DNA from: Psychrilyobacter piezotolerans
Lineage (GTDB): Bacteria > Fusobacteriota > Fusobacteriia > Fusobacteriales > Fusobacteriaceae
Reading direction: 5' to 3'
Assembly (NCBI RefSeq): GCF_003391055.1
Contig: NZ_QUAJ01000026.1
Location: 1 to 38,904, forward strand
DNA: 38,904 nt
Below the pieces are notes generated by a model. The model was not told the DNA's origin, did no database searches, and was given only the letters and a program-made list of their open reading frames with translations. How positions within the stretch are numbered: the first letter of the stretch is position 1; each line of letters starts with the position of its first letter. Shown here one piece after another: positions 1 to 38,904 of this stretch. The position numbers were made by a program, and so were the translations under genes.

Positions 1-2
1 AG

Positions 3-62
3 AGCCTAAAAGAAATAGTCGAAGCTATAGGAGGTCACACTAATCCACAGCGTCTATGTTAA
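3..62 (+). CDS. C-terminal end of an unidentified protein (cut by window edge)
   Basis: An open frame enters from the left edge and stops at TAA (60-62), giving the tail SLKEIVEAIGGHTNPQRLC. I do not recognise it. It lies directly upstream of the truncated LD-carboxypeptidase remnant, so it may belong to whatever (for example an insertion sequence) replaced that gene's 5' half. Too little is visible to name a family. Confidence 0.3.
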   Translation, partial: SLKEIVEAIGGHTNPQRLC

Positions 63-130
63 TTATATACTAAAAAATTAAATAAACTAGAAATAGTGCT
101 TTTATAGCTCTATTTCATTATACAAGGAGA

Positions 131-562
131 TTTAATGAGAACAATGGCTATAAATCATTGGGAAGTGGAAGGGCAGAGGGGAAAATAATAGGCGGTAATT
201 TATGCACGCTGAACCTGCTGCAGGGAACAGAATTTATGCCGGATTTAACGGATACAATCTTGTTTTTGGAAGATGATGGGATGACTTCACCTGAAACCTT
301 TGACAGAGACCTCCAGTCTCTGATCCACCAGCCGAATTTTGAAAAGGTCAGAGGGATAGTATTCGGAAGGTTTCAAATACAATCAAAGATGGAAGAAGGT
401 CTCCTTGAAAAAATAATAAATACAAAGGCAGAGTTAAAAAATATGCCGATTATTTATGATGCCGATTTTGGACATACCACTCCGCACCTTACCTTTCCTG
501 TAGGAGGTTATGCAGAGATCTCAGCAGGTGAAAATATAGAGATTATAATCAAAAAGCATTAG
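131..562 (+). pseudogene. 5'-truncated LD-carboxypeptidase / MccF-like (peptidase S66) C-terminal domain
   Basis: The frame encodes only the C-terminal domain of an S66 serine peptidase, the family that trims murein tetrapeptides (LdcA) or detoxifies microcin C (MccF). Family-like stretches are GRAEGKIIGGNLCTL, GTEFMPDL, ILFLEDDG and DADFGHTTPHLTFPVGG. The frame stays open back to about position 86, but family-like sequence (NENNGYKSLGSGRAEGK) begins only near 134. The N-terminal domain with the nucleophilic Ser is absent; its place is taken by unrelated sequence carrying another protein's tail (3-62). The TTG at 158 that could open a 134-aa ORF is inside the domain and is not a natural start. 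The His of the Ser-Glu-His triad is probably the one in DFGHTTPH. I read it as a dead remnant, not a small functional protein. Confidence 0.7.
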
Positions 563-612
563 ATAAGTACAGAAATCAATGGACATAATATAATAATAAG
601 GAGATTAATTCA

Positions 613-1401
613 ATGAAATTAATGGCTATTCACCATAAGGGTACAATTAAAGAATATTTAAACAGGCAAAAGCTTGGGAATTTTATATATCAATGTAATA
701 ATTTGGGAACACCGTTTTGGGAAAATACTCAATGGTATGGTTTATATGAAGAAGATCGGTTGATGGCAGTAGCCATGTTTGTTATCAAATATGATATTCC
801 GATTTTATTAGCCACATCATATTGTAAAACGGATTTTTATCAGGATGAATTATTTAAACAGCTCCGAATATTCCTGCCAAAGAAATTATACACTCACCTT
901 AACGCTGATACAGTAAGGAAATCTTTGGTAGAAGCAGAGGACATACAGGTGTGCAGGTATTACAACATGGAATTGACCGAAAGAAGTGAGGATAAAAAAA
1001 TTGACAGTGAGGCTGTCCAGCAGTTGAGTGAAAAAGATACTGAAGGCATTATAAATTTATTGGAGGAAAGTCATCCAGAGTACTTAGTAGACCATGAATT
1101 TATAAAAGGTGGATATTTTTGGGGAGTTAAGTCTGAAGGTAAGATAATAAGTTTAGCAGGGATAACGGCAAAATCAGAAGAGTTTAAAATAGTTTCAATA
1201 GGAAATATAACAACTCATCCGGACTATCGGCATACAGGATTATCTACAAAGACTGTAACAAGGTTAATGGATTATTTAGAACCCGATTTTAAAAAAATTG
1301 TGTTAAATGTAAAAGAAACAAATGAAACAGCTATTAAATTTTACAAAAAACTAGGGTTTAGTAAGATAGGTTTATTTGATGAAGTGATTTTTGATAAATA
1401 A
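613..1401 (+). CDS. GNAT-family N-acetyltransferase (two-domain)
   Basis: 262 aa with a clear Gcn5-related acetyltransferase fold in the C-terminal half (about residues 130-262). The acetyl-CoA loop lies in ITTHPDYRHTGLSTKTV (R/Q-x-x-G/A type), followed by LNVKETNETAIKFYKKLGF, the usual beta5-alpha4 signature. The first ~125 residues look like a degenerate second GNAT-like half with no acetyl-CoA motif. AAGGAG about 9 bp upstream of ATG 613 supports the start. Substrate unknown. It stands alone between the carboxypeptidase remnant and a repeat-containing gap. Family assignment is secure; role is not. Confidence 0.85.
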   Translation: MKLMAIHHKGTIKEYLNRQKLGNFIYQCNNLGTPFWENTQWYGLYEEDRLMAVAMFVIKYDIPILLATSYCKTDFYQDELFKQLRIFLPKKLYTHLNADTVRKSLVEAEDIQVCRYYNMELTERSEDKKIDSEAVQQLSEKDTEGIINLLEESHPEYLVDHEFIKGGYFWGVKSEGKIISLAGITAKSEEFKIVSIGNITTHPDYRHTGLSTKTVTRLMDYLEPDFKKIVLNVKETNETAIKFYKKLGFSKIGLFDEVIFDK

Positions 1402-1487
1402 AAAGATTATATAAACATAGAACTTTGAGAAAATGAGATAAAGAGACTTGCTAAGAGGTCATTTTTGAGGTTAAAAACTCTTTTTTT

Positions 1488-1692
1488 AGATGTTCCCTAG
1501 CTTCTCAGTAAATATTTTACTCAGTCGCCCAACGGAATAAGTTCCGCAGTATAACGAGGACTGTAGCTATAAAAAGACGGACATTACCTTTGACTTACTC
1601 AAATAACATCATTTAGAAAAAGTGAGCTTTTCTTTGGTTCGTTTCTTTTGCTCATCAAAAGAAATGAACCCAGTTAAGGATGGAATCCTTAG
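1488..1692 (+). repeat. Dispersed structured repeat, copy A
   Basis: About 205 bp filling the 1402-1804 gap. Its reverse complement recurs at 16911-17116 at high identity, and a diverged copy lies at 20790-20986. Shared blocks include AGATGTT at the left end, AATAAGTTCCGCAGT, AACGAGGACTG, ACATCATTTAGAAAAAGT and CCAGTTAAGGATGG at the right. It carries two hairpins: a 15-bp stem (1636-1650 with 1656-1670) whose sequence differs completely between copies, and a small stem AAGGAT-GGA-ATCCTT (1676-1690) that covaries in copy C. No coding frame is apparent. The rest of the gap holds nothing I recognise. Confidence 0.8.
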
Positions 1693-1804
1693 GTCTTTTT
1701 TACAAGTAGCAACTTAGGTTATACAGTAATTACTGATATGAAAAATAGATTTTATGAAGGATTAATATCTGAAAAAAATAAAAAGTTTCTTGAAGGAGTA
1801 AATA

Positions 1805-2326
1805 ATGGCAAATACTAGATTGATTAAACCAGATAAAAATTATAAAAATGCTTTTTTGACCTATGTTGAGGAAATAAAAAAGAGCGGATCAGAAACATAT
1901 GAATTATATAAAAATGCAGAAATAGATTTTAAATTATATGTAGATGAATTAAAAAATACTGAATTGGGGATTGGGTTACCCAATGGCTGGGTTCCCTGCA
2001 GCAGTTACTGGCTTGTTGATTCAAAAGATGAAGTTCTTGGGGTTATAAGGATTCGTCATAGAGTAGACAGCGATTATCTGCAAACCATCGGTCATATAGG
2101 TTATGAAATTAAAATGACTCGAAGAAGAGAGGGCAACGGGAATCAAATTTTAAAGATGGGATTATTAGAAGCCGGTAAGATGGGGATCAATAATTTATTA
2201 ATTACTTGTGATGAGGGAAATATTGGTTCAGTTCGAATCATTGAAAAGAATAATGGTAAATTAAAATCTTCATTTATAGATTCAGATACAGGAGAGAGAG
2301 TATTACAATATATTGTCAAATTGTAA
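1805..2326 (+). CDS. GNAT-family acetyltransferase (COG3981-like)
   Basis: 173 aa resembling the predicted acetyltransferases that open with a Tyr-rich helical region and then a GNAT core: GWVPCSSYWLVDS, EVLGVIRIRHRV, HIGYEIKMTRRREGNGNQILKMGLLEA (acetyl-CoA pyrophosphate loop RREGNGNQ) and LLITCDEGNIGSVRIIEKNNG. The start ATG 1805 has GAAGGAG 6 bp upstream. Length is normal for the family. Substrate unknown. It follows repeat copy A and is the first of a run of co-directional small enzymes through 6.0 kb. Confidence 0.85.
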   Translation: MANTRLIKPDKNYKNAFLTYVEEIKKSGSETYELYKNAEIDFKLYVDELKNTELGIGLPNGWVPCSSYWLVDSKDEVLGVIRIRHRVDSDYLQTIGHIGYEIKMTRRREGNGNQILKMGLLEAGKMGINNLLITCDEGNIGSVRIIEKNNGKLKSSFIDSDTGERVLQYIVKL

Positions 2327-2368
2327 GGTGCGATTAAAATTACAAATATTAGTTACAAGGAGGGGTTG

Positions 2369-3016
2369 ATGAAGTATAAATATATTTTATTTGATCTGGA
2401 TGGGACTCTTACGGATCCGGGAGTCGGGATAACAAAAGCAGTACAATATGCATTGAAAAAAAATAATATAATAGAAGAATCGTTGAGCACTTTGGAAATT
2501 TTTATAGGCCCACCGTTAAAAGATTCATTTATGGAGTTTTATTCCTTCGATGAAAAGATGATCTCAGATTCAATCAAATATTTCAGGGAATATTTCAGAA
2601 AAAATGGGATATTTGAAAATGAAGTTTATTCTGGGATTCTGGATCTGTTAGGGGAATTAAAAAACAGGGGTTGTAAAATTGCAGTTGCAACATCTAAGCC
2701 TACAGTATTTGCTAATACTGTTTTAAAGCATTTTGGAATGATGGAATATTTTGACCTGATAGTGGGAAGCAACTTAGATGGAACCCTTGGGAATAAGGCA
2801 GAAATAATTAATCGTGCAATCGAGAATTTAAAAATAAAAAATTTGAAAGAAACTATTATGATCGGCGACAGAAAATACGATATTATTGGAGCAGAAAAAA
2901 ATAATATAGATTCAATTGGAGTCTTATACGGCTATGGCAGTTTAGAAGAATTAGAGGCGGCCAATCCGACGTATATTGTAGATTCTATAAGCCAGTTAAA
3001 TGAACTGCTGACCTAG
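2369..3016 (+). CDS. HAD-superfamily phosphatase, phosphoglycolate-phosphatase-like
   Basis: 215 aa. HAD motif I is FDLDGTLTD (nucleophile Asp near residue 9), motif II is the Thr-Ser of VATSKPT, a helical cap lies between them, and motif IV is MIGDRKYDIIGAE. The sequence DPGVGITKAVQYALKK after motif I is typical of the Gph/PGP subgroup, which clears 2-phosphoglycolate or similar small phosphates. I place the start at ATG 2369, five bases after AAGGAGG; an in-frame TTG at 2366 is too close to the ribosome site. The gene is followed 28 bp later by mtnN and may share its transcript. Exact substrate cannot be read from sequence. Confidence 0.85.
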   Translation: MKYKYILFDLDGTLTDPGVGITKAVQYALKKNNIIEESLSTLEIFIGPPLKDSFMEFYSFDEKMISDSIKYFREYFRKNGIFENEVYSGILDLLGELKNRGCKIAVATSKPTVFANTVLKHFGMMEYFDLIVGSNLDGTLGNKAEIINRAIENLKIKNLKETIMIGDRKYDIIGAEKNNIDSIGVLYGYGSLEELEAANPTYIVDSISQLNELLT

Positions 3017-3044
3017 CTCTATAAAATTTAAGGAGTAAGAAAAT

Positions 3045-3731
3045 ATGAAAAGAATTGGAATAATCGGTGCTATGGATATAGAAATTGAATTGTTATTAGG
3101 CAGGATAGAGCTGCAGAGGAAAGAAAAGATCGCAGGCTTTGTATTTCACCTGGGTAAATTATGTGGAAAAGACGTGATTATAACATCCTGCGGGGTAGGA
3201 AAAGTAAATGCAGCTTCCTGCACCCAGATATTAATCAGTAAATTAGGAGTAGATGGTATTATAAATACCGGCATTGCTGGAGGACTGCATGAAGATGTTG
3301 AAGTCTGTGATGTGGTTATCTCCAGGGATGTGACCCATCATGATGTAAGAAAAAAGCAGATGAAAAATTGGTTTCCTCATCAGGAATATTTTGAAGGGGA
3401 CAGGAAATTAATTGAAGCTGCAGAGAAAGCTTTTGAAAATAGTGATGTGATAAATAGTTCTTGTCATTTGGGAAGAATTGTAAGCGGGGAATGTTTTGTA
3501 GATGATACTCAGTTAAAAGAACAGATTATAGAAGGGTATTCACCCCATTGTGTGGAGATGGAGGGGTCTGCCATCGGGCATGTGGCTCATATAAATGATG
3601 TGCCTTTCGTTGTAATAAGAAGTATCTCGGATAAAGCTGATGAAGAAGCTTCGGTCAGTACGAAAGAATTTGAGAAAATTACGGCACAAAATTCAGCAGC
3701 AGTAGTCATGAATATGATGAAAATATTGTAA
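3045..3731 (+). CDS. mtnN: 5'-methylthioadenosine / S-adenosylhomocysteine nucleosidase
   Basis: 228 aa. Cleaves adenine from methylthioadenosine and S-adenosylhomocysteine, the salvage step after polyamine/autoinducer synthesis and after SAM-dependent methylation. The family N-terminus IGIIGAMDIEIE carries the equivalent of E. coli Glu12 (Glu13 here). Other signatures are TSCGVGKVNAA, NTGIAGGL, the ribose-binding VEMEGSAIGH (Glu171-Met172-Glu173) and the catalytic Asp196 in RSISDKAD. Full family length. The start ATG 3045 follows AAGGAG. A cytosolic dimer is expected from the family. Confidence 0.95.
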   Translation: MKRIGIIGAMDIEIELLLGRIELQRKEKIAGFVFHLGKLCGKDVIITSCGVGKVNAASCTQILISKLGVDGIINTGIAGGLHEDVEVCDVVISRDVTHHDVRKKQMKNWFPHQEYFEGDRKLIEAAEKAFENSDVINSSCHLGRIVSGECFVDDTQLKEQIIEGYSPHCVEMEGSAIGHVAHINDVPFVVIRSISDKADEEASVSTKEFEKITAQNSAAVVMNMMKIL

Positions 3732-3757
3732 AAATAAATTTTTAAGGTGGGCTAGTC

Positions 3758-4330
3758 ATGAATACTAAATATAGAGAGATATTAAGAGAGGTAATCCCGG
3801 CAATAGTATTTATGGTGATATATAAATACCTTTCATTTTCATGGGCAGTTTTAAGTAGTTTTGGAATAGGGTCAATAATATATATGAAAGAATATCTTAA
3901 ACTTAAGAAGTTGAAACCCTTTAGTTATTTAGGTATATTTTCTTTGGTGACTCAGACAATAATGAGTTTTGTTTTTAAAAATCCTAAAGTATACTATGTA
4001 TATCCATTGATCTCCAATTCGGTGTATGCACTTATATTCGGGGTGTCGCTCATAAGAAAAAAAGATATTGTTTCTTATTTGGCCAGAGACCTATGTGAAA
4101 GAGAGGAGGATTTTTATATTCTTAAGCCGGCATTTAGAAAGGTGACCATCATGTGGTTTATCTTTTATGTCTTGAAGGTTATTATAAAGGGGTTTGGATT
4201 GATGAATTGGTCATTTGATACTTTGTATTATGTAAACTTTGTTTTGGGAACACCGATAACTCTATATCTTATTTGGTACAGTTTTAGTTATCCGGGAAAA
4301 TATTATAAACGAGTTCAAAAAATAAATTAA
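3758..4330 (+). CDS. Conserved polytopic membrane protein (VC0807/DUF3159-like)
   Basis: 190 aa with about five to six hydrophobic segments: residues ~11-45, 56-75, 82-97, 128-146 and 158-178. The layout, with a Lys-rich loop 'KKLKKLKPFSYLG' after the second segment and a C-terminal YSFSYPGKYY, resembles the small VC0807-type membrane proteins of unknown function. The start ATG 3758 has AAGGTGGG upstream. It sits 26 bp after mtnN on the same strand. No catalytic motif is visible; function unknown. Confidence 0.7.
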   Translation: MNTKYREILREVIPAIVFMVIYKYLSFSWAVLSSFGIGSIIYMKEYLKLKKLKPFSYLGIFSLVTQTIMSFVFKNPKVYYVYPLISNSVYALIFGVSLIRKKDIVSYLARDLCEREEDFYILKPAFRKVTIMWFIFYVLKVIIKGFGLMNWSFDTLYYVNFVLGTPITLYLIWYSFSYPGKYYKRVQKIN

Positions 4331-4420
4331 ACTCAGTAAAACTTTGTTTTTTTTAAGGGTTACAATGTCGTGAAAGTTCAATTTTTTGTTATATTAAAGA
4401 AAAGTAAGATGGAGGAAGTA

Positions 4421-5017
4421 ATGATAAAAAATATAGTTTTTGACCTGGGAATGGTATTGATTAAATTTAATCCGAAAGAATTTTTGGAAATAAACAACTA
4501 TGAGAAAAAAGATGAAATTATGGAATATATATTTGGGCATGAGGACTGGCTGAAACTGGACAGGGGGACCCTGACTGAAAAAGAACTGGCAGAAAAACTA
4601 GATGAAAATGGAAATTTTACCTACGACGAGGTAATGGAGATTATGAAAATAAGAAAAGATATTATGATTCCATTTGATTTTAATAAGGAGATCCCCAAGG
4701 AGCTCAAAGAAAAAGGTTACAACCTCTATATCCTGTCAAATTTTCCAAAAATTCCTTTTGAGGAGATAAGGGAAAGAGATGAGTTTTTTGGTTATTTTGA
4801 TGGAGGTGTTGTTTCTGCCTATGTAAAGCATCTGAAACCTGAAAAAGCTATCTATGAAACCCTTTTGACAAATTATTCTTTAAATCCAGAGGAGACCCTT
4901 TTTATAGACGATAAATTAGAAAATATAAGGTCAGCTGAAGAACTTGGAATATCCGGAGTGCATTTAAAAACTCCGGAGTCTTTAAAAGAAAAACTTAAAG
5001 AATTAGGCTTGCTGTAA
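4421..5017 (+). CDS. HAD-superfamily hydrolase, YihX-like (subfamily IA)
   Basis: 198 aa. Motif I is IVFDLGMVLI, motif II LSNFPK, motif III KPEKAIYE and motif IV FIDDKLENIRSAEELG, as in YihX/YuxF-type phosphatases (sugar phosphates, FMN). The frame is open back to GTG 4370, but ATG 4421, preceded by TGGAGGAAG, places the start directly before the conserved 'IKNIVFDLG' as in homologs, so I prefer it. The position usually occupied by Gly in FDLGGVL is Met here, which is tolerated in the family. Substrate unknown. Confidence 0.85.
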   Translation: MIKNIVFDLGMVLIKFNPKEFLEINNYEKKDEIMEYIFGHEDWLKLDRGTLTEKELAEKLDENGNFTYDEVMEIMKIRKDIMIPFDFNKEIPKELKEKGYNLYILSNFPKIPFEEIRERDEFFGYFDGGVVSAYVKHLKPEKAIYETLLTNYSLNPEETLFIDDKLENIRSAEELGISGVHLKTPESLKEKLKELGLL

Positions 5018-5043
5018 AAGAAATTGGAAGAAGGAGAAAAAAT

Positions 5044-5574
5044 ATGGAAAATATAACTATTGAAATGATATCAAAATCACATGCAGAAGAACTGTTAAAA
5101 TTTGAGAGGGAAAACAGAGATTTTTTTGAAGTGAATTTACCCCCCAGGGCAGATGAATATTACTGTTTAGAAAATCTTCAGAAAATTTTGGATGAAATTA
5201 TAATGGAGCAGGAAGATGGACTTTGCTATATGTATTTAATTAGAAATGAGTCCAATGAAATAATAGGTAGAGTAAATTTATTTTCAGTTATAAGGGGAAT
5301 ACTTCAAAAAGCTGAGATAGGGTATAGGATTGGGGAAGAATATAATGGGTGCGGATATGCAACTAAAGCGGTTAAACTGGTCATTGACAAGGCTTTCAAT
5401 GAGCATAATCTGCATAGAATTGAAGCTGGGACCTCTCCGGCTAATATCGGCTCACAAATAGTTTTAATAAAAAATGGATTTGAATTTATCGGTAGAACAA
5501 GGCAGGTTATTAATATAAATGAAAAGTGGGAAGACGGGATAATTTTTGAAAAGATTAATGACATTAAAAATTAA
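5044..5574 (+). CDS. RimJ/RimL-type GNAT acetyltransferase
   Basis: 176 aa matching the family that acetylates protein N-termini (ribosomal S5/L12) or related amines. Visible signatures are the N-terminal HAEELLKFERENRDFF, IIGRVNLFSV, the core EIGYRIGEEYNGCGYATKAV (acetyl-CoA loop) and HRIEAGTSPANIGSQIVLIKNGFEFIG split across the last two elements. AAGGAG precedes ATG 5044. It is 26 bp after the HAD gene, so co-transcription is plausible. The specific acceptor cannot be inferred. Confidence 0.88.
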   Translation: MENITIEMISKSHAEELLKFERENRDFFEVNLPPRADEYYCLENLQKILDEIIMEQEDGLCYMYLIRNESNEIIGRVNLFSVIRGILQKAEIGYRIGEEYNGCGYATKAVKLVIDKAFNEHNLHRIEAGTSPANIGSQIVLIKNGFEFIGRTRQVININEKWEDGIIFEKINDIKN

Positions 5575-5600
5575 ATTTGTTTATAAATGGGGGGATAATC

Positions 5601-6044
5601 ATGGTTGAAATTTTTGATATTTCTTATGCTGAGGTTGAAATAATCAGGGATCTTTGGGAAAAAAACAGGCAGTATCACGAGAAAAATTCAGAATATTTTA
5701 AGGAGTCATATCATTTGATCAGGTTTGATGAAAGAATACAGGCTTTCAGCGGATTCAATGAGGAGAATATGAAAATAAGTGTTGTCAAAAATAAAGATGA
5801 ATATATTGGGTATTGTATATCGGTGATAGATGGCAGGAAAGGGGAACTTGAAACTCTCCATGTGGATGAAACTCATAGGGAGAAAGGTCTTGGAAGAGAA
5901 CTTGTGGATAAGCATCTGCAGTGGATGGATCAAAAAAAATGTCAAGCAATCGGGGTGACGGTATCCCAGGAAAATGAAACAGCCATAGGATTTTATAAAA
6001 AGCTTGGATTCTATCCGAATACCCTCTATATGCAAAAAAAATAG
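5601..6044 (+). CDS. GNAT-family acetyltransferase
   Basis: 147 aa single GNAT domain: YIGYCISVIDGRKGELETLHVDETHREKG is divided between beta4 and the acetyl-CoA loop (REKGLGREL), followed by GVTVSQENETAIGFYKKLGFYP. The frame opens at TTG 5577, but ATG 5601 behind a GGGGGGAT ribosome site gives the better start. It is the fourth GNAT gene within 5.5 kb, all co-directional, with little sequence similarity to one another outside the fold, so this is not a recent tandem duplication. It ends at a strong convergent terminator. Confidence 0.87.
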   Translation: MVEIFDISYAEVEIIRDLWEKNRQYHEKNSEYFKESYHLIRFDERIQAFSGFNEENMKISVVKNKDEYIGYCISVIDGRKGELETLHVDETHREKGLGRELVDKHLQWMDQKKCQAIGVTVSQENETAIGFYKKLGFYPNTLYMQKK

Positions 6045-6045
6045 A

Positions 6046-6088
6046 AAAGTGGTCAAAATCTTTTATTTATAAAGACTTTGACCATTTT
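6046..6088. terminator. Bidirectional intrinsic terminator
   Basis: Inverted repeat AAAGTGGTCAAAATCTTTTA / ATAAAGACTTTGACCATTTT around a 3-nt loop, with A and T runs on both sides. It lies between the convergent GNAT gene (ends 6044) and the EAL protein gene (ends 6093), so it serves both strands. Confidence 0.85.
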
Positions 6089-6092
6089 AATT

Positions 6093-8027
6093 TTATTCGT
6101 CCTTTAAATTTATGAGGTAGGTGTTGTTTTTTAAGTTATTTAGAACGACTTCTAATTTTTCCGGTTTACCGAAATAATATCCCTGGAAAACATTAATTCC
6201 TATTTCCCTTAAGAAATCCACCTCTTTCTTCTCCTCAACCCCTTCTACGACAACCTTTAAACCCAAATTACCCCCCAATTCAGTAACGGCTTTGATAATC
6301 TTCATATTTTCAGAACCCTCAAACAGATGGAGGACAAATGAACGGTCAATTTTTAGAGTGGTTACCGGCAGCTTTGATAAATAGGAAAGGGAAGAATATC
6401 CGGTTCCAAAATCATCGATCAGACAGTCTACTCCTAGTTTTTTTAAAATTTTAATTTTTTTTACGGATTCCTCTATATTTGTGATAAAGTTTTCTTCGGT
6501 CAATTCGAACTCTATACCGTCTAAATCATCATATTTATTCATCATTTCTTCTAAAAAGAACTCTTTATTGAAGTGGTTGGGAGATATATTTAAAGATACC
6601 TTTGTTTTCAACAGCTGAATATCTTTTTTTACCTGTTTGATTAAGAACTCGGTAAGGGAGATTATCAAGGATGAATTTTCGGCTATATGAATGAATGCCC
6701 CTGGCAGGATCATTCCTTTCTCTTTATGGTTCCATCTCATAAGGGCTTCAAATTCTATATTTCTGGTTGTAACATCTATCTTTGGCTGATAATATACCTC
6801 AAATTCATTTTCGTGGAGTCCCCTCTGGATGTCAAGTTCTATAACAGCCACTTCCTTTTTATCGTTCCCTTTTTCAAATCGGAGTTTTTCAAATAAAACC
6901 CTTAACATGGCATTTAAAGTTATTTCATTATCCCATTCTAAAAATACTTTCCGTACAGTCATATGGAGTTTCCTTTTTTTACCAAAATCATATTTTTTTA
7001 GAAACATATCAAACCTTTTTTTGAACTCTTTTATATCCCCGCCATCTAAAGGTTCTGTAACAGCAACTAAAAACTGATCCCCGTTCAATCTTACTATCTT
7101 ATCGGTTTCTCTGAAAGTCAGCTTTAATATTTCTGCCAGTTTTTTTATCATACTGTCGCCGACTGTTGTTCCAAACTCCTCATTGATGTAGCTCATATCC
7201 ATGATATCAAATAAGGCTAAAAACATTTTTTTATTTTCCAGAGGCAGCTGTTTGATTATCTCCTCTAGCTGTTCCAACCCTTTTTCCCTCTTTAAAACAC
7301 CGGTAAGTTTATCAAAATTCATATTTTCAAGCAAAATTTTTTGAAGGGTGTTTTGTTTTTTTATATTAGCGAAGACAGTAACCAGAGATGCTACCAATAC
7401 TATTGAAATTAATAGAGTATATATTGTCAGAGTAAAGAGCCCACTGATTATAGATTTCTTTAAATTAGGTATAGTTGTGTCAGCACCTGCTATATATCTT
7501 CGGCCGTCCTTTGAGGTCAGCATGAGGTATACAGATCTGTAGCTCCCAAGATCATCGGAACTGTTGATATAATAAACATCTTTAGTGTTAAATGCTTGAA
7601 TGGTCTCATGGATGGAATCATCTTCTATCTCTTCAAAAGTAAGCCAGTAAAGTTTGCTTATATTTTTATTTTTTATATATTCATAATATTCATAGCCGCC
7701 ACCGATGGAAGTATAGGTAGGCATACCATCTTCAATTATAATAGTATAGAGATAATCAACGTTGTTTATCTCTGCTAATTTTGTAATTTTTTCAGAAGTT
7801 TCTAAAATTTCTTCACGGGTATACGAAGTTTTATCCATTCCATAGAAGTTATAATCTTCTTGCAATAGATATTCTAAATTTTTAGCAGCTCTATAAAGAT
7901 TATCATCTATTTTTTTAATCTCACCTTTATATATTGAATTTCCCTTATAAAATAAGAATAAAAATATTACAATAAATAAAAAAAAATATATATATATATT
8001 TTTAATTTTAAATTTTTGAAATTTCAT
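6093..8027 (-). CDS. Membrane c-di-GMP phosphodiesterase (periplasmic sensor, degenerate GGDEF, EAL)
   Basis: 644 aa. Transmembrane segments at about 11-28 and 193-220 bracket a ~165-residue extracytoplasmic sensor region that I cannot name (Cache-like size). A GGDEF-family domain follows (about 235-390), but its signature is NGDQF (315-319), so cyclase activity is unlikely; such domains often bind GTP and regulate. The EAL domain (about 398-635) keeps its catalytic set: E427-A-L, N480, ELTE at 508-511, D538-D539 in IDDFGTGYSS, K559 in LKIDRSF, E595 in VEGVE and Q615. It should hydrolyse c-di-GMP to pGpG at the inner membrane. An AAGGAGG site precedes the start. A c-di-GMP riboswitch lies at 16.7 kb and a cyclase gene at 31.6 kb. 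Confidence 0.93.
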   Translation of the reverse strand: MKFQKFKIKNIYIYFFLFIVIFLFLFYKGNSIYKGEIKKIDDNLYRAAKNLEYLLQEDYNFYGMDKTSYTREEILETSEKITKLAEINNVDYLYTIIIEDGMPTYTSIGGGYEYYEYIKNKNISKLYWLTFEEIEDDSIHETIQAFNTKDVYYINSSDDLGSYRSVYLMLTSKDGRRYIAGADTTIPNLKKSIISGLFTLTIYTLLISIVLVASLVTVFANIKKQNTLQKILLENMNFDKLTGVLKREKGLEQLEEIIKQLPLENKKMFLALFDIMDMSYINEEFGTTVGDSMIKKLAEILKLTFRETDKIVRLNGDQFLVAVTEPLDGGDIKEFKKRFDMFLKKYDFGKKRKLHMTVRKVFLEWDNEITLNAMLRVLFEKLRFEKGNDKKEVAVIELDIQRGLHENEFEVYYQPKIDVTTRNIEFEALMRWNHKEKGMILPGAFIHIAENSSLIISLTEFLIKQVKKDIQLLKTKVSLNISPNHFNKEFFLEEMMNKYDDLDGIEFELTEENFITNIEESVKKIKILKKLGVDCLIDDFGTGYSSLSYLSKLPVTTLKIDRSFVLHLFEGSENMKIIKAVTELGGNLGLKVVVEGVEEKKEVDFLREIGINVFQGYYFGKPEKLEVVLNNLKNNTYLINLKDE

Positions 8028-8173
8028 AAGGGGACCTCCTTGATAAGATATAGATGTTTACCTTCTTTATAACTACTGAAATTTAACGGATTTCCTTTTT
8101 CTATTGGTCAAATAATACTAAAATTATAAATTTTCATAAAACATCAGTGGGTAAATTTATCTGCATAATTACA

Positions 8174-8203
8174 TTAAAAAATACCCCATGGGGTATTTTT
8201 TAA
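8174..8203. terminator. Intrinsic terminator, perfect palindrome
   Basis: A perfect 30-bp palindrome centred on ATACCCCATGGGGTAT with A6/T6 flanks. It sits 15 bp downstream of the flavodoxin stop (minus strand). The 8028-8173 stretch upstream of the EAL gene shows no ORF and presumably holds that gene's promoter. Confidence 0.85.
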
Positions 8204-8217
8204 TGAATTAAATATGA

Positions 8218-8703
8218 CTATAATGTTTCCATTATATTTTCTGCCCATTTTTTTACTTTCTCAATATTTTCATCGGTGTTGTTTTTTAGTGGATCTTTGA
8301 AATCGATCTCTCCTAAAATCTCATTGTCTTTTAATACTTCTTTCATATGATCGAATATTTTTCCTTTTGCCCCTCCGTGACAGCAGAATAATGCTATTTT
8401 CTTACCGGATAATAAATGTGCGGAAAAAAAAGTATTTAAGGCCGGAGCATATGACCAAGCCCATACAGGTGTACCGATGAATAAAACATCATAACTATCG
8501 ACGTCTTTATCCAGAGGGAGTAATTCCGGCTGTTCATGCATCATTACTGCTTTCCCGCCCCATACGTATTTCATAATTCCTTTTGATTTCAAGTCCTCTT
8601 TTGGTTTTAATTCCAAAATGTCTGCACCTATTGTTTGGGCTATATTTTCAGCTATTAATTTTGTATCACCTTCAAATGAATAAAAAATCACAATTTTTTT
8701 CAT
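8218..8703 (-). CDS. Flavodoxin-family protein
   Basis: 161 aa. The N-terminal FMN phosphate loop is IVIFYSFEGDTKLIAENIA, followed by DVLFIGTPVWAWSYAPALNTFF and IALFCCHGGAKG, the three flavin-contacting loops of flavodoxin-like proteins. Members carry low-potential electrons or act as NAD(P)H/quinone oxidoreductase-like modules. Gene ends at a strong terminator and has its own GGAGG ribosome site, so it is probably monocistronic. The partner enzyme is not evident from neighbours. Confidence 0.9.
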   Translation of the reverse strand: MKKIVIFYSFEGDTKLIAENIAQTIGADILELKPKEDLKSKGIMKYVWGGKAVMMHEQPELLPLDKDVDSYDVLFIGTPVWAWSYAPALNTFFSAHLLSGKKIALFCCHGGAKGKIFDHMKEVLKDNEILGEIDFKDPLKNNTDENIEKVKKWAENIMETL

Positions 8704-8849
8704 AGGTCTTCCTCCTCATACCATAATTTAATATGTTGCCGCTATATATTTTGATTTTTAAATATACCTCTAATAAATACTTCATTATAAAATTACCCTT
8801 GTCAACTAAATATATAAATTTTGGCTCCATAATAAAAAAATATGAAGGA

Positions 8850-8884
8850 AAAAGGGAGATGATATATATATCATCTCCCTTTTA
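8850..8884 (-). terminator. Terminator of the acn-icd-cit-aminotransferase operon
   Basis: AAAGGGAGATGATA / TATCATCTCCCTTT, a near-perfect hairpin immediately downstream of the aminotransferase stop on the minus strand. It has A/T flanks that would also work for the other strand. No other gene is visible in 8704-8903. Confidence 0.85.
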
Positions 8885-8903
8885 TCGAATCCTCTCTACC
8901 TAT

Positions 8904-10139
8904 TTACTTTAATATCGTTTTTATCCTTCCGGCTAATCCTTTTAATTTTTTACTTGGACTACCGCAAATAGCTATCCTTATTCCAGAAGCCACCTGTATC
9001 GGATAAATGTTTTCTGCATTTAATTTTTCCATACTTTGTTTTATTTTATCATTTTCTATTTTTAAAGTTATAAAAAACCCTTCCTTATATGGATAAACTG
9101 CCAGTCCTGCTTCTTTTGCTTCATCTAAGAAAATTTTGGATCTTTTTTTCAATAATTCTATATAAAAATCTCTTTCTTTTTTTAGATTATCCCGAAGAAC
9201 TTTATTTTCTTGTATGGTTGAAAATAATTTCATTCCACCCTTAGGTATATTTGACCAAACACCTCTGCAGGTAAACTCATTGGCTCTCATATAATCATCT
9301 ATATTTTTTTTGTTATTTGAAATAAAAACACTTCCTCCTGCACGCAGCCCATATTTAGTCAAAGTTTTAGAACAGCTAAATGAAAATATAACTAAATTTT
9401 TAGGAGATAGATTTTTAAAGTTATCCATATATTCACGACTTTTTTCATATCCGTTAACAGAATAGTCTATGTAAGCTAAGTCATTTAATAAAATAAAATT
9501 CCCTATTTCAGACAGTTCATTCATTATTTTTACAATACTATTCCACTCAGAGATACTCATAGAGTATCCCGTAGGATTATGACAGGGATCGTTAATTATA
9601 GCCAGGACCTTCCCCTGCGATTTCATTATCTTTAGGGCCTTTTCCCTGAAATCTTCTACATTAAATTCATCTTTTTTATTAAATAATTCATAAGTTACCA
9701 CTTCCAAATCATGCTCTTTAGCCATTATTTTATATGATCCCCAGCCAATATTTGGGATGAGTAATGTTTGACCTGCATCCAATATATTTTTCATGGTAGA
9801 ACTTACAGATCCACTTCCACCAGGGGTAGCAATACCTCCTACATTGAATTTTTCTTCATGACTACCCAATACCCACGACTTTATTTCCCTCAGATAATCA
9901 CTATTTCCAACAAATGATTCTGCATATGGTGCTATGTCCATCTTATCTAAGTTTTTATATACATTATTTACAGAATCGAAAATAGTAAAATTTCCATTCT
10001 CATCATAAAGGGCACCTATTGTTACATCTATTACATTTTCTTCTCCATATTTAATTTTTGCATCCTTTGCTTTGTTAACCATGGTAAATACTGTATCTAT
10101 TATATTTTTATCTTCCGATCTTTTAGCTAATATTCCCAT
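8904..10139 (-). CDS. PLP-dependent class I/II aminotransferase (aspartate/aromatic type)
   Basis: 411 aa. Fold-type I aminotransferase signatures: ATPGGSGSVSS (PLP phosphate loop), NDPCHNPTGYSMS (the NPTG motif), LNDLAYIDYS (Asp-x-x-Tyr) and FSFSCSKTLTKYGLRAGG with the Schiff-base Lys. It is the last gene of the aconitase-IDH-citrate synthase operon, separated from citrate synthase by a short gap. Inference: it either feeds oxaloacetate from aspartate into the pathway or converts 2-oxoglutarate to glutamate, as one transamination couples both. I chose ATG 10139 because AAAGGA is 8 bp upstream; the in-frame ATG at 10148 abuts that site. Confidence 0.9.
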   Translation of the reverse strand: MGILAKRSEDKNIIDTVFTMVNKAKDAKIKYGEENVIDVTIGALYDENGNFTIFDSVNNVYKNLDKMDIAPYAESFVGNSDYLREIKSWVLGSHEEKFNVGGIATPGGSGSVSSTMKNILDAGQTLLIPNIGWGSYKIMAKEHDLEVVTYELFNKKDEFNVEDFREKALKIMKSQGKVLAIINDPCHNPTGYSMSISEWNSIVKIMNELSEIGNFILLNDLAYIDYSVNGYEKSREYMDNFKNLSPKNLVIFSFSCSKTLTKYGLRAGGSVFISNNKKNIDDYMRANEFTCRGVWSNIPKGGMKLFSTIQENKVLRDNLKKERDFYIELLKKRSKIFLDEAKEAGLAVYPYKEGFFITLKIENDKIKQSMEKLNAENIYPIQVASGIRIAICGSPSKKLKGLAGRIKTILK

Positions 10140-10158
10140 TTTCACCATCCTTTATTCA

Positions 10159-11532
10159 TTAATTTTTTTTGGACACCCCGCGTTTGTCTATGGATATATA
10201 TATCTGTCTCGGATTAACCGTTTTATATGCAGGCCGGATAATCTTCTGATCGCTGACGATCTGTTCGATTCTGTGAGCACACCATCCCACAATTCTCGCA
10301 GCAGCAAAAATAGGTGTATACAACTCATATGGAATGCCTAACATTTCATAGACAAAACCAGAGTATAAGTCCACATTAGCAGAAATATTAACATTATCTC
10401 CCTTTAATTCCCTAAACAGTTCAATGGTAAGTTCTTCTATGTTTTTATAGAGATTAAAATCCACAACTGCATTTTTTTCCAGGGCCAGTTCATAGGCTTT
10501 TTTCTTCAGCAGTAAGGCTCTGGGATCGGATTTAGTATAGACAGCATGGCCCATGCCGTAGATCAAACCTTTTTTGTTATAAACTTCTTTTTTTAAAATT
10601 TTTAACAAATAGTCTTTTAAATCTTCACGGTTGCTCCAATCTGTTACGTTTTCCCTGATGTTCAGAATCATTTCCCGGACTTTGTTATTGGCACCCCCAT
10701 GTTTTGGTCCCTTAAGTGATCCTACAGCGGCTGTCATAGCCGAGTAGGTGTCTGTTCCACTGGATGAAACTACATGGGTAGCAAAGGTGGAGTTGTTACC
10801 GCCGCCGTGTTCTGCATGGATGACGAGACTCAGATCCAGGGTCTCCGCTTCTAATTTCGAATATTTATTGTCCGGACGAATCATATGCAGGATATTTTCA
10901 GCCGTTCCGATACCTGGTTGCGGCTTGTGGATAAAAAGACTTTTCTTATCAAAATAATGTGCCTTTGCCTGATATCCATAAGAAATTATTGTAGGGACAC
11001 GTGCTATCAGCTCAATACTCTGTCTTAATATATTTTTTACATCAATATTATCAGGATCGGGATCATGAGAATAAAGGGTTAGGATGCTTCTCTGTAACTT
11101 GTTCATTATATCCTTACCAGGGATCTTCAAAATCATATTTTCTGTATAGCCCGGCGGCAGGTCACGGCACTGATCCAGGAGTCCGGTGAAATCCAAAAGC
11201 TCATCAGATGTAGGCAGTTCTCCAAACAAAAGAAGATATGCAGTTTCTTCAAAGCCACGCCTGTTGTCCGATTGGAATCCATTTACTATATTCTTGATGT
11301 TGATACCCCTGTAAAATAGTTTACCTTCACAGGGACATTTTATATCACCATCCATATGATAACCTATAACTGAACCGATTTCTGTCAAACCTACCAGGAC
11401 ACCAGTTCCATTGTTATTTCTGAGACCACGCTTTACATTGAATTGATCATAGTATTCTGGTTTGATATAGTTGTTTTTTTCAGCTTTTAAGGACAGTTTA
11501 TCCAGGATTGCTTTGTCATTGATATTATTCAC
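10159..11532 (-). CDS. gltA: Citrate synthase
   Basis: 457 aa. Condenses acetyl-CoA and oxaloacetate to citrate. The active-site set is complete: H242 (HAEHGGGNNS), H278 (KGPKHGGAN, acetyl-CoA enolisation), H329 in YGMGHAVYTKSDPRA and D388 in NVDLYSGFVYEMLG. It belongs to the longer, divergent bacterial class with an extended N-terminus (about 60 residues before CPCEGKLFYRG) rather than the ~430-aa E. coli type. It lies 18 bp after the isocitrate dehydrogenase gene, third in the operon. 2-Methylcitrate synthase is an alternative for this fold, but aconitase and IDH neighbours argue for citrate. Confidence 0.94.
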   Translation of the reverse strand: MNNINDKAILDKLSLKAEKNNYIKPEYYDQFNVKRGLRNNNGTGVLVGLTEIGSVIGYHMDGDIKCPCEGKLFYRGINIKNIVNGFQSDNRRGFEETAYLLLFGELPTSDELLDFTGLLDQCRDLPPGYTENMILKIPGKDIMNKLQRSILTLYSHDPDPDNIDVKNILRQSIELIARVPTIISYGYQAKAHYFDKKSLFIHKPQPGIGTAENILHMIRPDNKYSKLEAETLDLSLVIHAEHGGGNNSTFATHVVSSSGTDTYSAMTAAVGSLKGPKHGGANNKVREMILNIRENVTDWSNREDLKDYLLKILKKEVYNKKGLIYGMGHAVYTKSDPRALLLKKKAYELALEKNAVVDFNLYKNIEELTIELFRELKGDNVNISANVDLYSGFVYEMLGIPYELYTPIFAAARIVGWCAHRIEQIVSDQKIIRPAYKTVNPRQIYISIDKRGVSKKN

Positions 11533-11550
11533 GATTTCACCCCCACGCAG

Positions 11551-12549
11551 TTAAATGATATTTTTGATAATTGCCTTTGTTATTTCATTTGTTGTAGCCT
11601 TACCACCCAAATCACAGGTGAGAACTTTATCTTCATAAATAGTTTTGGTTACGGCTTTTATAATTGCTTCCGCTTTATCTGTTTCACCCATATGGTTCAG
11701 CATCATTGCGCTTGAAAGGATAAGGGCAATGGGATTGGCAAGATTCTTGCCTGCAATATCCGGTGCACTGCCGTGTACGGCTTCAAATATTGAAATATCT
11801 TTTCCGATGTTGGCACCTGGGACCAGACCAAGGCCGCCTACTAATCCTGCACAAAGATCGGACAGGAGGTCACCGTAAAGATTCATGGTAACAATAACCT
11901 CAAACTGGTTAGGGTTCATCACAAGCTGCATACACATATTGTCTACGATGACTTCTTGAAGTGCAATGTCGGGGTAAGCTTGTGAAACTTCTCTGACACA
12001 ATTCAGAAAGAGTCCGTCAGCAAGTTTCATGATGTTTGCTTTATGGGCTACTGTAACTTTCTTCTTATTGTTCTTCTTTGCATATTCAAATGCCGCTTCA
12101 GCAATTCGGATGGAAGCATTCCGGGAAACTCTTTTGACTGCCTCACAACTTCCATCAGGCAGCTCCTGTTCGATACCTGCATAGAGCCCCTCGGTATTTT
12201 CCCTGAAAATCACCAGATCAATTCCCTTGAAAGGGGTGTTGATACCCGGAAGGGATCTCACAGGCCTGACATTTGAGTACAGATCATATTTTTTTCTGAG
12301 CATGACATTTATACTTCTGAAACCAGAACCTATGGGTGTTGTAATTGGTCCTTTCAAAACAATTTTATTTTTTTCAATGCTCTGAAAGACTTTTTCAGGG
12401 ACCAGTACACCGGTATCTTGAAAGACTTTTTCACCTGCATTTACTGTTTCCCAGTTGATATTCAAACCAGTAGCATCTACAACGTGCTTTGCAGCTTCGC
12501 TGACTTCCGGACCAATTCCGTCCCCTGGGATCAATGTTATATTATACAT
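11551..12549 (-). CDS. icd: Isocitrate dehydrogenase, NAD-type
   Basis: 332 aa in the beta-decarboxylating dehydrogenase family. Isocitrate rather than isopropylmalate specificity is indicated by the S-x-N of FRSINVMLRKK (S79, N81). Arg and Tyr ligands lie in NVRPVRS and ENTEGLYAG, K170 in VAHKANIMK, and metal Asp residues in VDNM and NLYGDLLSDL. The cofactor loop HGSAPDIAGKNLANP has Asp264, which favours NAD+ over NADP+ (family rule; NADP enzymes carry Lys-Tyr there). It makes 2-oxoglutarate, 17 bp downstream of the aconitase gene in the same operon. Confidence 0.93.
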   Translation of the reverse strand: MYNITLIPGDGIGPEVSEAAKHVVDATGLNINWETVNAGEKVFQDTGVLVPEKVFQSIEKNKIVLKGPITTPIGSGFRSINVMLRKKYDLYSNVRPVRSLPGINTPFKGIDLVIFRENTEGLYAGIEQELPDGSCEAVKRVSRNASIRIAEAAFEYAKKNNKKKVTVAHKANIMKLADGLFLNCVREVSQAYPDIALQEVIVDNMCMQLVMNPNQFEVIVTMNLYGDLLSDLCAGLVGGLGLVPGANIGKDISIFEAVHGSAPDIAGKNLANPIALILSSAMMLNHMGETDKAEAIIKAVTKTIYEDKVLTCDLGGKATTNEITKAIIKNII

Positions 12550-12566
12550 TCACTTCACCTGCCAAT

Positions 12567-14495
12567 TTATTTATTGTTTTTAACATAATTTAAATAACCT
12601 CCGCTTTTTAAAAGTTCCACATCTCTTTTGGAACCATCAAAGGTAAGGGTACAAGAGAAAGATTTTGTCTTATTTAAAATTTCTATCTCCTTACCACAAT
12701 CCAATGAATTTATCAGTCCGTTAAGGACAATAACATCTGTTTCATCAAATTTTTCATAGTCAGATATATTTTTAAATACAAGGGGTAAAATTCCTGAGTT
12801 GATTAGATTAGCCTTGTGAATTCTAGCAAAGGATTTGGCAATTACAGCCTTGATTCCTAAGTAGAGTGGCACCAGTGCCGCATGTTCACGACTAGAACCC
12901 TGACCGTAATTATCTCCTCCAATTACAATTCCCCCATCTGCAGCCTTTGCTTTTACGTGAAAATCATCCACCAGTGTTCCAAAGCAATATTTTGAAAGTT
13001 CAGGAATATTGGATCTGAAGGGCAATAGTTTTGCATTGGAAGGCATGATGTCATCGGTTGTGACATTATCCTTTGTTTTCAGGAGAATAGGGATCTCCAT
13101 AGTATCAATCAGTGGTTCATTCAGTGGGAAAGGTTTGATGTTCGGCCCCATGACAACTTCCAGACCCTCTCTATCTTTAGGAGGGTAGATAAAGTAGTTT
13201 TCATAGACTGCGAACTTATCAGGCAGTGCTACTTTTGGAAAATCCAATCCGCATTCTGAAGGATCGGTAAGATATCCTGTTAAAGCCGAAACAGCAGCTG
13301 TTTCAGGACTGATAATATAAACATCTGCATCCTTTGTTCCGCATCTTCCTTTGAAATTTCTGTTAAATGTTCTCAGTGAAATTGCTTTGGACTTTGGTGC
13401 CTGTCCCATGCCTATACATGGCCCGCATGATGCCTCCAATATTCTTGCTCCAGCTGATATTAAATCACCCAGAGCGCCCTCATCCGACATCATTTTTAGA
13501 ATATTACTGGAACCAGGAGAGATTACCAGACTCACATCCGGATGAACCCTTTTACCTTTTAAAATAGCTGCTACCTTCATCAAATCTGTATAGGAGGAGT
13601 TAGTACAGCTGCCTATTGCAATCTGGTCTACCTTAATTTTTTCTATATCCTTTACAGCAGCAACATTGTCAGGGCTGTGCGGCATAGCTGCCATAGGTGT
13701 AATTTTATCTAGATCAATAACCAATTTTTTATCATAGATGGCACCCTCATCAGCTATCCATCCTTCATAATCCTTGGTTCTTTCCTGTCGTGTAAGAAAA
13801 TCAAGGGTGTTTTCATCACTTGGAAAAATAGATGTTGTAGCCCCAAGTTCAGCACCCATGTTTGTGATGGTGGCTCTGTCGGTGAGAGAAAGATCAACGA
13901 CTCCTTCACCTGAATACTCAATAATATAACCGACCCCACCCTTTACGGTAAGTTTTTTGAGGATATAGAGAATTACGTCCTTAGCAGATACCCATGTCTT
14001 CAGTTTACCATGAAGTTCTATATTCAGAACTTTTGGTACTTTCAGAGTATAAGTACCCGTCGCCATAGCTGCAGCCACATCCAGTCCCCCGGCCCCGATT
14101 CCTATCATACCTAAACCTCCTGCAGTCGGTGTATGACTATCGGATCCAAGAAGAATTGTTCCGGGTTTTCCAAAACGCTCCAAATGCAGCTGGTGGCAAA
14201 TACCATTTCCGGGTTTGGAGTAAATAATTCCATATTTTGCAGCAGCACTTTTGATGAATTCATGGTCATCGGCATTTTCAAAACCTGCTTGCAGTGTGTT
14301 GTGATCAATATATGCAACAGAAAGATCCGTTTTTATATCTTTAATATTCATAGCTTCTAATTGCAAATAAACCATCGTCCCGGTAGAGTCCTGGGTAAGG
14401 GTTTGGTTGACTTTAACGGTTATTTCTGAACCGGGTTTTAATTCCCCTGATATCAGATTATTTTCTAAGATTTTATACGTAAGCGATTTTCCCAT
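12567..14495 (-). CDS. acn: Aconitate hydratase (single-chain, short bacterial type)
   Basis: 642 aa. Interconverts citrate and isocitrate using a [4Fe-4S] cluster whose ligands are C297 (GSCTNSSYTD), C357 and C360 (SCGPCIGMG). Also seen are LLGSDSHTPTAGGLGM (117-130), the swivel-domain DNYGQGSSREHAAL (528-541) and a fused C-terminal swivel. The length fits the short single-chain aconitases (~640 aa), not the ~900-aa AcnA/AcnB. First gene of the four-gene operon, with GAGGAGG upstream of the start. A homoaconitase or isopropylmalate isomerase role is less likely because those are usually two-chain and the partners here are citrate synthase and IDH. Confidence 0.94.
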   Translation of the reverse strand: MGKSLTYKILENNLISGELKPGSEITVKVNQTLTQDSTGTMVYLQLEAMNIKDIKTDLSVAYIDHNTLQAGFENADDHEFIKSAAAKYGIIYSKPGNGICHQLHLERFGKPGTILLGSDSHTPTAGGLGMIGIGAGGLDVAAAMATGTYTLKVPKVLNIELHGKLKTWVSAKDVILYILKKLTVKGGVGYIIEYSGEGVVDLSLTDRATITNMGAELGATTSIFPSDENTLDFLTRQERTKDYEGWIADEGAIYDKKLVIDLDKITPMAAMPHSPDNVAAVKDIEKIKVDQIAIGSCTNSSYTDLMKVAAILKGKRVHPDVSLVISPGSSNILKMMSDEGALGDLISAGARILEASCGPCIGMGQAPKSKAISLRTFNRNFKGRCGTKDADVYIISPETAAVSALTGYLTDPSECGLDFPKVALPDKFAVYENYFIYPPKDREGLEVVMGPNIKPFPLNEPLIDTMEIPILLKTKDNVTTDDIMPSNAKLLPFRSNIPELSKYCFGTLVDDFHVKAKAADGGIVIGGDNYGQGSSREHAALVPLYLGIKAVIAKSFARIHKANLINSGILPLVFKNISDYEKFDETDVIVLNGLINSLDCGKEIEILNKTKSFSCTLTFDGSKRDVELLKSGGYLNYVKNNK

Positions 14496-14611
14496 TTTGA
14501 CCTCCTCGTAGAATATATTTTTAATTCTTAAATTTTCATTTAAAAATTATACTTCCTGTTAACTCGTAGTTCATCATTAAAAATAATGATAAAAACTTTT
14601 ATTATATATAC

Positions 14612-14639
14612 AATATATCTTTGCACATGAAATTGTCAA
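14612..14639 (-). promoter_or_regulatory. acn: Promoter of the acn-icd-citrate synthase operon
   Basis: On the minus strand TTGACA (14639-14634), 16-bp spacing, then TATATT (14617-14612), about 115 bp upstream of the aconitase start. This is a strong sigma-70-like pair. The intervening leader contains a small hairpin near 14572-14591 but no recognisable operator. Confidence 0.65.
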
Positions 14640-14722
14640 GATATATTTGTAAAAAAACAAATATATTGGCTGGATCAAAGAATTTTCTAAGTTTTTAAAT
14701 AGAAAATGCATATATAAGGTTA

Positions 14723-14835
14723 ATGGTTGTTGAGTGTATCATTCATTTCGTGACTATGATGGTGTCGTTGGCCGAAAGGATAGAAAGGAGAAATGAAATA
14801 GCCGAATTTATAACAAGCGGGTCACTAACAACCAT
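14723..14835. repeat. 113-bp inverted-repeat-bounded element, MITE-like or structured RNA
   Basis: Ends are ATGGTTGTTGAGTG (14723-14736) and CACTAACAACCAT (14823-14835), complementary with a single bulged base. A nested stem TTCATTTC / GAAATGAA (14742-14749, 14790-14797) encloses GGCCGAAAGG. No gene is read through it with confidence; on the minus strand it could encode a 31-residue peptide. It lies in the 520-bp divergent gap between acn and the nucleotidyltransferase gene. It could be a miniature mobile element or a structured RNA; I cannot tell which. Confidence 0.5.
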
Positions 14836-14915
14836 ACTTTAATACTGCCTTATTAAAATAAGTTATACAAAATTCTTTTGTAATTAAATAACATAATAAA
14901 ATCAGGACAAATTTC

Positions 14916-14945
14916 TTGAAAAAATAAGACATTTTTTATTATAAT
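14916..14945 (+). promoter_or_regulatory. Promoter for the nucleotidyltransferase gene
   Basis: TTGAAA (14916-14921), 18-bp spacing, TATAAT (14940-14945), about 70 bp upstream of ATG 15016. A second TATAAT lies near 14970. Confidence 0.5.
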
Positions 14946-15015
14946 TGAATAAGGGCAGAACTAGTTTGTTATAATTAAAAATAAAAAAATATTCAAATAA
15001 AGGGGGACGAAAGGT

Positions 15016-15831
15016 ATGAATAAATATGATGGCATATTATTGGAGTTAGTGGATGATTTTTCAAAATATGAATCGGTGGATGGGGTTCTTTTATCGGGTT
15101 CGAGAACTACTCCTGATTTTGATAAGGATTCGGATTATGATTTATATATATATTCTAAAGGTGAGATCCCATTGGATTTCAGGAAAAAAATAGCAGATAA
15201 GTATTTTAATTATGCTGAATTAGATAACACAACCTGGGAGAGAGAGGACCAGGGGTTCTTCAGGGGGAACGGTGTTCAGGTGGATATTGTATACAGGGAT
15301 GTAGAATTTATAGAAAGGGTATTGGAGGAGATAGTTATAAAATGTACAGCCTCAACAGGATACAGCACTTGTTTTTGGGCCAACTTCATTAAATCAGATA
15401 TCCTCTACGACAGGGACGGGAAATTAGAGAACCTGCAAAAAAAGTTTGATATTGAATATCCGGAAGAATTAAGAAAAAATATAGTTTCAAAAAACTTTCC
15501 CCTCTTAAATAAAATAATACCAGCCTATACCAACCAGATAGAAAAGGCCTTAAAAAGAAATGACATCCTAAGCGTCAACCATAGAATCAGTGCATTTTTT
15601 GAAAGTTATTTCGATATTATTTTTGCAATAAATATGAAACTTCACCCTGGAGAAAAAAAACTCCTAAAAATTACAAAAGAACAGCTGGATCACACCCCGG
15701 AAAATATGGAAACAGACATAAGGGAATTGTTTGAAAACCTGTATAAAAGGGAATTTGATATTGTAGACAAATTAAATGTGATTACCGGCAGATTGGAGAG
15801 TCTGTTAAAAGAATTAAATTTAATATTTTAA
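15016..15831 (+). CDS. Nucleotidyltransferase-domain protein (DUF4037-like)
   Basis: 271 aa. Pol-beta-type nucleotidyltransferase motif LLSGSRTTPDFDKDSDYDLY: GS followed by D-x-D, with a third acidic residue in VQVDIVYRD. A long helical C-terminal region follows (about 140-271). The architecture resembles aminoglycoside adenylyltransferase-like proteins and DUF4037 proteins, which transfer a nucleotide to an unknown acceptor. The start has AGGGGGACGAAAGG upstream. It precedes tag by 49 bp. There is no direct evidence of antibiotic resistance. Confidence 0.8.
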   Translation: MNKYDGILLELVDDFSKYESVDGVLLSGSRTTPDFDKDSDYDLYIYSKGEIPLDFRKKIADKYFNYAELDNTTWEREDQGFFRGNGVQVDIVYRDVEFIERVLEEIVIKCTASTGYSTCFWANFIKSDILYDRDGKLENLQKKFDIEYPEELRKNIVSKNFPLLNKIIPAYTNQIEKALKRNDILSVNHRISAFFESYFDIIFAINMKLHPGEKKLLKITKEQLDHTPENMETDIRELFENLYKREFDIVDKLNVITGRLESLLKELNLIF

Positions 15832-15880
15832 TGTAAGATCCAAAAGGAAATGGATTAAGTTTGATCCACAGGGGGAGTGA

Positions 15881-16432
15881 ATGAAAAGGTGTGATTGGTG
15901 TATAGGAAATGAACTCTATGAAAAATATCATGATGAGGAGTGGGGGAAGGTTGTCCATGATGACAGAACCTTGTTTGAATTTCTGATCTTAGAATCTGCC
16001 CAGGCAGGGCTCAACTGGCTGACTATATTGAAAAAAAGAGAAAACTATAGAAAAGCCTATGATAATTTTGATTATAATATGGTGGCTGAATACAATGAAG
16101 AAAAATTTGAAGAGCTGATGAATAATAAAGGAATAGTCAGAAACAGATTGAAGATAAGGGCTTCCATAAACAATGCCGGAAGATTTATGGAGGTTCAAAA
16201 TGAATTTGGGAGCTTTTATAGATATCTATGGAATTTTACAGATGGTAAGCAGATAATAAACAGGGTAGAAAAATTGGAGGATCTTCCTGCAAAAACAGAA
16301 CTTTCAGATGCCATAAGTAAAGACATGAAAAAAAGAGGATTTAAATTTATAGGAACTACAATCATCTATGCTTATTTACAGGCAGTAGGAGTAGTAGATG
16401 ATCATTTGGAGGGGTGTGTGGCTAGGAAGTAA
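15881..16432 (+). CDS. tag: DNA-3-methyladenine glycosylase I
   Basis: 183 aa. Excises 3-methyladenine from alkylated DNA, starting base-excision repair. The zinc 'snap' ligands are all present at their E. coli numbers: C4 (MKRCDWC), H17, H175 and C179 (DDHLEGC). The base-specific Glu38 lies in LILESAQAGLNWLTIL. Family-typical pieces KRENYRKAYDNFD, GIVRNRLKI and KKRGFKFIGTTIIYAY are intact. GGGGGAG precedes the start. It ends at an intrinsic terminator at 16471. Confidence 0.95.
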   Translation: MKRCDWCIGNELYEKYHDEEWGKVVHDDRTLFEFLILESAQAGLNWLTILKKRENYRKAYDNFDYNMVAEYNEEKFEELMNNKGIVRNRLKIRASINNAGRFMEVQNEFGSFYRYLWNFTDGKQIINRVEKLEDLPAKTELSDAISKDMKKRGFKFIGTTIIYAYLQAVGVVDDHLEGCVARK

Positions 16433-16470
16433 AGCAACGTGACGCTGCATCCAGAATTATTATCAAAAAC

Positions 16471-16515
16471 AAAAAAGGATTATATGAGTAATTTTACTTA
16501 TATAACCCTTTTTTT
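16471..16515 (+). terminator. Terminator after tag (left twin)
   Basis: AAAAGGATTATATGAGTAA pairs with TTACTTATATAACCCTTTT, then T-rich sequence. A near copy, including the downstream TTTAATACCT, is found at 23500-23554. The 67-aa frame that crosses it is not a gene. Confidence 0.8.
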
Positions 16516-16601
16516 AATACCTTTACCCTTAGTCTCTTTTTCAATGGTAATTATTTCATCTACAATATTTGTCTATTTATTTGGGCTGAACATAAAAAAA
16601 A

Positions 16602-16630
16602 TTGACAACAAAAATAAAATGCACTATATT
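16602..16630 (+). promoter_or_regulatory. Promoter of the c-di-GMP riboswitch transcript
   Basis: TTGACA (16602-16607), exactly 17 bp, TATATT (16625-16630): close to the sigma-70 consensus. Transcription would begin near 16637, about 65 nt before the riboswitch aptamer. Confidence 0.8.
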
Positions 16631-16696
16631 GTAAAGAAATGACTAAAAATATTACAGTTTTAATTAAAATTCAATAATTTTTTAATTAAAATTTAA

Positions 16697-16767
16697 AATG
16701 TTGGCAAAATAGGAGAAATCCTGTGACGCAAAGCTATAGGGCCTTTAAAATGGCAGCCAGTTGCAGA
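16697..16767 (+). promoter_or_regulatory. c-di-GMP-I (GEMM-I) riboswitch aptamer
   Basis: Core elements of the GEMM-I class are present in order: GGCAAAA (16703-16709), a GAAA-capped hairpin AGGAGAAATCCT (16711-16722), GTGACGCAAAGCTATAGGGCC (split over 16723-16743, holding the conserved GACGCAAAGC), then ATGGCAGCCAG (16750-16760) and TTGC closing the basal stem. The class binds one c-di-GMP. The basal stem is weaker than consensus (GTTGCA where GGTTGCC is usual). Downstream are an intrinsic terminator and a co-directional gene array. Whether ligand promotes or prevents termination cannot be decided by eye; OFF switches are common for this arrangement in Clostridia. Confidence 0.88.
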
Positions 16768-16791
16768 TCTTTCGGGATCTGTATTTTTTTT
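16764..16791 (+). terminator. Riboswitch expression-platform terminator
   Basis: CAGATC - TTTCGG - GATCTG followed by TATTTTTTTT, directly abutting the 3' strand of the aptamer's basal stem (16761-16764). The overlap makes ligand-dependent attenuation plausible. Confidence 0.85.
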
Positions 16792-16910
16792 GTAGTTACT
16801 ACTTTTGATTTTTGTCCGCTTGAGACACGAGTATCTAAATTACTTTTATTTGAAATAAAATAATTTAGAATGTGGCTAGAGACGGAAACAGGAGTAGTAT
16901 GAAGAAAATT

Positions 16911-17116
16911 CTAAGGATTCCATCCTTAACTGGCTCTATTTACTTTTTATCTGAAAAAGAAATAGAGGAAAGAAAAGCAGACTTTTTCTAAATGATGTTA
17001 TAGGGGTAAGTCAGAGGTAATTACCGTCTTTTTACAGCTTCAGTCCTCGTTACACTGCGGAACTTATTCTGTTGTACGACTGAGTAGAATTTTTACTGAG
17101 AAGTAGAGTAACATCT
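16911..17116 (-). repeat. Dispersed structured repeat, copy B (inverted)
   Basis: The reverse complement matches copy A (1488-1692) over its full length, with the small hairpin AAGGAT-GGA-ATCCTT identical and the larger variable stem replaced by a CTCTATTT...AAATAGAG hairpin. It sits between the riboswitch terminator and the first gene of the array. The 16792-16910 stretch before it has no ORF and forms a long imperfect hairpin (TACTAC near 16796 with GTAGTA near 16895) around a strong inner stem CTAAATTA...TAATTTAG. Confidence 0.8.
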
Positions 17117-17165
17117 AGAAAAAGAATTTTTAAATAAAAAAAATGCTAGAAAGCAGAAATTTTTT

Positions 17166-17263
17166 ATAGGGGATGGGGTTATGGAAGATATGAATGAAAT
17201 AGTGAATCGGATACTAGATGAAGATAAGGAGATAAAAAATAGCTCGAGTGGTACCAACGGGAC
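17166..17263 (+). repeat. Direct repeat 1: 5' end of paralog genes
   Basis: Ribosome site, start codon and the first ~30 codons of the 17181 gene are nearly identical in DNA to 18836-18940 (shared GAATGAAATAGTGAAT, GGATACTAGATGAAGATAAG). This indicates recent duplication of at least this segment. Confidence 0.8.
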
Positions 17264-17966
17264 ATTGACTATAGAAGAGTTTATGGAAGAAAATTATGAG
17301 GTAAAGAAAGAGTTAGAAGAAGGGGAGGAAGTTCGGTATATAGCCTATGAACCATCAGATGCTACTGGGATATTAAGGTTTATAGTACCTATCTATGTAT
17401 GTTTTTTAACTGCTTGTACTTTTTTTATTATCACTTCATATACTGGGAATCGTTGGATATTTTTACCTACTTTTATTTTATTTCTGCTTACAATAATATT
17501 TATCATGAGTATGGTTGAGGATACTGTAATTTTTACAGATAAATCATTGATTATAAAAAGGAAAAAATATAGTAAAAAATTTATCTATAGTGAGATAAAA
17601 AGGATGAATGTCAATATTTCCCCGGGATGTTTTTCATACAGTATTTATAGTGATAAAGAAAAAATTGGGGTGATTACAACAAATTACAACAGATTTCAGT
17701 TACCTCAAATTTTATTAAAATTTAAAAGCGAATTAAAAATACAAGATGAAATAATGACATCTAAATTATTTAAAATAAAGATACTATTAATAGTTTTAAT
17801 AATGGGATTAATAGGCACTTATCTTGAGCTTTCATCATATTTATTTTTTATGAATTTAATAATTTTATATTTTGATATTATTTTAGTTACTACATATTTT
17901 AAATTACTAAAAAAAGGAAGAATAAAAATAGTCTTGATAAAGAAAAAACTAAAAAAAGTAACTTAG
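17181..17966 (+). CDS. PH-like-domain membrane protein, paralog 1 of the riboswitch array
   Basis: 261 aa, no named family. Order: an acidic cytoplasmic N-terminus with NEIVNRILDEDKEI, then GTNGTLTIEEFMEE and GEEVRYIAYE, shared with the proteins at 17981 and 18850 and partly with 21354. Next come two membrane helices (about 66-87 and 92-112), then a PH-like beta region starting EDTVIFTDKSLIIKRKK...FIYSEIKRM, the bPH2/DUF304 pattern seen in YdbS/YdbT-type membrane proteins. Two further hydrophobic helices (about 197-236) precede a very basic tail. AGGGGATGGGG precedes the ATG. First gene after the c-di-GMP riboswitch. Function unknown. Confidence 0.75.
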   Translation: MEDMNEIVNRILDEDKEIKNSSSGTNGTLTIEEFMEENYEVKKELEEGEEVRYIAYEPSDATGILRFIVPIYVCFLTACTFFIITSYTGNRWIFLPTFILFLLTIIFIMSMVEDTVIFTDKSLIIKRKKYSKKFIYSEIKRMNVNISPGCFSYSIYSDKEKIGVITTNYNRFQLPQILLKFKSELKIQDEIMTSKLFKIKILLIVLIMGLIGTYLELSSYLFFMNLIILYFDIILVTTYFKLLKKGRIKIVLIKKKLKKVT

Positions 17967-17980
17967 AAAATCCAAAGAAT

Positions 17981-18703
17981 TTGAACATATTAATAAATAA
18001 AATATTGGACGAAGACAGTACAATTAAAAACAGTTTGACTGGTACCAATGGAGAATTAACAATAGATGAATTCATGGAGAAATATCCGAAAATAAAGAAA
18101 AGGTTAGAGGTGGGGGAAAAGGTTCGATATATTGCTTATGAAAAGATAAAATCTAAAAAACGTGAATTCAACAAAATTTATTTTGGATCTTTTCCTTTGG
18201 CAGTAGTCTCACTGATTATTACAGTTTATTATAGTTGGCTTTTCTTTCCAATTTTTATGACATTTTTTATGACATTTTTATGTTCTCATGAATTTGCACA
18301 AGAATCAATAATTTTTACCAATAATTCACTACTTACATTAAAAAAAAATAATAAAATAAATAAAATATTATATAGTGAAATAAAAAAAGTGGTTTACAAT
18401 AAAACTCCGAAAAATCCTGAATTTGGAAATTTGATTTTAAAAGGGAAGGAAAATAAATTAATATGTTCTGAAATCTATTTTTCTAAAATCAATCTTTCAA
18501 ATATAATTTATAAAATAGGTATTTCTAAAATGGGAACCACAGAAAAAATTCTAACGTCTATTGCTTATATAGGACTTATAATATGGGTGTTTTTAGCCTT
18601 GATAGCTATTATAGACTTTTATGTTTTTATGCGATTACTATTTTGGATTCTGGGTATTCTTTCCATGTATAGATATATTACAATTAAGAAGGGTAGTAAA
18701 TAA
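17981..18703 (+). CDS. PH-like-domain membrane protein, paralog 2
   Basis: 240 aa. The same plan as the 17181 product: NKILDEDSTIKNSLTGTNG, LTIDEFMEKYPKIKKRLE, VRYIAYEK, two membrane helices (about 69-105), the PH-like block ESIIFTNNSLLTLKK...ILYSEIKKV and two C-terminal helices (about 186-225). The start is odd. The only listed start is TTG 17981 with no Shine-Dalgarno sequence, 14 bp after the upstream stop. Yet paralog-like sequence (ENPKN-LNILINK versus EDIKD-VNEIVNR) extends upstream to a TTA at 17963 where the paralogs have ATG. Translation probably depends on coupling to the preceding gene. Its stop overlaps the ATG of a 35-aa ORF (TAATG). Confidence 0.7.
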   Translation: MNILINKILDEDSTIKNSLTGTNGELTIDEFMEKYPKIKKRLEVGEKVRYIAYEKIKSKKREFNKIYFGSFPLAVVSLIITVYYSWLFFPIFMTFFMTFLCSHEFAQESIIFTNNSLLTLKKNNKINKILYSEIKKVVYNKTPKNPEFGNLILKGKENKLICSEIYFSKINLSNIIYKIGISKMGTTEKILTSIAYIGLIIWVFLALIAIIDFYVFMRLLFWILGILSMYRYITIKKGSK

Positions 18704-18810
18704 TGGACGAACAATATTCTGCTTTTTATGTCGATACAGATAATTACGTTAGGTTTGATAGAGACAATCACAGTTTTATCGATCTATTTGTGATGATTGG
18801 TGTAAACTAG
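18703..18810 (+). CDS. 35-aa ORF translationally coupled to paralog 2
   Basis: ATG overlaps the preceding stop as TAATG. It encodes a mostly polar peptide, MDEQYSAFYVDTDNYVRFDR at the start, ending FIDLFVMIGVN. Composition is richer in Asp and Tyr than the membrane paralogs. No family recognised. It could be a genuine coupled peptide or a chance frame; the exact overlap is the only support. Confidence 0.35.
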   Translation: MDEQYSAFYVDTDNYVRFDRDNHSFIDLFVMIGVN

Positions 18811-18835
18811 TGGCAAAAATATAATAAAAAAAATT

Positions 18836-18940
18836 ATGGGGATGGGATTATGGAAGATATAAAAGACGTGAATGAAATAGTGAATAGGATACTAGATGAA
18901 GATAAGGAGATAAGAAATAGTGATACTGGTACCAATGGAG
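18836..18940 (+). repeat. Direct repeat 2: 5' end of paralog genes
   Basis: Counterpart of 17166-17263, covering the ribosome site, start and first codons of the 18850 gene. Confidence 0.8.
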
Positions 18941-19604
18941 AGTTGACCATAGATCAGTTTATAGAGCAGTATCCTGAGATAAAGAAAGAGTTGTCGGAAG
19001 GGGAGGAGGTTAGGTATATAGCTTATGAAAAAAATAAATCAAGTAAAAATATTGATTACACTCTTAATTTTGTCTTTTTAACATTTACATCAATTTTTAT
19101 TTTATTACTTTTAATTGAACTGCTTGCTTATATGAAATTTAATTTTCTGTATTTTTTTGTTAGCTACTTTTTTATTATGTTAGTTTTATTGATAAAAAAA
19201 TGGATAAAAATACAATAATTTTTACAAATTATTCATTAATTACAGTAAATAAGAATAAAACAGAGAAAATTCTATATACACAAATAAAAAAAATTGATTA
19301 TCTTAAGTTGCCATTTTTTTCAAGTAAAACAGCTCATTTTACTTTTTATGAAAACAAGAATAAAAAATTGGGTTTTAATGAGGGTTTTTCAAAAATAAAT
19401 ATATTAGATATTGTTAAGCAAATCAATTTAAAATTAAATTTTAAAAACGATTTATTTGCTGCACGATTAACTGGCGAATTTATAATATTGATGACGATAA
19501 GTAGAATTATAGAAAATACTCATATTTTTAGTAAGGATACTTATATAGGCATCCTTGCTATATTAGGTAGTGTTTTAATAACATTTAACTTTTTCAAATA
19601 TTAG
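18850..19604 (+). pseudogene. PH-like-domain membrane protein, paralog 3, frameshifted at A7
   Basis: Two frames together reconstruct one paralog. 18850-19218 encodes the conserved N-terminus (NEIVNRILDEDKEIRNSDTG, TNGELTIDQFIEQYPEIKK, VRYIAYEK) and two membrane helices. 19200-19604 encodes the PH-like part (NTIIFTNYSLITVNKNKTEK, ILYTQIKKI) and the C-terminal hydrophobic segment. The break is at a run of seven A (19194-19200), read A-AAA-AAA in the first frame. An eighth A, or a -1 slip on this heptamer, would join them as ...LLIKK-MDKNTIIF. It may be a mutation, a sequencing error, a phase-variable tract or programmed frameshifting. The rest of both halves is undamaged, which argues against old decay. 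Confidence 0.75.
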
Positions 19605-19621
19605 ATGTGAGGAGGATGTTT

Positions 19622-19714
19622 ATGGCAAAAGTAAAATCTTTAAATCTGCTCAATGGATTTAGATATAAAATAAAACTTTTAAGAGAAAATCAAAATAGGA
19701 GGAAAATATGGAAA
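19622..19714 (+). CDS. 30-aa basic ORF overlapping the next gene start
   Basis: GAGGAGG lies ahead of ATG 19622. The peptide is strongly basic, beginning MAKVKSLNLLNGFRYKIKLL and ending RRKIWK. Its last codons overlap ATG 19708 of the 334-aa gene, and the Shine-Dalgarno sequence of that gene (AGGAGG) lies inside it. It resembles the 38-aa ORF at 22738 (LN-x-L-x-x-F ... YKIK), which is placed in the same way before another membrane-protein gene. Possible leader peptide or small protein. Confidence 0.4.
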
Positions 19715-20712
19715 TAAAAAAAATTAAAGAGCTATTAAAAAATACTGTTGGAAAATCAATTATATTGGCGGTGATTTATTCTGTCTTACTGATTATTTTT
19801 CCCAATATACTGTTCCTATTTATTTTGTTAGTTATTCCTATGTTTATATTTTTTTTATGGAAAGCTATCAAAAATAAAGATTTTACTGTGGTAACTAAGT
19901 TTATTTTACCATTTTTATTTATGTTTTTGTTTTACAAATCATATCATTCTATGGGAAAAAAACCTATAGGAGTCAATCTTTTCCATCCTCTCGTTAAAGA
20001 ACGAGTAGAAAAACATTTTAAGGAAAAATATGACTTTGATTTCGTAGTAACCAGAATTTATTATTATTATTACGGAGATGAAGCTCATGGTATGAAATGG
20101 TATCCAGCTATAGGAGGATATCTAAAACATGATAAAAAATTCCCTGTAGGAGTATGGATAAGGGATGGAAAGATAGTCGATAACTATAGAAGGGTGATTT
20201 TTTATAGGGAAGTAGATGAATTCTATAAAAAGATGATCAGTAAACATTTTCCTTGGAAATATTCCTCTACAATAAGTATTTCTATTAGTGAAAAATGGAT
20301 GGTTGATTCCTATGAGGAACTCTTAAAAAAGAAATTTAAAGATAATTATGTAAAAATAATGATTTTTTCGAATAAAGAGGATTTGAAGAAGAAAAAAATA
20401 TCCAAAGAAAAATACCTTAAAACTATCAAAGGGTTCGTAGAAGAATTTTCAAAATATAATAATCATATCGATGACTTTTTCTTACGATTCGATAACACTC
20501 TTTTTGAAGAGAAAACAGAGAAAATGTTGGTTATTAAAAAAAGAGACTTTAAAGGGATTAAGAATGCTGAAAAATATGAAATTATAGCAAGAGATTATAA
20601 TAAAGGGGTTACAATCGATAATTATTATTCTACTATAGATAAAATTTATGAAGAAATAGATCGTTTGAGTAGTGAAAATGAAAATATTTTCAGTGACTTT
20701 GAAAATTATTAA
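19708..20712 (+). CDS. Unknown membrane-anchored protein of the riboswitch array
   Basis: 334 aa. Two or three hydrophobic helices near the N-terminus (about 15-56 and 64-79) are followed by a soluble domain of ~250 residues that is very rich in Lys, Tyr and Asp. Distinct local features are HPLVKERVEKHFKEKYDFDF, a Tyr run (RIYYYYYGDEAHGMKW) and GVWIRDGKIVDNYRRVIFYR. The pattern of a KERVEKHFKEKY helix followed by strands loosely recalls the small YfjL-like/PepSY-sized modules, but I would not assign one. It has a strong AGGAGG. It lacks the GTNG motif of its neighbours. Function unknown. Confidence 0.6.
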   Translation: MEIKKIKELLKNTVGKSIILAVIYSVLLIIFPNILFLFILLVIPMFIFFLWKAIKNKDFTVVTKFILPFLFMFLFYKSYHSMGKKPIGVNLFHPLVKERVEKHFKEKYDFDFVVTRIYYYYYGDEAHGMKWYPAIGGYLKHDKKFPVGVWIRDGKIVDNYRRVIFYREVDEFYKKMISKHFPWKYSSTISISISEKWMVDSYEELLKKKFKDNYVKIMIFSNKEDLKKKKISKEKYLKTIKGFVEEFSKYNNHIDDFFLRFDNTLFEEKTEKMLVIKKRDFKGIKNAEKYEIIARDYNKGVTIDNYYSTIDKIYEEIDRLSSENENIFSDFENY

Positions 20713-20725
20713 AGGAGGGAAATTT

Positions 20726-20749
20726 ATGAAAAAAATATGGAGAAATTGA
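20726..20749 (+). other. Seven-codon frame with strong ribosome site, probable truncated gene start
   Basis: AAAGGAGG precedes ATG 20726, but the frame (MKKIWRN) stops after seven codons, ~40 bp before repeat copy C begins. It looks like the surviving start of a gene lost when the repeat-containing segment arrived. It could also be a minimal leader peptide. Confidence 0.3.
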
Positions 20750-20789
20750 GCTTTGTCGGTCTTTTTCTTTAGCTTTCAATTTTGAAGGC

Positions 20790-20986
20790 GATGTTGCTTT
20801 CACAAAATTTATTCTACTAAGAGCGATATACAAATTAAGTTCCGCAACGTAGTGAGGATTGTATCCCGAAAGCTCGTGGTTATTTTATCTCTACTCAGAA
20901 GCTATTTTCAAAATTTCTGCTTTTCTTTCCTCTATTTTTTTTTCAGATAAAAAGTAAATAGAGCCAGTTAAGGGAGGATCCCTTAG
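20790..20986 (+). repeat. Dispersed structured repeat, copy C (diverged)
   Basis: Shares AAGTTCCGCA, GTAGTGAGGA, CTGCTTTTCTTTCC and CCAGTTAAGG with copies A and B in the same order. The large hairpin (CCTCTATTT...AAATAGAGCC) matches copy B read in reverse. The small hairpin is AAGGGA-GGA-TCCCTT: relative to AAGGAT-GGA-ATCCTT in A and B, two base pairs have changed on both arms while the GGA loop is kept. Confidence 0.7.
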
Positions 20987-21049
20987 ATTTTAATTTTTTC
21001 TATTTAGGTTCACGAGTATAAAAATTAGATGTAAATGAATATAATTTTA

Positions 21050-21310
21050 AATGAGCCTTGATCTGAGAAACAAAGGGAGTCTACCCGCAAGGGGCATCAC
21101 CAAAACTCTAGAATTTTTTCAAAATTAAGAGTATTGCGTCAGAAGATTCCAAAGTTTCCGCTTTTGATACGGGATACTTTTTCTCTGTAGCAAGAAAAAG
21201 TATCCAAAAAGTGCCAGAAGTTTATAAGTTGTCTTAGTGGAGTAAGTCACGATCGTTGTTGTAGGAACAGTACTGCTGAAGTAGAACGACTATAAACTTC
21301 GATTTAAAAG
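21050..21310 (+). other. Non-coding stretch with hairpins, possible fourth repeat copy
   Basis: No ORF. Contains CCC-GCAA-GGG, a GNRA-capped hairpin (about 21080-21090) within GAGT...ACTC, then a perfect GGATACTTTTTCT...AGAAAAAGTATCC hairpin (about 21177-21210) followed by GTGCCAGAAG. A further imperfect inverted repeat GAAGTTTATA...TATAAACTTC closes about 21222-21300. The order hairpin-then-CCA resembles repeat copies A-C, but the sequence is too diverged to be sure. Confidence 0.4.
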
Positions 21311-21353
21311 TGGGGAAATCTGTGTCAAAAAAATTGATAGGAGGAGAAATAAT

Positions 21354-21884
21354 ATGGGAACTTCAAATACGGGAACAAACGGGAAAAAGAGTATAGAGGA
21401 AATCATCAAAAAGGACAGCGTAATAAGAAAACTGCTGGAGAGAGGTGAGGTGGTGGAATATATATCATATAAGAAGGGAATGGGTTACAAAATAATCGCT
21501 GGATTTATGGTTTTAGTTGGAATTTTTGCTATTTTTGCACTGAGAGAATTTATTCTACCTGGAGAGTGGGGGATACCACTTATTTTAGCTTTTTATTTTT
21601 TATGGCCTTTAAATCAAATTTTGGAAGGCTGGATAGGTAAACTTGTTATAACTGATAAAGGTGTAATAGTTAGGACTGCTTTTAGTTTTTTTACAGATAA
21701 ATATTATTATTCGGAAATAAAATCTGTTTCAGTTCAAAAAATATACTATACCTCAATGGTAACCCTAAGATTACAAAACAGAAAAACTGAAGCTAAAGTA
21801 TACTCTCTTTTATCTAGCCTGACTATAGATGAAGCAAAAACAATAGCATTTAAAATTGAAAGTAAATTAAAAGGGAAGGAATGA
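21354..21884 (+). CDS. PH-like-domain membrane protein, paralog 4 (short form)
   Basis: 176 aa. The N-terminus NTGTNGKKSIEEIIKKDSVIR and GEVVEYISYKKG matches the conserved entry segment of the 17181 group, but without the preceding NRILDED block. Two membrane helices (about 47-60 and 67-85) follow, then a PH-like domain: GKLVITDKGVIVRTAFSFF, YYYSEIKSVSVQKI, ending in a helix (TIDEAKTIAFKIESKLKG). This member is closest to ordinary bPH2/DUF304 proteins. AGGAGG precedes the ATG. Its stop overlaps the next gene as ATGA. Confidence 0.75.
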   Translation: MGTSNTGTNGKKSIEEIIKKDSVIRKLLERGEVVEYISYKKGMGYKIIAGFMVLVGIFAIFALREFILPGEWGIPLILAFYFLWPLNQILEGWIGKLVITDKGVIVRTAFSFFTDKYYYSEIKSVSVQKIYYTSMVTLRLQNRKTEAKVYSLLSSLTIDEAKTIAFKIESKLKGKE

Positions 21885-22720
21885 TAGTTATGAGGTACAG
21901 GCTTAAAGATAATGAGGCGATAGTACATGAAAATGAAAATACAATTTTGACAGACAAAAATATCATCAAAGAATCAGGCAAAATTTTTAAGAAAAAAACA
22001 GTGATAAAATTGGGGGATATCAGAAGAAAGAGAATCGAAGGAGATAATATAATCATATCTATCATGAGAAAGAAGAAAATAAGAGAAATATCTTTCATAT
22101 TTTCAAAAGATAGTATAGAAGAAATATTTAACAAGTTGGATGAACTCATAGCGAGATGTAAGAAAAATAACTACAAAACAACTACATCCAAATATCTAGA
22201 AGATTTGATAGATGAAGAAGATAATCCCTATCAATATAAATATAGAAAAAAGAAATATATTATAGTGGGAATACTGACAACTTTGTTTTTGTCTTTTACA
22301 TTTTTACTGACAATACTCTATTCAATATTTGAAATAGGTATAACATTTTATGGAATACTTTTAATATCTCTCTCTCATTATATAATCCATTCATATTTTT
22401 ATTATTTTTTTAATAAACTTATTTTTTTAGATGACGATGTCATATATAGGACATTTTATATGTTGAGATACAGGAGGTTAAATATAAAAAAAAATGTGGA
22501 GTTAATTATACCTATATTTGGTTTAGGAGGTACACAAGTGAAAATAACTTTTCATAATAAAAAACATCCTAGCTTACCAAAACAGATTCTTCTACCAAAA
22601 GGTTTTTTTGCAGTAGATCCATTGGATATTGATGAATTTGAAGAAATTCTTTTAAAATCATTAAAGTATAAAAAGGTAAATATCAACAAAAAATATCACT
22701 ATGAAATTTATAAAAATTAA
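21881..22720 (+). CDS. Two-PH-like-domain membrane protein
   Basis: 279 aa. Start overlaps the previous stop (ATGA), so the two are translationally coupled. The N-terminal ~95 residues form a PH-like sheet (EAIVHENENTILTDKNIIKE, KKKTVIKLGDIRRKRI, FIFSKDSIEEIFNKLDELI), ending in the helix usual for PH folds. A linker and two membrane helices (about 127-148 and 151-172) lead to a second PH-like region (NKLIFLDDDVIYRTFYMLRY, then RRLNIKKNVELIIP, ending in DIDEFEEILLKSL). Both halves face the cytoplasm if the two helices form a hairpin. It lacks the GTNG motif. Function unknown. Confidence 0.7.
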   Translation: MIVMRYRLKDNEAIVHENENTILTDKNIIKESGKIFKKKTVIKLGDIRRKRIEGDNIIISIMRKKKIREISFIFSKDSIEEIFNKLDELIARCKKNNYKTTTSKYLEDLIDEEDNPYQYKYRKKKYIIVGILTTLFLSFTFLLTILYSIFEIGITFYGILLISLSHYIIHSYFYYFFNKLIFLDDDVIYRTFYMLRYRRLNIKKNVELIIPIFGLGGTQVKITFHNKKHPSLPKQILLPKGFFAVDPLDIDEFEEILLKSLKYKKVNINKKYHYEIYKN

Positions 22721-22737
22721 TTTGGGAGAATAATAAA

Positions 22738-22854
22738 ATGACTACATATTACACCCTGAATGAACTCAGGAGCTTTAATCCAAAAAAATCATACAAAATA
22801 AAAATTAGGAAGGTAATATTATCAATAAAACAGAGCACATTCATGAAACTATAG
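22738..22854 (+). CDS. 38-aa basic ORF, similar to the 19622 ORF
   Basis: ATG 22738 follows GGGAGAATAATAAA. The product begins MTTYYTLNELRSFNPKKSYK and contains YKIKIRK. It shares LN-x-L-x-x-F and YKIK with the 30-aa ORF at 19622 and, like it, overlaps the start region of a downstream membrane-protein gene. Possibly a leader peptide or a small companion protein. Confidence 0.4.
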   Translation: MTTYYTLNELRSFNPKKSYKIKIRKVILSIKQSTFMKL

Positions 22855-23423
22855 ACAAAAAAGAAAGAATAATAGTAACTCTTATATTAACTGCAATAGT
22901 TATTGTAAGTTACTTTTTAATGAAAATATCAATTATAAATGAATATTTTAAGGTTCTAGGATTTGTTAGTAAATTGCTACAGGTTACAATCCCATTATTA
23001 ATTTATATTTATTACGATAATAAATCAAGCAAGAATCTGGACAAATTTATGATTTTTTATCTGTTAAGATGTCTTTTAATCTCTGCAGTGCCATTAATAA
23101 TGCCATTAAATAAAAACAACTTTTTATTATTTATTGTTTTATTTAATTCAATATATTATATAACAACTTTTTTACCATATAATCTAAGCTTTATAAATGA
23201 TATGAAAATAAATTCTATAAAAAATTCTTTGTTACTCACAAAGAAGAAAATTTTTGTCCTTATTTCTTATGATTTTTGGATAATCCTTATATCAACTTTA
23301 GTTTCGCTTAGTATGGATGAAGGATTATTTAATTATATTATTGTCACTAATATATTTTTTAATTATGAAATAAAAAAATACAATATTTGGAAACAGGAGG
23401 TAAAAAATGAGTACTCTAATTGA
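22818..23423 (+). CDS. Polytopic membrane protein, last gene of the array; probable non-AUG start
   Basis: The first ATG (22920) has no ribosome site and would cut away a hydrophobic helix (IIVTLILTAIVIVSYFLMKI) encoded in frame just upstream. Extending to ATT 22818 or ATC 22821, both just after AGGAAGG (22807-22813), gives ~201 aa with a short hydrophilic N-terminus (NKTEHIHETIDKKER) and about five to six helices, overall Yip1-like in hydropathy. No catalytic motif. The last codons overlap a 22-aa ORF. Start choice is inference; the reading frame itself is firm. Confidence 0.6.
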   Translation: MINKTEHIHETIDKKERIIVTLILTAIVIVSYFLMKISIINEYFKVLGFVSKLLQVTIPLLIYIYYDNKSSKNLDKFMIFYLLRCLLISAVPLIMPLNKNNFLLFIVLFNSIYYITTFLPYNLSFINDMKINSIKNSLLLTKKKIFVLISYDFWIILISTLVSLSMDEGLFNYIIVTNIFFNYEIKKYNIWKQEVKNEYSN

Positions 23424-23475
23424 AAAAGATCTTCTTGATGGGATATGGAAAGAAGATGATACCATTTACTGGTAG
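23407..23475 (+). CDS. 22-aa ORF at the array's 3' end
   Basis: AGGAGG lies 6 bp before ATG 23407; the peptide is acidic and ends in aromatic residues (LLDGIWKEDDTIYW). It overlaps the preceding gene's end and is followed by the array terminator. It is either a real micro-protein or the truncated head of a lost gene. Confidence 0.35.
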   Translation: MSTLIEKDLLDGIWKEDDTIYW

Positions 23476-23499
23476 ATATTTTAGTACAATTTCTTAGAT

Positions 23500-23546
23500 A
23501 AAAAAAGAGATTATATAAGTAAAATCACTTATATAATCCTTTTTTT
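23500..23546 (+). terminator. Terminator of the array (right twin)
   Basis: GAGATTATATAAGT / ACTTATATAATC hairpin with T7. It is closely similar to the terminator at 16471-16515, including CTTTTTTTAATACCT after the stem. Confidence 0.85.
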
Positions 23547-23687
23547 AATACCTGGGAGAATAAATAATTGGAGAAGTGCCAATTCTTTTGGAATATTATT
23601 TTCAGCAGGGTATACTAGTAAGTAAGTAGGTCTTAAATTTCTCTGGAATAATTTATGTTATTTATTAGAGACAGGAGTTGAAAAAAG

Positions 23688-23992
23688 ATGAGCCAAATAC
23701 TGAAAAAATTAAAGGGCGGGGACTTAAGATCTATCGGCAGATCAAATGAAGTAGTTCAGGAAATATTAGATAAACCCTCTTTGTTTAAGGAGGTTTTTGA
23801 AGGGATGTTGAGCAGTGACCCGATTATAAGAATGAGATCTTTTCAATGCAGACACTGGCTGATTTTGCTGAAAAAGACGAACAACTTAACCCTGAAATAA
23901 TAAAACGGATTAAAGAAATGATGGAAGAAGGGGCACCATCGGTAGTAAGCAGGGGAAAAAAACTCATTAACAGATTGAAGAAAAATGAATAA
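23688..23992 (+). pseudogene. HEAT-repeat-like protein, internal deletion and frameshift
   Basis: The first frame (23688-23900) gives KLKGGDLRSIGRSNEVVQEI, then LFKEVFEGMLSSDPIIRMR, the usual opening of small HEAT-like proteins. The second frame (ATG 23846 to stop 23992) gives FSMQTLADFAEKDEQL, then PEIIKRIKEMMEEGAPSVVS, RGKKLI, the usual ending. The frames meet around 23835-23846, and the central repeats expected after 'IIRMR' are missing. The simplest reading is an in-locus deletion that fused distant parts out of frame. Both ends are still well preserved, so the event looks recent. Confidence 0.7.
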
Positions 23993-24021
23993 AAAATAAA
24001 AATTACAAAGGGAGGTAAAAT

Positions 24022-24441
24022 ATGAAATTAAAAAAACTTATGCCTAATATGATAGTTAACGATGTGAGGGAAACTGTAGAGTTTTATGGGGAAATTCTTG
24101 GATTTAAACTTAATATGGCTGTGCCGGAAAATACCGAGACCATTGAAAATGAACTAAAAGAAGATAAAACCTACAGCTATGCCATGGTAAGCAGGGATGA
24201 AGTATGTATCATGTTTGTAAAGAAGGGTGTATTTGAGGAAGACCGTTTATTGTTAAAAGATGAGCCAATAGGTGGTTCGGTCTCATTTTATATCGATGTG
24301 GACGATGTCAATGAAATATATAGTTCGGTCAAAGACAGGGCTGATATAGTCATAGATTTACGTACTGCCTGGTATGGAATGGAGGAATTTTATATGAGGG
24401 ACTGCAACGGATATATCTTAGGATTTGCAGAAAAAAAGTAA
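24022..24441 (+). CDS. VOC-family (glyoxalase/bleomycin-resistance-like) protein
   Basis: 139 aa. Two beta-alpha-beta-beta-beta modules: LMPNMIVNDVRETVEFYGEIL then LGFKLNMAVPE, and VSFYIDVDDVNEIYSSVKD then EFYMRDCNGYILGFAE. A possible metal Glu lies near the end of each module (GFAE). Members include glyoxalase I, dioxygenases and antibiotic-binding proteins; nothing here singles one out. GGGAGG precedes the start. Confidence 0.85.
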   Translation: MKLKKLMPNMIVNDVRETVEFYGEILGFKLNMAVPENTETIENELKEDKTYSYAMVSRDEVCIMFVKKGVFEEDRLLLKDEPIGGSVSFYIDVDDVNEIYSSVKDRADIVIDLRTAWYGMEEFYMRDCNGYILGFAEKK

Positions 24442-24512
24442 ATATGAATAAATATGATGATATTTTTTAGAGTTAGTCCAAAAAAAGATTTGATTAAATA
24501 TTATAATGTCGG

Positions 24513-24545
24513 TAAAAGGAAGTGGGGGACTCTGCTTCCTTTTTA
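24513..24545 (+). terminator. Intrinsic terminator after the VOC gene
   Basis: AAAAGGAAG - loop - CTTCCTTTTT, ending 27 bp before the next ATG. It closes the VOC transcript. Confidence 0.7.
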
Positions 24546-24572
24546 AGCTTGATATATATTAGGGGGGAGTAA

Positions 24573-25076
24573 ATGAAGAAGAAAATTATAATTGAAGACA
24601 AGATGCAGAAAGGCTATTATTATTTAACTGAACCCGAAGGGGAAAACTTTCATCCTGAATTTAAACCGGAACTTACTCCCAAGGAAATGCTGGAATTGGG
24701 AGTTTTCGGAGGAAAATATATGACAGACTGCAGGAAAGAATTTCCTTTATCCTGGTATGAGAATGCCAAGCTCTCACCGGAAATAAAAAATCCAAAGCTT
24801 AATTTTTTTAAAGTAGATGCCTCATTATCTTTAAAAAAGTGGGAGGAGAAGGGATGGATAAGTCCTATGGATCCCAGGGGATGGTTTCAGTGGTATTGCA
24901 GGTATTATTATGGACGACGGATGCCGGAAGAAGACAGAAGACAGATTAAACGATGGAAGGCTATGAAAAGACATGTAGGAGCGGTAAAAAAAAACTGTGC
25001 TCCTATGGATATCCACTGCAGAATCAAACAAAGGCAGGCACTCCTGCACTGGGCCTATGACAGCAGAAAGATATAA
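24573..25076 (+). CDS. Conserved Trp-rich hypothetical protein
   Basis: 167 aa, very rich in Trp, Tyr and charged residues and with no membrane helix. It has long, unusually conserved-looking segments: GYYYLTEPEGENFHPEFKPE, LTPKEMLELGVFGGKYMTDC, FPLSWYENAKLSP, GWISPMDPRGWFQWYCRYYY and HCRIKQRQALLHWAYDSRKI. I recall this as a widely distributed conserved hypothetical, but no function is known to me. GGGGGGAG precedes the start. Cys residues (C52, C110, others) could bind metal, but no motif is clear. Confidence 0.8.
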   Translation: MKKKIIIEDKMQKGYYYLTEPEGENFHPEFKPELTPKEMLELGVFGGKYMTDCRKEFPLSWYENAKLSPEIKNPKLNFFKVDASLSLKKWEEKGWISPMDPRGWFQWYCRYYYGRRMPEEDRRQIKRWKAMKRHVGAVKKNCAPMDIHCRIKQRQALLHWAYDSRKI

Positions 25077-25077
25077 T

Positions 25078-25123
25078 TTGATTTTAAAAGCAGACTATCT
25101 GATATAATAGAAATATCAGATAG
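25078..25123 (+). promoter_or_regulatory. Promoter with overlapping palindrome upstream of alaX
   Basis: A perfect inverted repeat CTATCTGATAT-N7-ATATCAGATAG (25095-25123) contains TATAAT (25103-25108). TTGATT at 25078 lies 19 bp upstream. The palindrome would cover the -10 region and start site, as an operator does, or form a hairpin in the leader. Confidence 0.5.
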
Positions 25124-25141
25124 GTAAAAATGGAGGGCAAT

Positions 25142-26263
25142 ATGAGACTAAAAATTACAGGATCGACCAAACAAAAAAATAGATTTTTAACCCATATAGA
25201 ATATATAGAGGGAATGGAGTTTTATTCCGAGGGCAAGGGAGGACAGCTGGGAGATTTAGGCAGTGTAGGGGAGACACAGGTCTTAGAAGTAGACAGAAAC
25301 GGAAACCTTTTTTTAGACAGGGAGTTAAAATTAGGAGAGTACGAGTACCTTATAGATATGGACAGACGACATGAGATAGGTAAAAATCATACGGCACAGC
25401 ACCTGGTATCGGCTTATCTAAAGGAAAAATATGACCTGGATACTGTGGGATTCAGGATGGGAGAGGAATATTCCACTGTAGATTTTCCCAGTCTAGAGAT
25501 AGATGAGGTAAAGATAAGAGATTTGGAAGCGGCCATGAATAGGATGATCACAGAGAACTTAGATGTGGAGATCTTGAGCTATACCCGTGAAGAAGCCGCT
25601 CAGATAGAATCTTTAAGAAAATCTATAAGTGATAAGGTAGTGGGGAACGTAAAGGTAGTTAAAATAGGAAATTTTGATTTAAATGCCTGTGGAGGGTTTC
25701 ATGTAAAACAGACCAAGGATATAGGCTTATTTAAGGTAGTAAATTATGAAAAGACGAAAAAAACCTTAACGCGTATCTATTATAAGGCCGGGAACAGATG
25801 TTATGAAGATTATTATAAAAAACATGAAATTATAAAAAAAGCTAGAACCCAGCTCAGTTCCACAGTGGAGGAGGTAAATGACAAGATAGATTATTTGCTG
25901 GAAGACAGTAAATCTAAAACTAAGGAATTGAATGGTCTGTATCACGACTATAGTGAACTATTATGTGAAAAATTAAAGGTCAATGCAGAAATTGTAGGAG
26001 AAAATAAAATAATTATCTACAAAAAAAATGATGCAGTAACTAAGTTTTTTTCAAAGTTTATAGATGGGGAAAAATACTCTCTTATATATGGTGAAGAGGG
26101 GAATTTTACTGTGATGAGTAGGGCTATAAACTGCAGTGAATTGAAGAGTAATCTGGAAAAACTGGGGTATATTGTAAAAGGCGGAGGAAATTCCACAAGG
26201 GTTAATTTGAGAATAGATACAAATATAGAAAAAATAGTTGATATTTTTTTGAAATTACTTTAA
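25142..26263 (+). CDS. alaX: AlaX-type alanyl-tRNA editing protein (long form)
   Basis: 373 aa. Resembles the editing half of alanyl-tRNA synthetase: the threonyl/alanyl second additional domain with zinc ligands HTAQH (H-x3-H) and CGGFH (C-x3-H), then a coiled-coil helical section and a DHHA1-like C-terminus ending in GGGNSTRVNLRI. It hydrolyses mischarged Ser- or Gly-tRNA(Ala) in trans. The N-terminus has the FYSEGKGGQLGDLG strand that precedes the editing core in AlaX-L. I chose ATG 25142 behind GGAGGG rather than the in-frame ATG 25130. Cytosolic; probably has its own promoter. Confidence 0.88.
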   Translation: MRLKITGSTKQKNRFLTHIEYIEGMEFYSEGKGGQLGDLGSVGETQVLEVDRNGNLFLDRELKLGEYEYLIDMDRRHEIGKNHTAQHLVSAYLKEKYDLDTVGFRMGEEYSTVDFPSLEIDEVKIRDLEAAMNRMITENLDVEILSYTREEAAQIESLRKSISDKVVGNVKVVKIGNFDLNACGGFHVKQTKDIGLFKVVNYEKTKKTLTRIYYKAGNRCYEDYYKKHEIIKKARTQLSSTVEEVNDKIDYLLEDSKSKTKELNGLYHDYSELLCEKLKVNAEIVGENKIIIYKKNDAVTKFFSKFIDGEKYSLIYGEEGNFTVMSRAINCSELKSNLEKLGYIVKGGGNSTRVNLRIDTNIEKIVDIFLKLL

Positions 26264-26421
26264 AATTAAGAGTAAAATTAAATTTTTTATAATATTTCGA
26301 AAAAGTGAAATTTCGAAATAAAAAGTATAGAATAATATGGAAGTTTAGTAAATAGATGAAAAAAGCGTTTAACTATATGAAAATTTAATTAAAAATGAAT
26401 GTGAGATTGTGGAGGAGAAAA

Positions 26422-27465
26422 ATGAATAAGATAAACTTATTAGAGTTAGAGTACGATGAATTAGAGGGTGTTGTAATAGATTTAGGAATGAAAAAATTTA
26501 ATGCAAAACAGATATATGAGTGGCTTCATGTAAAAATTGCCAGAAAAATAGAGGATATGACAAATATATCTAAAAAAAATAGGGAATTATTGGAAGAAAA
26601 AACTTATATACCTTATTTAAACCTATTGGATCACCAGGTATCGAAAAAAGACGGGACTGAGAAGTTTTTATTTAAATTAGAAGATGGAACTACTATAGAG
26701 ACTGTACTATTAAAGCATAAAGACAGAAACACAGTGTGCCTGTCTACTCAGGTAGGATGTCCTGTAAAATGCAGTTTCTGTGCAACAGGTCAAGGCGGAT
26801 ATACTAGAGACTTATTCACCCATGAGATTGTAAACCAGGTATATACTATCCATAGAAGATTGGTGAAAAAAGGTGAAGGAGTAAATAACTTAGTCTATAT
26901 GGGAATGGGAGAGCCGTTATTAAACATAAACAATACCATAAAATCTATAAGAGTGTTATCTGATGAAAAGGGGATCAATATCTCAAAGAGAAGGATCACA
27001 GTATCTACTTCTGGAATTGTACCAGGAATTGAAAAGTTATTGGAAGAAAAGATGCCAATAGGATTAGCTGTCTCACTCCATGCTGTAACCGATGAAAAGA
27101 GAAATGAGATTATACCTATAAACAGAAGATATCCGTTACAGGATCTATATACAACTTTACAACAATATCAAAAATATACAAAGAGAAGACTTACTTTTGA
27201 ATATATCTTAATAGATGAATTCAACTGTTCAATGAGAGATGCTGACATGCTGGCTGAATTTATGTATGGATTTGATCATATTGTAAACTTAATCCCTTAC
27301 AATGAAGTGGAAGGGACAGATTATAAGAGACCGGATAAGGAAAAAATAGAAAAGTTCTATAACCAGCTAAAGGAAGTAAGAAAGATAAATGTAACTTTTA
27401 GAGGGGAAAAAGGTTCAGATATAGATGGAGCTTGTGGACAACTAAGACAAAAAAACAAAAGGTAG
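26422..27465 (+). CDS. rlmN: 23S rRNA A2503 / tRNA A37 C2-methyltransferase
   Basis: 347 aa radical-SAM enzyme. Cluster Cys C113, C117, C120 ([11 protein letters not shown]). The methylated Cys338 (GACGQL) and Cys106 complete the dual-Cys mechanism. GxGEP-type [13 protein letters not shown] and [20 protein letters not shown] are family hallmarks. The frame opens at ATG 26395, but GGAGGAG lies just before ATG 26422, where the family alignment also begins. Six bases separate it from the PBP gene, so the two are likely co-transcribed. The 131-bp gap upstream holds TTTCGAAA-containing repeats but no ORF. Confidence 0.95.
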
Positions 27466-27471
27466 GATACT

Positions 27472-29655
27472 ATGAAAAAATTATTTCGTAATATATTATT
27501 TATATTTATAGGATTATTTTTATTAGGCGGAGTAGGAGCTACGGTTCTTATTGTAAAAGCATATAGGGAACTGCCGGATCTGGGACAACTGATAGAAGGG
27601 TATAACCCGGTAGTACCAAGTAAGATCTATGATACAAATGGTGAAGTAATAGATATTCTCTATAAAGAGATCAGAGAAACAGCAACTATAGAGGAGATGC
27701 CTAAATCACTGAAGGATGCCTATGTAGCTATAGAGGATAGGAGATTTCATAGTCATCACGGGTTTGATGTTTTAGGGATGGGAAGAGCCATGGTAGTAAA
27801 TATAGTTACTATGAGTAAAGCCCAGGGTGCCAGTTCTATAACCCAGCAGCTGGCTAAAAATGCCTTTCTTACCAACGAAAAAAAAATCATGAGAAAGGTA
27901 AAAGAAGCAATAATTACAGTGGAGTTGGAAAGGGGTTATACCAAAGATGAGATCCTGGAAAAATATATGAATGAGATATATTTTGGATCAGGAGCCTATG
28001 GAGTAAAAACTGCGGCTAGAGCATTTTATGGTAAATCCGTGAAAGACATAAATACAGCTGAATCTGCACTCCTGGCCGGGGTGCCCAATAGACCAAATAA
28101 ATACAACCCTAGAAAGCATCTAAACAATGCTGTCACCAGGGGTAAATTGGTTCTGTCTCAAATGAGAAGATATAACCTTATAGACGAAGAAGAGTATCAA
28201 AAAGCATTATCCCAGAAATTTTATAATGAAGATAAACTGCCGGAGGAATTAAAAGGTCTGTCTATGGAGGAGTTATCTGAATTAAATGTTACTGTAATAA
28301 AAAATAAAAGTAAAAAAAGGAGCTATAACACTCCTGATTTTACCGATATAGTAGAAAAAAAATTATTTGAAATATTTACAGAAAAGCAGATATATGAAGA
28401 GGGATTAGAAATATATACGACCCTGGATATAGGGATGCAAAAAGCAGCTAAAGCAACATTTGAAAACTATGAACCACTGAAAGAAAATAAAGGTTTAAAC
28501 GGTGGGATGGTGACTATAGAAGCTGATACAGGTTATGTAAGGGCGGTTATAGGTGGTAAAGATTTTAAATCTGGAGATTACAATAGAGCTATCTATGCCA
28601 AAAGGCAGCCTGGATCATCCTTTAAACCATTTATTTATTTTACAGCTCTGAGACAGGGTTATCCTATGAATACGGTGATTGAGGATACACCTCTGGAATT
28701 TGGTGAATGGAAACCTAGAAACTATGGGGGGGATTTTAGAAAAAATTTCACCCTCTTAGAAGGAATGGAGAGATCTATAAATATAGTGGCAATAAAAGTC
28801 TTACAAAAAATAGGGCTTAAAAACCTAGGTGAAACTGTAAAATTAGCAGGTGGAGAAGATATAAAGATCCCTCAAAATTTAACAGCAGCATTGGGAACTA
28901 TGGTAGTGACTCCATATGAACTTTCAAGTTTATACCTGCCATTTGCAAATGGCGGATACAGGGTGAAACCGCAGTTTATTACCCAGATAAAAAACAGATA
29001 TGGAAAGGTAATATATCAGGAAAAAGCAGAACAGGAGAGGGTATTTGAAGGTGAAGATACAGCTCTCATCACCCATATGATGGAAGACGTTGTAAATCTT
29101 GGTACAGGTAAAAATGCAAGGGTAACAAAAGACGGAAAAAATATTGTACAAGGTGGGAAAACCGGTACAACCAACAGGCAGAGAACAGCATGGTATGCCG
29201 GAATAACTCCTAAGTATGTTACCACAGTATATATTGGCTATGACAATAATAAACCTATGGATAAATCTGCCACTGGCGGAGGACTTACAGCCAAATTATG
29301 GGGTAATTACTACCAGATCTTAGTGGATGACGGGTATGATACCGGTAAAGAGTTTAATCATATTGCCGACGGATTAAAAAATGGAAAGCTGACCGAAGTG
29401 CTGATCGATTCTAAAAATGGTAGATTAGCAGATTCTACATCTGGCTGGAATAAGAGGTGGGCCTTGTTTAAAAAGGGAACTGAACCGGTAGAGATGGCAT
29501 CTGTATATAATTCAGATTTCAATGATTTTTTTGTTAAATCCGATGAAATTATGATGAAAAATGTAGAAAAAACAATGGAATCTCAAAAAAATATGGAACA
29601 GAATAAAAGAAATATAAATTCTGATTCTATGTTTAAAGATCTCTTTGGGAATTAA
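27472..29655 (+). CDS. mrcA: Class A penicillin-binding protein (PBP1a type)
   Basis: 727 aa bifunctional peptidoglycan synthase. A single N-terminal membrane anchor (about 8-29) is followed by the GT51 glycosyltransferase, catalytic Glu88 in AIEDRRFHSHHGFD, GASSITQQLAKN, KEAIITVELER and NEIYFGSGAYGVKTAA. The transpeptidase has S382-S-F-K385, S435-I-N437 and K563-T-G-T566. The C-terminal ~80 residues are hydrophilic and Met/Asn/Lys-rich. It polymerises and cross-links murein in the periplasm. Gene follows rlmN immediately and ends at tandem terminators. Confidence 0.94.
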   Translation: MKKLFRNILFIFIGLFLLGGVGATVLIVKAYRELPDLGQLIEGYNPVVPSKIYDTNGEVIDILYKEIRETATIEEMPKSLKDAYVAIEDRRFHSHHGFDVLGMGRAMVVNIVTMSKAQGASSITQQLAKNAFLTNEKKIMRKVKEAIITVELERGYTKDEILEKYMNEIYFGSGAYGVKTAARAFYGKSVKDINTAESALLAGVPNRPNKYNPRKHLNNAVTRGKLVLSQMRRYNLIDEEEYQKALSQKFYNEDKLPEELKGLSMEELSELNVTVIKNKSKKRSYNTPDFTDIVEKKLFEIFTEKQIYEEGLEIYTTLDIGMQKAAKATFENYEPLKENKGLNGGMVTIEADTGYVRAVIGGKDFKSGDYNRAIYAKRQPGSSFKPFIYFTALRQGYPMNTVIEDTPLEFGEWKPRNYGGDFRKNFTLLEGMERSINIVAIKVLQKIGLKNLGETVKLAGGEDIKIPQNLTAALGTMVVTPYELSSLYLPFANGGYRVKPQFITQIKNRYGKVIYQEKAEQERVFEGEDTALITHMMEDVVNLGTGKNARVTKDGKNIVQGGKTGTTNRQRTAWYAGITPKYVTTVYIGYDNNKPMDKSATGGGLTAKLWGNYYQILVDDGYDTGKEFNHIADGLKNGKLTEVLIDSKNGRLADSTSGWNKRWALFKKGTEPVEMASVYNSDFNDFFVKSDEIMMKNVEKTMESQKNMEQNKRNINSDSMFKDLFGN

Positions 29656-29713
29656 AAAAAAATTAAATATTTAAATCCACTTTTGTGGTAGATGTTCGAA
29701 AAATCCATCTATA

Positions 29714-29803
29714 AAAAACCAAAGACTATGTGTAGAGGTCGAAACAAATCTACGCTTTTTTTGGTTTGCTTTTTTTGGAGGGATTTTATATCCCTCCTTT
29801 TTA
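29714..29803 (+). terminator. Two tandem intrinsic terminators after the PBP gene
   Basis: First: TGTAGA...TCTACG plus outer AAACCAAAG / CTTTTTTTGGTTT (29714-29767). Second: GGAGGGAT-TTTAT-ATCCCTCC (29777-29797) then TTTTT. The remaining 145 bp to the next gene show no further feature apart from AT-rich promoter-like sequence. Confidence 0.8.
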
Positions 29804-29981
29804 TATTCATGAAAACTTAGCCGTTAATTAAAAAGACTTAGTCACGAATTGCACAAAAAATATACGAATATTAACTTTCTTTATTATTTAATAAAAAAGT
29901 TAAATGTATCACAGATAAAATCAAAAAAATCTGAGTGTATCCATACAATTGACGGTAAAAAATAAAAAAGGAGAAATAAAT

Positions 29982-30722
29982 ATGCAAAATATAATACTTT
30001 GGTTTGTAATGCTGTTGGTTAACTTTGGATTCATCCTATATTTTTACAGAACCTATGGAAAGAATGGTCTCTACGCCTATATACCTATAACTATAATACT
30101 GGCTCAGATCCAGGTGAATAAAGCCATAGAGATAGGAGGGATGTCATCTACCCTGGGAAATATAATGTTTGCGTCAAGTTTTCTGGTGACAGATATATTA
30201 TCGGAAAAATATGGAGTGAAGGCAGCAGCCAAGGGTGCTAAGATAGGGCTTATGAGTAATATAGCAGCAACTATATTACTGCAGGTCTCAGTGGCTTTTG
30301 AGCCCAGTACAGCTGATTATTCACAGGTAGCCATGGAAACCTTATTTGGGCCATTATCCAGGTTCACAGCAGTGGGGCTTATCTGCTACTGGATCTCGCA
30401 AAATATAGATATCCACCTCTTTGAAAAACTTAAGAAAAGATTTCCGGAAAATAAACATCTGTGGCTGAGAAACAATGGAAGTACTATGCTGAGTCAGTTT
30501 GTAGATACGGCAATCTTCACATATTTAGCCTTCTACCTGAGTTTTGACTTTTTAGGATTTTCCTATCCAGGGTTTTATGATTTTAAGACGTGTTTAGAGA
30601 TATTTACAACTACATATCTGATGAAGATTGTAATTGCAAGTTTTGATACCCCGTTTTTATACCTGGCTAAAAAGATGCATAGAGAGGGAATAGTTCAAGA
30701 TGGAAAATTAAGGGAAGTTTAA
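29982..30722 (+). CDS. yhhQ: Queuosine-precursor transporter (YhhQ/VUT family)
   Basis: 246 aa with six membrane helices. VUT-family features: LAQIQVNKAIEIGGMSSTLG, FASSFLVTDILSEKYG, SQFVDTAIFTYLAF and MKIVIASFDTPFLYLAKK. YhhQ imports queuosine precursors (preQ0/preQ1, in some bacteria queuine) for tRNA wobble modification. Start ATG 29982 follows AAAGGAG; the frame continues upstream to a TTG at 29949 without signal. The next gene, 110 bp on, is a radical-SAM protein that could be its metabolic partner. Confidence 0.9.
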   Translation: MQNIILWFVMLLVNFGFILYFYRTYGKNGLYAYIPITIILAQIQVNKAIEIGGMSSTLGNIMFASSFLVTDILSEKYGVKAAAKGAKIGLMSNIAATILLQVSVAFEPSTADYSQVAMETLFGPLSRFTAVGLICYWISQNIDIHLFEKLKKRFPENKHLWLRNNGSTMLSQFVDTAIFTYLAFYLSFDFLGFSYPGFYDFKTCLEIFTTTYLMKIVIASFDTPFLYLAKKMHREGIVQDGKLREV

Positions 30723-30749
30723 CCACCTATAAGTATTAAGTTACATAAT

Positions 30750-30790
30750 GGATAATAGAAAAGTAGTGATAATTCATGAATTATCCGTAC
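30750..30790. repeat. Palindromic element (TAATTCATGAATTA type)
   Basis: GATAATTCATGAATTATC is a perfect 18-bp palindrome (30768-30785), followed by CGTACA. A sister palindrome with the same centre and the same CGTACA tail is at 34864-34886. An upstream GGATAAT can pair alternatively with ATTATCC. Confidence 0.6.
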
Positions 30791-30832
30791 AAAATTTGAT
30801 TTTAAACAAAAAATAAAAATAAGAGGTGGAAG

Positions 30833-31531
30833 ATGAGGTATAACAAGATTTTGGATAAGAATATTCGGGAAATAGTACTCCTAAAAAGTTTCCCCTGCAG
30901 TTATGGGAAGTGTAAATTCTGCAACTATATAGAGGATAATTCTATAGATAAAGATGAGATAAATGAGGTCAACTTTGAAGTCTTAAAGGAAGTAACGGGG
31001 GAATTTGGAGTATTGGAAGTGATAAACTCAGGTTCTGTTTTTGAAATTCCCTCTGAAACGTTGAAAAAAATCAGGGAAGTTGTCAGAGAAAAGAAGATAA
31101 AGATCCTGTATTTTGAAGCCTATTACGGTTATATAAAAAGATTGGATGAGATCAGAGATTACTTTGACGGGGTGGAAATAAGGTTTCGTATAGGAGTGGA
31201 AACCTTTGATGATAAGTATAGGATAGATTCCTACGGTAAAAACTTTGTGATAGATGAACCTGCCTTAAAAAAATTAAGCAGTGAATTTTATTCAGCTTGT
31301 TTACTGGTGTGTACTGCAGGCCAGACCGAGGAAATGATAGCGAAAGATATCGAGACAGGGCTGGAAAACTTTAAACAGATAACTATAAATGTGTTTATAG
31401 ATAATGGAACAGAGGTAAGGCAGGATAAAAAATTAGTCCACTGGCTTATGGAAAAGTACAGTCATCTAAAAGCTGATCCCCGTGTAGAACTGTTATATGA
31501 CAATAAAGACTTAGGAGTATTTGAACAATAA
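30833..31531 (+). CDS. Radical-SAM protein, candidate queuine-salvage lyase (QueL-like)
   Basis: 232 aa. A short radical-SAM core with a C-x4-C-x2-C cluster, CSYGKCKFCNY (about residues 22-32), not the canonical C-x3-C-x2-C. Further conserved-looking parts are EVINSGSVFEIP, ILYFEAYYGY, VEIRFRIGVETFDDKYRI and TINVFIDNGTEVRQDKKL. Queuine-releasing radical-SAM lyases (QueL) described in Clostridioides are small enzymes paired with queuosine transporters. The gene next to yhhQ makes this my preferred inference; an unrelated radical-SAM role remains possible. GAGGTGG precedes the start. Confidence 0.65.
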   Translation: MRYNKILDKNIREIVLLKSFPCSYGKCKFCNYIEDNSIDKDEINEVNFEVLKEVTGEFGVLEVINSGSVFEIPSETLKKIREVVREKKIKILYFEAYYGYIKRLDEIRDYFDGVEIRFRIGVETFDDKYRIDSYGKNFVIDEPALKKLSSEFYSACLLVCTAGQTEEMIAKDIETGLENFKQITINVFIDNGTEVRQDKKLVHWLMEKYSHLKADPRVELLYDNKDLGVFEQ

Positions 31532-31548
31532 TAGATCACAACTAACCT

Positions 31549-31578
31549 TTGATTTCCTCCAAATAAGGGTGCTATAAT
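31549..31578 (+). promoter_or_regulatory. Promoter of the diguanylate cyclase gene
   Basis: TTGATT (31549-31554), 18 bp, TATAAT (31573-31578), 38 bp upstream of ATG 31616. Confidence 0.6.
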
Positions 31579-31615
31579 AAAATAAACTTCTTTAAGACCG
31601 GCTGGGAGGAAAAAA

Positions 31616-33085
31616 ATGTTTGATGTAAACCTTAAGGCAATTATGTGGGAACTCTATGAGATAGTGTATACATATGACAAAATAGATACAATGGGAATTA
31701 TATCCTATGAAAAAGATGGAAAAACAGTTCTTTTTAAATATTTCATAAAAGACAACCAGTGGGTTGAAAAGATGAATAACGATAAAAATTTAATTGAGAA
31801 GTGTATTGAGAAAAAAAAAGAGATAGTCGTAAATAATTATATTGGTGATGGCATAGATTTGGAGGAAGACAGGGTACAGTCTGCATATTATTATCCTATA
31901 TTTTTAGGTGGAGAGGCTGCAGGAATATTTTTTTTAGAAAGCAGAAAAAAAGATAATTTCGCAGGAGAAGTTCTAAAAAAAGTGACGATTTTAAGGAAGA
32001 TGATAGAAGTGCTTTTTTATAAAGAAAGGGAAAAAGAGGTGTTAAGGGAGACCAATGAAAGGGTGGAAAAATTACTCAGGCAGCGTTCTATAGTCGGAGA
32101 AGCCAGTAAGGCAGTGGTTTCTACATCTTCTGTGCAGGAGATGTCCCTGAGAATTTATACTATAATGAGAAAAAACTATGGTGAGTGTGCCATAGGAATA
32201 TTTATAAATGACCCAGAAAATAAAAAGTTAAAAGACGGGTTTTGTTATGAATTTGGTGAACGGTTAGACTTCGGTGATATACTTTATTCCCAAAAAAACA
32301 GCCTTATAATGGAATCAATTTTTACAAAAAATGAGGTAATAAAGGAAGATATTGTGAATGAGGGTATCAGTCTCCTGGTAGGAGAATATCCTAAGGGTAT
32401 TTACTGTGCCCCCCTTCAAATGGAGGGGGAAGTAATCGGAGGTTTTACATATCAGATATTTGAGAGAGATAATTTTGAAAGAGAGGAGCTTGATATATGC
32501 CGGGAATTGATCTCTTTTATGACCATTGCACTGAATAATACCCTGGAACATGAAAAGTTGAAGGAAACAAATGATCTGTTGAAGGAGTATTCTGAAAGGG
32601 ATCATCTCACCGGTCTTTGTAATAGAAGGCATTTTTATGAAACCTTTGAAAAAAGGATACAGGGTGCTAGATTAGAAGGTAAAAAAATGTTTATATTTTT
32701 ATTTGATCTGGATAACTTCAAAGGGATCAACGATAATTTCGGGCATATTCAAGGGGATCTTGCCCTTCAGAAGGTGGCTGAAATTTTAAAGGAGGAGCTG
32801 AGCAGCGGTTATATCGCACGCTATGGAGGTGACGAATTTATTGGCGGTATGCTGAATTGTAGTAAAGATGAGTCTAGGACAGCAGCAGAAAATATACAAA
32901 AAAGAGTGGAAAAGCTGGAAATATCCATAGACAGAAATGGAGTTCCATTGACAATAAGCATAGGAGTTTTGGAATTTATCCCTAAAAATTCAATTGAATC
33001 TTATTTTGCCATGGTGGATGAAGCCCTTTATCAGGCTAAAAAAACCGGAAAAAATAAGATGATTTTTAAAGAATATATGAGATAA
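31616..33085 (+). CDS. GAF-GGDEF diguanylate cyclase (soluble)
   Basis: 489 aa, no membrane helix. Two GAF-like regions (about 5-135 and 155-310) are joined by a coiled helix (EREKEVLRETNERVEKLLRQ), then a GGDEF domain (about 325-487). The signature RYGGDEF (402-408) is intact, as are DHLTGLCNRRHF and the metal-site FDLDNFKGINDNFGH. It should make c-di-GMP from two GTP. The inhibitory I-site RxxD that normally lies five residues before GGDEF is absent (SSGY there), so product inhibition at that site is unlikely. Monocistronic: own promoter, and a terminator right after the stop. Confidence 0.93.
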   Translation: MFDVNLKAIMWELYEIVYTYDKIDTMGIISYEKDGKTVLFKYFIKDNQWVEKMNNDKNLIEKCIEKKKEIVVNNYIGDGIDLEEDRVQSAYYYPIFLGGEAAGIFFLESRKKDNFAGEVLKKVTILRKMIEVLFYKEREKEVLRETNERVEKLLRQRSIVGEASKAVVSTSSVQEMSLRIYTIMRKNYGECAIGIFINDPENKKLKDGFCYEFGERLDFGDILYSQKNSLIMESIFTKNEVIKEDIVNEGISLLVGEYPKGIYCAPLQMEGEVIGGFTYQIFERDNFEREELDICRELISFMTIALNNTLEHEKLKETNDLLKEYSERDHLTGLCNRRHFYETFEKRIQGARLEGKKMFIFLFDLDNFKGINDNFGHIQGDLALQKVAEILKEELSSGYIARYGGDEFIGGMLNCSKDESRTAAENIQKRVEKLEISIDRNGVPLTISIGVLEFIPKNSIESYFAMVDEALYQAKKTGKNKMIFKEYMR

Positions 33086-33113
33086 AAAATGAGCGGTTTC
33101 CCGCTCATTTTTT
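33084..33113. terminator. Bidirectional intrinsic terminator
   Basis: AAAAAATGAGCGG-TTTC-CCGCTCATTTTTT between the convergent cyclase and pssA genes. It is a compact GC-rich stem with T6/A6 flanks. Confidence 0.92.
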
Positions 33114-33126
33114 ATCTCTATATTCT

Positions 33127-33825
33127 TTAGTTTTGATCTTTTGAGTTAAAAAAAGTAAACAGGTTAGCAAAAACATAGTATAATCCTAATGGGAACAATG
33201 AGTATTCTGCCGTACCTAAGATAGCTATTGCTACAAATAAGATCATTTTTTTAGGTATAAAACTAAATACTTTTTGTGGGATTCTAAATGGAATTGTACT
33301 TACCATAAGAACAGCTGACCCTAAAGCAACTATAGCTAAGATCTTTGGATCTACTCCCAATCCAGTAACTTCAGCAAATAAAAAATAAGATACTACTAAA
33401 TTTGCACCGTTTGGAATAGGCATTCCGCTAAAATCGTCCTTACTGTCACTGGCAGTAGTGACTACATTAAACTTAACTAATCTGACTACTCCTGCAAGAG
33501 CATATATAAATGCAAGTGGTGTAATAAGTTCCTTGGGGAAATTATTTGTAGTATTTGATAAAAGTGAAAAAATCAAGATACCAGGTGCAAGTCCAAAGGA
33601 TACAGAGTCACAAAATGAATCGAATTCCTTACCGAATTCACTGAAGGCATTTAATTTTCTAGCAGTAAGACCATCTAAGGCGTCAAAAACCATAGCTAAT
33701 AAAATCAACCATGCAGCCAGATGGTAATTTTCTTTGATGGACATGGTAATACTCAAGAAACCTAGAAACATATTAGTGGCTGTAATGGCGTTGGGCAGAA
33801 TGTATTTTCTTTCAATTTTGTTCAT
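33127..33825 (-). CDS. pssA: CDP-diacylglycerol-serine O-phosphatidyltransferase
   Basis: 232 aa integral membrane enzyme of the CDP-alcohol phosphatidyltransferase family; makes phosphatidylserine, the precursor of phosphatidylethanolamine. The family motif D-x2-D-G-x2-A-R-x8-G-x3-D-x3-D is complete: D48, D51, G52, A55, R56, G65, D69, D73. About six helices. The PssA-type N-terminus LPNAITATNMFLGFLSI is typical of the Gram-positive-like (class II) enzyme. I use ATG 33825 (AAAAGGAG before it) rather than the longer frame from 33870. No decarboxylase gene is in view. Confidence 0.92.
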   Translation of the reverse strand: MNKIERKYILPNAITATNMFLGFLSITMSIKENYHLAAWLILLAMVFDALDGLTARKLNAFSEFGKEFDSFCDSVSFGLAPGILIFSLLSNTTNNFPKELITPLAFIYALAGVVRLVKFNVVTTASDSKDDFSGMPIPNGANLVVSYFLFAEVTGLGVDPKILAIVALGSAVLMVSTIPFRIPQKVFSFIPKKMILFVAIAILGTAEYSLFPLGLYYVFANLFTFFNSKDQN

Positions 33826-33971
33826 AAAATCTCCTTTTTCTATCTGTAATAATATAAAATTTAATAACAATTGATTTTACCATACAAATAATATAAAATC
33901 AATTATACTAAAAAATACTTAATTTTTATGGGAATTGTATAATGAATTGTTCCACTAGGTAAAAAAAAAGA

Positions 33972-34035
33972 CTCATGATAAAATCTATATAGATTAAACA
34001 CCACATAAAATTTGTATAGAGGAAATTATCATGAG
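33972..34035. repeat. Inverted repeat with long loop and A/T9 tract
   Basis: CTCATGATAA (33972-33981) and TTATCATGAG (34026-34035) are perfectly complementary. The loop starts with the palindrome AATCTATATAGATT (33982-33995). On the minus strand the stem is followed by a T9 run (33961-33969), so it could end a minus-strand transcript. It lies between pssA and the S4 gene. Confidence 0.5.
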
Positions 34036-34078
34036 CTAATATTTAATTTTTATTTGCCATGAGGCACACGGAGGAAAG

Positions 34079-34852
34079 ATGGATAAGAAAAAATTTAAAA
34101 ATTATTTTATAGGTGAAGATGAGGGAATAATATCCAGCATCTACGATAAGATAGAACTCTGCAAAAAAACAGACGGAACAATATATACCGATATATTTCT
34201 TCCCCCTCAAATTTGGTCAAAGTTAGTCCAAATAGAGGCTGAACTAGGAATATTGGTAGAGGTAAATGGTCTGTCCATGGAGAGTGAGAAGAAGATGGCA
34301 GCCTTTAAAAGTTATTATTCCGGAGAAACACTGAAGTTCCCTTCTAAACTTATAGTGATAAAAAACAATTCTAAATTTAATAAATTAGAGCACAGACACT
34401 ATCTGGCCGGGATCTTATCCACAGGAATAAAGAGGGAAAAATTAGGAGACCTCATAGTAGAAGATGAAAATTGTTATACGGTTATTTCTGACGGGTTGTT
34501 TGAATTTTTAAAACTTTACCTTTTGAGCATTGGGAAATCCAAGGTGGAGATAGAGGAAGTAGGAGACAGGTGTATTCCCCAGTATAGATTTGAGGTAAAA
34601 GAATATCTGATAAATTCCTGCAGGCTGGACGTGATTGTGTCGGCACTTATTAATGGCTCCAGAAATGAAGCTCTAAAGATGATCGGCTCATCCCAGGTTA
34701 TGGTGAACTATGGGTTTAAAACCGATAAGTCATTGAGTGTTAAAGAGGGGGACGTTATTTCTATCAGAAGATATGGAAAACATATATTTATAGGGAGCAC
34801 AGGAGAGACGAAAAAAGGAAAGATTAAGGGGAAATTCAAAAAATATATTTAG
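34079..34852 (+). CDS. ylmH: YlmH-like RNA-binding protein with S4 domain
   Basis: 257 aa. The family's central block is KLEHRHYLAGILSTGIKREK, LGDLIVED, and the C-terminal S4 domain (about 182-245) starts CRLDVIVSALINGSRNEALK and holds VMVNYGFKTDKSLSVKEGDV. In Bacillus, YlmH associates with 50S subunits and can take part in ribosome-associated quality control (published name RqcP2). The neighbouring cell-division genes usual in Firmicutes are not present. GGAGG precedes the ATG. Cytosolic. Confidence 0.85.
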   Translation: MDKKKFKNYFIGEDEGIISSIYDKIELCKKTDGTIYTDIFLPPQIWSKLVQIEAELGILVEVNGLSMESEKKMAAFKSYYSGETLKFPSKLIVIKNNSKFNKLEHRHYLAGILSTGIKREKLGDLIVEDENCYTVISDGLFEFLKLYLLSIGKSKVEIEEVGDRCIPQYRFEVKEYLINSCRLDVIVSALINGSRNEALKMIGSSQVMVNYGFKTDKSLSVKEGDVISIRRYGKHIFIGSTGETKKGKIKGKFKKYI

Positions 34853-34910
34853 AATAACGAAGGGGTAATTAATGAATTACCGTACAGTTATTTCGCCTTA
34901 GGCGGTAGGA
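34852..34910 (+). repeat. Hairpin cluster with sister palindrome
   Basis: GGTAATT-AATG-AATTACC (34864-34881) followed by CGTACA, flanked by AATAAC / GTTATT outer arms, then CGCC-TTA-GGCG. It shares TAATTnATGAATTA and CGTACA with 30768-30790. It lies in the 64-bp gap before the AsmA-like gene and could fold in the mRNA leader. Confidence 0.55.
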
Positions 34911-34916
34911 GGAATT

Positions 34917-36620
34917 ATGAAAAAAATATTAGGAATAATAGCAGGAGTTTTAATTTTAATAATATTCGGGACCTATCTTTTTAGAAATACTCTCATAGAG
35001 TATTTTGGAGAGAGGATAGGGAGCCAAAAATATGGAGCTAGAATAGATATAGATGATGTAGATCTAGACCTCTTTGGCAGCAGCCTAAAGGTTGGCAGAG
35101 TTCAAATTACCGATAAAAATAATACCATGAGAAATATAGGAGACCTCCAGAAAATTAATTTGGATATACAATATAAACCTCTTCTAAAAAAACTCATAGT
35201 AATAGATGATGCTACCCTTGGACTGGTTGAGGTATTCACTCCCAGGGAGGCAGACGGAGCTATTATAAATAAAGAATCACCTCTTCCTTCAGATGCTGGT
35301 GAAACTGAGGAAAAATTAGACTTGAGCAGTTTAAAGATAGATCTAAGCGGGGATAACTACAGGAAGATTTTAGACGATTTAAATATTAAAATTGTAGAGG
35401 AGTTCGATGCTGAGAGGGGAAAAATAGAAAAAATTCATACCTATTGGGACAATAAATTAAAGGGAGAGGACTATAAAGACAGATTAAAAAATATAGAAAC
35501 TAAATATAAGGTAATAGAGGAAAGGATAAAGGATGAAAAAAATCCAGTGGAACTCCTGAATGAATTGGATAAATTAAATGATCTAATTGAGGAAATAGAT
35601 GTACTGGCAAAGGAAGCCGAGAGTGATAAAAAGCAATTTGACAGGGACATTAAAGTTATTAAAGATATACAGAAAAAAGCTTTTAAATATATTAATAGTG
35701 ATGAACCCTTTAAGGATATAGCAGGGTGGGATGAAAAACAGTTTCAATCGCAGATAAACCTCATTTTAAACAATTATCTAAAGAAATATATAGGCAGAAA
35801 TATTGATTTTTTCAATGAGTTCAACAAAAAAGACGAGACACACGAGGGAGAGACCTATGATCTCTGGGTAAAAAATACAAGTTTAACATTTAAACACCTA
35901 AATTATACTTTAAAGGGCGGGGTAAAAGATGTCACATCCAAGGCAGGGATCACTCCTAACCCCATAAAGTTTAACTTGAATGCAGATGATAAGGCTGTTA
36001 AAGGGAATATCCTTGGTGAGTTAAACAGGGAATCAGAGACTGCAAAGATTAAATTAAACCTATCTGGACTGACAGTAGACGATAAAATGACAGGTGAAAA
36101 TAAAAATTTAATTATAATAGTTGGAAGTAAGATGAATTTAAGTTATAATATGAATTACGAAAATAAAATATTGGATTTAGACGGTAAGATGATTTTAGAT
36201 GATTTAAAAATTAATCCTAATGAGCTGGAGATGGACCCGGTAATTAAAGAGGTCTTGGGAGAAGGTTTACAGGAGATAGATGAGCTGATTATGGACTACA
36301 CCTATGATGGAACAAAAGAAAAATTGGAGTTTAATACAAACATAGGGACTATCTTATCTGGTCTGATAAAAGAAGTTTTGGATGAAAATATAAAAAAATA
36401 TAAGGCAGAGGCAAAACTCCTGGCAGATAAGGAGATAAAAAAATATACAAAAAAATTGAATACAGAGGTAGAAAAAGTAGAGGAATTAAAAAAGATAATG
36501 GGTGAAAGTTCAAAGGAATTAAAGATCTTGGAGGAAAAGACAAAATCAAATAAGGATTCTGAAAGTACAAGAAATCTAATCGATGGATTAGAAGACGGCC
36601 TTAAAAATCTTTTTAACTAA
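34917..36620 (+). CDS. AsmA-like TIGR03545-family envelope protein
   Basis: 567 aa. One N-terminal membrane anchor (about 4-23), then RIDIDDVDLDLFGSSLKVGR, VQITDKNN and LQKINLDIQYKPLLKK, the pattern of AsmA/DUF748 repeats. A charged helical section (about 170-270) is followed by a second beta-rich AsmA-like part (NPIKFNLNADDKAVKGNILG, KMILDDLKINPNELE) and a coiled-coil tail. It is probably held in the inner membrane with its bulk in the periplasm. AsmA-like proteins are implicated in lipid movement to the outer membrane, consistent with a diderm host. It precedes mgtE by 15 bp. Confidence 0.75.
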   Translation: MKKILGIIAGVLILIIFGTYLFRNTLIEYFGERIGSQKYGARIDIDDVDLDLFGSSLKVGRVQITDKNNTMRNIGDLQKINLDIQYKPLLKKLIVIDDATLGLVEVFTPREADGAIINKESPLPSDAGETEEKLDLSSLKIDLSGDNYRKILDDLNIKIVEEFDAERGKIEKIHTYWDNKLKGEDYKDRLKNIETKYKVIEERIKDEKNPVELLNELDKLNDLIEEIDVLAKEAESDKKQFDRDIKVIKDIQKKAFKYINSDEPFKDIAGWDEKQFQSQINLILNNYLKKYIGRNIDFFNEFNKKDETHEGETYDLWVKNTSLTFKHLNYTLKGGVKDVTSKAGITPNPIKFNLNADDKAVKGNILGELNRESETAKIKLNLSGLTVDDKMTGENKNLIIIVGSKMNLSYNMNYENKILDLDGKMILDDLKINPNELEMDPVIKEVLGEGLQEIDELIMDYTYDGTKEKLEFNTNIGTILSGLIKEVLDENIKKYKAEAKLLADKEIKKYTKKLNTEVEKVEELKKIMGESSKELKILEEKTKSNKDSESTRNLIDGLEDGLKNLFN

Positions 36621-36635
36621 AAAGAAGGTGAAATT

Positions 36636-38003
36636 ATGCAGAAAGAAAAAGAAATACAGCAATTAGTAGATAGCTTAGAGGGATATCTGCATCAAAAAGT
36701 CAAGGTAGATCTGCATTATTCAGATCTGTCTAAAATTTTTAAGCGTATGAGAAGGCTGGATGAGGAGAGGTTTTCTGAATATATTAAGAGGATGCCGACA
36801 CATATCTTAGGAGATATCTTAGAAACATTCAACGAGAGGATGCTAAAGGAAAGTTTGCAGATTTTAAGTCTGAAAAAAATGATCGGAACGATTAAGAAGA
36901 TGGATTCAGATGATGCTACAGACCTTATGCAGGATATAGAGGAGCTGGACGAAGAACTGGCTGCCAGTATTCTGGCCGGATTAGATAACAAGGAACAGGA
37001 GGAGATCCAGAGACTGAAAGGTTATGAGGAAGATGAAGCCGGGGCTTATATGCAGATTGAGTTCTTTGCAGCTAATCACAATGAAACAGTCAGGCAAACC
37101 ATTGAAAATTTGAGGAAATTAAAGTACAGCGAGGAGCTGGAGAATGTAAGCAGTGTTTTTATTTTGGGTGATTACAACAATTTAGTGGCTACAGTGCAGT
37201 TAGAAGATATGCTTTTATTTGACTTTGATAAAAGTTTTAAGGAGATAATAAGCAAGCGTCCCGAGAAATACAAACCGAGATACGTAAACGATAAGGAAGA
37301 TATAGAAAAGGTCGTAATGGATTTTAAAGAATATGATCTGCAGGTTGTGCCTGTAATAGACAGTGATAATTATCTGGTGGGTAGGATAACAGCAGATGAT
37401 ATCTACGATCTATTGCAAGAGATGGCAACGGAGCAGATCTATAATATGGCAGGGGTAGATGAGGAGGCAGAAGGCGAGAAAAGAGCTATAGATATCTCCA
37501 GAAAAAGAGGGAAATGGCAGTTTTTAAATATGTGTACGGCTTTCTTTTCAGCTTCTGTTATTGCCCGATACCAGACTACCATAGAAATGCTGCCGGCTCT
37601 GGCCGTGCTGATGCCTATAGTTGCCAGTATGGGAGGGAATACAGGTAACCAGGCTCTTACAGTAATGGTAAGACAGATGGCTATGGGTGATGTAGACGAT
37701 ACAAACTGGGATCAGAGTTTCTTTAGGGAGATAATAGTGGCTATTCTAAATGGTCTGATATTTGCAACCCTTGTGGGTCTTGGATCATATGTGTGGTTTA
37801 AAAATACCAAGATATCTCTGGTTATGTCCTTTGCTATATTTATGAATTTCACAATAGCAGGGCTTTGCGGGACTTTGATTCCACTATTATTAAAGAAAAT
37901 GAAGACCGACCCGGCAGTTGGAAGTTCTATACTTTTAACGATGATTACAGATGCTTTGGGTTTCTTAATCTTCCTGGGACTGGCTAACCTTTTTATTTTT
38001 TAG
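36636..38003 (+). CDS. mgtE: Magnesium transporter MgtE
   Basis: 455 aa. The cytosolic N domain (about 20-130) with superhelical MgtE repeats is followed by two CBS domains (about 135-260; VSSVFILGDYNNLVATVQLE and LQVVPVIDSDNYLVGRITAD), then five membrane helices. The pore signature MPIVASMGGNTGNQALTVMV and the Mg-selecting Asp in TMITDALGF are present. Mg2+ binding to the N/CBS gate closes the channel (family knowledge). AGAAGGTG precedes the ATG. No Mg riboswitch is seen upstream. Confidence 0.95.
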   Translation: MQKEKEIQQLVDSLEGYLHQKVKVDLHYSDLSKIFKRMRRLDEERFSEYIKRMPTHILGDILETFNERMLKESLQILSLKKMIGTIKKMDSDDATDLMQDIEELDEELAASILAGLDNKEQEEIQRLKGYEEDEAGAYMQIEFFAANHNETVRQTIENLRKLKYSEELENVSSVFILGDYNNLVATVQLEDMLLFDFDKSFKEIISKRPEKYKPRYVNDKEDIEKVVMDFKEYDLQVVPVIDSDNYLVGRITADDIYDLLQEMATEQIYNMAGVDEEAEGEKRAIDISRKRGKWQFLNMCTAFFSASVIARYQTTIEMLPALAVLMPIVASMGGNTGNQALTVMVRQMAMGDVDDTNWDQSFFREIIVAILNGLIFATLVGLGSYVWFKNTKISLVMSFAIFMNFTIAGLCGTLIPLLLKKMKTDPAVGSSILLTMITDALGFLIFLGLANLFIF

Positions 38004-38140
38004 ATGAAAAGAATGATCCCAATAAAATCTTAAAATGTTTAAAATAGATTTGACAGTTGGAAATTTAATTATACTGGCTGTTATAACAGAACTTTTTTAG
38101 GATTAGCACAGAAGTTTATATTAAATTAGTTTTTTTATGT

Positions 38141-38146
38141 TATAAT
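38141..38146 (+). promoter_or_regulatory. Extended -10 element for the XRE gene
   Basis: TGTTATAAT (TATAAT at 38141-38146), ~57 bp before ATG 38203. No good -35 is seen. Confidence 0.4.
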
Positions 38147-38202
38147 ATGTGTATATTTACTCAATTAAAGACCTACATAACATTAAAAAAAGAGGTGCTG
38201 CT

Positions 38203-38706
38203 ATGATTAGAAAAGGACAAAATTTAAATATATTTTTTAGAAAACTTTTAAAAGATTTTAGAGAACAATCAAATCTTACACAAAGGGAAGTTGCAAATTT
38301 AATTGGTACAGGTCAGGCCAGTATCTGTAATTTTGAAAATGGAAAAAAGGGAATAACTTTAGATCTTGCTACTAAACTTTTAAATCTCTTTGAAAAAAGA
38401 TTATTCGTGGTAGATTCTAAAGAAAAAATTGATTCAAAAAGACCACTGAGAGTTTTTTATATTGAAAATATTAAAAATAAATTTTCTTTTGAAAATTTTG
38501 ATGAATTTAGAAGGTGGTTATTCAAGGATTTTTTAAGTGAATTGATTACACTTCAAGTGGATTCTGGGAAAGTTTTTGATGTGATTAAATTTTATGAGAG
38601 AGATTCTAGTGGTGATATTTTCCATGTGGAAGAACCTACTCTCACAGAGGAAGGAGAAGATTTAGTAGTCATTTCTTTGACTAAAAACATAAATAAAAAA
38701 AATTAA
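38203..38706 (+). CDS. XRE-family transcriptional regulator
   Basis: 167 aa. A HTH_3 domain at about 10-65: LLKDFREQSNLTQREVANLI, GTGQASICNFENGKKGITLD. The ~100-residue C-terminal part (RVFYIENIKNKFSFENFDEF, RRWLFKDF) has no family I know. The frame extends back to GTG 38149, but ATG 38203 has AGAGGTG before it and fits the HTH position. Could be an antitoxin-like or autoregulated repressor; no partner gene is adjacent on its strand. Confidence 0.8.
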   Translation: MIRKGQNLNIFFRKLLKDFREQSNLTQREVANLIGTGQASICNFENGKKGITLDLATKLLNLFEKRLFVVDSKEKIDSKRPLRVFYIENIKNKFSFENFDEFRRWLFKDFLSELITLQVDSGKVFDVIKFYERDSSGDIFHVEEPTLTEEGEDLVVISLTKNINKKN

Positions 38707-38707
38707 A

Positions 38708-38869
38708 TTATTTTTTTTCCTTTGGGGATGAAAAAGAAATCCCGCAATAGATTAAAATTCCTGTCAATAATCCATGAATATATGAATACAAAACAGAGTA
38801 AAAGATACCCATTAAAATCGAACAAAGTAGTGCAAGAAAAACTTTTAGGTTAAATTTAATTGGAAACAT
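38708..38869 (-). CDS. 53-aa small membrane protein
   Basis: Minus-strand frame from ATG 38869 to TAA 38708. The product starts MFPIKFNLKVFLALLCSILM, with two hydrophobic stretches (about 10-30 and 33-45), and ends in a basic tail SSPKEKK. GGATGGTG precedes the start. It converges on the XRE gene, ending 2 bp from its stop. No family recognised; the coherent hydropathy and ribosome site support a real gene. Confidence 0.55.
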   Translation of the reverse strand: MFPIKFNLKVFLALLCSILMGIFYSVLYSYIHGLLTGILIYCGISFSSPKEKK

Positions 38870-38904
38870 AATTATCACCATCCTATTTTAGTTTTAATAT
38901 AGGT

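Follow-up and report, generated by a model that had tools for sequence, protein, structure and literature searches.

A predicted c-di-GMP-I riboswitch at the head of an array of membrane PH-like proteins in Psychrilyobacter piezotolerans

In a 38,904-nucleotide stretch of Psychrilyobacter piezotolerans DNA (here termed the window), a predicted c-di-GMP-I (GEMM-I) riboswitch was found at the head of a gene block that is almost restricted to one Fusobacteriota species. Judged from the sequences, this pairing looks like a real, previously undescribed c-di-GMP target, since it recurs at a second locus of the same genome (C9), and a sister species retains a relic of it. The membrane PH array would be a new target class for the riboswitch, the riboswitch class itself being already known. 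On balance we lean toward the reading that a lineage-specific block for small inner-membrane PH proteins (G1 to G4 and probably PH2), together with P334, lies behind a c-di-GMP-I transcriptional ON switch and forms an envelope module like that of YdbS/YdbT. The features of the region are given in Table 1.

Table 1. Features of the riboswitch-array region, in window coordinates.
Feature	Position	Strand	Basis or remark
DUF523-like gene, 3'-end remnant (residues 280-298)	16516-16572	-	tblastn with intact G001 protein
Promoter, TTGACA-17-TATATT	16602-16630	+	11/12 consensus, best of region
Predicted c-di-GMP-I (GEMM-I) riboswitch aptamer	16693-16768	+	RF01051, 59.8 bits
Intrinsic terminator, predicted expression platform	16762-16791	+	TGCAG common to terminator and aptamer 3' end
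Intergenic dispersed repeat, in riboswitch-G1 spacer	16902-17144	+	genome matches
G1, GTNG-type membrane protein, 261 aa	17181-17966	+	sequence, hydropathy
G2, GTNG-type membrane protein, about 240 aa, probable TTG start	17981-18703	+	sequence
Short ORF, 35 aa, overlaps G2 stop	18703-18810	+	sequence; putative coding
G3, GTNG-type gene, frameshift-split	18850-19604	+	parts 18850-19218 and 19200-19604
Short ORF, 31 aa, overlaps P334 start	19622-19717	+	partly conserved in C9
P334, 334 aa, soluble domain with two TM helices at the N-terminus	19708-20712	+	sequence, hydropathy
Dispersed-repeat mosaic between P334 and G4	20796-21310	+	contains a weak hairpin resembling a terminator (20968-20986)
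G4, GTNG-type protein, 176 aa, TM hairpin and predicted PH fold	21354-21884	+	structure model
PH2, 279-aa membrane protein	21881-22720	+	two PH-like halves by sequence reading
Short ORF, 38 aa	22738-22854	+	sequence; putative coding
Polytopic membrane protein, about 5 TM	22920-23423	+	no known family in libraries searched
Short ORF, 22 aa	23407-23475	+	sequence; putative coding
Palindromic terminator ending array	23498-23545	.	similar copy at 16471-16518
Remnant of same DUF523-like gene, last 11 residues (GTSPIIYSPRY)	23548-23580	-	tblastn with G001 protein

Riboswitch and predicted switch logic

A preliminary description of this DNA had placed a consensus promoter, a GEMM-I aptamer and a terminator ahead of the array, and all three were borne out. 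The promoter-region TTGACAACAAAAA is also present in the C9 copy by sequence comparison. In the RF01051 covariance-model search proposed in that description, the aptamer scored 59.8 bits against a gathering cutoff of 35 bits (E 2e-9), spanned model positions 1-87 and was the sole Rfam match within the window. The equivalent of position 20 is G, which is of the c-di-GMP and not the c-AMP-GMP type, and that of position 92 is C (row L064_10477 was left out of the comparison of aptamer positions and terminators). By these sequence features, the element is predicted to be a genuine c-di-GMP riboswitch.

The terminator reads TGCAGATC-TTTCGG-GATCTGTA followed by T8 and is retained in nearly all copies of the 76-nt riboswitch class of the genus. 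When folded, the C92 equivalent was base-paired inside the terminator stem, and blocking of the C92-94 equivalents shifted the computed terminator energy from -10.6 to -0.4 kcal/mol. Terminator and ligand-bound aptamer are thus predicted from folding to be mutually exclusive via the ligand-pairing C. The pilM riboswitch is an ON switch in which C75, the ligand-pairing residue, is captured by the terminator (PMC9262584). Since the present terminator stem similarly uses up the predicted ligand-pairing cytosine, c-di-GMP most likely turns the array genes on; P1 is weak in the present aptamer class, and therefore the ON logic depends on this analogy. A pairing in the MFE structure 3' of the terminator (AGCUAUA/UGUAGUU) was not treated as an antiterminator because the C9 copy does not conserve it.

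By the mechanism that we propose, RNA polymerase would start from the promoter and make the aptamer, both of which are evident in the sequence. At low c-di-GMP, the 3' end TGCAGATC would form the terminator and take the ligand-pairing cytosine, and transcription would stop; at high c-di-GMP, the bound aptamer would keep the cytosine, the terminator would be prevented and the genes would be read, as has precedent in pilM. The products would constitute a YdbS/YdbT-like membrane-PH module, with the single-PH G4 probably coupled translationally to PH2, that may modify or protect the envelope in the sessile state. This is the state in which the genus presumably also activates adhesins, exopolysaccharide and fimbriae.

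Array genes and the predicted PH fold

All genes from G1 to the polytopic membrane protein are co-directional, and a terminator hairpin then closes the array, as previously described. The GTNG, LDED and RYIAYE motifs were likewise present as claimed, with 13 invariant columns over five aligned proteins, and the one split gene (G3) carries its frameshift close to an A7 run at about 19195. The micro-ORFs correspond to four short, putatively coding ORFs (18703, 19622, 22738 and 23407), of which some have good Shine-Dalgarno sequences; the 22738 ORF was not recognizable in the C9 copy. The start of PH2 overlaps the stop of G4 (ATGA). The G+C content is 21-26% in most array genes and 32% in G4, versus 33-40% in the surrounding DNA.

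The view of these proteins as membrane PH-like paralogs held in part: the GTNG proteins are membrane proteins and a PH fold is predicted for G4, but no array gene matched the Pfam bacterial PH models at E up to 1-10. The G4 model (pLDDT 71) matched 3dcx (Z 11.3 over 105 residues, 2.1 Å) and 3hsa (Z 11.2), with Foldseek alone giving E 0.02-0.1. Based on this model, G4 is predicted to have a bacterial PH fold whose first strand is followed by an inserted two-helix membrane hairpin (residues 43-92). The architecture of G4 also fits the PHb2 proteins YdbS/YdbT; no NCBIfam or Pfam match to these was detected. The two PH domains ascribed to PH2 are apparent as two halves by sequence reading and had no profile support. 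Searches of Pfam, NCBIfam, PHROGs and PADLOC did not recognize the array family, and G2 matched phrog_17876 (E 9e-4), a family of unknown function. The structure model of P334 (pLDDT 54) was too poor for a fold search. A Yip1 identity had been suggested for the polytopic membrane protein (frame 22824-23420) and was abandoned, as no profile in any library matched; other genera gave matches to this protein (22920-23423) at E 0.001-0.009, mostly with internal stops, and these were considered noise.

Second locus and distribution

The C9 locus, which the preliminary description had missed along with the dispersed repeat before G1 and the repeat block at 20796-21310, has the order riboswitch, P334, G4 and PH2, as in the window. 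Identity between the loci is 87% for P334, 75% for G4 and 70% for PH2, and the respective dN/dS values of 0.37, 0.26 and 0.39 indicate that the three genes are under constraint. The dS of P334 (0.18) is below that of G4 and PH2 (0.5), and the history of the block is therefore not simple. The promoter-aptamer-terminator DNA is 87% identical over 16597-16790, whereas past the terminator the spacer is replaced by unrelated dispersed repeats in each locus; thus, the switch is what was kept. The two loci are duplicates and not independent. The repeat-derived distance from terminator to first gene is about 390 nt in the window (C26) and 820 nt in C9; the repeat before G1 has 51 matches in its own genome, many of them 80-90% identical. 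Weak terminator-like hairpins lie inside the repeats (20968-20986 in the window; 9605-9587 in C9) and, given the long spacers, the array genes may have promoters of their own.

Among 98 Fusobacteriota genomes, no other convincing family member was found beyond the own genome and a relic in sister species G005. With C9 and the G005 relic, the pairing of riboswitch and array is more than a single occurrence. In G005, the riboswitch is followed by repeats and the 3' half of a G4-family gene (truncated, 35% identity); in sister species G001, it is followed by an intact DUF523-like gene and an orthologue of 24573, with no array. In both species, an A.C mismatch leaves the terminator with a weaker folding energy of -7.1 kcal/mol. 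The DUF523-like gene is intact in L066 (3593-4528). G032 and G037 each gave a weak match (E 3e-4 and 6e-4) that covered only query positions 19-91 in a frame of about 1,020 residues; these were provisionally judged non-members. Pattern scans of the genome and viral contigs yielded no confirmed relatives, and distant relatives may exist since the patterns were short and drawn from few sequences. The array is patchy, with G3 split and sister species having no array or only the relic, which speaks against the proposed mechanism.

Other targets of the riboswitch in the genus were read from sequence as adhesins, exopolysaccharide, fimbriae and GGDEF/EAL genes, in agreement with the earlier statement that a PH array is not a standard target. 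A chance neighborhood of riboswitch and array was rejected because the arrangement is shared by both own GTNG loci and the G005 relic, though these loci are related by descent.

Alternative readings and comparison with known systems

The repeats that now part the riboswitch from the array raise a doubtful possibility, namely that the riboswitch formerly governed genes at this place and that it and the array are now uncoupled neighbors, the genes using their own promoters or decaying with little effect of c-di-GMP. The long repeat-filled spacers with weak hairpins at both loci are consistent with this, as are the frameshift in G3, the orphan riboswitch of G001 and the truncated relic of G005. 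By contrast, promoter, aptamer and terminator are intact and conserved at both own loci, where the terminators are not weakened as in G001 and G005, and no promoter better than that at 16602 was found upstream of G1. Peptide export or immunity is a serious rival to the envelope module, although we consider it rather unlikely: the membrane PH proteins would, like DdE/DdF, export or immunize against a short-ORF peptide upon activation by c-di-GMP. The PHb2 proteins DdE/DdF are required for EntDD14 export (PMC8657885); a one-PH protein is paired with a multi-PH protein there and, by prediction, here, the paralogue array resembles an immunity set, and several of the short ORFs have good Shine-Dalgarno sites, the ORF at 19622 being partly conserved in C9. 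Yet library searches recognized no ABC transporter or bacteriocin gene in 16602-23546, the short ORFs are poorly conserved (that at 22738 was not recognized in the C9 copy), and no family match ties the array proteins to YdbS/YdbT.

More improbable still is that an islet of PH-domain membrane proteins, of defense or mobile type, was acquired horizontally and came to lie behind the riboswitch. The low G+C of the array and its confinement to one genome and one relic would fit such an origin, as would its bracketing by two remnants of one DUF523-like 3' end and by similar terminators. The low G+C may, however, stem from membrane coding bias and fast evolution, and the diverged relic behind the G005 riboswitch indicates residence before the species split; no integrase was seen, PADLOC gave no match, and neither a phage match to G1 nor a plasmid match to P334 or PH2 was found. 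Only tentatively do we put forward that a class-I ON riboswitch directly activates an undescribed tandem GTNG PH system with P334, which would export or neutralize a small peptide or remodel the envelope in sessile growth. The reading that we favor remains the c-di-GMP-activated, YdbS/YdbT-like envelope module.

The riboswitch provides a handle on genes that the databases do not recognize, the timing of which is probably set by c-di-GMP. Bacterial PH-domain membrane proteins, the role of which is poorly understood outside bacteriocin export, would join the c-di-GMP regulon if this were confirmed, and the duplicate locus and natural absences (G001 and G005) in one genus would make a testable system.

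Among known systems, YdbS/YdbT and DdE/DdF each place a protein of 2 TM and one PHb2 domain beside a multi-PH membrane protein (PMC8657885). The array resembles YdbS/YdbT of Bacillus subtilis (COG3402/COG3428, PHb2) in that a small protein with 2 TM and one predicted PH domain adjoins a larger, putatively multi-PH membrane protein, the stop of G4 overlapping the start of PH2; it differs in having no detectable sequence relationship, a GTNG N-terminus, tandem paralogues, a Fusobacteriota host and two PH-like regions in PH2 versus three in the counterpart. With the DdE/DdF cluster of the leaderless bacteriocin enterocin DD14 it shares membrane PH proteins and nearby short ORFs in one co-directional block, but it has no ABC transporter or recognizable bacteriocin and would be controlled by a riboswitch. 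The fold predicted for G4 is that of PF08000 bPH_1 (3dcx and 3hsa; PMC2817789), from which G4 differs by its membrane hairpin and by the absence of a Pfam sequence match. Like the pilM switch of Geobacter metallireducens, the aptamer 3' end builds the terminator stem and would sequester the ligand-pairing C; pilM senses c-GAMP, whereas the present aptamer has G at position 20. Compared to known c-di-GMP-I switches, the present one is distinguished by the membrane PH proteins and unknowns downstream of it and by its long, repeat-filled spacer.

The riboswitch and the genes downstream

An Rfam search of the 38.9-kb window returned a c-di-GMP-I riboswitch as its sole match, scoring well above the cutoff in agreement with the preliminary description. 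The co-directional genes that had been placed downstream were also found, all on the same strand and extending to a palindromic terminator, and the proposed GTNG family (named for an N-terminal motif) was supported by thirteen columns invariant among its members. A frameshift at a run of seven A splits the third GTNG gene, G3, and could mean a pseudogene, an assembly error or a programmed frameshift. A small HEAT-like gene (23688-23992) apparently also lies in two frames (23688-23900 and 23846-23992).

Positions of the riboswitch, array and flanking features in the window
Feature	Position	Remark
DUF523-like 3'-end remnant, residues 280-298	16572-16516	beside one of two similar terminators
Promoter	16602-16630	11/12 consensus
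c-di-GMP-I riboswitch	16693-16768	59.8 bits, cutoff 35
Terminator	16762-16791	eight T
G1, GTNG-type membrane protein	17181-17966	+ strand
G2, GTNG-type membrane protein	17981-18703	+ strand
G3, GTNG-type membrane protein	18850-19604	+ strand
P334, 334-aa protein	19708-20712	
G4, GTNG-type membrane protein	21354-21884	+ strand
PH2, 279-aa membrane protein	21881-22720	two PH-like halves, read from sequence
Array terminator	23498-23545	palindromic
DUF523-like 3'-end remnant, residues 301-311	23580-23548	beside other of two similar terminators

The spacer between riboswitch and array (about 390 nt here and 820 nt at a second locus on contig C9) is at both loci filled with repeats that occur in ~50 copies in the genome, some of which carry weak terminator-like hairpins. 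A dispersed intergenic repeat of ~240 bp, with about 50 genomic matches in both orientations and as mosaics, was detected in the window at 16902-17144, 20904-21002 and 1471-1692. Riboswitch control of the array is predicted to be likely, and the function ascribed to the array is presumptive. The observation is sound, with a riboswitch class already known and a target of a new kind; a search covering part of the literature found no paper in which pleckstrin homology and a c-di-GMP riboswitch occur together.

A second locus and a variable array slot

Among 98 Fusobacteriota genomes, the GTNG family was found to be limited to its own species and one relic; two weak partial matches were judged unrelated. 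Within the 3.36-Mb host draft genome, which has eight c-di-GMP-I riboswitches and includes the window as contig C26, the family occurs at two sites only, the window and C9. On C9, a riboswitch, a 334-aa protein, a GTNG protein and a two-domain protein follow one another on the same strand, the proteins sharing 87%, 75% and 70% identity, respectively, with their window counterparts. At the DNA level, the two loci are 87% identical across the promoter, aptamer and terminator (16597-16790), 91% across 19639-20739 and 81% across 21229-22737, and immediately 3' of the terminator the sequences diverge because the space is filled by different dispersed repeats. Based on dN/dS values of 0.26-0.39 between C26 and C9, the duplicated proteins have been under constraint. 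The P334 duplicates (the second at 7931-8932 of stretch L056) have a dS of 0.18 compared to ~0.5 for the adjoining G4 and PH2, which suggests gene conversion or separate copying. The two loci are duplicates and are not independent cases. The C9 locus and the relic, in sister-species genome G005, strengthen the riboswitch-array observation.

In G005, a riboswitch of the 76-nt class is followed by repeats and by a G4-family gene that is truncated and shares 35% identity with G4 residues 91-173; next comes a relic of the gene located at 24573-25076 in the window. In sister-species genome G001, a riboswitch without array is followed by an intact gene on the opposite strand, which we take to be DUF523-like, and an intact 24573 orthologue. 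From these gene orders and the two window remnants, the riboswitch, the array slot, the end of the DUF523-like gene and the 24573 gene form one shared neighbourhood, in which the slot is filled, reduced to a relic or empty depending on species. The genes upstream differ, which leaves synteny established for the right side alone. The array is bracketed (16471-16572 and 23498-23580) by two similar palindromic terminators, each adjoining a different DUF523-like remnant.

Expected direction of switching

In the 76-nt class of the genus, the 5' arm of the terminator starts within the aptamer. By folding of the window copy, the predicted ligand-pairing cytosine, which we take to be equivalent to C92 with base numbers that follow the Vc2 crystal structure, is paired in the terminator; keeping it and the next two bases unpaired weakened the fold, its energy being -0.4 instead of -10.6 kcal/mol. 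The P1 helix of the window copy is weak, so the direction of the switch is one that we infer, with ON the probable setting. In the pilM switch, which is ON, terminator and aptamer are mutually exclusive and the corresponding cytosine is sequestered when the terminator forms (PMC9262584). Other riboswitch-headed genes in the genus, with identities assigned by sequence reading, include giant repeat adhesins, exopolysaccharide genes, chaperone-usher fimbriae, GGDEF/EAL and TPR proteins, a set that fits a role of c-di-GMP in turning on sessile functions.

In sister species, three c-di-GMP-I riboswitches (L066 3130-3205, L069 3023-3098 and L073 6130-6215) have A, not G, at the ligand-specificity base equivalent to position 20, and those in L069 and L073 head a giant adhesin and a fimbrial operon, respectively. 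Binding-pocket changes of this kind have been linked to c-AMP-GMP sensing (PMC9481103). Tandem c-di-GMP-I riboswitches with one terminator each (L064 10477-10720, L065 4406-4647 and L071 1259-1500) precede large repeat adhesin-like proteins.

Array proteins and the predicted fold of G4

The description of the array proteins as PH-like stood in part: no array gene was recognised in sequence libraries, and G4 was predicted with moderate confidence to adopt a bacterial PH fold. Nothing supported the 'Yip1-like' label of another membrane protein. The G4 model (pLDDT 71, built from four sequences) opens with a short helical N-terminus that holds the GTNG region; after the first strand come a membrane hairpin of two helices, the remaining PH strands and a C-terminal helix. 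Its best solved matches were 3dcx (Z 11.3 over 105 residues at 2.1 A) and 3hsa (Z 11.2), both PF08000 bacterial PH proteins, and the rest of the match list was mostly PH-like too. With Foldseek by itself giving E values of 0.02 to 0.1, this prediction is a moderate-confidence statement on fold. The P334 model (pLDDT 54) was too poor for use.

The end of G4 and the start of PH2 share an ATGA overlap. In layout, G4 and PH2 are like the YdbS/YdbT and DdE/DdF pairs, of which DdE and DdF are required for export of a leaderless bacteriocin (PMC8657885); the likeness to both pairs is one of resemblance, not membership.
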